From the NCBI GenBank assembly GCA_029862185.1, contig JAOTXX010000002.1, positions 1 through 64,000 of the forward strand: DNA of 64,000 nt, read 5' to 3'. The translations under genes and the position numbers were made by a program. The stretch is from Myxococcales bacterium. Its GTDB lineage: Bacteria > Myxococcota_A > Polyangia > Polyangiales > Houyiibacteriaceae. This document shows, one piece after another, positions 1 through 64,000 of this stretch (positions within the stretch are counted from its first letter, which is position 1; each line of letters begins with the position of its first letter). The notes under the pieces are model-generated. The model was given only the letters and a program-made list of their open reading frames with translations, was not told the DNA's origin and ran no database searches.

Positions 1-1
1 G

Positions 2-442
2 TTCCAAAACATCAAGTTCCGAGCCACACCGTTTGCCGCCATTGGTATACACATGATCGACAAGGCGAACGGCTTTTGGGATTTTCAGACCGGCGTCGGC
101 TATCAGTACCTGAAGTATCTGGACCCTGATCCTAGTGTCACCAATCCGCAGCACGATGCCTTCGTTCCGTTCAAGACGTTTGGGGATGTGGACATCGCGC
201 CCGACGTGACGTGGTACTTCAGCTGGCTGACCAACCTCGTCGTGACGACGGTTGGGAACACCAACCACACCGGAGAGACCGGTTTCAACATCGAGGTCAC
301 CAGCGTGCTGGACTTCAACATCAGCTTCCTCTACCTACGAACGGAAAACCCGCCAGCCCGCGACGACGGCATGGGCGGAACCGTTCCGGTCAAGAAGAAC
401 GACTACCAGTTGGTGTTCAGCGTCGGCGTCGACCTCGGCTGA
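2..442 (+). CDS. C-terminal part of an outer-membrane beta-barrel-like protein (DUF481-like), truncated by window start
   Basis: Open frame from the window edge to TGA at 442; alternating aromatic/polar strands, ends ...YQLVFSVGVDLG, typical of barrel C-termini. Confidence 0.5.
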   Translation, partial: FQNIKFRATPFAAIGIHMIDKANGFWDFQTGVGYQYLKYLDPDPSVTNPQHDAFVPFKTFGDVDIAPDVTWYFSWLTNLVVTTVGNTNHTGETGFNIEVTSVLDFNISFLYLRTENPPARDDGMGGTVPVKKNDYQLVFSVGVDLG

Positions 443-617
443 CCGGATTGTTAGCGCGTGCTTTTCGCTTGCAGGGCCGGCGCCGCGCTCATAGATGCAC
501 GGCGCTGTGACCGTGAGGTGGGCACCATCTCTCAAGCTACCAGCCTGATCGCGCTCGGCGTGGTCGGGGTGGCCCTCCGTGTGGGGCCGACCATTCGTGA
601 TCGTCTTCTTCGCCGCG

Positions 618-1313
618 TTCGACTCCCAGGGTCTGCTCCACGCCGGGCGCGAGATCAAGGAGCCCTTCAAACGCGAGTTCGCGCTCAGCAAAGACAGCCT
701 CGAGCACTACGGGCTCGCGCAGAGCCCCAACGCCGACCCGGTGGAGACGATTCGCGCGTTCAAGCCGACCATCCTCGTGGGGGCGACGGGCCAACCGGGG
801 GTCTTCACCCAAGAGATGATCGAGGAAATGGCGAAGCATGTGGACCGACCGGTCGTCCTGCCACTCTCGAACCCGACATCGAAGTCGGAGTGCACTCCAA
901 AAGACGCCCTCGAATGGACCGGTGGCCGAGCACTGGTCGCCACGGGCAGCCCATACGACGACGTGACTTACGAAGGTGAGCGTCATGTGATCGGGCAGAG
1001 CAACAACGTCTTCATCTTCCCGGGCGTTGGCCTCGGAGCCATCGTTTCTGAGACACGTCAAATCAACGACGAAATGTTCTTGATCGCTGCGCAGACGCTC
1101 GCGAGCTGCGTCAGTGACGAGCGCCTGGCGCTGGGCGCCATCTTTCCAAGTCAGAACGATCTGCGCCAGGTGAGCTTCGAGATCGCGTGTGCCGTCGTGC
1201 GCTCGGCACGCGACGCGCAGCTCGGGTGCGTGATCCCCGACAACGAGATCGAGGCAACCGTCCGCAGCGCGGTCTGGTGCCCGAGCTACATTCCGATCGT
1301 CGCCCAGCGCTAA
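618..1313 (+). pseudogene. Remnant of NAD(P)-dependent malic enzyme (C-terminal half only)
   Basis: FDSQGLLHAGR...FKPTILVGATGQPGVFTQEMIEEMAKHVDRPVVLPLSNPTSKSECTP...GQSNNVFIFPGVGLGAIVSE matches the malic enzyme NAD-binding half; N-terminal catalytic half absent upstream. Confidence 0.85.
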
Positions 1314-1314
1314 C

Positions 1315-1332
1315 GGCGGTGACTGCACCGCC
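1315..1332. terminator. Candidate hairpin between convergent genes
   Basis: GGCGGTG-ACTG-CACCGCC perfect 7-bp stem, 4-nt loop, between convergent stop codons; no T-tract. Confidence 0.35.
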
Positions 1333-3572
1333 TATCGCGGGGTTTGGCTCATTTGCAAACGGAGAGTGCCGCCCCGAGTAATCGCTTGATGGGAGAGCAC
1401 GGGCGTCGACAGAGGCTGGTCGTCGAGTGCGGCGCTCGTCACGAAGACACTGTCAGGGCCATTGCCGTCCGCTTCGATGACGAAGGTCTCGCCATCGTGA
1501 TGGTCGGGGCTCAGGCGCAGGGTGATGCGTTCGAATAAGGGGCTTCCGAGCCGGTATTCGGATAGCCCAGGGGTCACCGGATAGAAGCCCATCGCCGAAA
1601 ACACGAACCATGCGCTCAGCGTCCCAGCGTCGTCGTTGCCCGGAAGCCCATCGGGTCCTCTTCCGAAGAAACGCTCCATCGCGATTCGGGCCTGTCGCTG
1701 TGTGTGATGCTCCGCGCCAGGCACAAATGTGAAGAGATAGGGATACGCCATGTCGGGCTCGTTCCAGAGCACGAAACGGTCGGTGTCAAAGACCCAGGTG
1801 AGCCGATCGACGAAGGCCTGCTTGCCGTGCAGCGCGATCAACCCGTCAACATCGTGCTGCACGAAGAATGCATACTGCCACGCGGTACCTTCGACGTAAC
1901 CAGGGCCTCCGAGCCGCAAAGCAAAGGAACCTTCGATCGCATCTGGATCGAAGGGCTCGAGAAACGAGCCGTCGGCGTTCCTCGGACGAAGTGTCCCAGT
2001 CTCGTCGTCATAGAGTCCGCGATAGGATTCGGCCCGTTGCAAGAGGCCGGGTACATCGTCGTTGCGGCCGAGCGCCTCGGCGAGTTGCGCGAGCGCCCAG
2101 TCGGCAAGCGCATATTCGAGAGTCGTCGACACGGGCCCCCAGACCGTGTCGGCGCGTTCCATGGGCACGAAACCCAGGTCGAGGTATTCGGTGTCTCCCG
2201 GCCGGTGCTCCTCCCGTTTGGCCGCGTCGCGCATCACGTCGTACACCGGGCCGAGGTCGAAATCCGTGAGACCCTTCGCATAGGAATCGGCGAACACGAT
2301 CAGTGCCGGGTCCCCGACCATCGGCTGCACCTCGTCGCCGATGAGCTCCCACTTGGGCGGGGCGTTGGCGTGAAGGGTCATGTCCTGCATTCCCTTGACG
2401 ATCTCGAGTTGCGTCTTCGGATACACGAGCGTCAGAAGCGGGTGCAGGGTGCGGTAGGTATCCCAGAGCGAAAACACGGTGTACCGCGTTTCACCGCCTG
2501 CTTGACCGGTTTGGTCGCGGGTGAAGATCGGATACGTCCCATCGACGTCGCTCAAGATGCTGGGATGGATCAATGCGTGGTAGAGGGCCGTGTAAAAGCG
2601 AACGCGGTCCTCGTCGCTCCCGCCGGCGACTTCGATGCGCTCTAGGTGCTGCTGCCAGACCATCGCTGCAGCGTCGCGCGCCTCGTCGAACGGAAGTTGC
2701 TCGGCATCCAGGTTCGCTCGGGCTTGTTCGATACTCACCCAAGACAGCCCAACCCACATCACCACGGGCTCGGGGGGTGCAGCTTCGTATCGCCAGAAAG
2801 CCATGGCATCCCCCGTTGCACGTGTTTCAGTACTCACGGTGCCGTCCTCGACCACTCCAAAAGAATCGGCCGCGCGATCTGCGCGCGCGACGAAATAGAG
2901 CCGCCCCCCGCCCCCGGACACACAGAACCCGCCGAACGCGGCCGAGCCGACGATCTCGTTAGGCCCCAACACTTCGAGGTCGGCTTGGTTCCTGACCCAG
3001 GAGATGCCGCGCGCCCCATCGAGCGTGATGTGGGCTGGCTGGCCTTGCGCAAACCAGAAACGAAAAACTGCGGTTCGCGGTGTGGCTGTCATCTCAGCAA
3101 CGACGTCCATGTCGCTGAGCTCCACGCCGTAGTACCCCGCGTAGGCGACCTCACTGCGGTAGGCAGAGCCGTAGACCTCGAAGCTCGTGGGCGTCGGACC
3201 CGATGTCGGCGCAATCACCGGGAGGCCGAGGTCCGGACACCCGACACCGCTCAGGTGCGTCAATCCAAAGCCGTGAATCTGCGGGTCTCCATGCCGGTAG
3301 CCGCCGTTGACGAACACGCCTTCGAGCGCGTCCGCGGCGGTGGTCAGCTTCGTATGAGGGCTGGGTGACGCCATTCCCCAGGGAACGAGCGCGCCAGGAA
3401 AGGTCATCCCGTCCGCGGCCGTTCCGATGAACGGATCGACTTCGGCGGCGAGTGGGGCGCCAACGGGCGGGCTCGGCACTTCGTACCGGGTGCGGCCGGA
3501 CTCCGCACAACCAGCACACAGCGACAAGGTCACAGCCAGTACGCTCGGGCGATGTCGATGAAGCCTGATCAT
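1332..3572 (-). CDS. GH92-family alpha-mannosidase-like lipoprotein
   Basis: 746 aa; lipobox LSLCAGC; VDPFIGTAADGMTFPGALVPWGMASPSP, HFGLTHLSGVGC-like and GNDDAGTLSAWFVFSAMGFYPVTPG motifs of GH92. Confidence 0.92.
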   Translation of the reverse strand: MIRLHRHRPSVLAVTLSLCAGCAESGRTRYEVPSPPVGAPLAAEVDPFIGTAADGMTFPGALVPWGMASPSPHTKLTTAADALEGVFVNGGYRHGDPQIHGFGLTHLSGVGCPDLGLPVIAPTSGPTPTSFEVYGSAYRSEVAYAGYYGVELSDMDVVAEMTATPRTAVFRFWFAQGQPAHITLDGARGISWVRNQADLEVLGPNEIVGSAAFGGFCVSGGGGRLYFVARADRAADSFGVVEDGTVSTETRATGDAMAFWRYEAAPPEPVVMWVGLSWVSIEQARANLDAEQLPFDEARDAAAMVWQQHLERIEVAGGSDEDRVRFYTALYHALIHPSILSDVDGTYPIFTRDQTGQAGGETRYTVFSLWDTYRTLHPLLTLVYPKTQLEIVKGMQDMTLHANAPPKWELIGDEVQPMVGDPALIVFADSYAKGLTDFDLGPVYDVMRDAAKREEHRPGDTEYLDLGFVPMERADTVWGPVSTTLEYALADWALAQLAEALGRNDDVPGLLQRAESYRGLYDDETGTLRPRNADGSFLEPFDPDAIEGSFALRLGGPGYVEGTAWQYAFFVQHDVDGLIALHGKQAFVDRLTWVFDTDRFVLWNEPDMAYPYLFTFVPGAEHHTQRQARIAMERFFGRGPDGLPGNDDAGTLSAWFVFSAMGFYPVTPGLSEYRLGSPLFERITLRLSPDHHDGETFVIEADGNGPDSVFVTSAALDDQPLSTPVLSHQAITRGGTLRLQMSQTPR

Positions 3573-3729
3573 GGCTCGTCTGGGTCTAGCACAAGCTCAT
3601 CGGCAGGCCGCGGGTCGGGAAGAACGGGGTCATGACGACTGCGCTGAGAGAGTCTACCTCCAGTCTGGTGTCGAACGCCAAGCGAAGTACGCATGAGACA
3701 ACTTTGGATGAGCAGGTTAGATAGGAGGC

Positions 3730-5373
3730 GTGACTGTAGTCGAAAGGGCTGAGCGGTGGTTGGCGGACGACCCGGATCCGGCGACCCGACGCGAGCTCAA
3801 ACAACTATTGGACCGCAACGATCTCGACGCCTTGCATGACCGGTTCGACAGCTCGCTCGCATTTCGGAGTGCCGGCTTCCGCGGGCTGCTGGGTGCGGGG
3901 CCCAACCGAATGAACCGCGTCACCGTCATCCGCGCGACCGCCGGTCTCTGTGCTTGGCTTCGCCAACAGCTTCCGAACGCCGCAGAGAGAGGCATCTGCG
4001 TCGGCTTCGACGGACGGCGGATGAGCCGCGAGCTCGCAACCGACACGGCCGGCGTGATTGCGGGCGCGGGCTTCCAAGTCTGGATGCTCGACGATGAGAT
4101 GCCCACTCCAGTCTTGGGGTTTTCGGTGTTGGAAACCGGCGCTGCGGCGGGCGTGATGATCACTGCGGGCGATAGCCCTTCCGCATACAACGGCTACAAG
4201 GTGTTTTGGGGGAACGGTTCGCAGATCATCTCCGTGCATGACGAGGGCATCGCGCAAGCGATCGCCCGCATCAGCAGCGCCAGCAGCGTCCCCCGGCCGA
4301 CCCGCCATGAGGCGATCGCTCAAGGACGCATGCAAGCCTTGACCGATCTGGTAGAGCGGTATCGCGAACGGGTTAGTGATCTGGTAGGTCCCCCCTCCGA
4401 AGCGCGCCGTCTTTCGATCGCCTACACGGCGCTTCACGGCGTCGGAGATCGACTGATCCGGACGATCCTCGGAGCTGCCGGCTTTTCCGGCCTCAAGAGC
4501 CTAGCCTCGCAAGCGGAGCCCGACGGCCGGTTTCCAACCGTCGACTTCCCCAATCCCGAAGATCCCGCGGCCATGGTGCAGGTCCTTGCCCTCGCCAGGA
4601 GGATCAACGCGGAGCTCGTGCTCGCCAACGACCCCGATGCCGGTCGTCTGGCTGTCGCCGCCGCCTCTGACGAAGGCTATGAAGTCCTCTCCGGAGACGA
4701 TCTGGGCTGCATGCTGGCCGACGATCTGCTCGAAAGAACCGAAAGCCAATCGAAGCGCCTGCTCATCTCCTCGATCGTAAGCTCGCCACTGCTCGGAAAG
4801 ATCGCGAAAGCTCACGGCGCACGGTGGGAGCAGACCCTCGTTGGTCACAGCTGGATCAATCATCGTGCGATCGAGATCGAAGCGGAGGGCTACAGTTACA
4901 TCCTCGGTTACGACGACGCGCTGGGCTACGGCGCCGCGACATTCGTTCGAGACAAGGACGGCATCAGTGCCGCGCTGTTGGTTGCGGACCTTGCTGCTCG
5001 ATGCAAAGCGCGCGGGAGCACGCTGCTGGACGAGCGCGAGGCGATGTGGCGCCGGTACGGCCTCTATGTGAGTCGGCGGATCTCAAGGGCGTTCGAAGGG
5101 GGTGATGCAGATGAGAAGATGGCGGCGGCCATGACCCGTTACCGAGACAACCCACCCTGGCCAATCGCCAATCTGAATCTCCCCAAGACCGACCTGCTGG
5201 TCTTCGAGCCAGAAGGTGGGGATCGCGTGATCCTGCGCGCGACCGCGACAGCGGCAACGCTCGAGTACTACCTCCATGTCCGCATCGAGATCGCTGCCGA
5301 AGAAAACGCCGAGTCCGCCAGAGAACGCGGCAACGCCAGAATCGACGAGATCGCCGAGGCTGTCCGCGCGTAG
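3730..5373 (+). CDS. Phosphoglucomutase/phosphomannomutase family protein
   Basis: 547 aa; VGFDGRRMSRELA, ITAGDSPSAYNGYKV, ANDPDAGRLAVA motifs; GTG start with AGGAGG RBS. Confidence 0.85.
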   Translation: MTVVERAERWLADDPDPATRRELKQLLDRNDLDALHDRFDSSLAFRSAGFRGLLGAGPNRMNRVTVIRATAGLCAWLRQQLPNAAERGICVGFDGRRMSRELATDTAGVIAGAGFQVWMLDDEMPTPVLGFSVLETGAAAGVMITAGDSPSAYNGYKVFWGNGSQIISVHDEGIAQAIARISSASSVPRPTRHEAIAQGRMQALTDLVERYRERVSDLVGPPSEARRLSIAYTALHGVGDRLIRTILGAAGFSGLKSLASQAEPDGRFPTVDFPNPEDPAAMVQVLALARRINAELVLANDPDAGRLAVAAASDEGYEVLSGDDLGCMLADDLLERTESQSKRLLISSIVSSPLLGKIAKAHGARWEQTLVGHSWINHRAIEIEAEGYSYILGYDDALGYGAATFVRDKDGISAALLVADLAARCKARGSTLLDEREAMWRRYGLYVSRRISRAFEGGDADEKMAAAMTRYRDNPPWPIANLNLPKTDLLVFEPEGGDRVILRATATAATLEYYLHVRIEIAAEENAESARERGNARIDEIAEAVRA

Positions 5374-5510
5374 CTGGAGTAGACGAGACCCAGTGGAAAT
5401 CCCATCACGTGGTTACCTCAGCAAGAACGCGACTATACAGTCAGCTCACCAACAAGATGATGGCTTGCACGCTAGTCTGCAAAGAATGGGCGCCGGGTGA
5501 GCCCAGTTGT

Positions 5511-5566
5511 CTTAGCCCATGGGGACCATTCGGGGATCCGAGTTGCGCGGTACTAGCTTGTTATGT
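5511..5566 (+). repeat. Copy A of a ~56-bp degenerate dispersed repeat
   Basis: cttagcccatggggaccattcggggatccgagttgcgcggtactagcttgttatgt aligns without gaps to 9846-9901. Confidence 0.5.
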
Positions 5567-6647
5567 CGACTTGCGGCGCGCGCAAGTTCGCCATCGTCGT
5601 CACCGAGGCGGTCGGTTTCTCAGGAAACTCTTCGGCGAGCAGCCAGCGGCAGAACACGAGCCCGTCTTGGTGGCCGGCCGTGCCGACCCAATTGCCGAGG
5701 GCCGGATCCTCTTTGGAGACGTAGACCGTCCAACTGCCATCAGGATTGAGGGCAGCCTGCGCCGAATTCAGGGATACTTGATGGTATCGCGCGTCGAAAG
5801 ACTGCATGTAGGCGTTCCACGTTTGAACTCCCCAGTAGCAGCACTTTGGTGAGCGGCCCCGGATGACGAGCACTTCGTCGTCGGAGAGATCAAACGTACC
5901 CAGCGCGTAAACGTTGTCGGGTGTTCCCCATCCCATTCCATCGGGGTCGAAGCCAAATGGCTCGCCAAGCATGTTGTGCTCTTCCGAGCCGGGTGGTGGG
6001 ACCATCGCCGCGGTCTGGCTCACGAAGTTTCCGACAGCCCGAAGTTTCTCTGAAAGACTTGCATCGGTCTCGGGGCCGGGTGCGGGAACGTCGGCGGTGT
6101 TCTCTATGTAGATCTCTGCGACTCGGTCGCTGTCGCGGTCGAAGTAGTACTCCCGAGAGATCACGCACACCGCACGAGCAGCGGTCTTGAAGCGATTGGG
6201 CTCGTCTGGCTCGTCCGGTCCGAGGAAGATCTCGAACGAGCCGTCGTCGCCGAAATCGATGTGTGTGTGGTTGATGTTGGCGGCGAGGCTGTCGGACCAG
6301 GACCCGTCCGGCTCACCGGCATACGCGCAGAAGCTGAGGTAACAGGCATCGCCGCGGTTCCCCCAGATGCGGTAGCTCTGATCACCACGGGTCTGTGTGA
6401 AGCAGTATATCGAGTCGCAGTTGTCGCCGAGGATCTTCTGGGTCGGCCGTGCGAGCGGCACGAACGTCGGGCGGAGCGGATCGCTTTCGAGATAGAGGTC
6501 GAAGCCGTAGCTCAGCAAATGAGCGAGATGCCGGTAGCCCTGTAACTGACTTTGCTCGCTCAGGCCTCGGAACTCGTCTGTGAAGGTTTCGGGAAGCTCC
6601 CGCAGTGCGTCGACGAGCTCGACAAACGCGTCGTGGGTGTCGGTCAT
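5553..6647 (-). CDS. DUF1214 domain-containing protein
   Basis: MTDTHDAFVELVDALRELPETF...; GNRGDACYLSFCAYAGEPDGSWSD, GVQTWNAYMQSFDARYHQVSLNSAQAALNPDGSWTVYVS. Confidence 0.8.
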   Translation of the reverse strand: MTDTHDAFVELVDALRELPETFTDEFRGLSEQSQLQGYRHLAHLLSYGFDLYLESDPLRPTFVPLARPTQKILGDNCDSIYCFTQTRGDQSYRIWGNRGDACYLSFCAYAGEPDGSWSDSLAANINHTHIDFGDDGSFEIFLGPDEPDEPNRFKTAARAVCVISREYYFDRDSDRVAEIYIENTADVPAPGPETDASLSEKLRAVGNFVSQTAAMVPPPGSEEHNMLGEPFGFDPDGMGWGTPDNVYALGTFDLSDDEVLVIRGRSPKCCYWGVQTWNAYMQSFDARYHQVSLNSAQAALNPDGSWTVYVSKEDPALGNWVGTAGHQDGLVFCRWLLAEEFPEKPTASVTTMANLRAPQVDITS

Positions 6648-6663
6648 TCGAAGAGTCCTCCTC

Positions 6664-7932
6664 TCATTTGCTCGGCTCGGTAAGACCGAAATAGTCGATG
6701 TACTCCTGGAAAGGTGCCCGGTCGCGTTCGGGGTCGATTCCAAAGTCCTCGGGAGTGTAGGTGTGCGAGCCATGCTTGTCGCGGGTGTTTGCTTTCATGA
6801 AGGCGAGCATCTTGGCCTCCACTTCATCGGTGAGCGGATAGTCGAAGTGTGCGTACATTCTTCGCACGACGTCGAGCGGGTCCAACACGGTTTCGCTCAT
6901 TTTCACGTCGAAGAACTGCTCCCTCTTGTGTGCGAGTTGCTTTCGCTGCGCGAGAGATCTGCTGATCAGCTTGGTCCACCACTGGAGTTGCTGGCGGCCG
7001 ATTTCATGCAGATCGATGGTATCGGTCGAGGCCCCCCGGAGCGTGGCGGTCAGGCTCGTGACCGATGCGCAGACCTTGATCGGGTCGCGGTGGGTATGAA
7101 CGATCCGTGCGTCTGGAAAGACATCAAGAAGCGTGTCGATCAAATGAAGGTGCGCCGGCGACTTCAGCACCCAGCGCCCGCCACGAACGCCGCCTGACTG
7201 TGCGTGCTGTAGGAAGCGTTTGTGGAACTCGTACGTGGGGCGCATGTCCTGCTCGTCCAGCCATGCCTGATACGAGGGTACGTTGAATTGCACCTGCAGC
7301 TGCTCGGACATGAAGCACATGGTGAACACCGCTACGCATTCTTGTGGCATCGTTGCCTCCATCGGGTGCATTGCTGCAAAGTCCGGGACCAACTTGAAAA
7401 ATTGGTCGAGAATCTTCTGATCCTCGGCGATGCGCGGGTCGGTTTTCCATGTTTCCGGCGCGGCGGGCGGCACCGGGAACTGCACCTCCCAGGTGAGAGG
7501 CGAGCGATTGGCGGGGTCCTGCTCGAGCAGGGCATGAAGAATGGTCGTGCCGGTGCGTGGCAAGCCGACGATGAACAGCGGAGCGACAATCTTCTCCTTG
7601 GCCACGGCGTCGTGCTGCTTGCGCCACTCGACCAGCCTCAGGCGATTGACGAGGTTGTCGGTCACGTACCCCTGAACCATCAGACGGCCGAGTAGGGTGA
7701 GATCGGCTTCCCTCTCGGCGCTAGCCAAGAACCGTCGAAGCCCTTCCCGGAAGTCTTCTCCGCCGAAATCTGAGCTTCCGGCCCTCTTGATGGCCCGCCT
7801 GATCAATCTGTCTTCATCGAGTGCGATCGGCTGCACCCCCATCGCGTTGGCGCTTCGGCCGACGAAGTTGATCAACTTCACGCCAAACGGCCTGTGGGGC
7901 TCGCCTACTTGAATGTTGCGGGCCTCGCTCAC
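6664..7932 (-). CDS. Sulfotransferase family protein
   Basis: 422 aa; PLFIVGLPRTGTTILHALLEQDPANRSPLTWEVQFP (5'-PSB motif), VLKSPAHLHLIDTLLDVFPDARIVHTHRDP. Confidence 0.92.
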   Translation of the reverse strand: MSEARNIQVGEPHRPFGVKLINFVGRSANAMGVQPIALDEDRLIRRAIKRAGSSDFGGEDFREGLRRFLASAEREADLTLLGRLMVQGYVTDNLVNRLRLVEWRKQHDAVAKEKIVAPLFIVGLPRTGTTILHALLEQDPANRSPLTWEVQFPVPPAAPETWKTDPRIAEDQKILDQFFKLVPDFAAMHPMEATMPQECVAVFTMCFMSEQLQVQFNVPSYQAWLDEQDMRPTYEFHKRFLQHAQSGGVRGGRWVLKSPAHLHLIDTLLDVFPDARIVHTHRDPIKVCASVTSLTATLRGASTDTIDLHEIGRQQLQWWTKLISRSLAQRKQLAHKREQFFDVKMSETVLDPLDVVRRMYAHFDYPLTDEVEAKMLAFMKANTRDKHGSHTYTPEDFGIDPERDRAPFQEYIDYFGLTEPSK

Positions 7933-8756
7933 GCGTCTCTACCCATACAGGCGTCCATGACTTCGTCCCCGTACATCATTCGGTTCAACTCCTCGAAATC
8001 GTCGCCTTGAGGAATGCTCATGCCGCCGCAAACGCTGAAGACCTGACCGGTCACCCATTTGCCCATGTCACTGGACAGGTAGACGACCGCATCGCCGACT
8101 TCTTGTGGGTCACCCGCCCGCCCGAGCGGCGTGCGCTCGACCAGCCCGGCGAGAAACTCCTCAGAGAAATTGTCCGCGAGCGCTTCGGTCTTGATGTACC
8201 CCGGCGCAATGGAGTTCACGCGGATCTGGAACGGCGCAAGCTCCACCGCCGCGCAGCGGGTGAGCATTTCCAGACCGGCCTTGCTCGTGCTGTAGGGAGC
8301 CATCCACTTCTCGACCTTCGAGCCACCGACCGACGAGATCGTGATGATGCTTCCGCCACCGTGGTCTTTCATCGAAAGCGCCGCATGCTTGATGCAGGTG
8401 GCGGTGCCGACGATGTTGAGCTCACAGCAGAACGTCCAGGCGTCGACGGGCGCCTCGAGAATCGGACCCGGGTAACCACTACCCGCGTTCGCGACGAGGA
8501 TGTCGAGACCGCCATCCCCTGCCGCCGTATGAATTGCAGAGATGACTTCGTCTTCGACCGTGATGTCGCACACCTGTAGGGAAGCCTCCGCACCCGGAAC
8601 GATCGTTTTCAATCGTTCGACGGCCTTTCCGAGCACGTCATCACGTCTCCCAACAATCAAGACTCGGGCACCTTGTTCGAGCAGGCGCTGAGCGCATCCA
8701 AACCCGACTCCGGTGCCGCCTCCGGTTACCAACGCGCGTTTGCCAGCTACTTGCAT
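7929..8756 (-). CDS. SDR family NAD(P)-dependent oxidoreductase
   Basis: MQVAGKRALVTGGGTGVGFGCAQRLLEQGARVLIVGR; NAG motif; S-x12-YSTSK catalytic motif; GG-x-SIP near C-terminus. Confidence 0.9.
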   Translation of the reverse strand: MQVAGKRALVTGGGTGVGFGCAQRLLEQGARVLIVGRRDDVLGKAVERLKTIVPGAEASLQVCDITVEDEVISAIHTAAGDGGLDILVANAGSGYPGPILEAPVDAWTFCCELNIVGTATCIKHAALSMKDHGGGSIITISSVGGSKVEKWMAPYSTSKAGLEMLTRCAAVELAPFQIRVNSIAPGYIKTEALADNFSEEFLAGLVERTPLGRAGDPQEVGDAVVYLSSDMGKWVTGQVFSVCGGMSIPQGDDFEELNRMMYGDEVMDACMGRDA

Positions 8757-8979
8757 CCCGACCCTCCATCCAAATTCGTGCTTGCCCGCTAGTGGCATTT
8801 TGCAACAGTGTGACGAAATTGACAGACGAACAACGCGATTGAAGGCGTTGTGGCAAGGTCGCCGAGATGAAGTTTCTTCGAACGCTCTACGTGTACCGGC
8901 CGGTGCTCCTTTTCGCGTCGACCGGGCGTTTGTTTTTGCTAGCCCCGGTTCGGGGGGCGGACGTAGTACAATCGCCGCC

Positions 8980-9798
8980 ATGACCACAGCGCCGGAGCTC
9001 GATTTCGGGAAAGACAACGTCGCACGCGGCTATGACGACGTGCTGGTTCCGTTGATCTTTCGGCCGTGGGGGGAGCGGCTGTTGGCTGAGCATGGGCCGT
9101 GGGACGGGCGGACCGTCTTGGACCTGGCGACGGGCACGGGAGTGGTGGCACGCTTGCTCGCCGATCGGGTGGGCTCGAACGGCAAAGTGATCGCGGCGGA
9201 CATCAACCCTCAGATGCTCAACATCGCGAAGCACCATTGCGCGGACGCGGGCGAGCGCGTCCGGTTCTTGGAGTCGTCGGCGCACCCGCTCGAGCTCGAA
9301 GGGGGCGTAGTGGATGCGGTGATTTGCCAGCAGGGCTTTCAGTTCTTTCCCGATCGCGCACAGAGCGCAGTCGAAATGTTGCGCGTGCTTCGCGACGAGG
9401 GCGTGGCGCTGGTGTCGACCTGGCGCTCGGTCGCCGAGTGCAAAGCCTTTGGAGCGATTTGCGGTGCGCTCGATGCGATCGGCGAGACCGAGCTCGCGAA
9501 CATGATGCGGCGGCCGTTCGACCACCTGCCCGAGGACGAGCTTCAAGCGCACTTCGAGGATGCCGGGTTCAATTCGGTCGAGCTCCAGCGACACGAAGCG
9601 CTCATGACCTGCCACGGAGGACCCAAGAGCGCCATCGAGCTCGCGCTCGCGACCCCGATCGGGCCGCACTTGCGGGAGCTTGCCGAGTCGGTGTTCAGCC
9701 GGTTCACCGATGAGCTATCTGACCGCGCCACCGAGCTGAGCCGAGGAGAGTCGCACCTCGGCAAGCTCGTCAGCAATGTGATCGTCGCGCGGAAGTAG
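8980..9798 (+). CDS. Class I SAM-dependent methyltransferase
   Basis: VLDLATGTGVVARLLADRVGSNGKVIAADINPQMLNIA; start at MTTAPELDFGKDN. Confidence 0.88.
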   Translation: MTTAPELDFGKDNVARGYDDVLVPLIFRPWGERLLAEHGPWDGRTVLDLATGTGVVARLLADRVGSNGKVIAADINPQMLNIAKHHCADAGERVRFLESSAHPLELEGGVVDAVICQQGFQFFPDRAQSAVEMLRVLRDEGVALVSTWRSVAECKAFGAICGALDAIGETELANMMRRPFDHLPEDELQAHFEDAGFNSVELQRHEALMTCHGGPKSAIELALATPIGPHLRELAESVFSRFTDELSDRATELSRGESHLGKLVSNVIVARK

Positions 9799-9845
9799 CG
9801 CGCGCGGCGCCGATGCAGCGGGCGGCAGAGTCTCCGTTTCGCTCT

Positions 9846-9901
9846 CTTAGTCCATCGGGCTCGTGTTGAGGGCCCAACTGCGCAGAACTATCTTGTTATG
9901 T
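9846..9901 (+). repeat. Copy B of a ~56-bp degenerate dispersed repeat
   Basis: cttagtccatcgggctcgtgttgagggcccaactgcgcagaactatcttgttatgt; about 39/56 identical to copy A by eye, ungapped. Confidence 0.5.
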
Positions 9902-9922
9902 TAACCGGGAGACGAGTAGCGC

Positions 9923-10630
9923 ATGAAGAACGACATCGAGTATGCCAGCATCGCGGAGGCGGGTTCCCTCACGTTTCTGTTTCATCGCCAGTGGCTTCAT
10001 CTGGCCACGCTCGTGCTCCTCGTCCCGCTCTGCTGGGCGTTCGCAGCGCCAGCGCTGGGCGACGGAGAATGGCTAGGCGTCTCCGATGAACGATGGTTCT
10101 GGGCTTCGGTCATAGCCGCGATCGTTCATCAAGTGATGGTCGCGCTCGTTTTTCGCGCCCAGCTCGGGTGGTCGATCCTCAGCCGCGTGTTCGGCAAGGC
10201 CGATATGATCGTCTGGGGCATCGTATTCATGCCCCTGCTGCTGGCCCGCCCGATCTTGATTCTGGGAGTGGCCATGGCGGACGCGGGCAGCGCCGAACTG
10301 CCTCGTTGGTTCGAGCTCGCGGCCGCGACCGCGCTCATGGTTCCAGCCGTGTACGCGGGGTACTCCGTCGGGCGTTACTTCGGCCTCGATCGCGCGTTGG
10401 GTGGCGACCACTTCCGCCAGCGATACCGAGAGATGCCGATGGTGCGCGAGGGCGCTTTCGCCTGGACGTCGAACGCCATGTATGGGCTCGTCTTCCTAGG
10501 TTTGTGGTCGATCGCCCTCTTCACCGGCTCGTTGGCTGCGCTTGCAGCAGCACTGTTCCAGCACGCGTACATCTGGGTGCACTACTACTGCACCGAGGCC
10601 CCAGACATGGACCTCATCTACAGCGCCTAG
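9923..10630 (+). CDS. Integral membrane phospholipid/isoprenylcysteine-type methyltransferase-like protein
   Basis: Multiple TM segments; C-terminal HFRQRYREMPMVREGAFAWTSNAMYGLVFLGLWSIAL...FQHAYIWVHYYCTEAPDMDLIY resembles PEMT/ICMT family. Confidence 0.6.
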   Translation: MKNDIEYASIAEAGSLTFLFHRQWLHLATLVLLVPLCWAFAAPALGDGEWLGVSDERWFWASVIAAIVHQVMVALVFRAQLGWSILSRVFGKADMIVWGIVFMPLLLARPILILGVAMADAGSAELPRWFELAAATALMVPAVYAGYSVGRYFGLDRALGGDHFRQRYREMPMVREGAFAWTSNAMYGLVFLGLWSIALFTGSLAALAAALFQHAYIWVHYYCTEAPDMDLIYSA

Positions 10631-10651
10631 TTTGCTATCTGCACAGGGTAG

Positions 10652-11215
10652 TCGCGCGCTAGTCGAGGCTGTACCTGGTTCAAAGACCGGATCCTCCCCG
10701 CCACGGCTCACGTCCACGGCCTGATCTACTTCGGGAACAACGGCGGTCTCGTTCGTTCGACAAATAGCCTGCCGTTGGACTATCGCAACCATCCGGGAGA
10801 CTGGACCGGCATCACGCCGTCTGCGGCCGAATACTCGGCGAAGACGTCCATCACGACTTCCAAGGTCTCCGAAATCGAACCGAACGATCGGGCTTGGCCT
10901 CAGTTTGCCGTGCACAAGGGTCTGGTGTACTTGGCCAGAAACACTACCGACGGACCCCAGTTGTGGCGCTGTGATCCCGCCGTGCAAGGCGCGCCCGCAC
11001 CTGCGACTGCCGCGGACTGCGACGCCGACGACTGGACGCTCATTGTCTTCAGGAGCGATGCTACGATGATTTCGGCGTCGAGCGACTTCGAAGGCGGCGC
11101 GGGATGCACGGCTCCGTGCGCCGGCATCGCTGGCAACGGTTTCGGCACACCCGCCACGAACGTGGCGTTCTTCGACGCGAAGTCGCTGAACTTCGCCGGG
11201 ACCGACTTTCTCTAG
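10652..11215 (+). pseudogene. C-terminal fragment of a larger (likely secreted) protein
   Basis: Open frame without start: SRGCTWFKDRILPATAHVHGLIYFGNNGGLVRSTNSLPLDYRNH...GPQLWRCDPAVQGAPAPATAADCDADDW...; coding-like composition begins abruptly after a stop at 10649. Confidence 0.5.
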
Positions 11216-11305
11216 GTGGTGGTCGGCGATGGACTAGCCCCGGTTTCAGTTTACCGCACGCAGAACTAGCGGCAGAAGAGGGTGGTCCGGCGCCAGTGGA
11301 GCTCT

Positions 11306-11361
11306 CTTCGCCCCTTGGGACCATTCTGAGAGCCCAGGCGCAGAACCGATCGTACTGCCGC
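11306..11361 (+). repeat. Possible copy C of the dispersed repeat (more diverged)
   Basis: cttcgccccttgggaccattctgagagcccaggcgcagaaccgat... shares GGGACCATTC and GCGCAGAAC with copies A/B. Confidence 0.35.
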
Positions 11362-11378
11362 TTCGAGATTCCGGGGGT

Positions 11379-12866
11379 TCACTTTTCTCCAGGAGGTTCG
11401 ATTCCAGTGAGGTGGGCGACGAGCTTCCGTATTGCGGCGGTGGCGGCGGCCTGTTCGCGGCCTGCGGCACTCTGCTCCATTTCCTGCTTCAGGGTTTCGA
11501 GCTGCGCCTCTTGCTGAGCGCGGAGTTCCTTTTCCAAGGTCGTGCGCGTGGTATTCACGTGCGGGTTATCGATGCCCGAGATTTCCCGGAGGGTGCGCCA
11601 AAGGTGGAGTCGCTCCGAGCATTGCAGGGTAAGCCTCGTGGAGATGACTTTACGCACGATGCCGCCATCGTTGTCGGCGAGCGAGATGAAAGGAAGCTTC
11701 CCGACGCGCTGTCGTCGCGTGAGCTCCAGGTAATCGGTCAACCCGACCAGATTGCCGTCGTTCGCGGGCGGGTCGCTGAGCTCTCCGACGAGATCCGATT
11801 CGGAGGCGGCGAAGTGGGCAAAGGTGTAGGGCTCTTCGACCTCAACGGCTTGCCCTTGCGAGTCACGAGTCAAGAGGGTGTCGGTGGTCAAAAGCGCATC
11901 GAGCGACGGATTTGAGGAGAGGTCAAAGCACAGGACGAATCGGCTGTCGCGATCCGGATCGTAAGTGCACATTGGAAACGCGCGGGCGTGGACGGCGCGT
12001 TCGGCGCGACTTTGAAACGCAGCCCGGTCCTCGTCTTCCCGCTCACAGAGGACCGAAATCACGGCAGGCCGTGGGGCGGTGAGCCCCTCGAACAGCTGCC
12101 TTTGAAAATCCGACGCGGCCTCGCAGGTTTGGACGAAGTAGACACCGCGCATTGCCAGCGGCAGCGTTTCGATGGTCATCGCGGACGCCACACCGGCGTC
12201 GACCGAAGTGGCGTGCACGTCGCGGAAGCTCGAGCGGAGAGCCGCGACCTTGATCGGCATTCCACTTTGGAGCAGAGACATCACCTTGCACAACCGCGCG
12301 CCACGGTCACCATCGAGACACGCCATCACGACAAAGGGAGGACACGCGCGGAGCTCCGCTGGGCCGAGCTGGCGCCAGGTGAAGTCCGCAAAGGCCGCGT
12401 CGTGGATTTCAGGGTCGTACTTGGCGCGGAGCTCGAGTTGAGCGATGCGCAGGGCTCGAAAAGCGCCGGCGATCCGATCAAAATGTTCCTCGGCGAGCTT
12501 CAGGATTTCGCGCTCCTCGTTCTCGATCTCCGTTGAGACCGAATCGAGCGGACGGGTCGACCAGGCCTCCTTCATCTCGTCGAGCCCAGCGATGAGCTCC
12601 TCGACGCGATGGAGCCGGGCCGGCGTCATCGCACGCGAGCGCGTGCTACCGCCGAGCAGGCGCGACAAGGAACCGATGTCCATGTTCGTCGCCGCAATGG
12701 GCCCCAACGCGCGCTCGAGCTGTTCGCGATCGTGCCCATGCCGATGGTACTCGTCGAGACGGACGAGCTCCGTCAGCTCACGGATGCTCTCTTCAAAAGC
12801 GTCCTCGAGGGCGACGCCATCGTGACGCCAAACATCTTCGACGGATTGCAGGACCTGCTTTTTCAT
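11379..12866 (-). CDS. Third protein of a 2-oxoacid:ferredoxin oxidoreductase operon; degenerate PFOR/NifJ-type TPP-domain-like protein
   Basis: 15-nt spacing to upstream beta subunit; PFVVMACLDGDRGARLCKVMSLLQSGMPIKVAALRSSFRDVHATSVDAG...RAVHARAFPMCTYDPDRDSRFVLCFDLSSNPS resembles C-terminal region of large PFORs. Confidence 0.6.
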   Translation of the reverse strand: MKKQVLQSVEDVWRHDGVALEDAFEESIRELTELVRLDEYHRHGHDREQLERALGPIAATNMDIGSLSRLLGGSTRSRAMTPARLHRVEELIAGLDEMKEAWSTRPLDSVSTEIENEEREILKLAEEHFDRIAGAFRALRIAQLELRAKYDPEIHDAAFADFTWRQLGPAELRACPPFVVMACLDGDRGARLCKVMSLLQSGMPIKVAALRSSFRDVHATSVDAGVASAMTIETLPLAMRGVYFVQTCEAASDFQRQLFEGLTAPRPAVISVLCEREDEDRAAFQSRAERAVHARAFPMCTYDPDRDSRFVLCFDLSSNPSLDALLTTDTLLTRDSQGQAVEVEEPYTFAHFAASESDLVGELSDPPANDGNLVGLTDYLELTRRQRVGKLPFISLADNDGGIVRKVISTRLTLQCSERLHLWRTLREISGIDNPHVNTTRTTLEKELRAQQEAQLETLKQEMEQSAAGREQAAATAAIRKLVAHLTGIEPPGEK

Positions 12867-12880
12867 GACGGGTACACGGA

Positions 12881-13837
12881 TTAGCCGGCGGCGTAACGGT
12901 CCATCACGGCGTCGAGACGCTGCAGGAAGGTCCGGTGATCGGGCCGCTCCTGGCGTTGCCATCGAATCTCCTCATAGGAAGGGACCTCGGGGTCTTGATA
13001 AACAAGGCCCATGGGGCAAGGGTCTACAGACACCGCGGCACGTTGAGCCTCGTTAATGTCGCGATGGTTGTGCGCCTGAACGGTGCCGCGTGCGAGGAGC
13101 GAAGGGTGAACCGGGATGCCGTCGTCGTGGTCGAGGAACACCAGCGGGAAGTGCACCCCGCCCTCGCCAAACGCTTTGGGCATGAACACCGGGCAACGCT
13201 GGAGGATTCGGACGAAGGAAAGACCATGATGCTCCCAAGCCTTTTCGATCGTCTCGTCGAGATGCGCGGGGAGCCAGGTCGCGGTTTGGGCGACGAAGGA
13301 AATATTGGTCATCCCCATCACAGTGCTCAGAGGGTTCATCGGCTTGAGGTAAGTGCCCCGCGGCGTGGTGTTGGTTTTCCATCCGTCGGGCGTCGTGGGT
13401 GAGACCTGCATCTTGGTGAGGGCATACACCTCGTTGTCGAGTACCAGCACGACCGCGTTGATGTTGTATCGGATCGCGTGCAGCCAATGGTTGCCGCCAA
13501 TACTGAAACAGTCCCCGTCCCCCATGATGACGATGACGGGAAGCTCGGGACGCGAGAGGCGCACGCCCGTCGCGATCGGCAATGCGCGCCCGTGGATGCC
13601 GTGAAAGCCGTAGGTCTTGAGATAGTGGGGGAGGCGGCTCGAACAGCCGATGCCGGAGACCGAGACGACGTTCTCCGGATCCAAATTGTTCTTGCGCAGC
13701 ACGCGCTGGAGCCCTGCGAGCACGCCATGGTCGCCGCATCCGCTGCACCAGCGGGGTCGCTCGGATTCATAGTCGTCGAGGGTGTGCGCTTCACTCGCAT
13801 GGCTCTCCATGAGGCACAAATCCGTAAGCGTAGACAT
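12881..13837 (-). CDS. korB: 2-oxoacid:ferredoxin oxidoreductase subunit beta
   Basis: PRWCSGCGDHGVLAGLQRVL, GIGCSSRLPHYLKTYGFHGIHGRALPIATGV, VIMGDGDCFSIGGNH, DNEVYALTKMQVSPTT. Confidence 0.93.
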   Translation of the reverse strand: MSTLTDLCLMESHASEAHTLDDYESERPRWCSGCGDHGVLAGLQRVLRKNNLDPENVVSVSGIGCSSRLPHYLKTYGFHGIHGRALPIATGVRLSRPELPVIVIMGDGDCFSIGGNHWLHAIRYNINAVVLVLDNEVYALTKMQVSPTTPDGWKTNTTPRGTYLKPMNPLSTVMGMTNISFVAQTATWLPAHLDETIEKAWEHHGLSFVRILQRCPVFMPKAFGEGGVHFPLVFLDHDDGIPVHPSLLARGTVQAHNHRDINEAQRAAVSVDPCPMGLVYQDPEVPSYEEIRWQRQERPDHRTFLQRLDAVMDRYAAG

Positions 13838-13839
13838 CG

Positions 13840-15780
13840 TCAGTGGACTCCTTTGCCTGCAGCGAGCGCCGGAGCCGAGCTCGCGACTCCCGGTCGGTCG
13901 GCGAGGATGCGTTTGACTTCCTCGAGGATCTCAACCGGCATGTAGGGGCGGCCCGGGACCCTTGCAATGCAGTCGATGTCCTGCAGGGTGGCGGCGCGCA
14001 GGATCCACGCCAACTGGCCATAGCGACGATTCTCATTGGTAATCAGCGGGTCATTCCAGTCGTCGCTGTAGTTGAGCTCCACCGTGATGATCTGGCGAAA
14101 GCGCGCGAAGATCTCAAGCAGGCCCGGGGGCAAGGGACTGAGGAACTGAATGTGCAACGAAGAAACCGAGAGGCCTTCGCTGCGCGCCACGTCGACGGCT
14201 TCCTCGATGGCGCCCCGCGTGCTGCCCCAACCCACGAGCAGCAGGTCGCCTTGGGGCGCTCCGTGCACGCTCGGTGGATTCAGGGTTTTCTGCAATGCGG
14301 CGAGCTTCCGGCTGCGCATCGCGTGGCCGCGCTGGTTGCTCTCGGCGTCGTAACGGGCCTTTCCATTGCGGTCGTGGTTGAGCGAGGTCGTCACGCCCAT
14401 GCCATCCGGCTGTCCGGGGAGTAGGCGCTGCGAAAGGCCCGTCGTCGGATCCCAATCATAGGGCAGGGCTCCGGGCGCCACTGGGCTGAGGTCGAGCGGA
14501 GGCCTCCGTGGCGTCTGGGAAACATCGGGGCGATTGAAGAGCTGCTGGCCGGTCGCCAGGTTGGCATCGGACAGAACGATGACGAGCATGCGAAATTCTT
14601 CGGCGATCTTTCGTGCGATCGACAGAATATAATAGCACTCTTCGATGGTGCTTGGTGCGATCACGACCTTGGGGGCGTCCCCGGGAGCGCCGTAAATCGC
14701 ATGAAGCAGATCCGACTGCTCGATCTTGGTCGGCAAGCCGGTGCTGGGTCCGCCGCGTTGAACATCCACGATGACGAGGGGTGTCTCGGTCATCACGGCC
14801 AAGCCCTGGAACTCGGTTTTCAAGGCCATGCCGGGTCCCGAGGTGATCGTCAGGGCGGTCTTTCCGGCGTACGAGGCCCCGAGCGCCACCCCGATGGCGG
14901 CGATCTCGTCTTCGGCCTGATGCACGAAGCCACCAAAATCTTCGAAGATTTCGGACAGGGCGTGCGAAGCGGAAGTCGCCGGTGTGATCGGGTACATCGA
15001 ACAGATTTCGAACCCCGCAGAGACAGCGCCAAGCGCGAGGGCGGTGTTACCGTTCATCGCCACTTTTGCCACGTCGCTTGGATGCGCTTCGATTTCGAAG
15101 CATCGATCGAAGTGCGTAACTCCATATTGATGACCCGCGGCTGCGAGTCTCACCGCCAGCTCGATCACCCTGCGGTCTTTGGCCTTGAAGATGTCACGAA
15201 TGACATCGTCGAGCAGGTCCAGGTCCTTGCTGTAGAGGGCGCACAAGATGCCGACCGCAAACATGTTCTTGCCCTGTTGCGCATCTTCGGCGTGACGGAG
15301 GGTTTCCTTTGCGAGCGGGACCTCGACGATCGTCGCGCCGCGTGAACGAAACTCGTCGAGCACCTCGCGGTAGGACAGGCGATACTTCTCGTCCTCGTGC
15401 GTTGCCCAATGATCGTCGATCAGCACGAGGACGTCGTCGGCGAGACTTCCTGCTTCGAGGCGGGAGAGCAGGGCCATTTCGTTGAAGGCCAGCACCACGT
15501 TTGCGCGGTTGCCCGCATTGGTGACCCGGGCGCGCTCGGCCAGGCGAATTCGGTTGCCGCTGGCGCTTCCAGTCGTGTGAGGCGGGGGCCGGATTTCGGA
15601 GGGTATGATCTCCACGGTCCAAAGGCCGTTGCCTGATTTCGCGCAGAGTTGGGCAAACGCAAGGGCTGCTTTTTGCGCACCTTCGCCTGCGTCGCTGACG
15701 ATTTCGACGATGTGCTCCGGGAGACGCAACGGACGGGGACCGCTCATGGGTTCTTCTTTTGAATCTTCGAGATCTATCAC
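13840..15780 (-). CDS. korA: 2-oxoacid:acceptor oxidoreductase subunit alpha (gamma-alpha fusion)
   Basis: AMNGNTALALGAVSAGFEICSMYPITPATSASHALSE, TSGPGMALKTEFQGLAVMTETPLVIVDVQRGGPSTGLPTK; GTG at 15780 overlaps previous stop, MSGPRP at 15747 is an alternative start. Confidence 0.93.
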   Translation of the reverse strand: MIDLEDSKEEPMSGPRPLRLPEHIVEIVSDAGEGAQKAALAFAQLCAKSGNGLWTVEIIPSEIRPPPHTTGSASGNRIRLAERARVTNAGNRANVVLAFNEMALLSRLEAGSLADDVLVLIDDHWATHEDEKYRLSYREVLDEFRSRGATIVEVPLAKETLRHAEDAQQGKNMFAVGILCALYSKDLDLLDDVIRDIFKAKDRRVIELAVRLAAAGHQYGVTHFDRCFEIEAHPSDVAKVAMNGNTALALGAVSAGFEICSMYPITPATSASHALSEIFEDFGGFVHQAEDEIAAIGVALGASYAGKTALTITSGPGMALKTEFQGLAVMTETPLVIVDVQRGGPSTGLPTKIEQSDLLHAIYGAPGDAPKVVIAPSTIEECYYILSIARKIAEEFRMLVIVLSDANLATGQQLFNRPDVSQTPRRPPLDLSPVAPGALPYDWDPTTGLSQRLLPGQPDGMGVTTSLNHDRNGKARYDAESNQRGHAMRSRKLAALQKTLNPPSVHGAPQGDLLLVGWGSTRGAIEEAVDVARSEGLSVSSLHIQFLSPLPPGLLEIFARFRQIITVELNYSDDWNDPLITNENRRYGQLAWILRAATLQDIDCIARVPGRPYMPVEILEEVKRILADRPGVASSAPALAAGKGVH

Positions 15781-16478
15781 GACCCCTGCGGGCCGAGCAA
15801 TCCTTCACGGGGTTTGTCTGCGATTGGCGCAGCCCAGGCGATCGCAGGAACGAGGCCTCCGTAGTAAAGGACGTTCGGGAGCACGCGCAACAGGAAACCG
15901 ACATCCTCGCCGGTCGTTAGAATGACCGCGTCGGCTACGGCCCACAGCGCGTAGTAAGCGATCACGAATCTGGTCACCCGCTGTGTCCACTTCAGCGGAC
16001 CGCTGCGGCGGGGCAGATACACGCGGGCCAGGCCGATCGATAGCAAGACGAACAGCGCCTCGTAGACGAAGAAAAGGACGCGAGGCTCGTTCGGGCCCAA
16101 CGCGAAAACGATGAGCTGCGATCCCGTTGGCACCAGGAGCGTCCAGGCAGACGCGCGCATCCACGCACCCGGGCTCGTCGCGACGGTCCCGTCTGGTTTC
16201 GCGCTCTCGATGAAGAGGAAGAAACGAAAATCCCCGATCAAAACGAAAGCCAGCGGCACGAACGAGGCTGCGGCGCCGGTCAGCGGACCGATGCCAGGAA
16301 CATCATTGGCGGTTAGCCAGGCATCGAGGAGCGAGATAGTCGCAAGCGCAACGCAATAGCGGCGCACCGTGGCCGACAGGCTGGGCCGTGACAGCGCCAG
16401 CAACAGCCCGAAGATCGCGCCCGCCCAGAGCAGCAGCGGATGCTGAAGGAACGAATCGTAAAACTCGGCGTAGCTCAC
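15777..16478 (-). CDS. Multi-pass membrane protein of unknown function
   Basis: 233 aa; about 7 hydrophobic segments; 4-bp overlaps with both neighbours. Confidence 0.7.
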   Translation of the reverse strand: MSYAEFYDSFLQHPLLLWAGAIFGLLLALSRPSLSATVRRYCVALATISLLDAWLTANDVPGIGPLTGAAASFVPLAFVLIGDFRFFLFIESAKPDGTVATSPGAWMRASAWTLLVPTGSQLIVFALGPNEPRVLFFVYEALFVLLSIGLARVYLPRRSGPLKWTQRVTRFVIAYYALWAVADAVILTTGEDVGFLLRVLPNVLYYGGLVPAIAWAAPIADKPREGLLGPQGS

Positions 16479-17446
16479 GGCGCGCCTGGCTCGATTTTGT
16501 GGGACGCCATCGCGCCGAGATAGGCAACGATCTCATCGATGATCCGCGTCCGGTCGGGCAAGTCCGGGTTCAATGGAGGCATCCTGGGCGCAATGCGCAT
16601 GAGGGTCGGATCATCGATCCACTTCCGGAGCCACTCTTCCTTCAGGTACTCGGTTGGATTGGCCGGGTAGTTCAGCTCCGGGCCAATCGCGCCCCCACGC
16701 CCGTTGATCGCGTGACACTTGGAGCAGTGAGCCACAAAGGCATCGAACCCAGCCTGCACCTGCGAGGATGAATGGGCTGGTGGCGCCATCTCCTGGAAGC
16801 GCGATCGAAACGATACGAGGTCGATGCGAATGACTTGGTACGGCCAACCGTAATCGCCTTCAGTCCGCACCCGGGCATTGTCCAGGTTCTCCCAGATGAC
16901 GTAGAACGGGCGCAGGTCGATCCGCCGTCTCGTGCCCTCTTCGTCTTTGAGGATCGTGAACCCCACGTCGCCGGGCCGATCGATCGCGAGAAACGCCTGG
17001 TGCTCCAAGATGCGTCTCACAGGAATCGTGGGCTCGTAGCCGTCGCGACAGCCAAAGAGAATCGCTTCCTTCGTTCGCCAAGAGGGCCCGTACGCTTCGT
17101 CGAGCACCCGCTCGAGCGGAACTGCGGTGAACACCGCGTTCGCGCGCTCGTAGGGTTCGAACACCTCGAGGCGCAGAGGCTTCAGGTTCTTCATCAGCTC
17201 GTCAGCTGTCAGCAACTTCACCGGCTTCGACTCGATCAGGAAATCGATCGAGCCCGCGCCTGGGTCTTCGCCGGGGGACGTTGCGACTTCAGCGGGCTCC
17301 CCTCGTGGCGCCGACTCCAGCTCAGTGCGGCTACAACCCAGCAAGCTGCAGGCGCCAAACGCGATCACGACGGCCACCATTGCTGCTGCGCCACTCGGCC
17401 CTGCTGTTCTCACCGTGCTCTCATCGCGCCGATCGGCGAGCCTCAT
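16475..17446 (-). CDS. Cytochrome c lipoprotein with N-terminal sulfite-oxidase-like (molybdopterin-domain-like) region
   Basis: lipobox FGACSLLGC; CSKCH heme site, downstream M ligand candidates; IPVRRILEHQAFLAI / FTAVPLERVLDEAYG / FGCRDGYEPTIPV resemble SUOX-like fold. Confidence 0.7.
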   Translation of the reverse strand: MRLADRRDESTVRTAGPSGAAAMVAVVIAFGACSLLGCSRTELESAPRGEPAEVATSPGEDPGAGSIDFLIESKPVKLLTADELMKNLKPLRLEVFEPYERANAVFTAVPLERVLDEAYGPSWRTKEAILFGCRDGYEPTIPVRRILEHQAFLAIDRPGDVGFTILKDEEGTRRRIDLRPFYVIWENLDNARVRTEGDYGWPYQVIRIDLVSFRSRFQEMAPPAHSSSQVQAGFDAFVAHCSKCHAINGRGGAIGPELNYPANPTEYLKEEWLRKWIDDPTLMRIAPRMPPLNPDLPDRTRIIDEIVAYLGAMASHKIEPGAP

Positions 17447-17964
17447 GCACCCTGGTCGCGGAGGCATCCGAGTGCGATCTCGGTGCGTGTGACCGAGGCG
17501 GCGCTTTGCGGACCGCGACTCAGCATGCAGAGGTGCCGCGCCTCCGATTGCACGAGAACGCCTTGCGCATGGCCCGATTGCATCAACTCCTGCGCGATGT
17601 CGCGCACGAGGTCTTCCTGAATCTGGAAACGGCGCGCGTAGGCGTCGACCAGCCGAGGCAGCTTGCCGAGCCCCAGAATGCGATCCCCAGGCACGTAGCG
17701 GATGCTGACATGTCCATAGAACGGAAGGAAGTGGTGGGCGCAGATCGAATAGAACGCGATGTCCTGGACCTCTACAGCGCTTCGGGGCTCGTCCGACCCG
17801 ACCAACCGTGTCGTTTTCAAAATCGTCGACGGGTCGAGCACGTAGCCGCTTAGCAGCTCCTTGTAGCAACGCGCGATGCGATCCTCCGCGTCGGGGCTGT
17901 CGAACCAGCCCAAAGCCCGCGGGTCGTCGGTGATGTGTTCGGTCAGCCAGTCTGTGAGTTTCAA
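17443..17964 (-). CDS. folE: GTP cyclohydrolase I
   Basis: DIAFYSICAHHFLPFYGHVSIRYVPGDRILGLGKLPRLVDAYARRFQIQEDLVRDIAQEL...ARHLCMLSRG. Confidence 0.93.
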   Translation of the reverse strand: MKLTDWLTEHITDDPRALGWFDSPDAEDRIARCYKELLSGYVLDPSTILKTTRLVGSDEPRSAVEVQDIAFYSICAHHFLPFYGHVSIRYVPGDRILGLGKLPRLVDAYARRFQIQEDLVRDIAQELMQSGHAQGVLVQSEARHLCMLSRGPQSAASVTRTEIALGCLRDQGA

Positions 17965-18605
17965 GGCGTTCTCCTAAGCGAGCGTTCGAGCCAAGACCAA
18001 AGTCCGATGCGATCCAAGAGCGGGTTCATCCAGCCCGTGCTGATGCAATACCCCGAATCGTGGGGTGCCCGATGATGGCACGCATGCTCGTCCGGGCGCA
18101 AAGCGAGACCCGCACGCTGAAGAAATCGCGCCAGCCTCGGAGCGCGCGACATGTGCGCCCATTTGTGAACCTGATTGGACCACGACCCGACGGCGGCCAT
18201 CGTCCAAACGACGGCCACGGCAGCGGCGCCGAGCCCGGACTGAACGCTCGGCGCCAACAAGGCCAGCACCGCCAAGGCAAGCGCGGAGAAAAAGCAAGGC
18301 TCACCGTTCGTCTCGACCCAGTCGTGCTCGACCATCTGCCTCGGATCGACGTGATGCTCTCGAAACGCACGGATGAGGAGCGGGCCGAGGACCGGTGTGG
18401 CGGCGTCTCCGAACCGGTCGCAAGCCCAGTGCACGACTCCGCTCAGCACGTCGATCGTGGCCACGCCGAGGGGGAGGGCGATCAGCACGGCCAGCCACCA
18501 GCCATCGGTCACGAAGCGAGCGAGGTTCGAGCCCACCCACACCGTCAGGATGATCGAAGCCAGAATCGATGCGGCCAAGACCGCGCGCCGTGTTCGGTGC
18601 ACCAT
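17961..18605 (-). CDS. carF: CarF/TMEM189 (PEDS1)-type plasmanylethanolamine desaturase
   Basis: DVLSGVVHWACDRFG, REHHVDPRQMVEHDWVETNGE, QVHKWAHM, HACHHRAPHDSGYCISTGWMN: the Kua/CarF histidine motif set. Confidence 0.9.
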   Translation of the reverse strand: MVHRTRRAVLAASILASIILTVWVGSNLARFVTDGWWLAVLIALPLGVATIDVLSGVVHWACDRFGDAATPVLGPLLIRAFREHHVDPRQMVEHDWVETNGEPCFFSALALAVLALLAPSVQSGLGAAAVAVVWTMAAVGSWSNQVHKWAHMSRAPRLARFLQRAGLALRPDEHACHHRAPHDSGYCISTGWMNPLLDRIGLWSWLERSLRRTP

Positions 18606-18651
18606 GCGTGGTGGAACTCTAGAGTCGCTCCTGCTCGAACGCCATGAGGCT

Positions 18652-19058
18652 ATTCGTTCCTGCGGGTCGCAGTCGTGCGCCAGGCTGGGTCACCTCTTTT
18701 CACGGATTCGCGCTCGATGAGTCTGCGTTTTCTGTCGAGCCCCCATCGGTAGCCGCTCAGGCCGCCATCCGCACGAACCACGCGGTGGCAGGGAATGATC
18801 ACCGCGACCGGATTGGCCGCACAGGCCCGGGCGACGGCCCTCGCGGACTTGGGCCGTCCAATGCGCGCAGCGATCTCCCCATACGAGGCGGTTTATCCGG
18901 CCGGTATCTCGCGGAGGCTCCGCCAAACGAGCTCTTGAAAGGCCGTGCCGCGCACATCGAGCTTGCAGATCCTCGGTAAGCGACTCTCGAGAGGCAGCAA
19001 ACAGGACCGCGCAGATACCCCTGTCGGTTGCCGCAACCGCGACGAGGCCGAGCGCCTA
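18652..19058 (-). pseudogene. ogt: Decayed O6-methylguanine-DNA methyltransferase (Ada C-terminal/Ogt)
   Basis: Frame reads LDVRGTAFQELVWRSLREIPAG*TASYGEIAARIGRPKSARAVARACAANPVAVIIPCHRVVRADGGLSGYRWGLDRKRRLIERES; in-frame TAA at 18893-18895; N-terminal LGLVAVAATDRGICAVLFAASRESLTEDLQA in another frame. Confidence 0.93.
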
Positions 19059-19135
19059 ACGGTTCGCCGCATGAAGCGCTTTCCCGCGGAAAACCTTGTT
19101 CAGCGCTCCGCGGTTTCGGTATAGTCCGCCGAATC

Positions 19136-19966
19136 ATGCCGGCTCGACAACTCACCGTCCTCGGCGGACATCCCAGAGGCCCCGCTGCGACGATCCGAAA
19201 AGATAGCTGGTGGGTTTCGCCCATGGCTACGTTGACCGTGCTCACGGCCTTTTCGATCTACGTGACCTGGGCCGCATTCCAGGGCGAGAACTACTACGCC
19301 AATCCCTACCTCAGCCCACTCTATTCGCCCGTCCTTTATACCGATCCGTCCGTGCCGGGTGCCGCCCCACTCGCCCACTCCTGGTTGGGGGCATGGCCCG
19401 CCTGGTGGCCGAGCTTCCTGCCGGCATCGCCTGCGCTCCTCATCCTCTTCTTTCCAGGGGTCTTCCGATTCACCTGTTACTACTACCGCAAGGCGTACTA
19501 CCGCGCGTTCACCGGGTCGCCGCCTGCATGCGCCGTAAATCCGGTCACGAGTCGCAGGTACCGGGGTGAAACCGCCTGGCTCATTTTCCAGAACCTCCAT
19601 CGCTACGCGCTCTACTTCGCCGTGGCGTACATCTTCATCCTTTATTACGACGCGTTCATTTCGCTGTTCCGAAATGGAGAGTTTGGCATCGGTGTTGGCA
19701 GCGTCGTGCTGTTCCTGAACGCGACGTTTCTCGGCGGTTACACCTTTGGCTGCCATGCGCTCCGGCACCTGGTCGGGGGCGGGATGGATTGCCTGTCCTG
19801 CGGCGAACAAACGGTTCGCTACGGCGCGTGGAAAAAGGTGAGCTGGCTCAACGCACGGCATCCCAATTTCGCCTGGATCAGCCTCTGCTGGGTCGGGTTC
19901 ACCGACGTCTACGTCCGGCTGGTCTCGATGGGCGTGATCACCGACCTCAATACTTGGACGAACTAG
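19136..19966 (+). CDS. sdhC: Succinate dehydrogenase/fumarate reductase membrane (cytochrome b-type) subunit
   Basis: Multi-TM; CYYYRKAYYRAF, FQNLHRYALY, GGGMDCLSCG; 6 nt upstream of sdhA. Confidence 0.8.
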   Translation: MPARQLTVLGGHPRGPAATIRKDSWWVSPMATLTVLTAFSIYVTWAAFQGENYYANPYLSPLYSPVLYTDPSVPGAAPLAHSWLGAWPAWWPSFLPASPALLILFFPGVFRFTCYYYRKAYYRAFTGSPPACAVNPVTSRRYRGETAWLIFQNLHRYALYFAVAYIFILYYDAFISLFRNGEFGIGVGSVVLFLNATFLGGYTFGCHALRHLVGGGMDCLSCGEQTVRYGAWKKVSWLNARHPNFAWISLCWVGFTDVYVRLVSMGVITDLNTWTN

Positions 19967-19972
19967 CGATCG

Positions 19973-21802
19973 ATGAACGTAGGCGAGATCCAAACCTTCG
20001 AACACGACGTGCTCGTCATCGGCGCCGGCGGTGCCGGGCTCCGTGCTGCCATCGAATGCAGCGCGCGCGGGCTCAACACAGGCGTCATCTCCAAGAGCTT
20101 GCTCGGCAAGGCGCATACCGTCATGGCCGAGGGCGGCATGGCTGCTTCGCTCGGCAACGTCGACCGGCGCGACAATTGGAAAATCCACTTCCGCGATACG
20201 ATGCGAGGCGGGAAATTCTTGAACCAATGGCGCATGGCGGAGCTGCACGCGAAGCAAGCCCCCGAGCGCGTCCGGGAGCTCGAAGAGTGGGGAGCGGTGT
20301 TCGATCGCACCCCCGATGGCTTGATCAGTCAGCGAAACTTCGGCGGCCATCGCTATCCGCGGCTCGCGCACGTCGGCGACCGCACGGGTCTCGAGCTCAT
20401 CCGTACGCTTCAGGACCATGGGGTCCACCAGGGCATCCACTTCCACATGGAGTGCACCGCGCTTCGACTCCTCCTCGACTCGGGCCGAATTGCGGGCGTG
20501 GCTGGCTATTGGCGTGACACGGGTCGATTCGTGCTGTTTCGTACGCCCTCCGTGATCATGGCGACGGGTGGCGGCGGCAAGGCCTGGAACGTCACGAGCA
20601 ATTCTTGGGAGTACACCGGTGACGGAGCGGCCCTTGCGTACGAAGCAGGCGCGGAGCTCATGGACCTCGAGTTCACCCAGTTCCATCCAACCGGCATGGT
20701 GTGGCCGCCTTCGGTTCGCGGCACCTTGGTCACCGAAGGGGTTCGCGGGGACGGCGGGATCTTGCTCAACAACAAGGGCGAGCGTTTCATGTTCAACTAC
20801 ATCCCGAAGCGCTTCGCTTCGGAGACGGCGGACACGATTCTCGAAGCCGACAAATGGCCCGACGACCCAAGCGCGCGCCGCCCGCCCGAGCTTCTGACGC
20901 GCGATGTGGTCGCGCGGGCGATCCGAGCCGAGGTGCAGGCCGGTCGTGGCTCACCCCATGGCGGCGCGTTCCTCGACATCGCATCGCGCCGGCCCGCCGA
21001 TGCGATCAGGCGAAAGCTTCCGTCGATGTATCATCAGTTCAAGGAGCTCGCGGAAGTCGACATCACAACGACGCCGATGGAAGTGGGCCCGACGCTACAT
21101 TACTTCATGGGCGGGATTCGCGTCGATGCAGACTCGCAGCAGACCAACGTGCCGGGCTTGTTCGCCTGCGGAGAGTGTGCGGCGGGGCTGCACGGGGCAA
21201 ACCGTCTAGGTGGCAACTCACTCTCCGATCTCATCGTCTTTGGTCGGCTCGCCGGCATCGGCGTCGCCGCGTATCTCTCCGAGCAGGGCACGACCCCACG
21301 CGCCGACGACGAGCAAATCACTGCGGCGTTCCGTGAGGCGACCAGCATCTTGAACCGGGAATCGGGCGAGAATCCTTACCTCATGCACGAGGCGATCCAG
21401 GAGGTGATGAGCAGCAACGTGGGTATCGTCAGGACGGGAGAAGAGCTGCAAACCGCGGTCGAGCAGCTCGAAGCCTTGAAGGCCCGTGCAAAGAACCTCA
21501 AAGCGCCCGGAACCAGCCAGTACAACCCAGGCTGGCACGAGGCGCTATCGGTGAAGTCACTCCTGGTCGTCGGCGAGGCGGTTGCGCGGGCCGCGTACAT
21601 TCGCGAGGAAAGCCGGGGCGCACACACGCGACTCGACTTCGAGGGTGAGCGCGACGAGTGCGCACGCTTCAACGTCGTCACGAAAAAGGGCCCGAGCGGC
21701 GAGATGCAAGTCGCGAAGGTCGAGCGCCCCGATCCACCGAAGGAGCTTGCGGCGATTGCCAACGCGACGCTCGATGATCTCGAAGGAGGCAAAGTCGGAT
21801 GA
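19973..21802 (+). CDS. sdhA: Succinate dehydrogenase/fumarate reductase flavoprotein subunit
   Basis: VLVIGAGGAGLRAAIECSARG, HTVMAEGGMAASLGN, EFTQFHPTGM, LHGANRLGGNSLSDLIVFGRLAG. Confidence 0.97.
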   Translation: MNVGEIQTFEHDVLVIGAGGAGLRAAIECSARGLNTGVISKSLLGKAHTVMAEGGMAASLGNVDRRDNWKIHFRDTMRGGKFLNQWRMAELHAKQAPERVRELEEWGAVFDRTPDGLISQRNFGGHRYPRLAHVGDRTGLELIRTLQDHGVHQGIHFHMECTALRLLLDSGRIAGVAGYWRDTGRFVLFRTPSVIMATGGGGKAWNVTSNSWEYTGDGAALAYEAGAELMDLEFTQFHPTGMVWPPSVRGTLVTEGVRGDGGILLNNKGERFMFNYIPKRFASETADTILEADKWPDDPSARRPPELLTRDVVARAIRAEVQAGRGSPHGGAFLDIASRRPADAIRRKLPSMYHQFKELAEVDITTTPMEVGPTLHYFMGGIRVDADSQQTNVPGLFACGECAAGLHGANRLGGNSLSDLIVFGRLAGIGVAAYLSEQGTTPRADDEQITAAFREATSILNRESGENPYLMHEAIQEVMSSNVGIVRTGEELQTAVEQLEALKARAKNLKAPGTSQYNPGWHEALSVKSLLVVGEAVARAAYIREESRGAHTRLDFEGERDECARFNVVTKKGPSGEMQVAKVERPDPPKELAAIANATLDDLEGGKVG

Positions 21803-22578
21803 GCCCACGCAAATTCAAGATTTGGCGCGGCGATTCCCGCGGAGGCGAGTTCAACGCATACGACGCGGACGTCGACGAAGGGATGGTCGTCCTCGATGTC
21901 TTGCATCGCATTCAGGCACTCCAAGCCAACGATCTGGCCATCCGGTGGAACTGCAAAGCAGGGAAGTGTGGCTCGTGCAGCATGGAGATCAACGGCCGGC
22001 CCCGGCTCGCCTGCATGACGCGCATGAACAGCTTTGGGCCGGAAGAGGTCATTACGGTGCAGCCTCTCAAGGCCTTCCCAATCATCAAAGACCTCACCTG
22101 CGACGTCTCTTGGAACTACGAACAGAACAAGCGGATTGCACCATTCAGGCCGAAGCCGCGCGGACGAGATGGAGAGCATCGGATGTACCAAGAGGACGTC
22201 GATCGGGTGCAAGAGTTTCGTAAGTGCATCGAGTGCTTTCTCTGCCAAGACGTCTGTCACGTTGTCCGGGACCGCGACCGCAAGGATGCCTTCGTGGGCC
22301 CGAGGTTCATGATTCGTCTCGCCAGCCTGGAGATGCATCCTCTCGATGACGACGATCGCGTTCCCGAGATCAAAAAGGAATACGGCTCGGGGATGTGCAA
22401 CATCACGCGTTGCTGTACAGAAACGTGCCCGGAGCACATCAACATCACCGACAACGGCATCATTCCCCTCAAAGAGCGGGTCGTGGACCGATACTACGAC
22501 CCACTCGCCCGCTTGGCTCGGCTCTTTGCAGGGCGTAAGGTGCGAACAAAGACTCGTTCAGAGGAGCAGTCAGAATGA
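21799..22578 (+). CDS. sdhB: Succinate dehydrogenase/fumarate reductase iron-sulfur subunit
   Basis: RWNCKAGKCGSCSMEINGRPRLAC, CIECFLCQDVCHV, CCTETCPEHI. Confidence 0.96.
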   Translation: MSPRKFKIWRGDSRGGEFNAYDADVDEGMVVLDVLHRIQALQANDLAIRWNCKAGKCGSCSMEINGRPRLACMTRMNSFGPEEVITVQPLKAFPIIKDLTCDVSWNYEQNKRIAPFRPKPRGRDGEHRMYQEDVDRVQEFRKCIECFLCQDVCHVVRDRDRKDAFVGPRFMIRLASLEMHPLDDDDRVPEIKKEYGSGMCNITRCCTETCPEHINITDNGIIPLKERVVDRYYDPLARLARLFAGRKVRTKTRSEEQSE

Positions 22579-23078
22579 CACATCGTTTTGTGCTCAAGCG
22601 CATTTCCGCGGACGCCATCGCACGCTCCGTCGAGCGAGCCGTCCACTACCGACTGCTCAACGACCCTGAGCAAGCCGAGAGCATTTGCCTCGACATCCTG
22701 GAAGTCGATGATCGCAACGAGCCTGCGCGCATCGCCTTGATCTTGTCGCTCACCGATCAGTTTGGCGGAGGCGGCGGCACGCACGCGGCGCGCCGTGCAA
22801 CTGAGCAGGTTGGCAAGCTCGCCGGAGCGTACGAGCGCGCGTACTACGCCGGCCTCGTGGCGGAGCGTCAGGGCCGCGCTCATCTGTTGCGCGGCGGGAT
22901 GGCGCGCACGTTTGCCTATGAGGGGCTCTACGAGGCCATGGAGCACTACGAGCAGGCGGAGGCGCTCAAGCCGGCCGGAGTGGATGACGCAATCCTGAGG
23001 TGGAACGCGTGCGCCCGGACGATCGAGCGCGAAAGCCTCCAGCCGCGGCGCGACGAGCCTGAGCATCTGCTCGAGTAA
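22575..23078 (+). CDS. Small TPR-like helical protein in the sdh operon
   Basis: 167 aa; ATGA overlap with sdhB; ...YEGLYEAMEHYEQAEALKPAGVDDAILRWNAC helical-repeat character. Confidence 0.7.
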   Translation: MTHRFVLKRISADAIARSVERAVHYRLLNDPEQAESICLDILEVDDRNEPARIALILSLTDQFGGGGGTHAARRATEQVGKLAGAYERAYYAGLVAERQGRAHLLRGGMARTFAYEGLYEAMEHYEQAEALKPAGVDDAILRWNACARTIERESLQPRRDEPEHLLE

Positions 23079-25124
23079 GTGAGCGTGGACGCCTCCAAGC
23101 CCGAATCGCCGGAGCAGAGAGTCGCGCGCCTCATCGAGCGGGATCCGTTTCTCGAGCGCTACTCCTCCGTCCTTTTGCGCCGCCTGCACCACGTAGAAGC
23201 GACGCGCCTTCGCATCACCGAGGGGCGGGTGGGCCTGCCGGAGCTCGCATCCGGGCACGAGTACTTCGGTTTGCACTTTAGGGATGGTCACTGGGTGCTT
23301 CGCGAGTGGGCGCCCAACGCGGTTTCGATCCACGTGAAGGGGCCATTCTCCGATTGGCGGCCGGATCCGAGGTATGCGCTTTCCCGCGAAGGAGGAGAGG
23401 GCGTCTGGAAGATCGAGCTTCCCGAGGCGATGCTCTCTCACGGGGATCCCTATCGGCTCGAGGTTCGCTGGCCGGGCGGGGGCGGCGACCGGCTGCCCGC
23501 CTGGGCCCGCCGGGTCGTGCGCGATGAGTCGTCGGGCAGCTTCAACGCGCAGGTCTGGCGCCCGTCGAGTCCCTACGTCTGGCGTCATTCGCGGCCCGCT
23601 CGTCCGTCGGCGCCGCTGCTCGTCTACGAAGCCCACGTCGGGATGGCGCAAGCGGAACCGAAAGTCGGCACCTACGAAGAGTTCCGCACCAACGTCCTGC
23701 CGCGAATCCGGGATGCCGGCTACGAGGCGGTGCAGATCATGGCGCTTGCCGAGCATCCTTACTACGCCTCGTTCGGGTATCAGGTGTCGAGCTACTTTGC
23801 GTGTTCGTCGCGCTTTGGAACCCCCGAAGAGCTCAAAGCCCTGGTCGACGACGCGCACGGGATGGGGCTGCGCATCTTCATGGACCTGGTCCATTCGCAC
23901 GCTGGACGAAACGAGGTCGAAGGCATCTCCTCGCAGGACGGCACCCAAAGCCTGTACTTCCACGAAGGCCCGCGCGGCGAGCATCCGGCGTGGAACTCGC
24001 GCTGCTTCGACTACGCCAAGCCTCAGGTCCTCCACTTCTTGCTCTCGAACTGCCGTTTCTGGATGGACGAGTTCCGCATGGACGGCTTTCGATTCGATGG
24101 CGTCACGAGCATGCTCTACCTGGACCACGGCCTTTCGCGCGTTTTTGCAGGCTACGACGACTACTTCGGTCCGAACGTCGACGAGGACGCGCTCGCTTAC
24201 CTGACTCTCGCGAACGAGCTGATCCACGAGCTCTGGCCCGACGCGGTGACCATCGCCGAGGACGTGTCCGGGTATCCGGGGCTGGCCTCGCCTCTCTCCG
24301 ACGGTGGCGCGGGCTTCGACTGCCGCTTCGCCATGGGCGTCGCGGACACCTGGATCGAGCTCACCAAAGACGTGCCCGACGAGAAATGGTCGCTCGCCGA
24401 GCTCTGGCATGAGCTGACCAACCGCCGGCGTGACGAGGGGACCATCAGCTATGCGGAGTCCCACGACCAGGCCTTGGTCGGGGACCAGACCCTCATCTTT
24501 CGCCTCATCGGGCCGCGCATGTACGACAGCATGTCAGTCCATAGCCAGGACCTCTCGGTCGAGCGCGGCATCGCCCTGCACAAGATGATTCGACTCGCCA
24601 CCTTGGCCACGGCGGGGCAGGGCTACCTCAACTTCATGGGCAACGAGTTCGGGCACCCGGAGTGGATCGACTTCCCGCGCGAAGGGAACCAGTGGTCCTA
24701 CGCCTATGCACGGCGGCAGTGGCCGCTCGCTGACGATGAAGAGCTACGCTTTCGCCACCTTGCCGCCTTCGACCACGATTTGATCGCGATGGCCCGCGCA
24801 TACGGCATCCCGGACGGCCGGGACGAATTCCTGCTTCATAGCGACGAAGAAAACAAAATCTTGGCTTGGCTGCGCGGGGAGCTCGTAATTGCCATGAACT
24901 TTCATCCGAGTCGCTCGTTCACCGACTACAGGATTCCCTCGTCGCCGGGCACGTACCGCACGGTCCTCGATACGGACCGGCCCGAGTACGGCGGCTTCAG
25001 TCGACAGGCCGCCGACATTTCCCACCACGCGATGCCCGATCGAATCGAACGGCACTTTCTGAGCTTGTACCTGCCGTCACGAACAGCCTTGGTGCTCGCA
25101 CCGGCGACTCGGACAGATCGGTGA
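23079..25124 (+). CDS. glgB: 1,4-alpha-glucan branching enzyme (GH13, eukaryote-like GBE type)
   Basis: DGFRFDGVTSMLY, TIAEDVSGYPGL, YAESHDQALVGDQT, NFMGNEFGHPEWIDFPREGNQWSYAYARRQW. Confidence 0.93.
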   Translation: MSVDASKPESPEQRVARLIERDPFLERYSSVLLRRLHHVEATRLRITEGRVGLPELASGHEYFGLHFRDGHWVLREWAPNAVSIHVKGPFSDWRPDPRYALSREGGEGVWKIELPEAMLSHGDPYRLEVRWPGGGGDRLPAWARRVVRDESSGSFNAQVWRPSSPYVWRHSRPARPSAPLLVYEAHVGMAQAEPKVGTYEEFRTNVLPRIRDAGYEAVQIMALAEHPYYASFGYQVSSYFACSSRFGTPEELKALVDDAHGMGLRIFMDLVHSHAGRNEVEGISSQDGTQSLYFHEGPRGEHPAWNSRCFDYAKPQVLHFLLSNCRFWMDEFRMDGFRFDGVTSMLYLDHGLSRVFAGYDDYFGPNVDEDALAYLTLANELIHELWPDAVTIAEDVSGYPGLASPLSDGGAGFDCRFAMGVADTWIELTKDVPDEKWSLAELWHELTNRRRDEGTISYAESHDQALVGDQTLIFRLIGPRMYDSMSVHSQDLSVERGIALHKMIRLATLATAGQGYLNFMGNEFGHPEWIDFPREGNQWSYAYARRQWPLADDEELRFRHLAAFDHDLIAMARAYGIPDGRDEFLLHSDEENKILAWLRGELVIAMNFHPSRSFTDYRIPSSPGTYRTVLDTDRPEYGGFSRQAADISHHAMPDRIERHFLSLYLPSRTALVLAPATRTDR

Positions 25125-27076
25125 GCGACGGAGGTCATGACTGGAAGCCGGAGCAGGCCCGCAAGTCCTTGGGGCGTTTGCTTCCCGAGCTCGAAGAAGC
25201 GTTTGCGGCGCAACTGGAGCCGTTCGCGTTCGACTGGCACCGCTTCAAGAACCGGCTTCAACGCGAATGGGAGCGCTTGTTCACGTATCTGCACGAGCTC
25301 TACGGCTGGCAGTACGATTTTCACTACACCTTGGAGCGCGTTCTACGCTCATTGATTCAGTCGTGGCTCGAGCGTCCCGAAGCTTTGCGTCGCCTCGACG
25401 AGAGGCGTGAAGCGGACCCCGAGTGGTTCCAGTCGCAGGAGATGGTGGGCATCGTCCTCTATGTGGATCTCTTCAGCGACCGCTTGGCCAAGCTCAAGGA
25501 CCACATCCCCTACTTCAAAAAGCTGGGGCTCACCTACCTGCACTTGATGCCTCTCTTCGTCTCTCCACACGGAGAAAACGACGGGGGCTACGCAGTCAGC
25601 GACTACCGCTCCATCAATCCCGACCTCGGAAGCATCGACGATCTCGAAGAAGTCACCGCGGTCTTGCGCGAGGAGGGAATCAGCGTCGTGCTCGACCTGG
25701 TATTTAACCACACGTCCGACGAACACCAGTGGGCCCTGCGGGCGAAGGCTGGCGATCCAGACTTCATGGCCTTCTATTTCACCTTTCCCGACCGTGAGCT
25801 CCCCGATCAGTTCCAGCGCTACTTGCGGGACATCTTCCCAGAGGCGCGTGCGGGCAGCTTCACCTGGAACGATGAGCTCGGGCGCTGGGTCTGGACCACG
25901 TTCAACAGCTATCAGTGGGACCTGAACTATGCCAACGCAGAAGTCTTCCGCGCGATGGCCGAAGAAATGTTGTTTCTCGCGAACCGCGGCGTCGAGGTCT
26001 TGCGGCTCGACGCGGTTGCGTTTCTTTGGAAGCGGCTAGGCACGGACTGCGAGAACCAGCCTGAGGCGCACACGATCATCCGCGCCTTCAACGCCATGGC
26101 GCGAATCGCCGCGCCGGCTTTGCTCTTCAAGTCCGAGGCGATCGTTCACCCGAACGAGGTGATCCGGTATGTCCACCCCGACGAGTGCCAGCTGTCCTAC
26201 AATCCTCTTCTCATGGCGCTTCTTTGGGAGGCCCTGGCGACCCAGGACGTGCGGCTCCTCTCTCACTCGATGCGCACCCGCTACCGGCTTGCTGCGGGTT
26301 GCGCCTGGGTGAACTACTTGCGCTGCCACGACGACATCGGATGGACTTTCGACGATGACGATGCGCGCAGCATCGGCATCAATCCAGCCGCACATCGTCG
26401 GTTTCTAAGCCAGTTCTACACCGGTGAGTTCCAGGGCTCTTACGCACGCGGGACGAAGTTCCAGCAAAACGCGCTGACGGGTGACGTTCGCGTCGCCGGG
26501 ACGCTGTCTTCGCTCGCCGGCCTCGAAGATGCGATCGAACGAAACGACAGCGAGTTGATCGAGCGCGCTGTCCGGCGGATCACCTTACTCATGGGGATCC
26601 AGGTGAGCATCGGCGGCCTCCCGCTTCTGTACGCGGGCGACGAGTACGGCATGATCAACGACTACACCTACCTGACCGATCCACGAAAGGTCAACGACAG
26701 CCGCTGGGTGCACCGCTGCAAAAAGCGCTGGGAGGCCCAGGAAGACCTCGCCGATGTCGATACGATCGAGTGGCGCTTCTTCCGCGAGACCTCGAAACTG
26801 TTCAAGCTCCGAAAACAGCTCCCAGCCCTCTACAACGGTGGCATGGAGGTCGTCGACACGGGCAATCCCCATCTGTTCGCCTACCTTCGGTCGCACGCCG
26901 AGCAGCGCTTGCTGGTGGTCGCCAATTTCTCCGAAGCGACTCAAACGTCCGACGCAAGGTTCATGCTCCCCTGGGTTCCCGAGGGCGAAGCGCTCGACTG
27001 CCTGAGTGGCCACCGGGTCGCGCTCGCCGAGGGGCTCGTCCTCGAGCACCACCGCGCGGTCTGGTTGGAGCTGTGA
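25121..27076 (+). CDS. Amylosucrase (GH13_4)
   Basis: YLHLMPLFVSPHGENDGGYAVSDYRSINPDLGSIDDL, FNHTSDEHQWALRAKAGDP, FTWNDELGRWVWTTFNSYQWDLNYANAEVFRAM, LRLDAVAFLWKRLGT; GTG start overlaps glgB stop. Confidence 0.92.
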   Translation: MSDGGHDWKPEQARKSLGRLLPELEEAFAAQLEPFAFDWHRFKNRLQREWERLFTYLHELYGWQYDFHYTLERVLRSLIQSWLERPEALRRLDERREADPEWFQSQEMVGIVLYVDLFSDRLAKLKDHIPYFKKLGLTYLHLMPLFVSPHGENDGGYAVSDYRSINPDLGSIDDLEEVTAVLREEGISVVLDLVFNHTSDEHQWALRAKAGDPDFMAFYFTFPDRELPDQFQRYLRDIFPEARAGSFTWNDELGRWVWTTFNSYQWDLNYANAEVFRAMAEEMLFLANRGVEVLRLDAVAFLWKRLGTDCENQPEAHTIIRAFNAMARIAAPALLFKSEAIVHPNEVIRYVHPDECQLSYNPLLMALLWEALATQDVRLLSHSMRTRYRLAAGCAWVNYLRCHDDIGWTFDDDDARSIGINPAAHRRFLSQFYTGEFQGSYARGTKFQQNALTGDVRVAGTLSSLAGLEDAIERNDSELIERAVRRITLLMGIQVSIGGLPLLYAGDEYGMINDYTYLTDPRKVNDSRWVHRCKKRWEAQEDLADVDTIEWRFFRETSKLFKLRKQLPALYNGGMEVVDTGNPHLFAYLRSHAEQRLLVVANFSEATQTSDARFMLPWVPEGEALDCLSGHRVALAEGLVLEHHRAVWLEL

Positions 27077-27112
27077 CGCTGCCGTCAGCCGAGCCGAGCC
27101 GGGCGTAGGCGC

Positions 27113-28591
27113 CTAGGCGTTTGCGATCGCCTCGGCGGTTCGCACGCCGCCGAGCGCAACAGCAAGCGTGCTCTGCCCAAGCAGGACGGAATCACCCACG
27201 AGATAGAGGCCCGGCGTCGCCTCGCGCGGCCATAGCGCCCGAGGTCGGTAGTGCTTCCATCCGACGCGCCTCGGCACCCCACCGACGTAGCCCAAGTGCC
27301 TTCCGGTGAACCGGGCGAAGGTCCGTGGGCTCGCCGTCATCTGGAACTTGGCATGGTCGAGAAGCTCGGGCGCGCGCCGTCCGATGGTCTCTCGCATTCG
27401 GTTTTGGATGTCCGCAATGTAGACGCCCTGATGTTCGGGCCCGAGCGCGCGGAGCTTCTGCATGGGTACGTGGGTCGAAATCGTTGCGGTTCGCTGTCCC
27501 GCCGGCGCCCGTTCGTGCTCGTCGGCTGCGCTGATCGAGCAGAAAACGTGATTGCCTTCGATGAACGGGGCGCTTTCGTCATCGACGAGCTGCAAATGCT
27601 TTGCGTCTGATCCACCCACGGCGTCGGAGTCAACGGCGAGGTAGAGCATGGCAGCGCCCCATCCGGACGCCACCGCGGCTTCGACATCGTGAAGCGCGCC
27701 ATTCACCTCGGGCCCTGCGATTCCCGGGAGCGATTGAGGCAGTACGTTGGCGACGACGGTTCGCGCTTGGAGCTCCCCATTTCGCGTGTCGACGCGCCAA
27801 CCTCCGCCTTGGCGCCGAAGCCCCCGAACCCGATTGGCAAGCGAGACCGTGCCACCGGCCCGATCGATTGCATCGGTCAAAGCCCAGGCGAGGCTCCCAA
27901 TGCCACCGTGTACGTGGCCTGTGCCGCGGAAGAAGTAGTCGACCGCGGCCATGGCAAATGGTGCTTCGGCCTCTGCAGAGCTTGCCTGCACCGTGATCTG
28001 GCTGACCGCGTCGAGGTAGACCCGCAGTGGTTCCCAGCCTGTCAGACCGTGACTCGACACGACGTCCGAGAGCGGTCGTCCCATCCACCGGACGACGGGC
28101 GCGTACGAAAGCGACCGGCTCAGATGGCGCAAGACGGCGCTGCCACTCAGTGGCGGGAGGAGGGTCGGGTCTTCGAACAGCTTCCACAGCGCGTTGGCGA
28201 CACCGCGCTGCGTAGCAAAAAAGGAGCGCAGGGCTTTCGAATCGGCGCCCGGCAGCTCCGCGAACCGGCGAACAAAGGCGTCGGGGTCCGGGGGGATCGG
28301 GAGCGACCACTGCCCCGTTCGAAGCTCGACGAGCGGATCGAGCGGGTCGAACCGAACGCCAAGGTCCCACTTGTCGTTCCAGTTGGAGAAGAGCTGCCCA
28401 TCGCCGAGCCCGGAGAACAGCGTGGCGCCGGCTTCGAACTGGTAGCCGCTCCGCGTGAAGGTGCTCGCGCAGCCTCCCGGATAGCGAAGTGTTTCACAAA
28501 GCACGACGTCGGCGCCGAGCTCGGCGAGTCGCAGCGCGGACGCAAGGCCTCCAAAGCCAGCGCCAATCACGACGACATCGGGATTTTTCAT
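27113..28591 (-). CDS. FAD-dependent oxidoreductase, phytoene desaturase/carotenoid isomerase-like
   Basis: MKNPDVVVIGAGFGGLASALRLAELGADVVLCE; GGCASTFTRSGYQFEAGATLFSG; C-terminal GLYLVGDSVLLGQSTLAVALGG. Confidence 0.85.
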   Translation of the reverse strand: MKNPDVVVIGAGFGGLASALRLAELGADVVLCETLRYPGGCASTFTRSGYQFEAGATLFSGLGDGQLFSNWNDKWDLGVRFDPLDPLVELRTGQWSLPIPPDPDAFVRRFAELPGADSKALRSFFATQRGVANALWKLFEDPTLLPPLSGSAVLRHLSRSLSYAPVVRWMGRPLSDVVSSHGLTGWEPLRVYLDAVSQITVQASSAEAEAPFAMAAVDYFFRGTGHVHGGIGSLAWALTDAIDRAGGTVSLANRVRGLRRQGGGWRVDTRNGELQARTVVANVLPQSLPGIAGPEVNGALHDVEAAVASGWGAAMLYLAVDSDAVGGSDAKHLQLVDDESAPFIEGNHVFCSISAADEHERAPAGQRTATISTHVPMQKLRALGPEHQGVYIADIQNRMRETIGRRAPELLDHAKFQMTASPRTFARFTGRHLGYVGGVPRRVGWKHYRPRALWPREATPGLYLVGDSVLLGQSTLAVALGGVRTAEAIANA

Positions 28592-28640
28592 CGAGACCGC
28601 TCTAAGGCCCATCGCCAGAAACGTCAGGGCTGAACCAGCG

Positions 28641-29105
28641 CTAGACACCCATGCGTGTGCCCGCATCGAGCGTCTGGTGCAGCCAATAGGTCACCAGGCC
28701 GGCCCTTGCCGACCAGGCGATTGTCCGGAGCCAGTTCGAGCGCACGAGCATGCGCCAGCTTCGTTCATCGAAACCGGAGGCGAGCTGGCTGTGCGCCGGA
28801 ACCTGGAGCAGAAACGTCGACGTCCAGATGAACGCGATCAGCCCGATTCCAAGCCAGATTTGCGATGGGGTCTGGACGCGAAGCGGCGCCCAAAGAAACG
28901 CAAGGCCCGAGATCGCTTCGGCGATCATCAAGGGTGCGACGATGAGCGAAATCGAGTTGGCGTGATGGGTATGAAATGCCGGGAAAGACGCAGAATCCAC
29001 CTGCGCGAACGACGGATATTGCACCAGCTGTACGAACCAGATGATGCCCGTCATCGCCCAGGTGGTCGCGGCTTGGATGAGAAGCGTCACCATGGTCACG
29101 CCCAT
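28641..29105 (-). CDS. Small 4-TM membrane protein
   Basis: 154 aa hydrophobic, VQYPSFAQV...AFHTHHANSISLIVAPLMIAEA. Confidence 0.7.
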   Translation of the reverse strand: MGVTMVTLLIQAATTWAMTGIIWFVQLVQYPSFAQVDSASFPAFHTHHANSISLIVAPLMIAEAISGLAFLWAPLRVQTPSQIWLGIGLIAFIWTSTFLLQVPAHSQLASGFDERSWRMLVRSNWLRTIAWSARAGLVTYWLHQTLDAGTRMGV

Positions 29106-29404
29106 TAGGAACGGACCGCTCGGACGAGCTCGCCTACCGAGTGCTCGGCCTCGATCGGGTGGCGAAGGGGCTCGCCCTCATTGACTTCGTAGTGGGTTCG
29201 GCGTCCCTGTCGGGTTCGAACGATCACCTTGGCCTCCTCCAGCTCCCTGAGGATACGCTGCACGGCGCGCTCGGTGACACCCACGGCCTGTGCGATTTCG
29301 CGGACGCGGACGTTGGAGTCTCGGGCGATGCAGACCAGTACATGCCCGTGATTACTGAGAAAAGTCCATGTTGTGGAGGTTTTTGGCGGCCCGTTGCTAT
29401 TCAT
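29105..29404 (-). CDS. Winged helix-turn-helix transcriptional regulator
   Basis: VREIAQAVGVTERAVQRILRELEEAKVIVRTRQGRRTHYEVN. Confidence 0.88.
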   Translation of the reverse strand: MNSNGPPKTSTTWTFLSNHGHVLVCIARDSNVRVREIAQAVGVTERAVQRILRELEEAKVIVRTRQGRRTHYEVNEGEPLRHPIEAEHSVGELVRAVRS

Positions 29405-29431
29405 ATGACTTCCTTTACATAAAACACAATG

Positions 29432-29449
29432 CAGGCATTGACAAGCCTG
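29432..29449. promoter_or_regulatory. Candidate operator: inverted repeat CAGGC-N8-GCCTG overlapping divergent -35-like elements
   Basis: CAGGCATTGACAAGCCTG; minus strand TTGTCA-17 nt-TATGTA upstream of the regulator start; plus strand TTGACA. Confidence 0.5.
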
Positions 29450-29474
29450 TATTTCATATCATGTTTCAAATCTC

Positions 29475-31157
29475 ATGAATGAAAGGCCTGTAGCCGTCAG
29501 TTCCTCACGTCCGTCGCCGCTTCGCCGCGCCCGTCAGCTCCTTGCGCTCGACGGGCAGGACATCGGCGTCATCGTCGTTTACGGCGTGGCGCTCGGGCTC
29601 CTCTCGCTCGCGGTGCCCGTCGCGGTCCAGTCCCTCGTCAATACCGTCGCCTTCGGCTCTTTGATTCAGCCGCTCGTCGTCTTGACGGTCCTGTTGGCCG
29701 TCGCGCTGACGGGCGCGGCCATTCTTCGCGCGCTCCAAGTACGCGTGGCCGAGATGCTGCAGCGCCGGCTGTTCGTCCGCATCGTGACCGAAATCGGTGC
29801 TCGTTTGCCGCGCGTCAGCGGCACGGCGCTTCGGGATGCCAATGGGCCCGAGCTACTGAACCGGTTCTTCGACGTGTTCACGATCCAAAAGAGCGTGGCC
29901 TCGCTGCTCCTTGGCGGCGTCGACGCCGTCCTGATTGCACTGGTCGGCCTGATGGTTCTGGCGTTCTATCACCCGGCGCTCCTCGCGTTCGACCTGGTGC
30001 TCATCGTCGGAGCCGTGCTCGTCTTGATTCCGCTCGGGCGTGGCGGCACAGGCACGAGCGTCGCCGAGTCCAAAGCCAAGTACGCCGTGGCCGGATGGCT
30101 CGAGGAGATGGCGCGGCATCCCCTGTCGTTCAAGCTCGCTGGGGGCGAGGAGCTTGCGCGGACCCAAGTGGAGACGCTGGCCAGATCGTATCTCGACAAG
30201 CGTGATCGACACTTTCGAGTCGTTTTTCGTCAGCTGGTTGGCGCATTCGCAATCGAAGTCGTGGCGAGCGTGGCCTTGCTCGCCGTAGGCGGTTTGCTCG
30301 TGATCGAGCGTCAACTTTCGATTGGTCAACTCGTCGCCGCCGAGCTCATCGTGACCGCAGTCGTCGCGTCGATTGCGAAGCTCGGAGGTAAGGTGGAGAT
30401 TTTTTACGACCTCGTGGCCGCTGTTGACAAGCTCGGCGAGATCCTCGACCTGCCCTTGGAACGCCCCGATGGCGAGCTCTCGCCGCCAGGCGGCGGAGCC
30501 AGCCTTGGGCTCGTCCTTCACAAAGTGGAGGTCGATCGGGAGCCGGGTGTTGCCCCGCTTCGAGTCTCGTTCAAGGTCGAACCCGGTGAGCGCCTGGCGA
30601 TCGCTGGGATGGAACGGGATACCACCGCGACGATCGACGCCATCTTTGGACTACGCGCTCCGTCCGCAGGCGTGATCGAAATGGACGGGCACGACGTCCG
30701 CGACCTTGCCTTGCGCGAGCTGCGCAGCCGCATCGCGCTCGTCCGCGGCACAGAGATATTCCCCGGCTGCATTTTAGACAATCTTCGCGCCGCGAACCCA
30801 GACCTAACTGCCGAGGAGGCATGGGAAGCCTTGGGCCAGGTCGGCCTGGCCGAGACGGTGAAGGCTCTTCCAATGGGGCTGCAGACGCCGATCCTCAGAG
30901 ATGGCGCGCCGCTCACGCGAACCCAGGGGATTGCGCTCACGATTGCAAGAGCGGTGGCTGGAAGGCCCTCCTTGTTGATCCTCGACCGTACCTTGGATCG
31001 GATGGCCTCCGACGCAGGCGTCCGCATCGCCGATCGCTTGTCGGCCAAGCGCGATTGCTCGCTGCTGATTGTTGCCGAGGACGCTGCCGTCTTGGGACGA
31101 ATGGATCGGCATCTTCAGGTGTCCGACACAATCCGACAGGAAGGAGAGGCAGCATGA
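29475..31157 (+). CDS. ABC-exporter-like protein (TM domain + NBD) with catalytically degenerate NBD
   Basis: 560 aa exporter fold; Walker A replaced by GMERDTTATID, signature LTRTQ, Walker B LLILDRTLD, H-loop region LLIVAEDAAVL; followed by HlyD and TolC. Confidence 0.88.
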   Translation: MNERPVAVSSSRPSPLRRARQLLALDGQDIGVIVVYGVALGLLSLAVPVAVQSLVNTVAFGSLIQPLVVLTVLLAVALTGAAILRALQVRVAEMLQRRLFVRIVTEIGARLPRVSGTALRDANGPELLNRFFDVFTIQKSVASLLLGGVDAVLIALVGLMVLAFYHPALLAFDLVLIVGAVLVLIPLGRGGTGTSVAESKAKYAVAGWLEEMARHPLSFKLAGGEELARTQVETLARSYLDKRDRHFRVVFRQLVGAFAIEVVASVALLAVGGLLVIERQLSIGQLVAAELIVTAVVASIAKLGGKVEIFYDLVAAVDKLGEILDLPLERPDGELSPPGGGASLGLVLHKVEVDREPGVAPLRVSFKVEPGERLAIAGMERDTTATIDAIFGLRAPSAGVIEMDGHDVRDLALRELRSRIALVRGTEIFPGCILDNLRAANPDLTAEEAWEALGQVGLAETVKALPMGLQTPILRDGAPLTRTQGIALTIARAVAGRPSLLILDRTLDRMASDAGVRIADRLSAKRDCSLLIVAEDAAVLGRMDRHLQVSDTIRQEGEAA

Positions 31158-32491
31158 AGGGGAGATCGATCAACGCCGATCACTGGTCTGGCTTCGAACG
31201 CGACACGCTTCCGGAGACCCTGGGTGTCCCCGCACCACGGCGAACGATTGTGGTCGCCCGAATCTTGGTTGCCGTCTTTCTCACGTTTTCCCTGGCGGCG
31301 CTTCTCGCTCCCTGGACGCAGAACATCCGTGGAAGCGGGCGCGTGTTCGCGTATGCACCCGATCAACGCCAGCAGCCCGTCGAGGCGACCATCTCGGGGC
31401 GCGTCGAAAAGTGGTTCGTGCAGGAGGGGACGCAGGTCAAAAAGGGTGATCCAATCGTGCAGCTGACGGACAACGACGAATCGATCCTCGACCGTCTTGG
31501 GGCGGAGCGAGCAGCCATCGAAGTCCGACGAATCGCGCAGGCGCAGCGCACCGAGACGCTGAGCAACCGGATCGAATCCGTGCGTCGCTCGCAGCGCGCG
31601 GAGATCGCGGCAACCGAGGCGAACATTCAGATTGCACAGCGCGGCGTCGAGGCAGCCCAGCAGGATGTTGGGGCAGCGACCGCCGAGCTCGAAACGAACG
31701 AGCTCAATCTGCGCCGTCAGCGCGGTCTGTTCGACGATGGTCTCGCGTCTCAACGAGAGCTCGAGCTTGCAGAGCTCGCGGCGCGACAGAGTAGGGCCAA
31801 GGTCGCGTCGGCCAATGCAAGGCTATCGGCCTCACGCAATAAGCTGACTCAAAGCCGCGCAGCGCTCCGACGAGTCATCGCGGCCACCGAGGCGGAGATC
31901 GAGAACGCCGAAGCGAGTTGGCGGAGCGCGGAGACCGAGGTCGCATCGACCAACGCGGCACTCGCTCGCCTCGACGTGGGAATTTCGCGTCAACGGGCCC
32001 AAACGATCAAGGCGCCGACCGACGGGACGATTCTTCGCGTCGTCGGTCGACTCGGCGGTGAGCAGGTCAGCCGAGGCGATGTGCTCGCCGTGCTCGTGCC
32101 CCAGACCGAAGATCGCGCGGTCGAGCTCTATGTCGACGGCAACGATGCCGCCCTCATCAAGGCCGGCAGCCCCGTTCGGCTTCAGTTCGAGGGCTGGCCC
32201 GCTGTCCAGTTCTCCGGCTGGCCTTCGGTCGCAGTCGGAACATTTGGCGGCCGCGTCGCCTTTGTCGATGCCAGCGACGATGGGCGTGGAGACTTCCGCA
32301 TCGTGGTCGTGCCTGACCCCGAGGACAGTCCCTGGCCCGCTGCTAGCTATCTGCGGCAGGGCGTGCTCGCAAAGGGTTGGGTCTTGCTCAATCGGGTCTC
32401 CCTCGGGTTCGAGGTGTGGCGGCAGTTCAATGGTTTCCCGCCAACGACCGATCCACCGCCCATGGCGACGACCGGCATGGACGCCAAATGA
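31154..32491 (+). CDS. HlyD-family periplasmic adaptor subunit
   Basis: Single N-terminal TM, VEATISGRVEKWFVQEGTQVKKGDPIVQL lipoyl domain, coiled coil, TIKAPTDGTILRV. Confidence 0.9.
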   Translation: MKGRSINADHWSGFERDTLPETLGVPAPRRTIVVARILVAVFLTFSLAALLAPWTQNIRGSGRVFAYAPDQRQQPVEATISGRVEKWFVQEGTQVKKGDPIVQLTDNDESILDRLGAERAAIEVRRIAQAQRTETLSNRIESVRRSQRAEIAATEANIQIAQRGVEAAQQDVGAATAELETNELNLRRQRGLFDDGLASQRELELAELAARQSRAKVASANARLSASRNKLTQSRAALRRVIAATEAEIENAEASWRSAETEVASTNAALARLDVGISRQRAQTIKAPTDGTILRVVGRLGGEQVSRGDVLAVLVPQTEDRAVELYVDGNDAALIKAGSPVRLQFEGWPAVQFSGWPSVAVGTFGGRVAFVDASDDGRGDFRIVVVPDPEDSPWPAASYLRQGVLAKGWVLLNRVSLGFEVWRQFNGFPPTTDPPPMATTGMDAK

Positions 32492-33927
32492 GCCTCGCCC
32501 AGCGTTTGAGCGTTTTCGTCTTGGGCTTGCTCACGCCGATGGTGGCGCTGGCGAGCGAGGAGCGAGGGCGGCCGCTCCATTTCGAGGAGGTCCTGCAGTC
32601 GGTGAACGAGCACGATCCTCGCATCCGCCAAGCGGTTGCGCAGCTGCGCAAGGCGGAGTCCAAGACGATGGCGGCCCGCGGCGCGTTTGATCCAAGGCTC
32701 GAGGGCGACGGCAAGATCCTCACTGGCGCGTACTACGACTTGCGAAGGGCCAACGTGGAGCTTCGTCAGCCCACGACGCTATGGGGCTCGGAGATCTTCG
32801 TGGGCTATCGCGTCGGTCTCGGCATCAACGAGCGTTGGCCGACCTATCGGGACGATCAAACGCTCTCGGGTGGCGAGGTTCGTGCGGGAATCGAAATGCC
32901 GATCTGGCGCGGTGGGCTCATCGATCCGGAGCGTGCCGAGCGTGCCCGCGCGATTCAACTGGAAGAAGCCGCCGACCAAGCCTTGTCGGCCGCAAGGCTC
33001 AACCTCGAGCTCGCTGCGGCGCGGACCTATTGGAATTGGGTCGGCACGGGACAGAATAGGGAGGTCGCCAGAGCCTTGCTCGATTTGGCCGAGCAGCGTG
33101 ACGCGCAGCTCCGGCGCCGTCTCGCGGCCGGTTCGATCGCGTCTTTTGACGTCGTCGACAACGAGCGGATTTTGCTCGAGCGAAAGGCTTTCCTGGTCGC
33201 CGCAGAGCGCGCCTTCGAGAAGGCGACCTTCGAGCTGTCGTTGTTTCTGCGTGATTCTCAGGGTATGCCTGTCGTCGCTGGCGCCCAGCGTGTCCCCGAA
33301 AAGGTGTCGGTCATGCCGCTCGAAGAGCTTTCAGTCGAGCGCGCGATCGACGAAGTCCTCGCCTGCCACCCCGAGCTCAAGAAAGCTCGCGCAGACCTCG
33401 ACGCGGCCGAGGTTGGTCAAAAACTCAGTCGCAACGAGGTCTCTCCCGAGCTGAACGCGGTGGTCGCGTACTCCCGCGACCTCGGGGATCTCACCAACAC
33501 GGATCTAGATTTCACGCTTCCGGGCAATGTGTTCGAGGTCGGCGTGAAGCTGTCGATGCCTTTGCTGCTTCGCAAGGAGCGCGGTTCGGCGGGGGTCGCA
33601 AGGGCGGACGTGGCCGACAAAGCGGCGCAGGTACGCTTGGTGTCCGACCAGCTCCGCGCCAGGACCCTCGACGCGGCTTCGGCGGTCGAGGCCGCCCAGC
33701 GCCGAGCCGAGCTGACCGATGATGTAGTCGACACGGCCGCCGAGCTTGCGGAGGGAGAGCGACGGCGATTCGAGGTCGGTTCGAGCAATCTGGTATTCGT
33801 CAATCTTCGCGAGCAGCAGGCCGCCATGGCTCAGATGCGCTACATCGAAGCGGTCGCGCAGGCCGAGATTGAGCGAACCCGCTGGGAAACCACGACCCGT
33901 GTCCGATGCGGCGGAGTCCCCCCCTGA
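32488..33927 (+). CDS. TolC-family outer membrane protein
   Basis: Signal peptide, LHFEEVLQSVNEHDPRIRQAVAQLRKAESKT, repeated helical TolC pattern. Confidence 0.87.
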   Translation: MSLAQRLSVFVLGLLTPMVALASEERGRPLHFEEVLQSVNEHDPRIRQAVAQLRKAESKTMAARGAFDPRLEGDGKILTGAYYDLRRANVELRQPTTLWGSEIFVGYRVGLGINERWPTYRDDQTLSGGEVRAGIEMPIWRGGLIDPERAERARAIQLEEAADQALSAARLNLELAAARTYWNWVGTGQNREVARALLDLAEQRDAQLRRRLAAGSIASFDVVDNERILLERKAFLVAAERAFEKATFELSLFLRDSQGMPVVAGAQRVPEKVSVMPLEELSVERAIDEVLACHPELKKARADLDAAEVGQKLSRNEVSPELNAVVAYSRDLGDLTNTDLDFTLPGNVFEVGVKLSMPLLLRKERGSAGVARADVADKAAQVRLVSDQLRARTLDAASAVEAAQRRAELTDDVVDTAAELAEGERRRFEVGSSNLVFVNLREQQAAMAQMRYIEAVAQAEIERTRWETTTRVRCGGVPP

Positions 33928-33997
33928 ACTTGGCACCGTGCTGAGGCTTGCCGAAGTCGACTCAAGGCCTAAGAGCTTGGTTCGAAAGGAGTTCGCC

Positions 33998-34468
33998 ATG
34001 GATCTGAATACCGGCATCTCATCGGAGCACCGCGAAAAGCTGGCAGCCGAGCTCTCGAGGCTCCTGGCCGACAGCTACACCCTGTATCTCAAGACGCACA
34101 ACTTTCACTGGAACGTCACGGGGCCGATGTTCCAAACGCTTCATTCCATGTTCGAGCTGCAGTACACCGAGCTCGCGATGGCCGTCGACGCGGTCGCGGA
34201 GCGCATCCGAGCCCTTGGCCTGCCTGCGCCGGGGAGCTATGCCGCGTTCGGAAGGCTTGCGAGCGTTCCCGACACCGATGGGGTTCCGAAGGCGCTCGAG
34301 ATGGTGAAGTTGCTCGTCGAAGCGCATGAGACGGTGATTCGCACCGCGCGCGAAGTCGTGCGCGCCGCCGAGAAGGCTGGCGATCAGGCCACCGCCGACC
34401 TGGGAACGCAGCGCCTCCAGCTCCACGAGAAGACCGCCTGGATGCTCCGAAGCCTGCTCGAGGACTGA
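33998..34468 (+). CDS. dps: Dps family ferritin-like protein
   Basis: LLADSYTLYLKTHNFHWNVTGPMFQTLHSMFELQYTELAMAVDAVAERIRALG. Confidence 0.93.
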   Translation: MDLNTGISSEHREKLAAELSRLLADSYTLYLKTHNFHWNVTGPMFQTLHSMFELQYTELAMAVDAVAERIRALGLPAPGSYAAFGRLASVPDTDGVPKALEMVKLLVEAHETVIRTAREVVRAAEKAGDQATADLGTQRLQLHEKTAWMLRSLLED

Positions 34469-34523
34469 GTCATCGGCGCGGCAAGGATTTGGCAAACCAC
34501 CCGCCTGGCTTTAGGGCAGGGGC

Positions 34524-35300
34524 ATGGCTAGAGGCATACGCGACGTGATCCGGCGGGCTGCGAAGGGCAGCTCGTGGTCGCACTTCATGGATTACGCGTC
34601 TCCCGCTTTGTTCGAAGTCATGCCGCTGCGGGCGCTCTTGGCACAGGGCAAAGAGTTCGTTGCGAATGGTTCGGACGCGCGACGCTACGCGAAAGTGCGC
34701 GAGACCATCGCGTCTTCACTGAGCGCGCGCGGCGTCGCTGTCGAGCTTGGGCCACAGGATGACGGTGCGGAAGGCCTCGCGCCCCTGAGCCTCTCCGAGC
34801 CTTTGCGGCGGAAAACCGGCCATCAGATTCTCGAAATCTATTTCACGCAGATCCTCGCAGGCCCTGACACGATTCTAGACTTGCGGGCGGATTCGTTCTC
34901 CGCGTCCGAGGGCTCGACGCTTCGTTGGCGACCCAAGGCGTTCTATGTCCAATGGCAACCCGAGTTTCTGACGGGGCTTCGCGACCTCTACTCTGGCTTC
35001 TACCTCGATGACGAACCGCGCTTTAAATCGGGCTTGTACCAGTTGGGCCTGCAAGATTCAGGAGACGCCCTGGTCAGCCATCTGGGCAGCGGCGACCAGC
35101 GAAGCGTCCGCTTCGAGACGAGCGCATTTCACACGAGCTTTCACGACACCTTCTTGGCGTGCCGCGATCGCGGCGTGGCGCTCCATCGAAACTTCCTCGC
35201 GCTCGGCATCTATCTAGCATGTCTTTATGACGTGCTCGAGTCACTGGACCTCGAATTCGATGTGCGGGGCGCGTTCGAGCGAACCTGCGGGCACAGCTAG
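34524..35300 (+). CDS. Hypothetical protein (no family recognised)
   Basis: 258-aa ORF between dps and an SDR gene, codon usage consistent with genome. Confidence 0.6.
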   Translation: MARGIRDVIRRAAKGSSWSHFMDYASPALFEVMPLRALLAQGKEFVANGSDARRYAKVRETIASSLSARGVAVELGPQDDGAEGLAPLSLSEPLRRKTGHQILEIYFTQILAGPDTILDLRADSFSASEGSTLRWRPKAFYVQWQPEFLTGLRDLYSGFYLDDEPRFKSGLYQLGLQDSGDALVSHLGSGDQRSVRFETSAFHTSFHDTFLACRDRGVALHRNFLALGIYLACLYDVLESLDLEFDVRGAFERTCGHS

Positions 35301-35306
35301 CAGGCG

Positions 35307-36272
35307 ATGAACCCCGACCAAGCAACATCTCGAAGGCTGCTGCTCACTGGGGCCACCGGTTTCGTCGGCCGACATCTCGATGCGGCGCTGGCAGAAACGA
35401 GCTGGGACGTCGTCCGTGCCACCAGAAATCCGAAAATGGCGTCTCAGCCCGGTTGGGTCTACCTCGACGTGTCTGACCCGAGCTCGATCGGCCCCGCCAT
35501 CGCGGGGTGCGACGCCGCGGTATATCTCATCCACTCGATCGACGACTCGAAGGACTATCCTGCGCGGGAGGCAAGGGGAGCCGAAGCGTTCCTCGCGGCC
35601 GCCGAGCGGGCCGGCGTCCATCGCATCGTGTACCTGGGCGGCGTGGCTCCAAAGGGGAAAGCCTCTAGGCATCTTCTCAGCCGATTGCACACGGGTGAAA
35701 TTCTGCGTTCGGGGACCGTCTCGACCATCGAGCTTCGCTGTGGGCTGATCATCGGCGCCGGGGGCAGCTCTTGGATGATGGTTCGCGACCTAGCGGCGCG
35801 ACTCCCTGCCATGCTTCTTCCGCGCTGGCTTCAGTACTCGTCTTGGCCCGTGTGGATCGAAGACGTCGTCCTCGCGATCGTCCGTGCGCTCGACTTACCC
35901 GAACAAGGGAGCGCCTGGTACGACGTGCCGGGACAGGAGCGCATGACCCATGCCAATTTTCTTTCGCGCATCGCCAAGAGCATGGGGAAAGATCCGAGGC
36001 TCATCGGCGTGCCCGTCATCACGCCAAGGCTCTCGAGCTATTGGATCGCGCTGGTGACGCGGGCGAGCTTGGCGCTTGCACAAGAGCTCGTTCAGGGTCT
36101 GCAAAGCGATCTCGATCCAAGCGGTGAGTCGATCTGGGACCGACTCGGTGACGAAAATCCGACGGAGTTCCAAACTTCGGTGTACCAGGCGCTGGAAGAC
36201 GAGACGGCCCCCAACACCCCGACACCGAAGCTGGTGAGCAGGATGCGTGCCCGTGTGAAGGGTAGAGGCTAG
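35307..36272 (+). CDS. NAD(P)H-binding atypical SDR
   Basis: RRLLLTGATGFVGRHLDAALAE...AAVYLIHSIDDSKDYPAREARGAEAFLAAAERAGVHRIVYLGGVAP. Confidence 0.85.
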   Translation: MNPDQATSRRLLLTGATGFVGRHLDAALAETSWDVVRATRNPKMASQPGWVYLDVSDPSSIGPAIAGCDAAVYLIHSIDDSKDYPAREARGAEAFLAAAERAGVHRIVYLGGVAPKGKASRHLLSRLHTGEILRSGTVSTIELRCGLIIGAGGSSWMMVRDLAARLPAMLLPRWLQYSSWPVWIEDVVLAIVRALDLPEQGSAWYDVPGQERMTHANFLSRIAKSMGKDPRLIGVPVITPRLSSYWIALVTRASLALAQELVQGLQSDLDPSGESIWDRLGDENPTEFQTSVYQALEDETAPNTPTPKLVSRMRARVKGRG

Positions 36273-36899
36273 GTGGAGCGCGTCGAAAGAGCCGAGGCCA
36301 TGGCGCTCGCTGCTTGCGTGGCGGCGTTTTGCGTGGCGATGGGCTTGCGCGAGGTCCTCAACATTTGGATCGGCACCGGCGTTGCGGCGCTGAGCTCGGT
36401 GCTCGTGCTCTGGCTCGGTGCGGGTCCCGTGCTTCGATCGAACCTTCGAGCGCCGGCGGCGCTGAGTCTGGTCGTCGGGCTCGCCGTCGGGGTGCTCATG
36501 TCTTTGGCAACCTGGTGGCTCTATCCCATCAGCGTATCGATGTTCCCACCCATTCAAACCGAGGTCGAGACCTTGTACGCGCTCCTTCGCGAAGCGCCAG
36601 GGCCGGTCCGCGCGTTTCCCTTGCTCCTCTTGGTCGTCGCGGCCGAGGAGCTGGTCTGGCGTGGGGTCGCCATCGATCTCTTTTCGAAATCGCTCGGTCC
36701 ATGGCGGGCGATGCTCGTTTCTGCGCTTCTCTATGTTCTTCCACAGGTCGCGCTTCGGTCGCCCTTGCTCATCATCGTGGCCCTGTGTTGCGGCCTGCTC
36801 TGGGGAGCTCTGAGGGTACGCACCAACGGCCTTGCGGCGCCGTTCGTCGCGCACCTGGTCTGGGACATCCTGGTATTCGTTTGGCACCCGGTCGCTTGA
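36273..36899 (+). CDS. CPBP-family intramembrane metalloprotease
   Basis: VVAAEELVWRGVAIDLF (EExxxR) and APFVAHLVWD (H-x3-D) motifs. Confidence 0.8.
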   Translation: MERVERAEAMALAACVAAFCVAMGLREVLNIWIGTGVAALSSVLVLWLGAGPVLRSNLRAPAALSLVVGLAVGVLMSLATWWLYPISVSMFPPIQTEVETLYALLREAPGPVRAFPLLLLVVAAEELVWRGVAIDLFSKSLGPWRAMLVSALLYVLPQVALRSPLLIIVALCCGLLWGALRVRTNGLAAPFVAHLVWDILVFVWHPVA

Positions 36900-36918
36900 G
36901 TGGCGTGACGAAAAGCCG

Positions 36919-38079
36919 CTAGGAGATCGTAAACGAAGGCTCTTCGCCACGCAGGATGCGCCTTAGGTCGCCTCGAACCGCCCGGTTCCCGACCTCAGAG
37001 GCAAGCTGGCTTGCGCCTGGTACGCGCCGGCGAAGCCATTCGAACGGCGCAACGGCCGCGCGAATCGGGTAGACCGAGTACTGCCATAGGTCATCGGGAA
37101 TGCCGAGGTCGTCTGCGATCTCGGCACCGTTGAACGCACGGGCCAACCCGTTGTGGATTCGACTCACCGCGAGCGCGAGGACCGGAGGTGCCTTTCCCTT
37201 CGCGTTCTGCCCCGGCACCTGAAGAAGCTGCTCGGTCAAGGCGCGCGAATCTTCGTCGGGGCCAGGCTGCACCAGCCGAAGAAGGTCGGCGAGGCGCCGG
37301 GTCTTGGCCTCGCTGCTGAGCGCCTCGAGCAGCCACGGGTCGACCCCGCTCAAGTGCCCGCAGTATCGCCACATCGCGAGAATCGCTTCCCGCTCCTCTG
37401 GGGTCAGGAAAAAACCAAGGCGTTGCGCGCCATCCATCATTAAGAGCGAAAACTCCAATAGCGTGCCGAACATGTCGGCCTGGTTGATCGGCAGGCCCCA
37501 GAGATCGGTGCGCCACCGGCCCGAGTCCAAACAAGCACGGCGCACGTGCGAGTGAATCAAACTCACGCGCAGCGAGATGTCTCGACCGGGGCGTCCAGAT
37601 CGAAGGCCGTCGACCTGGGTTGCCTCACTCACGAACCGCGCGGTTTCGGCCAGGCGTCGCTGGGGGCGGTGGCGAAGCTCCCCGGTGAACGCCAGCGGCT
37701 TGACGGCTGCGCTCGAATGATACCCGTTGATGAGAGACCAAGCGCTGAGGACGATCATGCCGAGGATTCCGAATCGCTGGTATGCGAGTGCCCCGGTTCG
37801 AATCTGATCGAAGTCGACCCAGGCCGGAAGCGCGTCGGCGCGCTCGAAAAACCCTCGGAGCTCGGGGGAAGCCTCCGGAACCGCTGAAGTGCCGTCGCGA
37901 AGCGTACGCTCGAACTGCGCCTTGGCCGACTCGCCGTGCCGCTCGATCCATCGAACGAGCGCATCGGCCAGCGGATCGCCGACGAGATAAAACCCCGCGT
38001 AGCGATCGGCATCGTCGCCGAATCGCCGTCGGGCTTCCTCTCGATTCTCATAGCGACTCGGAAAAGCGGTGTCGGTCAT
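36919..38079 (-). CDS. DUF2236 (oxygenase MpaB-like) family protein
   Basis: DQIRTGALAYQRFGILGMIVLSAWSLINGYHSSAAVKPLAFTGEL; alternative start at 38142 would overlap upstream gene by 4 bp. Confidence 0.78.
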   Translation of the reverse strand: MTDTAFPSRYENREEARRRFGDDADRYAGFYLVGDPLADALVRWIERHGESAKAQFERTLRDGTSAVPEASPELRGFFERADALPAWVDFDQIRTGALAYQRFGILGMIVLSAWSLINGYHSSAAVKPLAFTGELRHRPQRRLAETARFVSEATQVDGLRSGRPGRDISLRVSLIHSHVRRACLDSGRWRTDLWGLPINQADMFGTLLEFSLLMMDGAQRLGFFLTPEEREAILAMWRYCGHLSGVDPWLLEALSSEAKTRRLADLLRLVQPGPDEDSRALTEQLLQVPGQNAKGKAPPVLALAVSRIHNGLARAFNGAEIADDLGIPDDLWQYSVYPIRAAVAPFEWLRRRVPGASQLASEVGNRAVRGDLRRILRGEEPSFTIS

Positions 38080-38138
38080 CGGCTCGCCAAATCTAAGGCT
38101 CGTGGCGTCACGCGGCCAGCTTCTGGTCCCCTGCGGGC

Positions 38139-39011
38139 TCATCGTCGAGGTGGGCGGGGAATCAATACTGACGTTCGGGCCTTGTACCGGCGATAGCCTT
38201 CCTCATCGCCCCATCGTTCATCGGATCGCTTCTCGAGGAGCGGGATGCCGCTGACGCGCGTGAGCAAAACGATCACGAAGATCGGAGAGATCATCGTGGC
38301 CCATTGCCAGCCTGCCAGAGTCGAGGCCGCGATCAGAGACACGCCGAACCAAAGCACGATCTCGCCAAAATAGTTCGGGTGTCGAGACCAGGCCCAAAGG
38401 CCCGTGTGGACGTAGTGACCCGGGTTGGCCGCTCGGAACTCGCTTTTTTGCAGATCGGCGACCACCTCGATCGTGAAACCGATCACCCAGACCGCAACGC
38501 CCAAGGCGTCGAGCGAGCCAAGCGGCGACGGCGACACCGTCGCGATCGCAGCGAGCGCCGCGCAGAGCGTCAAGAACACCCAAAGCCCTTGAAGCGTCCA
38601 AGCGACGAAAAAGCGCGAGGCGCTCGGCTTGATCTCGTCAAAGCGGGGATCGGAGCCCGCATTCCGGACGCGCCGGAATAAGAAACTGCCGAGGCGGGAT
38701 GCCCAGATGAAAACCAGAAGCCCGAGGATGATGGAGCGGCCGTCGCTCGGGCGGGAAGCAAAGAGCGCAAAGCCCGTAACCAGCATGTACGTGAGGCTCC
38801 CGACGAGGTCGTAGAAATGCTCGGTCTGCTTCCAATAGGCCGGCACGAATGCAAGCCACTGCACGCCGAATGCGATGGCGGCACAAAAGAAGAGGACCGG
38901 AACGCCGCCCATCTCTGCGCTGCCGTGACTTCCTGCCCAGGCGATCGCCGCGGCGACCATCACCGCTCCTGAAACCACCGTCGATGCGAGCGCAATGCGC
39001 TTAAAAGCCAT
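38139..39011 (-). CDS. DUF1295/steroid 5-alpha-reductase-like membrane protein
   Basis: WTLQGLWVFLT, AVWVIGFTIEVVADLQKSEFRAANPGHYVHTGLWAWSRHPNYFGEIVLWFGV. Confidence 0.9.
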   Translation of the reverse strand: MAFKRIALASTVVSGAVMVAAAIAWAGSHGSAEMGGVPVLFFCAAIAFGVQWLAFVPAYWKQTEHFYDLVGSLTYMLVTGFALFASRPSDGRSIILGLLVFIWASRLGSFLFRRVRNAGSDPRFDEIKPSASRFFVAWTLQGLWVFLTLCAALAAIATVSPSPLGSLDALGVAVWVIGFTIEVVADLQKSEFRAANPGHYVHTGLWAWSRHPNYFGEIVLWFGVSLIAASTLAGWQWATMISPIFVIVLLTRVSGIPLLEKRSDERWGDEEGYRRYKARTSVLIPRPPRR

Positions 39012-39116
39012 GATTCCCCAGCCAATAGCAGCAGGGGATGCCGTTTGTCGAACATCACTTGGCGTGGTCGAGCGTTTCGACTAAACACGCACGATCATGG
39101 GACTCAGGAGTCAACA

Positions 39117-39584
39117 ATGACGAGACGCAGCACACTTCAGATGTTACCCCTGGCGCTAGCGGCGTCCGGTTTGTCGTCACTCGCCGCGGCCGACGAAGAG
39201 ACGGCGAGCCCTCCAGCGGTTTTGACCGTCAACGTTTCGAACATTCAAAACGACAAAGGGCAGATCGGCTGTTCTTTGTATTCGAAAGAAGATGGCTTCC
39301 CCTCGAAGACTAAAAAGGCGGATTCCATGCTCTTCGTCAAGTCCAAGGCCGGGAAGGCGACCTGCGTGTTCAAGGGCCTCAAGCCTGGCAAGTACGCGGT
39401 CTCGGTCATGCACGACGAGGATAAGGACGGCGAGCTCAAGACCAGCATGGTTGGGCGTCCGAAAGAATGGTGGGGTGTTTCGAACAACGTCCCGCCAGAG
39501 CGATTCGGCCCCCCGAAATACGAGGCCGCCCTGTTTTCGTACACTGGCGATCCAAAGACGATTAAGGTTAAACTCCGGCTCTAG
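39117..39584 (+). CDS. DUF2141 domain-containing secreted protein
   Basis: Signal peptide; VNVSNIQNDKGQIGCSLYSKEDGFPS, FKGLKPGKYAVSVMHDEDKDGELKTSMVGRPKEWWGVSNN. Confidence 0.85.
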   Translation: MTRRSTLQMLPLALAASGLSSLAAADEETASPPAVLTVNVSNIQNDKGQIGCSLYSKEDGFPSKTKKADSMLFVKSKAGKATCVFKGLKPGKYAVSVMHDEDKDGELKTSMVGRPKEWWGVSNNVPPERFGPPKYEAALFSYTGDPKTIKVKLRL

Positions 39585-39617
39585 CCGTGGCGCTTCTGCG
39601 CCCCATACACAGGAACT

Positions 39618-41165
39618 ATGACTTACGACCGTCGATACTTAGCGGACGACGTCCGTGCAGGGATTGTGGTGTTCCTCGTGGCGCTGCCGCTGTGCCTCGG
39701 CATCGCGCTCGCGTCCGGCGCGCCCCTTTTCAGTGGACTCATCGCAGGGATTGCTGGCGGGCTCGTCGTCACGGCCGTCAGCAAGTCACGGCACGGGGTG
39801 AGCGGGCCGGCGGCGGGGCTCGCGGTGATGGTCGCCGCTGGCATCGAAGCGCTCGGGATCGAGGCGTACCTCTTAGCGGTCATCGTTTGTGGGGTGGCGC
39901 AACTGGTGGCTGCCTTTCTTCGAGCTGGCGTCATCGCGCACTACTTTCCATCGAGCGTCATCAAAGGGATGCTGGCAGGCATCGGTATTATCCTCATCCT
40001 CAAGCAGATCCCCCATGCGTTCGGGTACGATCACTCCTGGGAGGGCGAGCTCGAGTTCTTTCAACGTGACGGCCACAACACCTTCAGTGAAATTGGCTTT
40101 GCGCTACAGGCACTGAGTCCAGGCGCCATCATCGTGACCGCGCTGTCCTTGGCCATTCTGCTCCTGTGGCAGGGGCCAAGGTTCAAACAAACCCGCCTCG
40201 CGAAAGCCCTTCCGGCACCACTGCTCGTGGTGCTTCTTGGGGTAGGGCTCAATCGCCTCTTCGGTGCGGTCCGGCCGGGGCTTTCGATTTCCGACGAGCA
40301 CCTCGTCAACGTTCCGCTCTCTTCTTCGCTGGGGGAGTTCTTCTCCAACTTCATACGGCCCGATTTCTCGCAAATCACGAACCCGGAGGTCTACGTCATT
40401 GGGCTGACCCTGGCGCTCATCGCGAGCATCGAGACCCTGCTTTCGGTAGAAGCCACCGACAATCTCGACCCCGAAAAAAGAGTCACCCCCACCAACCAAG
40501 AGCTCAAAGCGCAAGGTCTCGGCAACATCGTCTCTGGGCTGCTCGGCGGCATCCCGGTCACTCAGGTCATCGTGCGGAGCACGGCGAACATCGAGTCGGG
40601 CGGCAAGACGCGCCTCGCTTCGTTCATTCACGGCGTTCTCCTCCTGATCTGCGTCGCTACAATTCCAGGGCTGCTCAACGAGATCCCACTCGCCAGTCTG
40701 GCGGCCATCTTGCTGGTGATTGGATACAGGCTCGCTCGCGTGTCCCTGTTCAAAGCGATGTGGGAGGAGGGTTTCTGGCAGTTCGTGCCCTTTGTCGTGA
40801 CGATCGTGGGTCTGGTCTTCACCGACTTGCTCACGGGCATCATGCTTGGCATGGCCGTCGCCTTTTTCGAGATTCTGATCTACAACTACCAGCTAAACTT
40901 CTATCGGGAGCAGACGAGCGAGGGCTCCTTTACCATTCGTTTCACCGAGCACATGACGTTCCTCAACAAGGCGTCGGTCAAGCGCCTTCTTCGGGAAATT
41001 CCCCCAGCCTGCGCTGTCACGATCGACATGTCGGCTACTCGGATTCTCGATCACGACGTGCGCGAGGTCATCGAAGACTTCGCCGCGCACGCGGAGGCAG
41101 ACGGCATCGATATCACTGTCCTGGGCTCGACGCGCCCGAAGATTGCGCTCACCGACGGCGTCTAA
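39618..41165 (+). CDS. SulP-family inorganic anion transporter
   Basis: LVALPLCLGIALASGAPLFSGLIAGIAGG, GPAAGLAVMV, C-terminal STAS-like HVDMSATRILDHDVREVIEDF region. Confidence 0.92.
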   Translation: MTYDRRYLADDVRAGIVVFLVALPLCLGIALASGAPLFSGLIAGIAGGLVVTAVSKSRHGVSGPAAGLAVMVAAGIEALGIEAYLLAVIVCGVAQLVAAFLRAGVIAHYFPSSVIKGMLAGIGIILILKQIPHAFGYDHSWEGELEFFQRDGHNTFSEIGFALQALSPGAIIVTALSLAILLLWQGPRFKQTRLAKALPAPLLVVLLGVGLNRLFGAVRPGLSISDEHLVNVPLSSSLGEFFSNFIRPDFSQITNPEVYVIGLTLALIASIETLLSVEATDNLDPEKRVTPTNQELKAQGLGNIVSGLLGGIPVTQVIVRSTANIESGGKTRLASFIHGVLLLICVATIPGLLNEIPLASLAAILLVIGYRLARVSLFKAMWEEGFWQFVPFVVTIVGLVFTDLLTGIMLGMAVAFFEILIYNYQLNFYREQTSEGSFTIRFTEHMTFLNKASVKRLLREIPPACAVTIDMSATRILDHDVREVIEDFAAHAEADGIDITVLGSTRPKIALTDGV

Positions 41166-41276
41166 GCCGAACGCTTGGCCAAATGGGCGCGAATCTCGTC
41201 GACCGCTTCGCGAAGCGCCTCGCGTAGCGGCGTGTATCGCATCCCGAGCTCACGCTCCACGCCCGTCCCCTTTTCG
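41162..41276 (-). pseudogene. C-terminal stub of an NAD-dependent epimerase/dehydratase
   Basis: Minus frame reads VEKGTGVERELGMRYTPLREALREAVDEIRAHLAKRSA*, the typical SDR-epimerase C-terminus, no upstream body. Confidence 0.65.
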
Positions 41277-41279
41277 ACG

Positions 41280-41675
41280 CTAGACGGGCTTGCGGTTGTC
41301 ACGGCGCAGCGGGTGACTGGCAGGAACCTCAACCAGGATCAGCATCAATCCGTCCGGATCGGGAGCCCGGAGCTCGATCAGGCCCCAGGGTTTTTCAACC
41401 GCGCTTTCGGTGATCGGAACCCCTGCGGCGCGCAGCTCGCGTTCTGCCTGATGCACGTCACGCACTTGCAACCAGAGCTCCGTCGACGGCGCGGGCGGCT
41501 CGACCTGCCGGTCGGTGATCTCCAGGTAGCCGCCCCCTAGGAAGAACACAACGCCGCGCGATCCGCGTTCGCCAAACTCCCGCATGGGATGAAGACCGAG
41601 GGCGTCACGGTAGAACGCCACGCTGCGGTCAAAGTCGCGCGGGTGGAGCATGATACGGCTGGAAAGGATCTCCAT
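41280..41675 (-). CDS. VOC/glyoxalase family protein
   Basis: MEILSSRIMLHPRDFDRSVAFYRDALGLHPMREFG...VVFFLGGGYLEI...GVPITESAVEKPWGLIELRAPDPDGLMLILVE. Confidence 0.9.
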   Translation of the reverse strand: MEILSSRIMLHPRDFDRSVAFYRDALGLHPMREFGERGSRGVVFFLGGGYLEITDRQVEPPAPSTELWLQVRDVHQAERELRAAGVPITESAVEKPWGLIELRAPDPDGLMLILVEVPASHPLRRDNRKPV

Positions 41676-41878
41676 TGAGCTCGGCAGTTGGACCTTACCT
41701 TGTCTGACGGGAATCGCGGCGCATAATTGACTTGCAGGCTTTCCTCGATTCAATCTTCGAGACGGCCATTCGGGGTGTGGGGCTCGTGTTTTTTTGGGGG
41801 GTTGGCACGTTCCTGCGGGCCACGGATGCGTGAGAAACCGTACCCCTTTTGCCGCCGAGTTCGGATAGACTCGCGTCC

Positions 41879-42254
41879 ATGAAATCCCGTTTCAGGCTCC
41901 CGGCCTTCGTTCTCGGCGTCTCTCTATTTTTGATTTCCTGCTCTTCGGAGGACAGCGCGGCGACCGGCCCCAACATCGAGGTCGATCCGTTCGGCGACAA
42001 CGGCGTGTTCCTGAAGGTGCTGCCACCCGGATCGGCCGACGCGAACGATGGAAACATCGCGACCGACCCGAATTCCACCAACCAGCTCGTGATGTACGAG
42101 AATCTCGTCTTCAGTGATTCATATCCGACACCGGGGCAGTTGGATGATGGCAATCTCGTTCCGAGCTACTTCAAAGATGAACTGTTTCTCGACGAGACCG
42201 CATTCGACGCATTGACATTCGTGACCAACGGAACGAACAGCGCGCGCATCGTTA
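41879..42254 (+). pseudogene. Truncated lipoprotein gene (5' part only)
   Basis: MKSRFRLPAFVLGVSLFLISCSSEDSAATGPN... in frame until about 42250, then runs antisense through a CaiB gene. Confidence 0.65.
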
Positions 42255-42649
42255 GGACCGGCGAGAAAGCCTTTCTCGGAGCAATCGATCAGGCCCTTGT
42301 TGCGCTCCTTGAGCGCTTCATAGCGAAAGCCCAATCGGTCCATGGTTCCCGGGCGAAAATTCTCGACCAGCACGTCCGCGCCGTCGACGAGGCGTAGCAC
42401 CGCCGCTCTCTCTCCGGGCGACTTGAGGTCCACGCAAAGCGAACGCTTGTTCCGGTTGTAAGCCGGAAAGTAGCCCGCGCCCGACCCCGGCAAGCCGCGG
42501 GTCTTGTCCCCATGCACTGGCTCCAACTTGATCACGTCGGCGCCCATGTCGGCCAGAACGAGGCCCACCGCCGGGCCCATCACCATGTGGGTGAACTCGA
42601 TCACCTTGACGCCCGCCAGGGGCAGCGATTGTTCATCCCTCATCGCCAA
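42255..42649 (-). pseudogene. Truncated CaiB/BaiF-family CoA-transferase (N-terminal part only)
   Basis: LAGVKVIEFTHMVMGPAVGLVLADMGADVIKLEPVHGDKTRGLPGSGAGYFPAYNRNKRSLCVDLKSPGERAAVLRLVDGADVLVENFRPGTMDRLGF...CSEKGFLAGP then homology stops. Confidence 0.88.
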
Positions 42650-42651
42650 GC

Positions 42652-43236
42652 CTATGGGCGGTATTTCTTCCGGATCTTCACCGCGCCCTTGGGCAGCTTG
42701 GCGAGAAGGGTTCGGTAGGCCCGTCGTTTGGACTTCTCGTCGGTCGCCCCGGCCATGACTTCGTCGTACCCCAAGCTCTGAAAGGAAGCGCGCGTCATGT
42801 TGATCTCTCCAACGCGCTTTTCCTTTTGATTGAAGACCAGTTGGAGACCGTCGACGTCCTCGGTGCGGTCGTACAGGAGCGGCGCTGTATAGAACGCCGC
42901 AAACATCATGGCATCGCTCACCGTCTGAGGCGGGGATTGTTCGTCGACCTTTGGGGAGGCCTCCAATGGGAATGTGATCTTGATGCCGGTATCGGTCTCT
43001 TCGACGGTTCTCATCTGCGTGAGTCCCATGACCTTGGACACCAGGGCGCTGAACTCGGGCGGGCTTTCAGGGGCGGGCTCGCTTGGAGCTGAATCCTCGG
43101 GCTCTGGGGCCTCCGTCTTCGCCTCCTCCTCAACGACCTCCGCGACGCCACTCGAATCTGCGCTACTGGGGGCTTCCTTGCGTTCTTGACAGCCAAGCAC
43201 GAGGACCGCTCCGATCCACAGTGCAACAACGTTCAT
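42652..43236 (-). CDS. Putative lipoprotein, unknown function
   Basis: MNVVALWIGAVLVLGCQERKEAPSSADSS lipobox and acidic linker. Confidence 0.65.
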   Translation of the reverse strand: MNVVALWIGAVLVLGCQERKEAPSSADSSGVAEVVEEEAKTEAPEPEDSAPSEPAPESPPEFSALVSKVMGLTQMRTVEETDTGIKITFPLEASPKVDEQSPPQTVSDAMMFAAFYTAPLLYDRTEDVDGLQLVFNQKEKRVGEINMTRASFQSLGYDEVMAGATDEKSKRRAYRTLLAKLPKGAVKIRKKYRP

Positions 43237-43338
43237 GTGACCCTTCACTCCGTACCTCCTGGCGACTTGATGACAAACCACTCCGTCTTTCGACGACCTA
43301 GCCTCGCACTCAACCTATCTTATCGTAAACTTCTGTCG

Positions 43339-44121
43339 ATGCCGCCGCTTTCCCACGGGCTCTGGGCTTTCTTGACGGCCTTGGTTTGCTTGTCCAGCTG
43401 TGCGATGCGCACACCGGGTACCACGGAGACGGCGCTCGCTACGACGCCCGTGGGCACCAGCGAAGTTTCGCCGGCCGCCGAATCGACTGAGCCCGCAAAA
43501 GACGAGCCCAGCGCCCACCCGGGTATCAACGACCCCTATTTCCAGCCCGATGGGCCCGAGCGGTACCGTCGCATCCTCGAGGCTGAATCCCGCGAGATCG
43601 TCCAGCGGCGTAGCGACATCGTGGACGCCATGGGCCTTCACAGGGGGATGGTGGTCGCAGACATTGGCGCCGGCACCGGCCTGCTGACTACGGAGATCGC
43701 ACAGCGCGTAGGGGCGCGGGGCTGGGTCTACGCCGTCGACATCGTGCCTGAGTTCCTCGACCTGATTCGCAGTCGCGCCGCCGAGCAAGGCCTGCGCAAC
43801 GTCACCGTGATTCAAGGGGAAGAGAAAGCCGCCGGCCTGGGTCCCGGCTCGCTCGACTTGGCGTTCATGTGCGACACGTACCATCACCTCGAGTTCCCCC
43901 GGGCCTACATGCGCTCCGTGTTTCTCAGTCTGCGGCCTGGCGGAAGGCTCGTCTTGGTGGACATGAAACGCGTAGAGGGCGAGAGCAGTGCAAGCGTCCT
44001 CAAGCACGTCCGCGCCGGCAAGGCCGCGGTCATCGAGGAGGTCGAGCGGGCGGGCTTCGTCTTTCAGTCCGAAACCGAGCTTCTCGAGGAGAACTACTAC
44101 CTGCATTTCCGGCGCCCCTGA
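43339..44121 (+). CDS. Lipoprotein-type class I SAM-dependent methyltransferase
   Basis: LSSCAMRTPG lipobox; RSDIVDAMGLHRGMVVADIGAGTGLLTTEIAQRVGARGWVYAVDIVPEFLDLI. Confidence 0.85.
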   Translation: MPPLSHGLWAFLTALVCLSSCAMRTPGTTETALATTPVGTSEVSPAAESTEPAKDEPSAHPGINDPYFQPDGPERYRRILEAESREIVQRRSDIVDAMGLHRGMVVADIGAGTGLLTTEIAQRVGARGWVYAVDIVPEFLDLIRSRAAEQGLRNVTVIQGEEKAAGLGPGSLDLAFMCDTYHHLEFPRAYMRSVFLSLRPGGRLVLVDMKRVEGESSASVLKHVRAGKAAVIEEVERAGFVFQSETELLEENYYLHFRRP

Positions 44122-44301
44122 GGCGGCGCTGCCAGCCCCACCAGGGTGTGAGCTTTCATACAAGTCCGGACTCTCGGCCGTTGAAGTCGGGCTTCCGAAT
44201 CGGCCGAATTCGGACATCGACGACCGCTGCGTCATCCTGTCTTCCACGACCGGCTGATCTTGGGTATACCGATCCGAGCCCGAACCCGGAGAGTGTTTCT
44301 G

Positions 44302-46008
44302 ATGAGACGCGAATGGTTGATAGCACGCAAGCGCTCACTGCTGGTCCTTCTGATCCTGCCCACCATGGCCATGGACTGCGAGCCGATGGACCTCGTCCAA
44401 ATGACCCTCGACCGGATGTCGCCGGACGCCGCGGTCGATCCGGCCAGCGTCGATCCGCCGGATCCCAGCGAGCAGCCGACGGGTCAATACCGAAGCATCG
44501 ACGGCACGGGCAATCACGAGACCCACTTCGAGCTTGGAGCCGCGAACACCACGCTCCGCCGCGGGATGTCCGTCCACTACGGGGACATGGTCGCCTCAAT
44601 GGGCGGAAGCTCACGGCCGTCGCCCCGGGCCATCAGCAACGCGGTCTGTGCGGATTCGCAGCGTCCGCCAAACGCACTCGGCGCGAGTGATTTCCTTTGG
44701 CAGTGGGGCCAGTTTGTCGACCACGACATCGACTTGAGCGGGGAGCAAGAGCCGGCGGAGCCGATGCCGATTCCCGTTCCTTCGGGTGACCCCTTCTTCG
44801 ACCCGGCCGGCACTGGGTTCATGACGATCGACGCAAACCGCAGCATATACCATCCAGGAACAGGAAACGACCCCGCCTACCCACGACAGCAGCTCAACCA
44901 AATCACCCACTTCATCGACGCATCGAACGTCTATGGCTCCGATCTGATTCGGGCCGCCATCATGAGGACCAACGATGGAACGGGGCGCCTATTGGTGAGC
45001 ACTGGTAATTTGCTTCCGTTCAACACACCGGGATTGCCCAATGCCGGGGGCACGGGTCCTGAGCTCTTTCTCGCAGGAGACGTCCGGGCAAACGAGCAAG
45101 TCGCTCTCACCGCAATGCACACGCTTTTTTTGCGGGAGCACAACCGCTTGGCAGCCGAGATTGCGACAAACAACCCAGCCCTGACAGGCGAGGAGATCTA
45201 CCAGGAGGCGCGGCGCATCGTTGGCGCGCTGATGCAGGTCATCACCTACAACGAGTTTCTGCCGGCCCTGCTAGGGCCCAACGCGTTGAACCCGTACACG
45301 GGCTACCGCTGGAGCACGAGCCCGGCAATCATGAACGAATTCTCGACGGCGATTTATCGTTTTGGCCACAGCGCCCTGAGCCCCACCTTGCTGCGTCTGG
45401 ATGCGGCCGGTAACGAGATCCCTTCGGGACACCTTTTGCTTCGTCAGGCGTTCTTTCGGCCGGACCGTCTGGTCAACGAGGGGGGCATCGAGCCTATCCT
45501 GCGCGGGCTGGCCAGCCAACCCTGTTCGGCCATCGATACCGAGCTGGTGGACGATGTTCGCAACTTTCTCTTCGGTCCTCCCGGATCGGGGGGCTTCGAT
45601 CTCGCGTCGCTCAACATTCAGCGTGGACGCGATCATGGCTTGCCTAGCTATAACGAAGCCCGCAGGGCGCTGGGCCTCTTGCCGATAGCCAGCTTCACGG
45701 AGTTCGGCAGCGATCCGGCAACTCAGGCACGGCTTGCATCGGTCTATGCGGACGTGGACGAGATCGATTTGTGGGTCGGGGCGCTCGCGGAGGATCCCGT
45801 TAACGGCGGCCACGTTGGCGAAGTCGCGTTCCGGGTTATCAAAATGCAATTCGAAGCCCTTCGTAACGGAGATCGCTACTGGTACAGGGCGGGTGGTTTT
45901 TCACCTCAGGAGGTCGCCGACCTCGAGGGCACGACGCTTGCCGACGTGATCCGGCGCAACACGACGATCGGCGCCGAGCTCAGCGACGACGTGTTCCAAG
46001 CCAACTAA
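44302..46008 (+). CDS. Secreted heme peroxidase (animal peroxidase family)
   Basis: WQWGQFVDHDIDLS, ITHFIDASNVYGSD, LFLREHNRLAAEIATNNPALTGEEIYQEARRIVGALMQVITYNEFLPALLG, SLNIQRGRDHGLPSYNEAR. Confidence 0.95.
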   Translation: MRREWLIARKRSLLVLLILPTMAMDCEPMDLVQMTLDRMSPDAAVDPASVDPPDPSEQPTGQYRSIDGTGNHETHFELGAANTTLRRGMSVHYGDMVASMGGSSRPSPRAISNAVCADSQRPPNALGASDFLWQWGQFVDHDIDLSGEQEPAEPMPIPVPSGDPFFDPAGTGFMTIDANRSIYHPGTGNDPAYPRQQLNQITHFIDASNVYGSDLIRAAIMRTNDGTGRLLVSTGNLLPFNTPGLPNAGGTGPELFLAGDVRANEQVALTAMHTLFLREHNRLAAEIATNNPALTGEEIYQEARRIVGALMQVITYNEFLPALLGPNALNPYTGYRWSTSPAIMNEFSTAIYRFGHSALSPTLLRLDAAGNEIPSGHLLLRQAFFRPDRLVNEGGIEPILRGLASQPCSAIDTELVDDVRNFLFGPPGSGGFDLASLNIQRGRDHGLPSYNEARRALGLLPIASFTEFGSDPATQARLASVYADVDEIDLWVGALAEDPVNGGHVGEVAFRVIKMQFEALRNGDRYWYRAGGFSPQEVADLEGTTLADVIRRNTTIGAELSDDVFQAN

Positions 46009-46012
46009 CGCG

Positions 46013-49000
46013 CTAGCGACGACGAACGGTCCGCCTGCGGGTTCCAATGCGCAGCGCGAGGAAGATCATGATGAAGCCGAGTAGACCGTCCGCAGGATCG
46101 ATGCGACCCACGCGGCAATCGCGTGGGGGGAGGGCGAGCTCTCGATTGGAGCCCGGGGCCCCGCAGTCGGGGTCAGCACCGAAGTCTGCGACGCCATCTC
46201 CGTCATTGTCGAAGCCGTCGCTGCACTCTGGGTTCTCGATTCGGCCCCCAGCGCTCGGGCAACCCGTGTCCGCAAGGTCGATTGTACCGTCGCCGTCGTT
46301 GTCGATCCCATCGCTACAGGCGCCTATGATGCTGCCCGGATTGGCCGGATCCGTGCTCGACTGAATCTCGTCGTAGTTGCGCATCCCATCTTGGTCGCGA
46401 TCCAGAGCGATGCGCGAGCCAGATCCTGGGGGCACGCAGGTGAAGGTCGTCGCCTGTCCAGGAACCTGCGCCATGGTTCGCATGCTCGACGGCGACAACG
46501 ATGGATCGGTCAAGGAATCTGGGATGTAGCTATTGGTACCGGGATCGTAGAGGGCACTGCGTTCGAAGCCGTTCCGCATGCCGTGAGCGACGAGATCGCA
46601 CTCGGTGGTCACGCCTCCGAGAACCGCCGACACGAATGTCGCGCCTGCTCGCTGTTCGAGCAATGAGATGCGGGCATCGACGTCCGAAAAGTTCGTGTCG
46701 TCGAGCGTGACCTGCTGCCCGACGATCGGGGCCAAGTCGGAGTCGAATGCAAGCAACGCATCCTCGACGTCTCGGCGCTGTGGGTCACCACCGTCGAAAC
46801 CGACGTTGGCTTCATTGAAAAGAAGACCCGGGTTCTGAAACACGTCCGCAGTGAAGAAGCGGAAAAGCGTGTCGGTCGCGCCATCGTGGAGATAGCCCGT
46901 GCCGCGAACCTGGTCACCCATGTGGCTGCCATCGCCCGGCAGGTTGAAGTCGACGTTCGGCATGCCGAACATTCCGACCTTTTGATAGAGATTCCGAAAA
47001 TGCGGGATTTTGAAGATCTGTGGTTCGGCCTCGAAGCTCGCCTCGCGTCCGGTGCCAAAGAATCCCTGGCTCGGGTCGTGGCGGTGGCAGCCCTCACAGG
47101 TAAAGCCATTGACGTTGGCGCCATCGGAGAGCTGACCCGTGCTGCCGTCGAAGAAGTCCATTCCGGCCTGTTGGTTTGTCGTCAAGCTGTTATCGAGAGC
47201 GCGGACAGGGTTAGGAGGCAAGGTGACCTGCAGCGCAAAGGTCGTGAAGTCGGCCATGTCGGATTGCAGCCCTGGGTCGGTGGGCGGTGTGTTCCCGCCG
47301 ACCAGCCCGGAGAACGCGCCGATGAAGTTCATGAACGAGGTGAATTCGTCGGTTGGACTGAGGCCAAAAAAGCCATTGGACCGATCGCCGCGCCAGTGCA
47401 TCGCCCCGCTGGTCGACAAGCCGCGAAGCGTTTGCGTCGTCATCGGACCCTTCATCGGATGGAAATCACGTACGACACCTGTGCCGTTGAGCTCGGATGT
47501 ATCGACTGGAAAGAACTGAAGGACGTTCTCGAAATTGATCGTCATCGTATTGAGCGTCACGCTCTCGTCGGGATTGCCGAGATCCCAGGACAAGCTGTCG
47601 AAGTCCCCAAAAATGTGGCAGCTCGAGCATGAGGCCTCGCCATTGCTCGATGTCTTGAATGCGTCATAGAGCATGGGCCGACCGTCGACGATCGAGTCGG
47701 GCTCGGGGTTGTGAAGCGGGAAGTGGTTGACCTCCGTGCCAGTCCCCACGTCGACCACGGAGATCGCGTTGTCGAACCGGGTCAGTACGAAGAGGTTCCC
47801 ATTGGCTTCGTCAAGCGCCAAGCCGCTTGGCCCGCCGCCCGATACCGACAGGTAGTTCGGGCTCGCGGCGGTGGGGCTGAACGTTGTGTTGTCCAAGTCG
47901 GACGTCGAAATCACACCGACTTTGCTCGAGCCAAAGGCCGCGACGTAGAGGGTGGAACCGTCACTCGTCACCACCATGTCGAGCGGCGTCGCGAGGCTAT
48001 GATCTTTGGTCCCCGCTGGTGCGGGTGTGATGTTGTAGTTGATGTGTGAGTTCAGGTGCACAGGCGAGACGCTGGCTCCGTCGATGACGGTGATGCGAGC
48101 CTGGTGGAGGTTTCCCTGCACCGTGGATCCGCCGAAGATCCCGGGGCCCTCGAAGCGGGTCAGGTTCTGCGCGTCGGTGTTCGAGACGTAAACGTTTCCG
48201 TTGGCGGGATTGACCGCCATGTTGAAGTTGATGGTGCCGACGTGCGCAAAGCTCGCAGTTTCGTTAAGCGTCGTTGCGTCGATCTCGAAGACGTCGAGGT
48301 CTGGAAGAAAGAAGCGAATGCCGTTGCTCCAGTTCCGCCCACCCTCGTCGCGCCATTGCCCCGAACTGTCGTCGAATTGAACGATCAGACCGGTCTCTGG
48401 CGCGTTGTCTCCGTCGACATTCGTGGAAGGGCCCGGAAGGCCCCCTGGGAGCCTTCCGCTGTTGAGACCGTTTGGCGAGCTAATGCCGTCACCGTTGCAC
48501 TGGCTGCCGCCGAAATTGTCACAAACCATCCCTTCATTGACCACCGCCGTTACGTTGCCGGAATGAAAGATCGCGGCGTAGACCGAGGTGCCGTCGGCGC
48601 TGACGGTGAGCGCGCGTGGTGTGTCACCAAACAGCTCCACGATTTTCAGAGGGGTTCCGCCCACGCCTGCTCCGGGGGTGTCGGCATCGAAGACCCAAAC
48701 GTCGGCGCGAGGCACGCTAGGTGTGGTCAGCTCCGGGTCGCCAGCGCCGGGAACGCTAGCAATCGATGAGTCGCTGCGGTGCTGTCCGCGGTGAGCGGTC
48801 GTGATGAACACGCGGTCTCCTAGCGGGCCGGCGCCATCCGGGTCGGTGACGACGATGTCGCGCGGTTCGTCTCCGACGAGTAAGGTCCGCGTCACGGTGC
48901 CCGTCACCAAATCAACGATGCTCACGCTGTCTGACAGGTGGTTGACCACCCAAGCTTCACTGCTGCCCGGCCGAATGGCCACTGCGCAAGGTTCGAGGCC

Positions 49001-49222
49001 GACCGGGATCGACATCCGTCGAGTGATACCGTTCGGTACGACGTCGAAGGTCTCCAACGCGTTGTCGGGGGTATTGACGGCAGCCAAGATCCCGCCTTCC
49101 ATCGCAAGTGGCCGAACGGGGCCGGTCTCGAACGCGACAAACGAGGGCTGAGCGATGGTCGGATTGGCGGTCAGCGCTAGGACGGCGCAGGCCAGCAGAG
49201 GCAAGCGAACGGATCGGTGCAT
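46013..49222 (-). CDS. Surface YVTN beta-propeller/di-heme cytochrome c protein with C-terminal anchor
   Basis: 1069 aa; signal peptide; propeller repeats (EAWVVNHLSDSVSIVDLVTGTVTRTLLVGDEPRDIVV); CSSCH and CEGCH heme sites; SDGIDNDGDGTIDLAD repeats; C-terminal TM + Arg-rich tail. Confidence 0.88.
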   Translation of the reverse strand: MHRSVRLPLLACAVLALTANPTIAQPSFVAFETGPVRPLAMEGGILAAVNTPDNALETFDVVPNGITRRMSIPVGLEPCAVAIRPGSSEAWVVNHLSDSVSIVDLVTGTVTRTLLVGDEPRDIVVTDPDGAGPLGDRVFITTAHRGQHRSDSSIASVPGAGDPELTTPSVPRADVWVFDADTPGAGVGGTPLKIVELFGDTPRALTVSADGTSVYAAIFHSGNVTAVVNEGMVCDNFGGSQCNGDGISSPNGLNSGRLPGGLPGPSTNVDGDNAPETGLIVQFDDSSGQWRDEGGRNWSNGIRFFLPDLDVFEIDATTLNETASFAHVGTINFNMAVNPANGNVYVSNTDAQNLTRFEGPGIFGGSTVQGNLHQARITVIDGASVSPVHLNSHINYNITPAPAGTKDHSLATPLDMVVTSDGSTLYVAAFGSSKVGVISTSDLDNTTFSPTAASPNYLSVSGGGPSGLALDEANGNLFVLTRFDNAISVVDVGTGTEVNHFPLHNPEPDSIVDGRPMLYDAFKTSSNGEASCSSCHIFGDFDSLSWDLGNPDESVTLNTMTINFENVLQFFPVDTSELNGTGVVRDFHPMKGPMTTQTLRGLSTSGAMHWRGDRSNGFFGLSPTDEFTSFMNFIGAFSGLVGGNTPPTDPGLQSDMADFTTFALQVTLPPNPVRALDNSLTTNQQAGMDFFDGSTGQLSDGANVNGFTCEGCHRHDPSQGFFGTGREASFEAEPQIFKIPHFRNLYQKVGMFGMPNVDFNLPGDGSHMGDQVRGTGYLHDGATDTLFRFFTADVFQNPGLLFNEANVGFDGGDPQRRDVEDALLAFDSDLAPIVGQQVTLDDTNFSDVDARISLLEQRAGATFVSAVLGGVTTECDLVAHGMRNGFERSALYDPGTNSYIPDSLTDPSLSPSSMRTMAQVPGQATTFTCVPPGSGSRIALDRDQDGMRNYDEIQSSTDPANPGSIIGACSDGIDNDGDGTIDLADTGCPSAGGRIENPECSDGFDNDGDGVADFGADPDCGAPGSNRELALPPRDCRVGRIDPADGLLGFIMIFLALRIGTRRRTVRRR

Positions 49223-49325
49223 GGGTATTTCCCTCGGGCAACGGGTCCCCTAAGGTACCGCGGGGGTCGGCCGGGCGCCAAGGCACTTCGATCCTCGGTT
49301 TTTCGGTGCATACTCTGGCTGAAAT

Positions 49326-50615
49326 ATGCCCACGCAGCGTGAATTGACGGTTCCCACCCTCGGGTCCTGTGCCTTCGAGTCGCCCCTTCGGTCCCAGGGT
49401 CGGATGTTCGCGGACGAGTCGATTCGGGTCCGGGTGAAGCGCCACATTCGTGACGATGCAGCCGAAATCGACACGCTCTCCTTCGAGGAGGCGGGCCCAC
49501 GGCGCAAGCTCTTCTTCAATCCGGCGGAAACGACTGCGGCGTTCGTGACCTGCGGCGGGCTGTCTCCCGGCTTGAACAACGTGATCCGATCCGGATTCCT
49601 GGAGCTGACGCACAACTACGGCGTGAAGCGCGTCCTGGGGATCAGAAACGGCTACGCCGGGCTCAACCCCGACTCCGAGCTCGAGCCGACGGTGATGACA
49701 GAACGCTTCGTCCGGAACATCCACCATCTGGGTGGGACTGTGCTCGGAAGCTCACGTGGTGCGCAGGAGCCGGGGGTCGTCGTGGATTTCTTGGAGGCGC
49801 GCGAGATCGACATCTTGTTTTGCATCGGTGGCGATGGCACACAGCGTGGCGCCCATTCCATTCAACTCGAGATTGCAAAGCGCGGTCTCCCCAAGTCTGT
49901 AGTCGGGATCCCCAAGACCATCGACAACGACGTGCCCTACGTCGAGCTCAGCTTCGGCTATGTCACCGCACTCGAGGCAGCCAGTGAAGTACTGCGCGGC
50001 GCGCACGTCGAAGCGGTCGGCGCCCCGAACGGCATTGGCTTGGTCAAGCTCATGGGCCGCGCCGCGGGCTTCATCGCTGCGGGCGCGTCCCTTGCGAGTC
50101 AGGAGGCCAACTTCGTTCTCGTGCCAGAGGTTCCGTTTCCTCTCGAGGGCGACGGCGGGCTACTTGAGGCCCTGGAGCGGCGAGTTATGACCCGCGGACA
50201 TGCGGTGGTCGTCGTTGCAGAGGGGGCAGGGCAGCATCTGTTCACGGACAAGAAAGCCGTGAGCGACGCTTCGGGTAACATCGGCTTCGAAGACATCGGC
50301 GTCTTCTTGCGTGACCGAATCAAACGCCATTTCAGTGAGCGAAACCTCGAGCTCAACATGAAGTACATCGATCCGAGCTATGCGATCCGCAGTGTGCCCG
50401 CCAACGCCTGGGACCGGATCCTGACCGACCGAATGGGGCGCGCGGCTGTCCATGCTGCGATGGCCGGAAAGACCGACGCCATGGTGGGCTACTGGAACCA
50501 GGAAATCATCTACGTGCCCATTTCGACGGCGGTCGCGGAGAAGAAACGGATGTCGCTCGAAAGCGACTTGTGGAACGCCGTGCTGTCCAGCACGCGTCAA
50601 CCGAGCTGGCGATAG
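49326..50615 (+). CDS. pfkA: 6-phosphofructokinase
   Basis: CGGLSPGLNNVIRS, CIGGDGTQRGAHSIQLEIAKRGLPKSVVGIPKTIDNDV, FGYVTALEAASEVL. Confidence 0.93.
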   Translation: MPTQRELTVPTLGSCAFESPLRSQGRMFADESIRVRVKRHIRDDAAEIDTLSFEEAGPRRKLFFNPAETTAAFVTCGGLSPGLNNVIRSGFLELTHNYGVKRVLGIRNGYAGLNPDSELEPTVMTERFVRNIHHLGGTVLGSSRGAQEPGVVVDFLEAREIDILFCIGGDGTQRGAHSIQLEIAKRGLPKSVVGIPKTIDNDVPYVELSFGYVTALEAASEVLRGAHVEAVGAPNGIGLVKLMGRAAGFIAAGASLASQEANFVLVPEVPFPLEGDGGLLEALERRVMTRGHAVVVVAEGAGQHLFTDKKAVSDASGNIGFEDIGVFLRDRIKRHFSERNLELNMKYIDPSYAIRSVPANAWDRILTDRMGRAAVHAAMAGKTDAMVGYWNQEIIYVPISTAVAEKKRMSLESDLWNAVLSSTRQPSWR

Positions 50616-50637
50616 CGCAAACCAAAGGAATCGAGCC

Positions 50638-51282
50638 ATGGGTCTCAATGCAGTGGGTGAATGGATGACAGCGCTGGGGCTTGCCGTGCTCCTCTATGGG
50701 GAATGGAAGGGTCGGCCCGGGCTGCGCGCGCTGGGCAAGCCCTTTGCCTCGCTCGGCTTCATCGTGGCGGCCATCGGCTTTGGGGCCCTCGAATCGCGCT
50801 ACGGAAACATCGTCCTGGTGGGCTTGGTCTTGGGAGCGATCGGAGATGTGTGCCTGCTCTGGTCTGCGAAGCAGTACTTCATCGCGGGCCTCGTTTCCTT
50901 TCTGCTCGGTCACGTAGCCTATGTCATCGCGTTCGCGGGCCTTCCCATCGACACGACGTTCGCGCTGGTGAGCGCGGGCGCGCTTGCGGTGGTCATGGTC
51001 GTAATCGCACGCTGGGTGTTTCCGCACGCTCCAGACATGCGCGGTCCCATCGGCGCATACATGCTGGTGATTTCCGCGATGTGCGTCTTCGGGGTCGGAG
51101 CGGGTGGGGCAGGCGCGCCATGGATGATTCCGCTCGGTGCGCTGATGTTCGCCGCGTCCGACATCGCCGTGGTGCGAGACCGCTTCGTCGCGCCGGGCTT
51201 TGTGAATCGCCTCTGGGGGCTACCCCTCTATTATGCGGCGCAGCTCATCATCGCGTGGAGCATCATGGCGGTTGACGGCTAG
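50638..51282 (+). CDS. YhhN/TMEM86-family lysoplasmalogenase
   Basis: KPFASLGFIVAA, GAIGDVCLLWSAKQYFIAGLVSFLLGHVAYVIAF, FAASDIAVVRDRFV, LWGLPLYYAAQLIIAWS. Confidence 0.88.
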   Translation: MGLNAVGEWMTALGLAVLLYGEWKGRPGLRALGKPFASLGFIVAAIGFGALESRYGNIVLVGLVLGAIGDVCLLWSAKQYFIAGLVSFLLGHVAYVIAFAGLPIDTTFALVSAGALAVVMVVIARWVFPHAPDMRGPIGAYMLVISAMCVFGVGAGGAGAPWMIPLGALMFAASDIAVVRDRFVAPGFVNRLWGLPLYYAAQLIIAWSIMAVDG

Positions 51283-53159
51283 GCGCCGCTTTCGAGGCAC
51301 TCGCGGTACCAGAGCTCCAAGATCATCATCGACCAGAGCTGAAACCCTCGCGGCTCTCCTCGTTGATGGCGGGCCAGCATGTCTTCGACGGCAACGGGGT
51401 CGAAAATGCCGCGTTCGCGAGCGCGCTGGTCGAGGAGCACGTCGCGCGAAAGCGGCGCGAGGTCTTGCCGCATCCAGCGATCGATCGGGAGCCCAAAGCC
51501 CTGCTTGGAGCGCGTGAGGATCGGCCGGGGCAAAAGCGTTTCCGACATCCGGCGGAGCAGAAACTTCGTCGTGAATCCGCGGAGCTTCAACGAACCCGGC
51601 AGCGAGGCTGCAAAGTCCATGAGCTCCTGGTCGACCAGTGGACAGCGCACCTCGAGCGAATGGGCCATGGAGGCGATGTCGACCTTGGTGAGGATGTTGT
51701 CGGTGAGGTAGGTTTGAATGTCGACGTCGAGAAGCCGGTTGACGGGATCTTTCGCGCGCGAGGCCTTGAACAGGCGTTCGAATTCCACAGCCATCTGGTC
51801 GTGCGCGAAGCGCTCCCGCATCGCAGGCGTGTAGATCGCCATGCGGTCTTTGTGCGGGATGGGTGAGGTCAGCCCCAAGAAGCGCTGGAACTCCGGCTGC
51901 ATGATTCGTTCGCCGTAGTCCCGGACTTCCTGTGCCTGTGGCGTGGGAAGGTGCGTGAGCACGCCGGCCAGGAGCTGCGGCAGCGGCCAGGGAAGCCGAC
52001 GAATGTTCCGGGCGGTGCGGCAATGCTTGTAGCGCCGGTAGCCGGCAAATGCCTCGTCTCCTCCGTCGCCGCTCAGCGCAACGGTTACACCGGTTCGTGT
52101 GTATTCGCAGAGGTACCAAGTTGGCAGCGCCGACGTGTCCGCGAAGGGCTCGCCGTAGTGCCGCACGAGCTGTGGCACGACGGAGGTCATGTCGGGGTCG
52201 ACGATCATCTCGTGGTGATCGGTCTCGTACCGTTCGGCGACCAGCTTGGCGTAGGGAAGCTCGCTGTTGTCCTTGCTCGTGAAGCCGACTGAGAACGTCT
52301 TGACCGGTTGAGAGGATTGGCGCGCCATCAGGGCGACGATCAGCGAGGAATCGAGGCCTCCGGAAAGGAACGCGCCGAGGGGGACATCGGACACCATGCG
52401 CACGCGGACGGCCTCTTCGACGATCTCGCGCAACTCTTCGGTCAGCGCATCGATGTCGCCGCCGTCACGAGGCTCGCCGAAGCGGAGACGATAGTAGGGC
52501 TCGGGCTCGTGGAACACACCAGCTTCGCAGACCAACCGGTGCCCGGCCGGCAGCTTCTTCACACCTTCGAATGCCGTCATCGGCGCTGGCACGTACTGCA
52601 TGGTGATGAACGCATCGATCGCGTCGAGGTCTGGCCGCTTCGCGAAACGCCTCGAGGCAGCCAGGGCGCCGAGCTCGGAGGCGAACACCAAGTCGTGCGA
52701 ACCGGCATGATAGAAGAGGGGCTTCTTTCCGAACCGATCGCGCGCAAGCACGAGGCGCTTGCGTGGCCGATCCCAGAGCGCGATGGCGAACATGCCGCGC
52801 AGATGGTCCACAAAATCAACGCCGTGCTCTTCGTAAAGATGCAGGACGACCTCGGAGTCGGAGCGCGACTTGAAGCGGTGTCCGCGCTGCTCGAGCTCCT
52901 TGCGAAGCTCGATGAAGTTGTAAATCTCCCCGTTTACGACGACCGAAATGGTGTCGTCTTCGTTGGTCATCGGCTGTGCGCCCTCGTGTCGCAAATCGAT
53001 GATGGACAACCTACGATGGCCGAGGCAGCAGGGGCCGTCGGTCCGCAGGCCGTGGTCATCCGGGCCACGGTACGTCATCGCGTCGCACATGCGACGAACC
53101 GCATCGGCCTCTGGTGCGGCGTTCTGATCGAGCGTTAGCAATCCTGCGATGCCGCACAC
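51279..53159 (-). CDS. asnB: Asparagine synthase (glutamine-hydrolysing)
   Basis: MCGIAGLLTLDQ; RGPDDHG; HRRLSIIDL; GAFLSGGLDSSLIVALMA; YLCEYTRTGVTVALSGDGGDEAFAGYRRY. Confidence 0.96.
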   Translation of the reverse strand: MCGIAGLLTLDQNAAPEADAVRRMCDAMTYRGPDDHGLRTDGPCCLGHRRLSIIDLRHEGAQPMTNEDDTISVVVNGEIYNFIELRKELEQRGHRFKSRSDSEVVLHLYEEHGVDFVDHLRGMFAIALWDRPRKRLVLARDRFGKKPLFYHAGSHDLVFASELGALAASRRFAKRPDLDAIDAFITMQYVPAPMTAFEGVKKLPAGHRLVCEAGVFHEPEPYYRLRFGEPRDGGDIDALTEELREIVEEAVRVRMVSDVPLGAFLSGGLDSSLIVALMARQSSQPVKTFSVGFTSKDNSELPYAKLVAERYETDHHEMIVDPDMTSVVPQLVRHYGEPFADTSALPTWYLCEYTRTGVTVALSGDGGDEAFAGYRRYKHCRTARNIRRLPWPLPQLLAGVLTHLPTPQAQEVRDYGERIMQPEFQRFLGLTSPIPHKDRMAIYTPAMRERFAHDQMAVEFERLFKASRAKDPVNRLLDVDIQTYLTDNILTKVDIASMAHSLEVRCPLVDQELMDFAASLPGSLKLRGFTTKFLLRRMSETLLPRPILTRSKQGFGLPIDRWMRQDLAPLSRDVLLDQRARERGIFDPVAVEDMLARHQRGEPRGFQLWSMMILELWYRECLESGA

Positions 53160-53292
53160 GTGAAGAAATGTCCCCGCTTCGAGCTAGAAGAGTGGCGGAT
53201 AGTTGTGCATCGTTTCGAGCGCGTCAAGCAGCCCGGACTTGCGGCGCTCCCATCGATGACCCATCGTTGCTCGCGATAAGAACCCGTTGATC

Positions 53293-54453
53293 ATGCCTGC
53301 CGCCGCCACCGCCGACTCGACGCGTCCCGACCTCGCGCTCTTGATTCCTTCCTATGCTGGAGGAGGAGCCGAGCGCGTGGCCTTGTTTCTGGCCCGCACC
53401 CTTGCCGAGTCCGGCCTGCGGGTCGATCTAGTCGTCGCCTGTGCGCATGGAGAGCTCCGTGACGAACCGCTGCCCGGCGTGAACAAAGTAGAGCTCGGGG
53501 CGATTACCGAGATCCTGGCCGCTCCGGCGTGGATTCGCTACATTGGGCGCGTTCGACCCCGCTGCGCCATGTCGATGATCCACACGGCGAACTTCTCGGC
53601 GGGGCTCGGAGCACGCTTCAATTCTGAAGTTCCAATCATCGTCAACCTGCGTATCGCTCTTCAGTGCGACCCTGCCGCGCAGTGGTGGTTCCGAAAATGG
53701 TTTGGTTTCGGAATGGAACGCTTTCTCTACCAGCGCGCCGCGCGGGTGGTGGGAGTCTCGCAGGGCGTCGCAGAAGAAGCTGCGGAGCTCTTCAACCTAG
53801 CGCCGGAAAAGGTGCTATCGATTCCCAATCCTCGGCGCTCGCGGGACGCGTCGATGCAAATCGCCGCAGAGCACGAGCCCTGGTTCGACAAGCCGGTCGT
53901 CCTCGGGGTTGGGCGCCTCGCCGCCCAAAAGGATTTTGCGATGATGCTTCGCGCGTTTGCCGAGCTAGTTCCCGAGCGAGACCTGCACCTGGTCATCCTG
54001 GGTAAGGGCCCCGAGCGCGCCGCCCTGGAGACTCAGGCGCGGGAACTCGGCCTCGCTGATCGCGTATTCTTCTCCGGCTTTGTGCCGAACCCCGAGGCCT
54101 ATATGCGTTGCGCTCGCGTCTTCGCGCTCTCGTCGCGCAATGAGGGATTCCCTGGGGCTCTGATCGAGGCCCTGGAAGCGGGGGCCGCCATCGTTTCGAC
54201 GGACTGCCCCTTCGGTCCGCACGAAGTTCTCGACAAAGGGCGATGGGGCCAACTCGTCCCCGTCGGAGATTCGCATGCGCTGGCGCTGGCGATCGTTGCC
54301 GAGCTCGAGCGACCGGACGTCGGTCATGCGGCGCGACGTGACGAGCGCGCCAACTGGATGAGACGCTACGACCCCCACGTGATCACCGATCGCTACGCCG
54401 ATCTGGTGCGAACGGTTATCGAAGAGTCCGGGGACGCCGATCACCCTAGATGA
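53293..54453 (+). CDS. Glycosyltransferase (GT4 family)
   Basis: LLIPSYAGGGAERVALFLARTLAESG; VLGVGRLAAQKDFAMMLRAFAEL; LSSRNEGFPGALIEALEAGAAIVSTDCPFGPHEVL. Confidence 0.92.
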   Translation: MPAAATADSTRPDLALLIPSYAGGGAERVALFLARTLAESGLRVDLVVACAHGELRDEPLPGVNKVELGAITEILAAPAWIRYIGRVRPRCAMSMIHTANFSAGLGARFNSEVPIIVNLRIALQCDPAAQWWFRKWFGFGMERFLYQRAARVVGVSQGVAEEAAELFNLAPEKVLSIPNPRRSRDASMQIAAEHEPWFDKPVVLGVGRLAAQKDFAMMLRAFAELVPERDLHLVILGKGPERAALETQARELGLADRVFFSGFVPNPEAYMRCARVFALSSRNEGFPGALIEALEAGAAIVSTDCPFGPHEVLDKGRWGQLVPVGDSHALALAIVAELERPDVGHAARRDERANWMRRYDPHVITDRYADLVRTVIEESGDADHPR

Positions 54454-54567
54454 GCGGGAGCCCGGAAGCCTCTATCACGGCCTGTTTTCCCGCGGGACAG
54501 CGCTGGGAACAAGGCCGCAGGCCGTGCCGGCTTCTACGCACCCAGCAAGGGTGGTACTCTTCGGCCA

Positions 54568-54999
54568 ATGACCACCGTAGCGCAGTTACTCGATCACAAG
54601 GGCCACGATATCCAAGCCGTTTCACCCGATGACACGGTCTACGATGCGATCAAACGCATGTCCGATCTCGACATCGGCGCACTGGTCGTGATCGACGGCG
54701 AGAAGGTCATTGGCCTGATTACCGAGCGCGACTACGCCCGTAACGTCTTTCTCCTCGGCAAGGCTTCGCCGACCACCCGAGTGCGCGACGCGATGGCCGA
54801 GGAGGTCCTGTCCGTCGGCCGCAAGGCAACGACACGGGAATGCATGGCGATCATGACGGGAAAGCGAACGAGGCATCTGCTCGTGATGGAGGCTAACGAG
54901 CTCCTCGGCATCTTGTCGATCGGTGACCTCGTCCGCAGTATCGTTGCCGAGCAGGACATGACGATCGATCAGCTCGAGCAATACATCCTACGCGGTTGA
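54568..54999 (+). CDS. CBS-domain protein
   Basis: Two CBS repeats: VYDAIKRMSDLDIGALVVIDGEKVIGLITERDYAR and CMAIMTGKRTRHLLVMEANELLGILSIGDLV. Confidence 0.92.
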   Translation: MTTVAQLLDHKGHDIQAVSPDDTVYDAIKRMSDLDIGALVVIDGEKVIGLITERDYARNVFLLGKASPTTRVRDAMAEEVLSVGRKATTRECMAIMTGKRTRHLLVMEANELLGILSIGDLVRSIVAEQDMTIDQLEQYILRG

Positions 55000-55002
55000 T
55001 TC

Positions 55003-55950
55003 GTGGGGAAACGCAGCAAAGCCTGGCTCGAGCAGTTTACCACCGACGAGATTCGGGAGCTTCGCGCCATTCGCGAGCATCGGGCCTGGCTCACGCTGTT
55101 CGTCAACTATGGGCTGATCGCCGCGTCGATGGCCTTGGTCGCCTCCCTGCCCAACGTATTCACGGTCGTATTGGCGCTTTTCATCATCGGTGCGCGACAG
55201 CTCGGGCTCGCGGTCGTGATGCACGAAAGCGCGCATTACACGCTCTTCAAGAATCGCAAGTTCAACGACTTCGTGGGCAACTGGCTTGCGGGCTACCCGA
55301 TCTATCTGAGCGCAAACATGTACCGGGCGCATCACCTCGAGCATCACGCCAAGACCTGGACGGACGGCGATCCGGACCTCTCGCTCGCGACGACGTTTCC
55401 GGTCTCGAAAGCCAGCATGGCGCGAAAGGTCATCCGCGACCTGCTCGGCATCACCGGGTTGAAGAAGCTAATCGGCACCACCTATCTCGTGGTCAAGGTG
55501 ATCGGCGGCGAGGAGGTCGATTCCGGGACGCTTCCGATGCGAATGGAACGCCGTCCGGCGATTCGGATGGTCGTTGGCACAGTGCTCACCAACCTGATCC
55601 TCCTTGGAGTGCTGTGGGCCTTCGGCCATCCCTTGCTGTACCTCCTCTGGTTTGGCGCCTGGATGACGACGAACAATCTCGTCGCCCGCATCCGGTCGAT
55701 CGCCGAGCACGCGGTCGTCCCTGATTCGGGCGATCCGATGGGCCAAACCCGCACGGTGCGCGCCGGTTGGCTCGAACGGCTGTTGATCGCGCCCAACTGC
55801 GTTCAGTACCACCTGGAGCACCACCTGGTGATGACCGTGCCGCACTACAACCTCCCGAAGTTCCACGCGATGATGCGGGAGCGCGGGTTGCTCGAGGGCG
55901 CCTGCGTCGCCGACAACTACGTTCAGGTCCTGCGCGCAGCCGTCGCCTGA
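55003..55950 (+). CDS. Fatty acid desaturase family protein
   Basis: MHESAHYTLF, RAHHLEHHAKTW, NCVQYHLEHHLVMTVPHYNLPKFH histidine boxes. Confidence 0.9.
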   Translation: MGKRSKAWLEQFTTDEIRELRAIREHRAWLTLFVNYGLIAASMALVASLPNVFTVVLALFIIGARQLGLAVVMHESAHYTLFKNRKFNDFVGNWLAGYPIYLSANMYRAHHLEHHAKTWTDGDPDLSLATTFPVSKASMARKVIRDLLGITGLKKLIGTTYLVVKVIGGEEVDSGTLPMRMERRPAIRMVVGTVLTNLILLGVLWAFGHPLLYLLWFGAWMTTNNLVARIRSIAEHAVVPDSGDPMGQTRTVRAGWLERLLIAPNCVQYHLEHHLVMTVPHYNLPKFHAMMRERGLLEGACVADNYVQVLRAAVA

Positions 55951-55969
55951 GGCGTGGAGGGCGTCTGCC

Positions 55970-56869
55970 TCAGCCCCGAGTCGCGGCAAGTGCTGCGATT
56001 AGGATCGTCAGGGCTACATAGCTGCTGGCGACACGCCGGTGCGACCAGCCCGACTGGTTCAGTCGCTGGTAGATGTGCGACTTGTGGGCCTCGAAGATGT
56101 CCTCGCGCTTGAGGAGTCGACGCATCAAGGTGAAGATGGCGTCGCCGAGGAGCGGCGCAGTTACGGCGCCGGCCCACCACATCGTGCTTGCGTCCGGTGC
56201 GCGGAGGAGGGCCAATGCGACGGCGCCGCCGAGGACAGTGCTTCCCGAGTCTCCCATGAAGATCTTTGCTGGCGGCCAGTTCCAGAATAGAAAGGCTACG
56301 AGAGCGGCGACCAGCAGCCACCAGCCGGGCTGGTTCAGGTACAGGGCAAAGAACCCCAGTTGGACGGCGCAGCAGCCGCCGACTAGGCCGTCGAGGCCGT
56401 CCATGAAGTTGTAGAAGTTGATCAGCGCCGTGATCGCGATAACGCTGAGCAATTGGGTCAACCACGGGGCGCCAAGCTGCCCGAGGACAGAGTCGAGGCC
56501 GGGGAACGAGCCGAAGAGAAACACCGCGAGACCTGCAGAGATGAGCTGAACGAGGTAACGGAGCTGCACCGAAAGCCCGCGTGCGTCGTCGACCGTGCCG
56601 ACCGCCCAGAGCGGCAGGAGCACGAGGATCGATCCTTTCAATAGAGACGGTGTGCCGTCTGCTTCCTCGTTCATGACGATGGCGGCGAGCATTGCCGTCA
56701 CAAAGAATGCGGCTACGAATGCGATGCCTCCGCCGCTTGGCGTAGGCCGTGTGTGTGAGCTTCGTTGGTTTGGGACGTCGATGAATTGGTCGGACAGACG
56801 GCGCGCAACGACCCAAATTCCAGTCCAGCTCAGCGCAAACGAGAGGATCGAGAGCATGGCCCAGCTCAT
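55970..56869 (-). CDS. MraY/WecA-like undecaprenyl-phosphate sugar-1-P transferase
   Basis: VPNQRSSHTRPTPSGGGIAFV, LINFYNFMDGLDGLVGG, IFMGDSGSTVLGGAVALA. Confidence 0.92.
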   Translation of the reverse strand: MSWAMLSILSFALSWTGIWVVARRLSDQFIDVPNQRSSHTRPTPSGGGIAFVAAFFVTAMLAAIVMNEEADGTPSLLKGSILVLLPLWAVGTVDDARGLSVQLRYLVQLISAGLAVFLFGSFPGLDSVLGQLGAPWLTQLLSVIAITALINFYNFMDGLDGLVGGCCAVQLGFFALYLNQPGWWLLVAALVAFLFWNWPPAKIFMGDSGSTVLGGAVALALLRAPDASTMWWAGAVTAPLLGDAIFTLMRRLLKREDIFEAHKSHIYQRLNQSGWSHRRVASSYVALTILIAALAATRG

Positions 56870-57855
56870 GGTGCAGCCAACATGCGTCCTAGGCCTTCGT
56901 CCACGCCAATTGGGGGAGTCCAGCCGAGTTTTTCGTAAAGCGGTTCGATGTCAACGTACAGCGACGATTCCAACCGGCGAAGGGTGGCGCGGTCCAGAGG
57001 GAGAGACCAGCCCGTTGCATCGGCGATTGCTTCTGCCCCTCTGGCAACGCCGCGCAAAAGGGGCATCGGGACGGAAACGAGCCGCGTACGGCTCCCAGTC
57101 AGCGTGGCGATCCGGCGAACTAGCTCGGCCGTAGACAGGTCCTCGCCGTCGCCAAGCAAGAACACGGCGTCGGCGGCGTTGCGATGCGTGAGGGTCATCA
57201 TTACAGCCTCGACGAGGTTCTCGACGAACGTGAAGCTGCGGCGATTCGCGACGGCGCCGAGAGGGAGAGGCAGGCCGCGGCGCACGAGGCGTACGAGTCG
57301 GCCCATGTTCCCGGGGTTGCCGGGCCCATAGACGAGGGTGGGGCGAAGAATCGTCCAGACCAGGTTTGTCCCGCGGCTTTGATCGATGAGCACGCGCTCG
57401 GCCGCGAGCTTGCTTCGCCCGTACGGCGTTTCGGGTTTGCAAGGAGTGTCCAGCGTGACGAGCCTGTCCGACGAGGCCGTCACGGCTCCGATCGAGCTCA
57501 TCAGGATGAATCGTCGTACGCCCGCCTCGATCGATTGCTCTACCAACTGTGACGTCCCGCGTGCGTTCACGCTCATGAACGCCTCTTCGTCCTCGGCTGT
57601 CTCGTCGAGCACATGCGCACGCGCGGCAAGGTGGATGACGGCATCGACGTCCCGCAACGCTTCGCGCCAATCGGTGCCCGCGTGGATCTCGCCGATCACC
57701 AAGAGGCGGCGCGTGTTCGGAGCGATCGATTTGGGCAGCCGAGCTTCGGCGCCGGAGTCCCGTACGGGGAGGGTGAGCGAGTGCCCACCGCGTTCCAATG
57801 CTGGAAGGAGATGGCTGCCGACAAATCCTGTCGCACCCGTGACCAACACTTTCAT
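56866..57855 (-). CDS. NAD-dependent epimerase/dehydratase
   Basis: KVLVTGATGFVGSHLLPALERGGH; YGRSKLAAERVL; LRPTLVYGPG. Confidence 0.93.
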   Translation of the reverse strand: MKVLVTGATGFVGSHLLPALERGGHSLTLPVRDSGAEARLPKSIAPNTRRLLVIGEIHAGTDWREALRDVDAVIHLAARAHVLDETAEDEEAFMSVNARGTSQLVEQSIEAGVRRFILMSSIGAVTASSDRLVTLDTPCKPETPYGRSKLAAERVLIDQSRGTNLVWTILRPTLVYGPGNPGNMGRLVRLVRRGLPLPLGAVANRRSFTFVENLVEAVMMTLTHRNAADAVFLLGDGEDLSTAELVRRIATLTGSRTRLVSVPMPLLRGVARGAEAIADATGWSLPLDRATLRRLESSLYVDIEPLYEKLGWTPPIGVDEGLGRMLAAP

Positions 57856-59012
57856 GCGAAGCTCACGCCGAGCTCGCGGTAGCAGTTTTCCAAGCGCGCA
57901 AAGACGAACTGCTCGTCAAACGTGGTCACGACTCGCTCCCGGCCGGCTTCACCAAAACGCTGCGCAAGCTCACGGTCGGAGAGGACTTGCGCAATGGCGT
58001 GTTTCAGCGCGCTGCCGTCCCGAGCTGGAACGAGCAAACCCGTGACCTGATCTGCCACGGCCTCCCGGCAACCGCGGATTCGAGTCGCGACGACGGGGAG
58101 CTCCATAGCCATCGCTTCGAGGACCGAACGCGGCAGACCTTCGCGGTACGACGGCAAGACGAATACATCCAGGAGTCCCAACAGGTCTTGAACGTCGTCG
58201 CGAAACCCCGCGAACGTGACGTGTGAGTCGAGCCCGTGTTCGCCGATGAAGTCGACGAGCCGGTCTTGAAAATCATCGCGTTCGGTCGACAGCTGGCCGC
58301 CGATCACGATCAAATGGGCCTCTGGGAAATCCTCGCGGAGGAGTGACATGGCTTCGATGAGCTCGCCGAAGCCCTTTTCTTCGGTGATGCGTCCGGTGAT
58401 GCCGAGGATCGGTCCATGGCTTTCGGGAACACCGAGCTCCCTTCGGAGCTCCCTTCGGCGCTCCTCGTTCAGGGTCGTCCGGTCGAAGCGTCCCAAATCG
58501 ATGCCGTTGCCAAGATACCGAATCTTCTCGGCCGAGCCGAGCCCCGTCGTCACGGCCGTGTCGAAGTCTTCTTGGCTTTGCACCAAAATGCGGTCGGTGA
58601 TCTGGGCAACCGATTTCTCGATGCCATGGTAGAGCGCGTACTTCTGCCGGGGCATGTCGTCGTGAAAATAGAACCCGTGCGCCGTGTACAGGATTCGTTC
58701 TATGCCGGCGAGCTTTGCCGCGACGCGTCCCAAGACCGAAGCGACTGGGGCGTGTGTATGCACCAGGTCGTAGTTCTGCGCGCGCATGAGCTTGCTGAGA
58801 TCCAAGACGCTTTTCGAATTCGGCACCGGCGAGATTCTTCTGTCGATCTGAATTTCGTGAATGGTGTAGCCGCGGGCGCGCAGCCTCTCGACTCGCGGGT
58901 CAGGCGAGCATACCGCCTCCACCGAGAGCCCGCGCCCCCTGAGAAAGTCGATCTGGGGCAACAGCAGGGTCTCGAGACCGAATGCCACCGCGCAGACGTG
59001 GAGCACCTTCAT
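57852..59012 (-). CDS. Glycosyltransferase (GT4 family)
   Basis: MKVLHVCAVAFGLETLLLPQIDFLRGRGLSVEAVCSP; YTAHGFYFH; GRITEEKGFGELIEAMSLL; SYREGLPRSVLEAMAMELPVVATRIRGCREAV. Confidence 0.93.
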   Translation of the reverse strand: MKVLHVCAVAFGLETLLLPQIDFLRGRGLSVEAVCSPDPRVERLRARGYTIHEIQIDRRISPVPNSKSVLDLSKLMRAQNYDLVHTHAPVASVLGRVAAKLAGIERILYTAHGFYFHDDMPRQKYALYHGIEKSVAQITDRILVQSQEDFDTAVTTGLGSAEKIRYLGNGIDLGRFDRTTLNEERRRELRRELGVPESHGPILGITGRITEEKGFGELIEAMSLLREDFPEAHLIVIGGQLSTERDDFQDRLVDFIGEHGLDSHVTFAGFRDDVQDLLGLLDVFVLPSYREGLPRSVLEAMAMELPVVATRIRGCREAVADQVTGLLVPARDGSALKHAIAQVLSDRELAQRFGEAGRERVVTTFDEQFVFARLENCYRELGVSFA

Positions 59013-59077
59013 GACGCGGCGGAGTCTAGCAGCCCGCCTGGAGAACGGGCACAAACCGTCGTAGGCTGCCCTAGCCG

Positions 59078-59854
59078 ATGCAAGAAGGATTGGTCACCGC
59101 GCTCTTGTGGCTCTTGTTTGGCGGCAGTCATGTCGTCCTTTCCATTCGGGCGATTCGCACGCGCATGGTCGCGCGATTGGGTGAGGTGGGTTTCATTCTC
59201 GTCTACTCGCTCGTGGCGATCGGGACCTTTGCTGCACTGATCCACTACGTCGCGCTGCATCGCTTGGCAGAGCCTCAGACCTCTCTCCTGGTGACGGTTC
59301 CTCCGGTGCGCGGCGCGCTGATCGCGCTCTCAGTCATCGGCTTTTCGCTTTTCGTTGCGGCGGTGCTGGTCTACCCGAGGCTTCCAATGGCGACGTTTCG
59401 CCATCGCGTGATGCCCGCGCGAGGGATTCAACAGCTCACCCGACACCCGTTCTTCTCGGGCATTGCGATTTGGGCAGCGTCCCATGCATTGCTCGCGCCC
59501 TCGAGGGTGACGTTCGTCTTCTTCATCGGAGTGGTCGTCCTTTCGTTCGTGGGAGGCATGCATCAGGATCGCCGGCTCATAGCCGAGCTGGGGGAGCCCT
59601 ACCGCGCCTATGTCGCGGCGACTTCGTTCTGGCCGTTCGTCGCGGTCATCACCAAACGGCAAACGATCAACTGGCGCGAGCAACCGTGGTTCGCGTACGG
59701 CATCGGCATCGGGGCGAGTCTCGGCCTCTACGAAGTGCATGACGACATTTTCAATCGCGGTGGCGCATATGTGATCGCCGCTGTCACCGTGGGATCGATC
59801 CTCGCCCTCGTGAATTCGCGTGCACGCGCGCGGCGCCCACGGAAGGAATCTTGA
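59078..59854 (+). CDS. NnrU-family membrane protein
   Basis: LWLLFGGSHVVLSIRAIRTRMVARLGEVGFILVYSLVAIGTFAALI; GIQQLTRHPFFSGIAIWAASH. Confidence 0.85.
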   Translation: MQEGLVTALLWLLFGGSHVVLSIRAIRTRMVARLGEVGFILVYSLVAIGTFAALIHYVALHRLAEPQTSLLVTVPPVRGALIALSVIGFSLFVAAVLVYPRLPMATFRHRVMPARGIQQLTRHPFFSGIAIWAASHALLAPSRVTFVFFIGVVVLSFVGGMHQDRRLIAELGEPYRAYVAATSFWPFVAVITKRQTINWREQPWFAYGIGIGASLGLYEVHDDIFNRGGAYVIAAVTVGSILALVNSRARARRPRKES

Positions 59855-59855
59855 C

Positions 59856-61343
59856 GTGTTCGAAGACTACGTCGACTACGATGGACTCGGCCTCGCGGCG
59901 CTCGTTGCAAACCGTGAGGTCCATCCGAGCGAGATTCTGGAGGCCGCCATCCATCGTGCGCAGAAGCTGAACCCGGAGCTCAACGCCATCGTGACACCGC
60001 TCCACGACCATGCGCGTGCGCGTGCACGAAATGAGCTTTCGGGTCCGTTTGCCGGCGTGCCCTTTCTTCTCAAGGACGCCCACCACGCGCTCGAGGGCAC
60101 GCCGATGAGCAACGGGAGCCGGCTTCACCGAGGCGAGCGGTCTTCATTCACCGCGGAGATCGTTCGACGCTTCCTCGACGCTGGGGTCATCGTCTTCGGA
60201 AAGACCAACACCCCCGAGTACAAGCTCTCCGTTTTCACGATGCCCAAGGCCTGGGGCGCAACCCGGAATCCCTGGGACCTGAGTCGATCGGCGGGGGGGT
60301 CGAGCGGGGGCTCGGCGGCGGCCGTTGCGGCGGCGATCGTGCCCATGGCGTCCGCCACCGACGAGGGGGGCTCGATCCGGATGCCGGCCTCGGCCTGCGG
60401 CGTATTCGGCCTCAAGCCGAGTCGCGGCCGCAATCCGATCGGGCCGGACTTCGGCTGGGAGTACGAGGGACAGTCGACCTCCCACATCGTGAGCCGGACG
60501 GTCCGCGACTCCGCCGCGATGCTCGACGCCACCGCCGGCCCAGAGCTCGGCTCGCCCTACGTGGCGCCCGGTCCGACTGGATTTCTGGCGGGCCTCGAGT
60601 CGGATCTGGGCCAATTGCGTGTCGGTATGTCGACAGCCAGCCAAGTGTTCGGCGTGACGATGGAAAGTCCCTGCACCGAGGCGGTGCGCGCGACAGGCCG
60701 TCTTTTACAGGACTTGGGCCACATCGTCGAAGAAGTCCCGCTCCCGTTTGACGAATGGGAGGTGCTCCGAGCGTCCATCATCCTCGGCGCAACCAATACA
60801 GCGGCCGTCGTCTCCGACTTGGAGGCAAGATACGGTCGCGCCAAGGTCCGGGGCTCACTTGAAGAGGTCGTCCTGCTCCTCGCCGCGGTGGGGAGGGCGC
60901 TTCCGGCCGAGCAGGTGGGCTCGTCTCGGTGGACAGGCAGGCGTGTAGGTCTAGCGCTGGCGAAGTTCTACACGCGCTATGACCTTCTCCTGATACCGAC
61001 CATGGGTCGGGTGCCGGTGCTTCTCGAGGAGGCGGCACCGACCAAAGCGGAGCAAGGGTTGCTTCGCTGGCTGGTGTCTCGGCCGGCCGCGGGCCTGTTT
61101 GGAGTCCGCGCGCTCCGCGAGCGCGTCATGGATGCCCAGATGAAGGCCTTCTCCCAGCAGGTGCTCCATCGGACGATGGTGGCCAACTTGACCGGTGTCC
61201 CGGCGATGTCCGTGCCGCTTCATCGAACCAAGAAGGGCTTGCCGGTCGGGGTACAGTTCGTTGGACCGTACGGAGACGAAGGGCGAATGCTGAGGCTCGC
61301 GGCTCAGCTCGAGCAGGCCAAGCCCTGGCCGTTCCGCCGATGA
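59856..61343 (+). CDS. Amidase (amidase-signature family)
   Basis: GVPFLLKDAHHALEGTPMSNGS; ATRNPWDLSRSAGGSSGGSAAAVAAAIVPMASATDEGGSIRMPASACGVFGLKPSRGR. Confidence 0.94.
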   Translation: MFEDYVDYDGLGLAALVANREVHPSEILEAAIHRAQKLNPELNAIVTPLHDHARARARNELSGPFAGVPFLLKDAHHALEGTPMSNGSRLHRGERSSFTAEIVRRFLDAGVIVFGKTNTPEYKLSVFTMPKAWGATRNPWDLSRSAGGSSGGSAAAVAAAIVPMASATDEGGSIRMPASACGVFGLKPSRGRNPIGPDFGWEYEGQSTSHIVSRTVRDSAAMLDATAGPELGSPYVAPGPTGFLAGLESDLGQLRVGMSTASQVFGVTMESPCTEAVRATGRLLQDLGHIVEEVPLPFDEWEVLRASIILGATNTAAVVSDLEARYGRAKVRGSLEEVVLLLAAVGRALPAEQVGSSRWTGRRVGLALAKFYTRYDLLLIPTMGRVPVLLEEAAPTKAEQGLLRWLVSRPAAGLFGVRALRERVMDAQMKAFSQQVLHRTMVANLTGVPAMSVPLHRTKKGLPVGVQFVGPYGDEGRMLRLAAQLEQAKPWPFRR

Positions 61344-61350
61344 CGGTCGC

Positions 61351-62106
61351 TCAACCCAAGCTCATGTAGAGCAGGCGGCCGGCGACGTAGAGAACCAACA
61401 GGGCGGTGAGTCGCTTCACGACGCGGCCCGAGAGAACGCGGGTGCTGAGCCGGCTGCCTATCTGACCGCCGATCAGAACGGCCACGCCAAGCCAGATGTA
61501 GTTGAAGAGCTCTGCCAGGTGTGTGGTCGTCCCTTGCTTCGTCGCCTGGCCGACGAGGCCGGCGATTGAATTCACCATGATGAAAAAGCTCGCGGTGGCG
61601 GCGATGCGCTTCGGTTCGGCGAGCCGGAGCAGATGCAATGCAGGCGCCAAAAAGATTCCGCCGCCGACGCCCACCATGCCCGAAAGAAAACCGATCGCAC
61701 CGCCGAGGGGTACGCCCACGAGCCAATTGATCATAGCGACGCGCGGTGGAGACGCCCTTGCCTGTGACGGCTGAAACCACATCGCAATGCCGGCCGCGAG
61801 CAAGGAAAGCCCGAGCAAGAGGACGAAGGTTTGCCTTTGGATTGGAACGCTCCCGCCGAACCAGGCCATGGGAATCGAGAGCGCCACGAACGGAAGCGCA
61901 AAACCGACGCTGAGCTCGCCCGAACGCCGGTACTGCCACACGCCACCGGCGACCACGATGAGGTTGCAGGCCAGTGCGACGGACGGAAGGATGCGGTAAT
62001 CCGTATCGGCGAGAACCAAGAGGGCGTTGTAGGTGGAACCGCCGCCGAAACCGACCGATGCGTAAAGCAGGGCAGTCACGAGGAAGAGCAGGGCGAGGAT
62101 CAGCAT
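61351..62106 (-). CDS. TauE/SafE sulfite-exporter-like permease
   Basis: Multi-TM; YASVGFGGGSTYNALLVL, IGFLSGMVGVGGGIFLAPALHLL. Confidence 0.92.
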   Translation of the reverse strand: MLILALLFLVTALLYASVGFGGGSTYNALLVLADTDYRILPSVALACNLIVVAGGVWQYRRSGELSVGFALPFVALSIPMAWFGGSVPIQRQTFVLLLGLSLLAAGIAMWFQPSQARASPPRVAMINWLVGVPLGGAIGFLSGMVGVGGGIFLAPALHLLRLAEPKRIAATASFFIMVNSIAGLVGQATKQGTTTHLAELFNYIWLGVAVLIGGQIGSRLSTRVLSGRVVKRLTALLVLYVAGRLLYMSLG

Positions 62107-62151
62107 GCAGGCGCTGGATACGTCACGCTGCGAGCCCTTGCAACGACGAAG

Positions 62152-63387
62152 CTAACGCTGGCGCCGTTCGGCGCAGCGAGCCGTCGCAGTCGCCACCGCG
62201 ACGGGACGCAGGTCGCCCGGTATGAGGCCGCCAAAGCAATTGGTGACGATGGCGACGCCGAGCTCGCGTTCCGGATCCGCCCATGCGCCTGATCCGCCAA
62301 AACCAAAATGGCCGAATGCATGGGGGTTCGGAAGCCCGAAGTCGAAGTGACGCTGCGCGATGGAGAAACGCACGCCGAGAGAGACGGGCCGCATGTAACC
62401 GACCTTGAAGCGAAGCGGAAAGGGAATCACGCGCCCGATGCGCCGGTTCTGATCTTCGGTGGCCTCTGCGAGGGCCGAAGCCGATAGGATCCGGACTCCG
62501 TTGAGTACGCCCCCGCGACTGAGGGCGCCGTAGAGCCGGGCCAAGGACCGAGCGTTGAACACGCCGTTGCCCGATGGAATGACCGAGGTGAGCCAGCGCG
62601 GGTCGCCCAGCACATCGCCGAGCCCGGGCGGGATCATCGCATCGACAAACTGTCCAATCGCAGAGTGCCATCGCGCGGTGGTGGACGCCGTTCGGCGAAC
62701 CTGTGCGCGAACGCCCCGCGGTCGCCCACGAAGAACTTTCCGCGGAAACTTCGGGATGAGGAACTCGGCCACACGGGGCAGCTCGCTCTCGGGGAGCCCC
62801 ATGTAGAGTCCGTCGAGCTCGAGTGGGTCAGCGAGATTCTCTTTGATCAGTTGGGGGAAGGGCTTGCCGGTCGCACGCTGGAGGACCTCGCCGATGATCC
62901 AGCCGCCGGTCCAGGCGTGGTAGCCAAAGTCCGTGTCCGGCTGGTGTACGGGCCACATGTCTTCGATGACGCGAACCATGTGATCCCAGTCGAACATTTC
63001 TTCGGACGAGTCGATGACCCGGGCGATCGAGTAGAGGCCTGCGCGGTGTGATGCGGCTTGTCGTAGCGTGATGGCCCCCTTGCCGTTCTTGCCAAACTCC
63101 GGCCAGTACCTCGCGACGGGCGCATCGAGGTCCAGCACACCTCGGTCGACCATTTGGTGGAACAGCGTTGCCATGACGCCCTTGCCGGTCGACATGCTCA
63201 AGGCGAGCGTCTCCGGCTGGAAAGGGGTTCCGTTCCTGTCGCGTGTGCCGCCAGCGAGATCTGCCACGAGCTCTCCACGGTGATACACGGCGATGGCGAC
63301 GCCGCCCGGGCCGTGGGCAGGCGTGCACCAGCGAACGGTGTCCCGCAACGAACGAAAATCCGGATGGCTGTATCCGCGTACCTGCAT
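62152..63387 (-). CDS. Serine hydrolase (beta-lactamase/esterase-type)
   Basis: LALSMSTGKGVMATLFHQMVDRG (SxxK-type), DFGYHAWTGGWIIGEVLQRATGK, FGHFGFGGSGAWADPE. Confidence 0.9.
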   Translation of the reverse strand: MQVRGYSHPDFRSLRDTVRWCTPAHGPGGVAIAVYHRGELVADLAGGTRDRNGTPFQPETLALSMSTGKGVMATLFHQMVDRGVLDLDAPVARYWPEFGKNGKGAITLRQAASHRAGLYSIARVIDSSEEMFDWDHMVRVIEDMWPVHQPDTDFGYHAWTGGWIIGEVLQRATGKPFPQLIKENLADPLELDGLYMGLPESELPRVAEFLIPKFPRKVLRGRPRGVRAQVRRTASTTARWHSAIGQFVDAMIPPGLGDVLGDPRWLTSVIPSGNGVFNARSLARLYGALSRGGVLNGVRILSASALAEATEDQNRRIGRVIPFPLRFKVGYMRPVSLGVRFSIAQRHFDFGLPNPHAFGHFGFGGSGAWADPERELGVAIVTNCFGGLIPGDLRPVAVATATARCAERRQR

Positions 63388-63676
63388 GTTCTCCGACGGT
63401 GACCTCGATATCCCGATGACACTCCGACGATCGGCCGCTGACACGCCCTTTGTCAAAGTAGACGCCATCCCTGGCGCGACTCACCCTGTTCGATCCGCTC
63501 TGGCTTGCAACCGGCGTGCCGCGCCCAGAAGCTCGTCGTTCGTGTAAGCAATTGGCTGCACATCGGACGCTTGGCGCGCAGAAACTGCGCTGCTCGCCGA
63601 CGCCGGTGCAGTCATTGCGCGGTCTCGTTTCGGGCCCTTGCCGCAATGAAGCGCAACCTCGGGTAGAATCCCGACG

Positions 63677-64000
63677 ATGCCCGAGGATTCAGTCCCACAG
63701 CCTTTCGACGAGGTAGAAGATCTGCTCGACGTCTTTCGAAAGCACGTCGCGCCCAACAAGCTCGCGTACTACCAGCGAATGGGCCTCCAGATGGTCATGG
63801 GGAAACGTGAGGGGATCTGGTTCGAAGATGCGTACACCGGGCTTCGGCTCATCAACTGTCATTGCAACGGCGGTGTCTTCGGCCTGGGGCACTGCAACCC
63901 TCGCGTCACCGCCGCGGTGGCCAACGCCTTGGGCCAGCTCGACATCGGCAATCATCATTTCGTTTCGGGTCAGCGCGCACAGCTAGCGGCGCGACTCTCG
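63677..64000 (+). CDS. Class III aminotransferase, N-terminal part (runs off window)
   Basis: FRKHVAPNKLAYYQRMGLQMVMGKREGIWFEDAYTGLRLINCHCNGGVFGLGHCNPRVTAAVANAL. Confidence 0.83.
   Translation, partial: MPEDSVPQPFDEVEDLLDVFRKHVAPNKLAYYQRMGLQMVMGKREGIWFEDAYTGLRLINCHCNGGVFGLGHCNPRVTAAVANALGQLDIGNHHFVSGQRAQLAARLS

Follow-up and report, generated by a model that had tools for sequence, protein, structure and literature searches.

The protein encoded directly behind korB in the stretch of Myxococcales DNA analyzed here (64,000 nucleotides, the window) appears to be a TPP-dead offshoot of the OFOR family, and its standing as the dedicated partner of one clade of KorB proteins, and with it the tie to KorAB, is well supported. 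This protein, termed X in the following, is encoded next after korB in nearly all members of that clade, for which we propose the name KorABX clade, and it is predicted to bind KorAB physically.

The korA-korB-X Locus

The three genes lie on the minus strand in the order korA-korB-X. The first, korA (positions 13840..15780), encodes a fused gamma-alpha OFOR subunit that matches TIGR03710 above the cut-off, and korB (12881..13837) encodes the catalytic beta subunit, in which both the GDGD motif (VIMGDGDCFSIGG) and the CxxC...C Fe-S ligands are kept. The nearest solved relatives of KorA and KorB are 6n2n_A and 6n2n_B, the two chains of the 2-oxoglutarate:ferredoxin oxidoreductase from Magnetococcus marinus; the OFOR subfamily models matching the window KorAB are not substrate-specific, and 2-oxoglutarate would be a candidate substrate. 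X (11379..12866) is a 495-aa open reading frame with the N-terminus MKKQVLQS..., a start that is kept in all genus members. A first-pass annotation of the DNA had the size of this frame and its place downstream of korB right, and erred only in the spacing, which is 14 nt from the korB stop codon and not 15 nt.

The korA-korB-X arrangement is intact in the same genus wherever the contig extends far enough, and the frame of X is open in nine genus members. Across these nine, pN/pS amounts to 0.41 for X versus 0.17 for korB at the same pS, placing X under purifying though relaxed selection. Consensus scans for promoters and terminators scored no better than shuffles. Upstream of korA, on the minus strand between positions 15780 and 18605, are encoded a protein of unknown family resembling a membrane protein and then a cytochrome c domain protein, both of which are also found upstream of korA at a second locus (L034); the same interval further codes for GTP cyclohydrolase I and a lipid desaturase of the Kua type.

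X Resembles a TPP Domain Stripped of Its Motifs

X has no sequence match to any Pfam, NCBIfam or PDB family. A profile built from 27 X sequences likewise found no match among the PDB sequences, and a single-protein scan of genome contigs returned nothing. With the PDB profile search null, the homology of X rests on a large OFOR of the same genome, on the alignment with it and on the predicted fold. The large-OFOR family is PFOR by sequence (6cin, 1kek) and has a ferredoxin-I-like tail, and its member in the window genome, on contig C15, retains GGDGAMYD and QVYSNTGGQ. Residues 123-447 of X align with the TPP domain and C-terminal extension of this protein at 32% identity (E 8e-35; tblastn/HMMER), which bears out the resemblance to the C-terminal TPP region of NifJ/PFOR that had been noticed from the letters alone.

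In this alignment FRDVHATSVDAG of X occupies the place of QVYSNTGGQACTSGF in the large OFOR. The segment DGDRG (X residues 185-189; 12300..12314, minus strand) stands opposite GGDGAMYD, at the site of the lost GGDGA Mg-TPP motif, and SSFRDVHATSVDAG (residues 212-225; 12192..12233, minus strand) marks the site of the lost NTGGQ motif and the loop that follows, confirming the earlier observation that an NTGGQ-type motif is replaced in X next to a KorB that keeps its GDGD. The CLGC/CAGC cysteine ligands of the proximal [4Fe-4S] cluster and the substrate loop NPYPFPWANHLFQDSP are missing from X. GDG and NTGG are missing in 28/28 aligned X domains, that of the window included, and the residues that replace GDG, NTGG, CLGC and the substrate loop differ from one X lineage to another. 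Judged by these motifs, every sampled X is TPP-dead. The window X also lacks the CxxCxxC [4Fe-4S] motif of the OFOR delta subunit and has no predicted cofactor site.

An AlphaFold2 model of the window X, built with 14 related X sequences, reached a pLDDT of 80.5 and a pTM of 0.73. In a Foldseek search with this model, suggested in the first-pass annotation, all of the best 24 PDB matches (24/24) were TPP-domain proteins of the PFOR/OFOR kind, namely PFOR, oxalate oxidoreductase and OFOR beta chains, with an E value of 1e-4 and a probability of 1.0 for the top match. The TM-scores to whole PFOR chains are low (about 0.24-0.28), marking a fragment-level match, because X covers only part of the long PFOR chains and has a helical N-terminus of its own. 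The fold of X is predicted to be PFOR-like, as a partial match.

Three regions can be delineated in the model. Residues 1-172 (12351..12866, minus strand) form a helical N-terminal region (AlphaFold helices 2-43, 47-72, 82-103 and 118-146) that would correspond to the helical insert of large-OFOR domain VI, without the substrate loop and CxGC ligands of the corresponding large-OFOR region. Residues 173-300 (11967..12350, minus strand) constitute a degenerate TPP-binding alpha/beta domain according to the alignment, AlphaFold and Foldseek. Residues 301-495 (11382..11966, minus strand), assigned by AlphaFold and by comparison with the large OFOR, comprise a C-terminal extension, which the large OFOR shares as far as residue 450 or so, together with a long helix at the end. 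The C-terminal ferredoxin domain that most other X proteins carry is absent from the window X.

X as the Partner of One KorB Clade

Our survey covered 379 Myxococcota genomes, 64 of which gave X-like or large-OFOR matches, and neighborhoods were read at 40 places; the pattern for scanning the named genomes was taken from a genus-only X alignment, as a broad X alignment yielded no usable pattern. The KorB scan of the 379 genomes was bimodal, with 45 matches at 445-561 bits and all others at ≤287 bits. Within the high-scoring clade, X is the next gene after korB in 36/36 informative linked cases (the window and 35 others); the remaining matches comprise three at contig ends and six in one family, f56 (36+3+6 of 45). 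In f56, six high-clade korAB pairs have no X behind them (one of these lies at a contig end, the other five are informative), and the genomes encode an X-like gene elsewhere, with an open frame of 1,306-1,437 aa. No X was seen at the three loci of the low-scoring KorB clade that were examined. As separate observations, the f56 homologue of X is unlinked from both korAB and rnf (L107, open frame 1382 aa; L191-L196), and two complete genomes of the window's genus (G016 and G018) have neither X nor a KorB of this clade, and lack RnfC and the large OFOR as well.

The arrangement korA-korB-X also occurs in Opitutales, Opitutaceae and Puniceicoccales (Verrucomicrobiota) and in Planctomycetes bacterium CA13. 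Compared with the Myxococcota reference, these loci are 76-79% identical in korA, 76-77% in korB and 44-47% in X, and no other flanking genes were seen in common between them and the Myxococcota korA-korB-X loci. These identities indicate that korA-korB-X was transferred as one block among Myxococcota, Verrucomicrobiota and Planctomycetota. In G601, a further relative of CA13, korA-korB-X is present and the ferredoxin tail of X is retained. Examination of the genome context, which the first-pass annotation had named as a check, places X behind korB throughout the informative linked members of a single KorB clade, and shows it accompanying korAB in three phyla. Both conditions under which that annotation would have dropped its idea, a lack of structural similarity to PFOR domains and homologues lying mostly away from korAB, were examined and neither applied. 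Its proposal of a non-catalytic paralogous subunit defining a variant KorABX enzyme has held up, X being locked to korAB and TPP competence lost in all sampled X.

Size, Ferredoxin Domain and Descent of X

X proteins vary widely in length: minimal forms have about 340 aa, others 490-850 aa and the largest about 1,300 aa, while the open frames, read without assigned start sites, reach 1,650 aa. The minimal forms match the X profile with a probability of 98.4 and consist of the helical and dead-TPP core only, while the longest X proteins also retain remnants of PFOR domain II. Most of the longer X proteins end in a single-cluster C-terminal ferredoxin domain (Pfam Fer4_13 in X_L072), which is missing from the X of the window lineage, CA13, Verrucomicrobiota and the minimal forms; the window-lineage X has apparently lost it. 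A maximum-likelihood tree resolved X as one clade (99/93), the TPP-dead large OFORs as one clade (100/100) and the catalytic large OFORs as one clade (100/99); the tree is unrooted, and the direction of descent is an inference. X can be regarded as a reduced relative of an OFOR of nearly full length, one which in most species has a ferredoxin domain of its own at the end. It would be descended from the C-terminal half of a large PFOR-type enzyme, with TPP domain VI and the extension, or have a common origin with that half.

A Large OFOR within the rnf Operon

In Myxococcota, Planctomycetota and Verrucomicrobiota the large OFOR is encoded within the rnf operon, in the order rnfB-OFOR-rnfC-D-G-E-A, and a ferredoxin-NADP reductase-like gene frequently comes next. 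A large PFOR-type OFOR was seen between rnfB and rnfC at L031, L032, L042, L096, L108-L125 and L153-L157. G001, G003 and many relatives have korA-korB-X and this operon in one run (korA-korB-X-rnfB-OFOR-rnfCDGEA). The window genome has korA-korB-X and rnf with the large OFOR on different contigs (rnf on C15), and in CA13 and Verrucomicrobiota X adjoins korAB, away from rnf. Many genomes carry the Rnf-OFOR operon without X, and in three others (G445, G586 and G583; completeness 97% for G445 and 93% for G586) KorABX is present, with an X that keeps its ferredoxin domain, and no RnfC or large OFOR was found. Rnf is not required for KorABX.

Where both sets of genes form one operon, the ferredoxin domain is located on X in 10 cases and on the large OFOR in 7, and on both or neither in 0/17 (Fisher p 5e-5, for related operons that fall into two clades); this complementarity may go back to no more than two or three events in their ancestry. 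In the 10 operons with the ferredoxin domain on X, the large OFOR is TPP-dead and keeps two 4Fe-4S motifs; in the 7 operons with the domain on the large OFOR, the latter is catalytic. In some genomes, such as G542, both proteins, encoded at separate loci, have the domain (X_L099 and B_L108 in G542), and those sampled X that are without it occur where the large OFOR has one. The TPP-dead OFOR between rnfB and rnfC (L039, L040, L072, L073, L089, L090, L094, L095, L097, L098, L101 and L125) keeps two CxxCxxCxxxC clusters in korA-korB-X-rnfB operons, which suggests a function as Fe-S wiring. A frame change within the helical insert, either real or an assembly error, breaks up the large OFOR of the window genome (L042:5917-5923, contig C15); close relatives encode it intact.

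Proposed Role of X and Alternative Explanations

In our judgment X is probably a third KorAB subunit, dedicated and without catalytic activity, that would serve in docking and in electron hand-off to a single-cluster ferredoxin domain. With its helical and dead-TPP core X would dock onto KorAB, placing a ferredoxin-I-like domain with a single cluster as the electron acceptor of the [4Fe-4S] cluster of KorB. In most species this domain would act in cis, as the C-terminus of X itself, and in the window lineage, CA13, Verrucomicrobiota and the minimal forms in trans, on the large OFOR of the Rnf operon. The window X has no predicted cofactor site, and its part in electron transfer would hence be indirect, that of a docking core letting KorAB pass electrons to the ferredoxin domain of the large OFOR and onward to RnfB and NAD+, or to a soluble ferredoxin. 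Weighing against the proposal are the small number of events that may underlie the ferredoxin complementarity, the genomes with the domain on both proteins, the five informative f56 genomes whose X is away from korAB, and the low TM-scores to whole PFOR chains.

The main rival, which we consider unlikely on balance though by no means negligible, assigns X to the assembly, stability or regulation of KorAB, as a subunit that takes no part in electron transfer; it might, for example, protect the Fe-S cluster or the active site against oxygen, or hold apo-KorB while cofactors are inserted. The absence of a cofactor motif from the window X and the retention of the helical and dead-TPP core alone in the minimal X of about 340 aa are consistent with such a role, as is the presence of OGDH E1 in the hosts, which therefore probably meet oxygen. 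However, most X proteins have a conserved C-terminal single-cluster ferredoxin domain (Fer4_13 in X_L072), and this domain is complementary to that on the Rnf-operon OFOR, both of which argue for a role in electron transfer. The single gene run korA-korB-X-rnfB-OFOR-rnfCDGEA of many species, together with the shared ancestry of X and the rnf-operon OFOR, could instead mean that X is primarily a subunit of an Rnf/large-OFOR complex and is only incidentally adjacent to korAB. We reject this as improbable because genomes with KorABX and no Rnf exist, G445 and G586 lacking both RnfC and the large OFOR; moreover, the Rnf-OFOR operon occurs without X in many genomes, and X lies beside korAB, away from rnf, in CA13 and Verrucomicrobiota.

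Very little speaks for X being still an active enzyme, with TPP or substrate motifs altered past recognition or with a different ligand in the former site: selection has kept the alpha/beta core, but GDG, NTGG, CLGC and the substrate loop are all missing, their replacements are not conserved between X lineages, and X is without the partner domain I that completes the TPP site. Equally hard to credit is a decaying duplicate carried along with korAB, since the frames are open in all sampled species of three phyla, pN/pS is well below 1, and X keeps its strict place after korB and was co-transferred with korAB, even though X evolves faster than korB (0.41 vs 0.17) and is shortened in some lineages. 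Replacement of 2-oxoglutarate dehydrogenase by KorABX was also considered and was rejected, as the host and most of the relatives tested have OGDH E1.

The proposed docking and hand-off by X admits of a more speculative extension, which we regard as doubtful, in which KorAB, X, the Rnf-embedded large OFOR and Rnf would form one membrane-attached 2-oxoacid:NAD+ oxidoreductase, with dead OFOR copies as Fe-S wiring and low-potential electrons passing from KorB to RnfB directly, without free ferredoxin, to drive ion pumping. In anaerobic energy conservation, where OFORs and Rnf both have a central place, the two are generally assumed to communicate by way of ferredoxin that diffuses between them. 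The presence across a phylum of an OFOR clade that has a TPP-dead subunit of OFOR origin, and that frequently shares an operon with Rnf and another OFOR, points to electron routing built into the system; KorABX also provides an example, open to direct testing, of how an enzyme can become a scaffold. Annotation would change as well: 'hypothetical' genes beside korAB would be parts of an enzyme, and some 'PFOR' genes of rnf operons would be catalytically dead.

Relation to Known Systems

Our search of the open-access literature found no earlier description of X, of a third KorAB subunit of this kind or of an OFOR inside an rnf operon. The closest solved enzymes to the window KorA and KorB are the two-subunit KorAB of Magnetococcus marinus (OGOR, 6n2n/6n2o) and Sulfolobus (StOFOR, 5b46), for neither of which, to our knowledge, is a third subunit known, whereas the window clade has X as the next gene in nearly all members. 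With domain VI of homodimeric PFOR (Moorella, 6cin; Desulfovibrio africanus, 1kek/7plm) X shares the predicted TPP-domain fold and the order of its elements, but it is a separate protein without the Mg-TPP motifs, Fe-S cysteines and substrate loop, and with an enlarged helical N-terminus and a C-terminal extension. The OFOR delta subunit, a 2[4Fe-4S] ferredoxin, is comparable in a possible hand-out of electrons from beta, given that most X end in a ferredoxin domain; the domain of the X family is, however, of the single-cluster ferredoxin-I type and is lost altogether from the window X. An extra subunit of unclear role is likewise found in the PFOR and OGOR of Aquificaceae, which consist of five subunits (alpha-beta-gamma-delta-epsilon) with a delta subunit resembling a CODH/ACS subunit and a two-cluster ferredoxin as epsilon (PMC10052474); X differs from these in its apparent derivation from an OFOR TPP domain.
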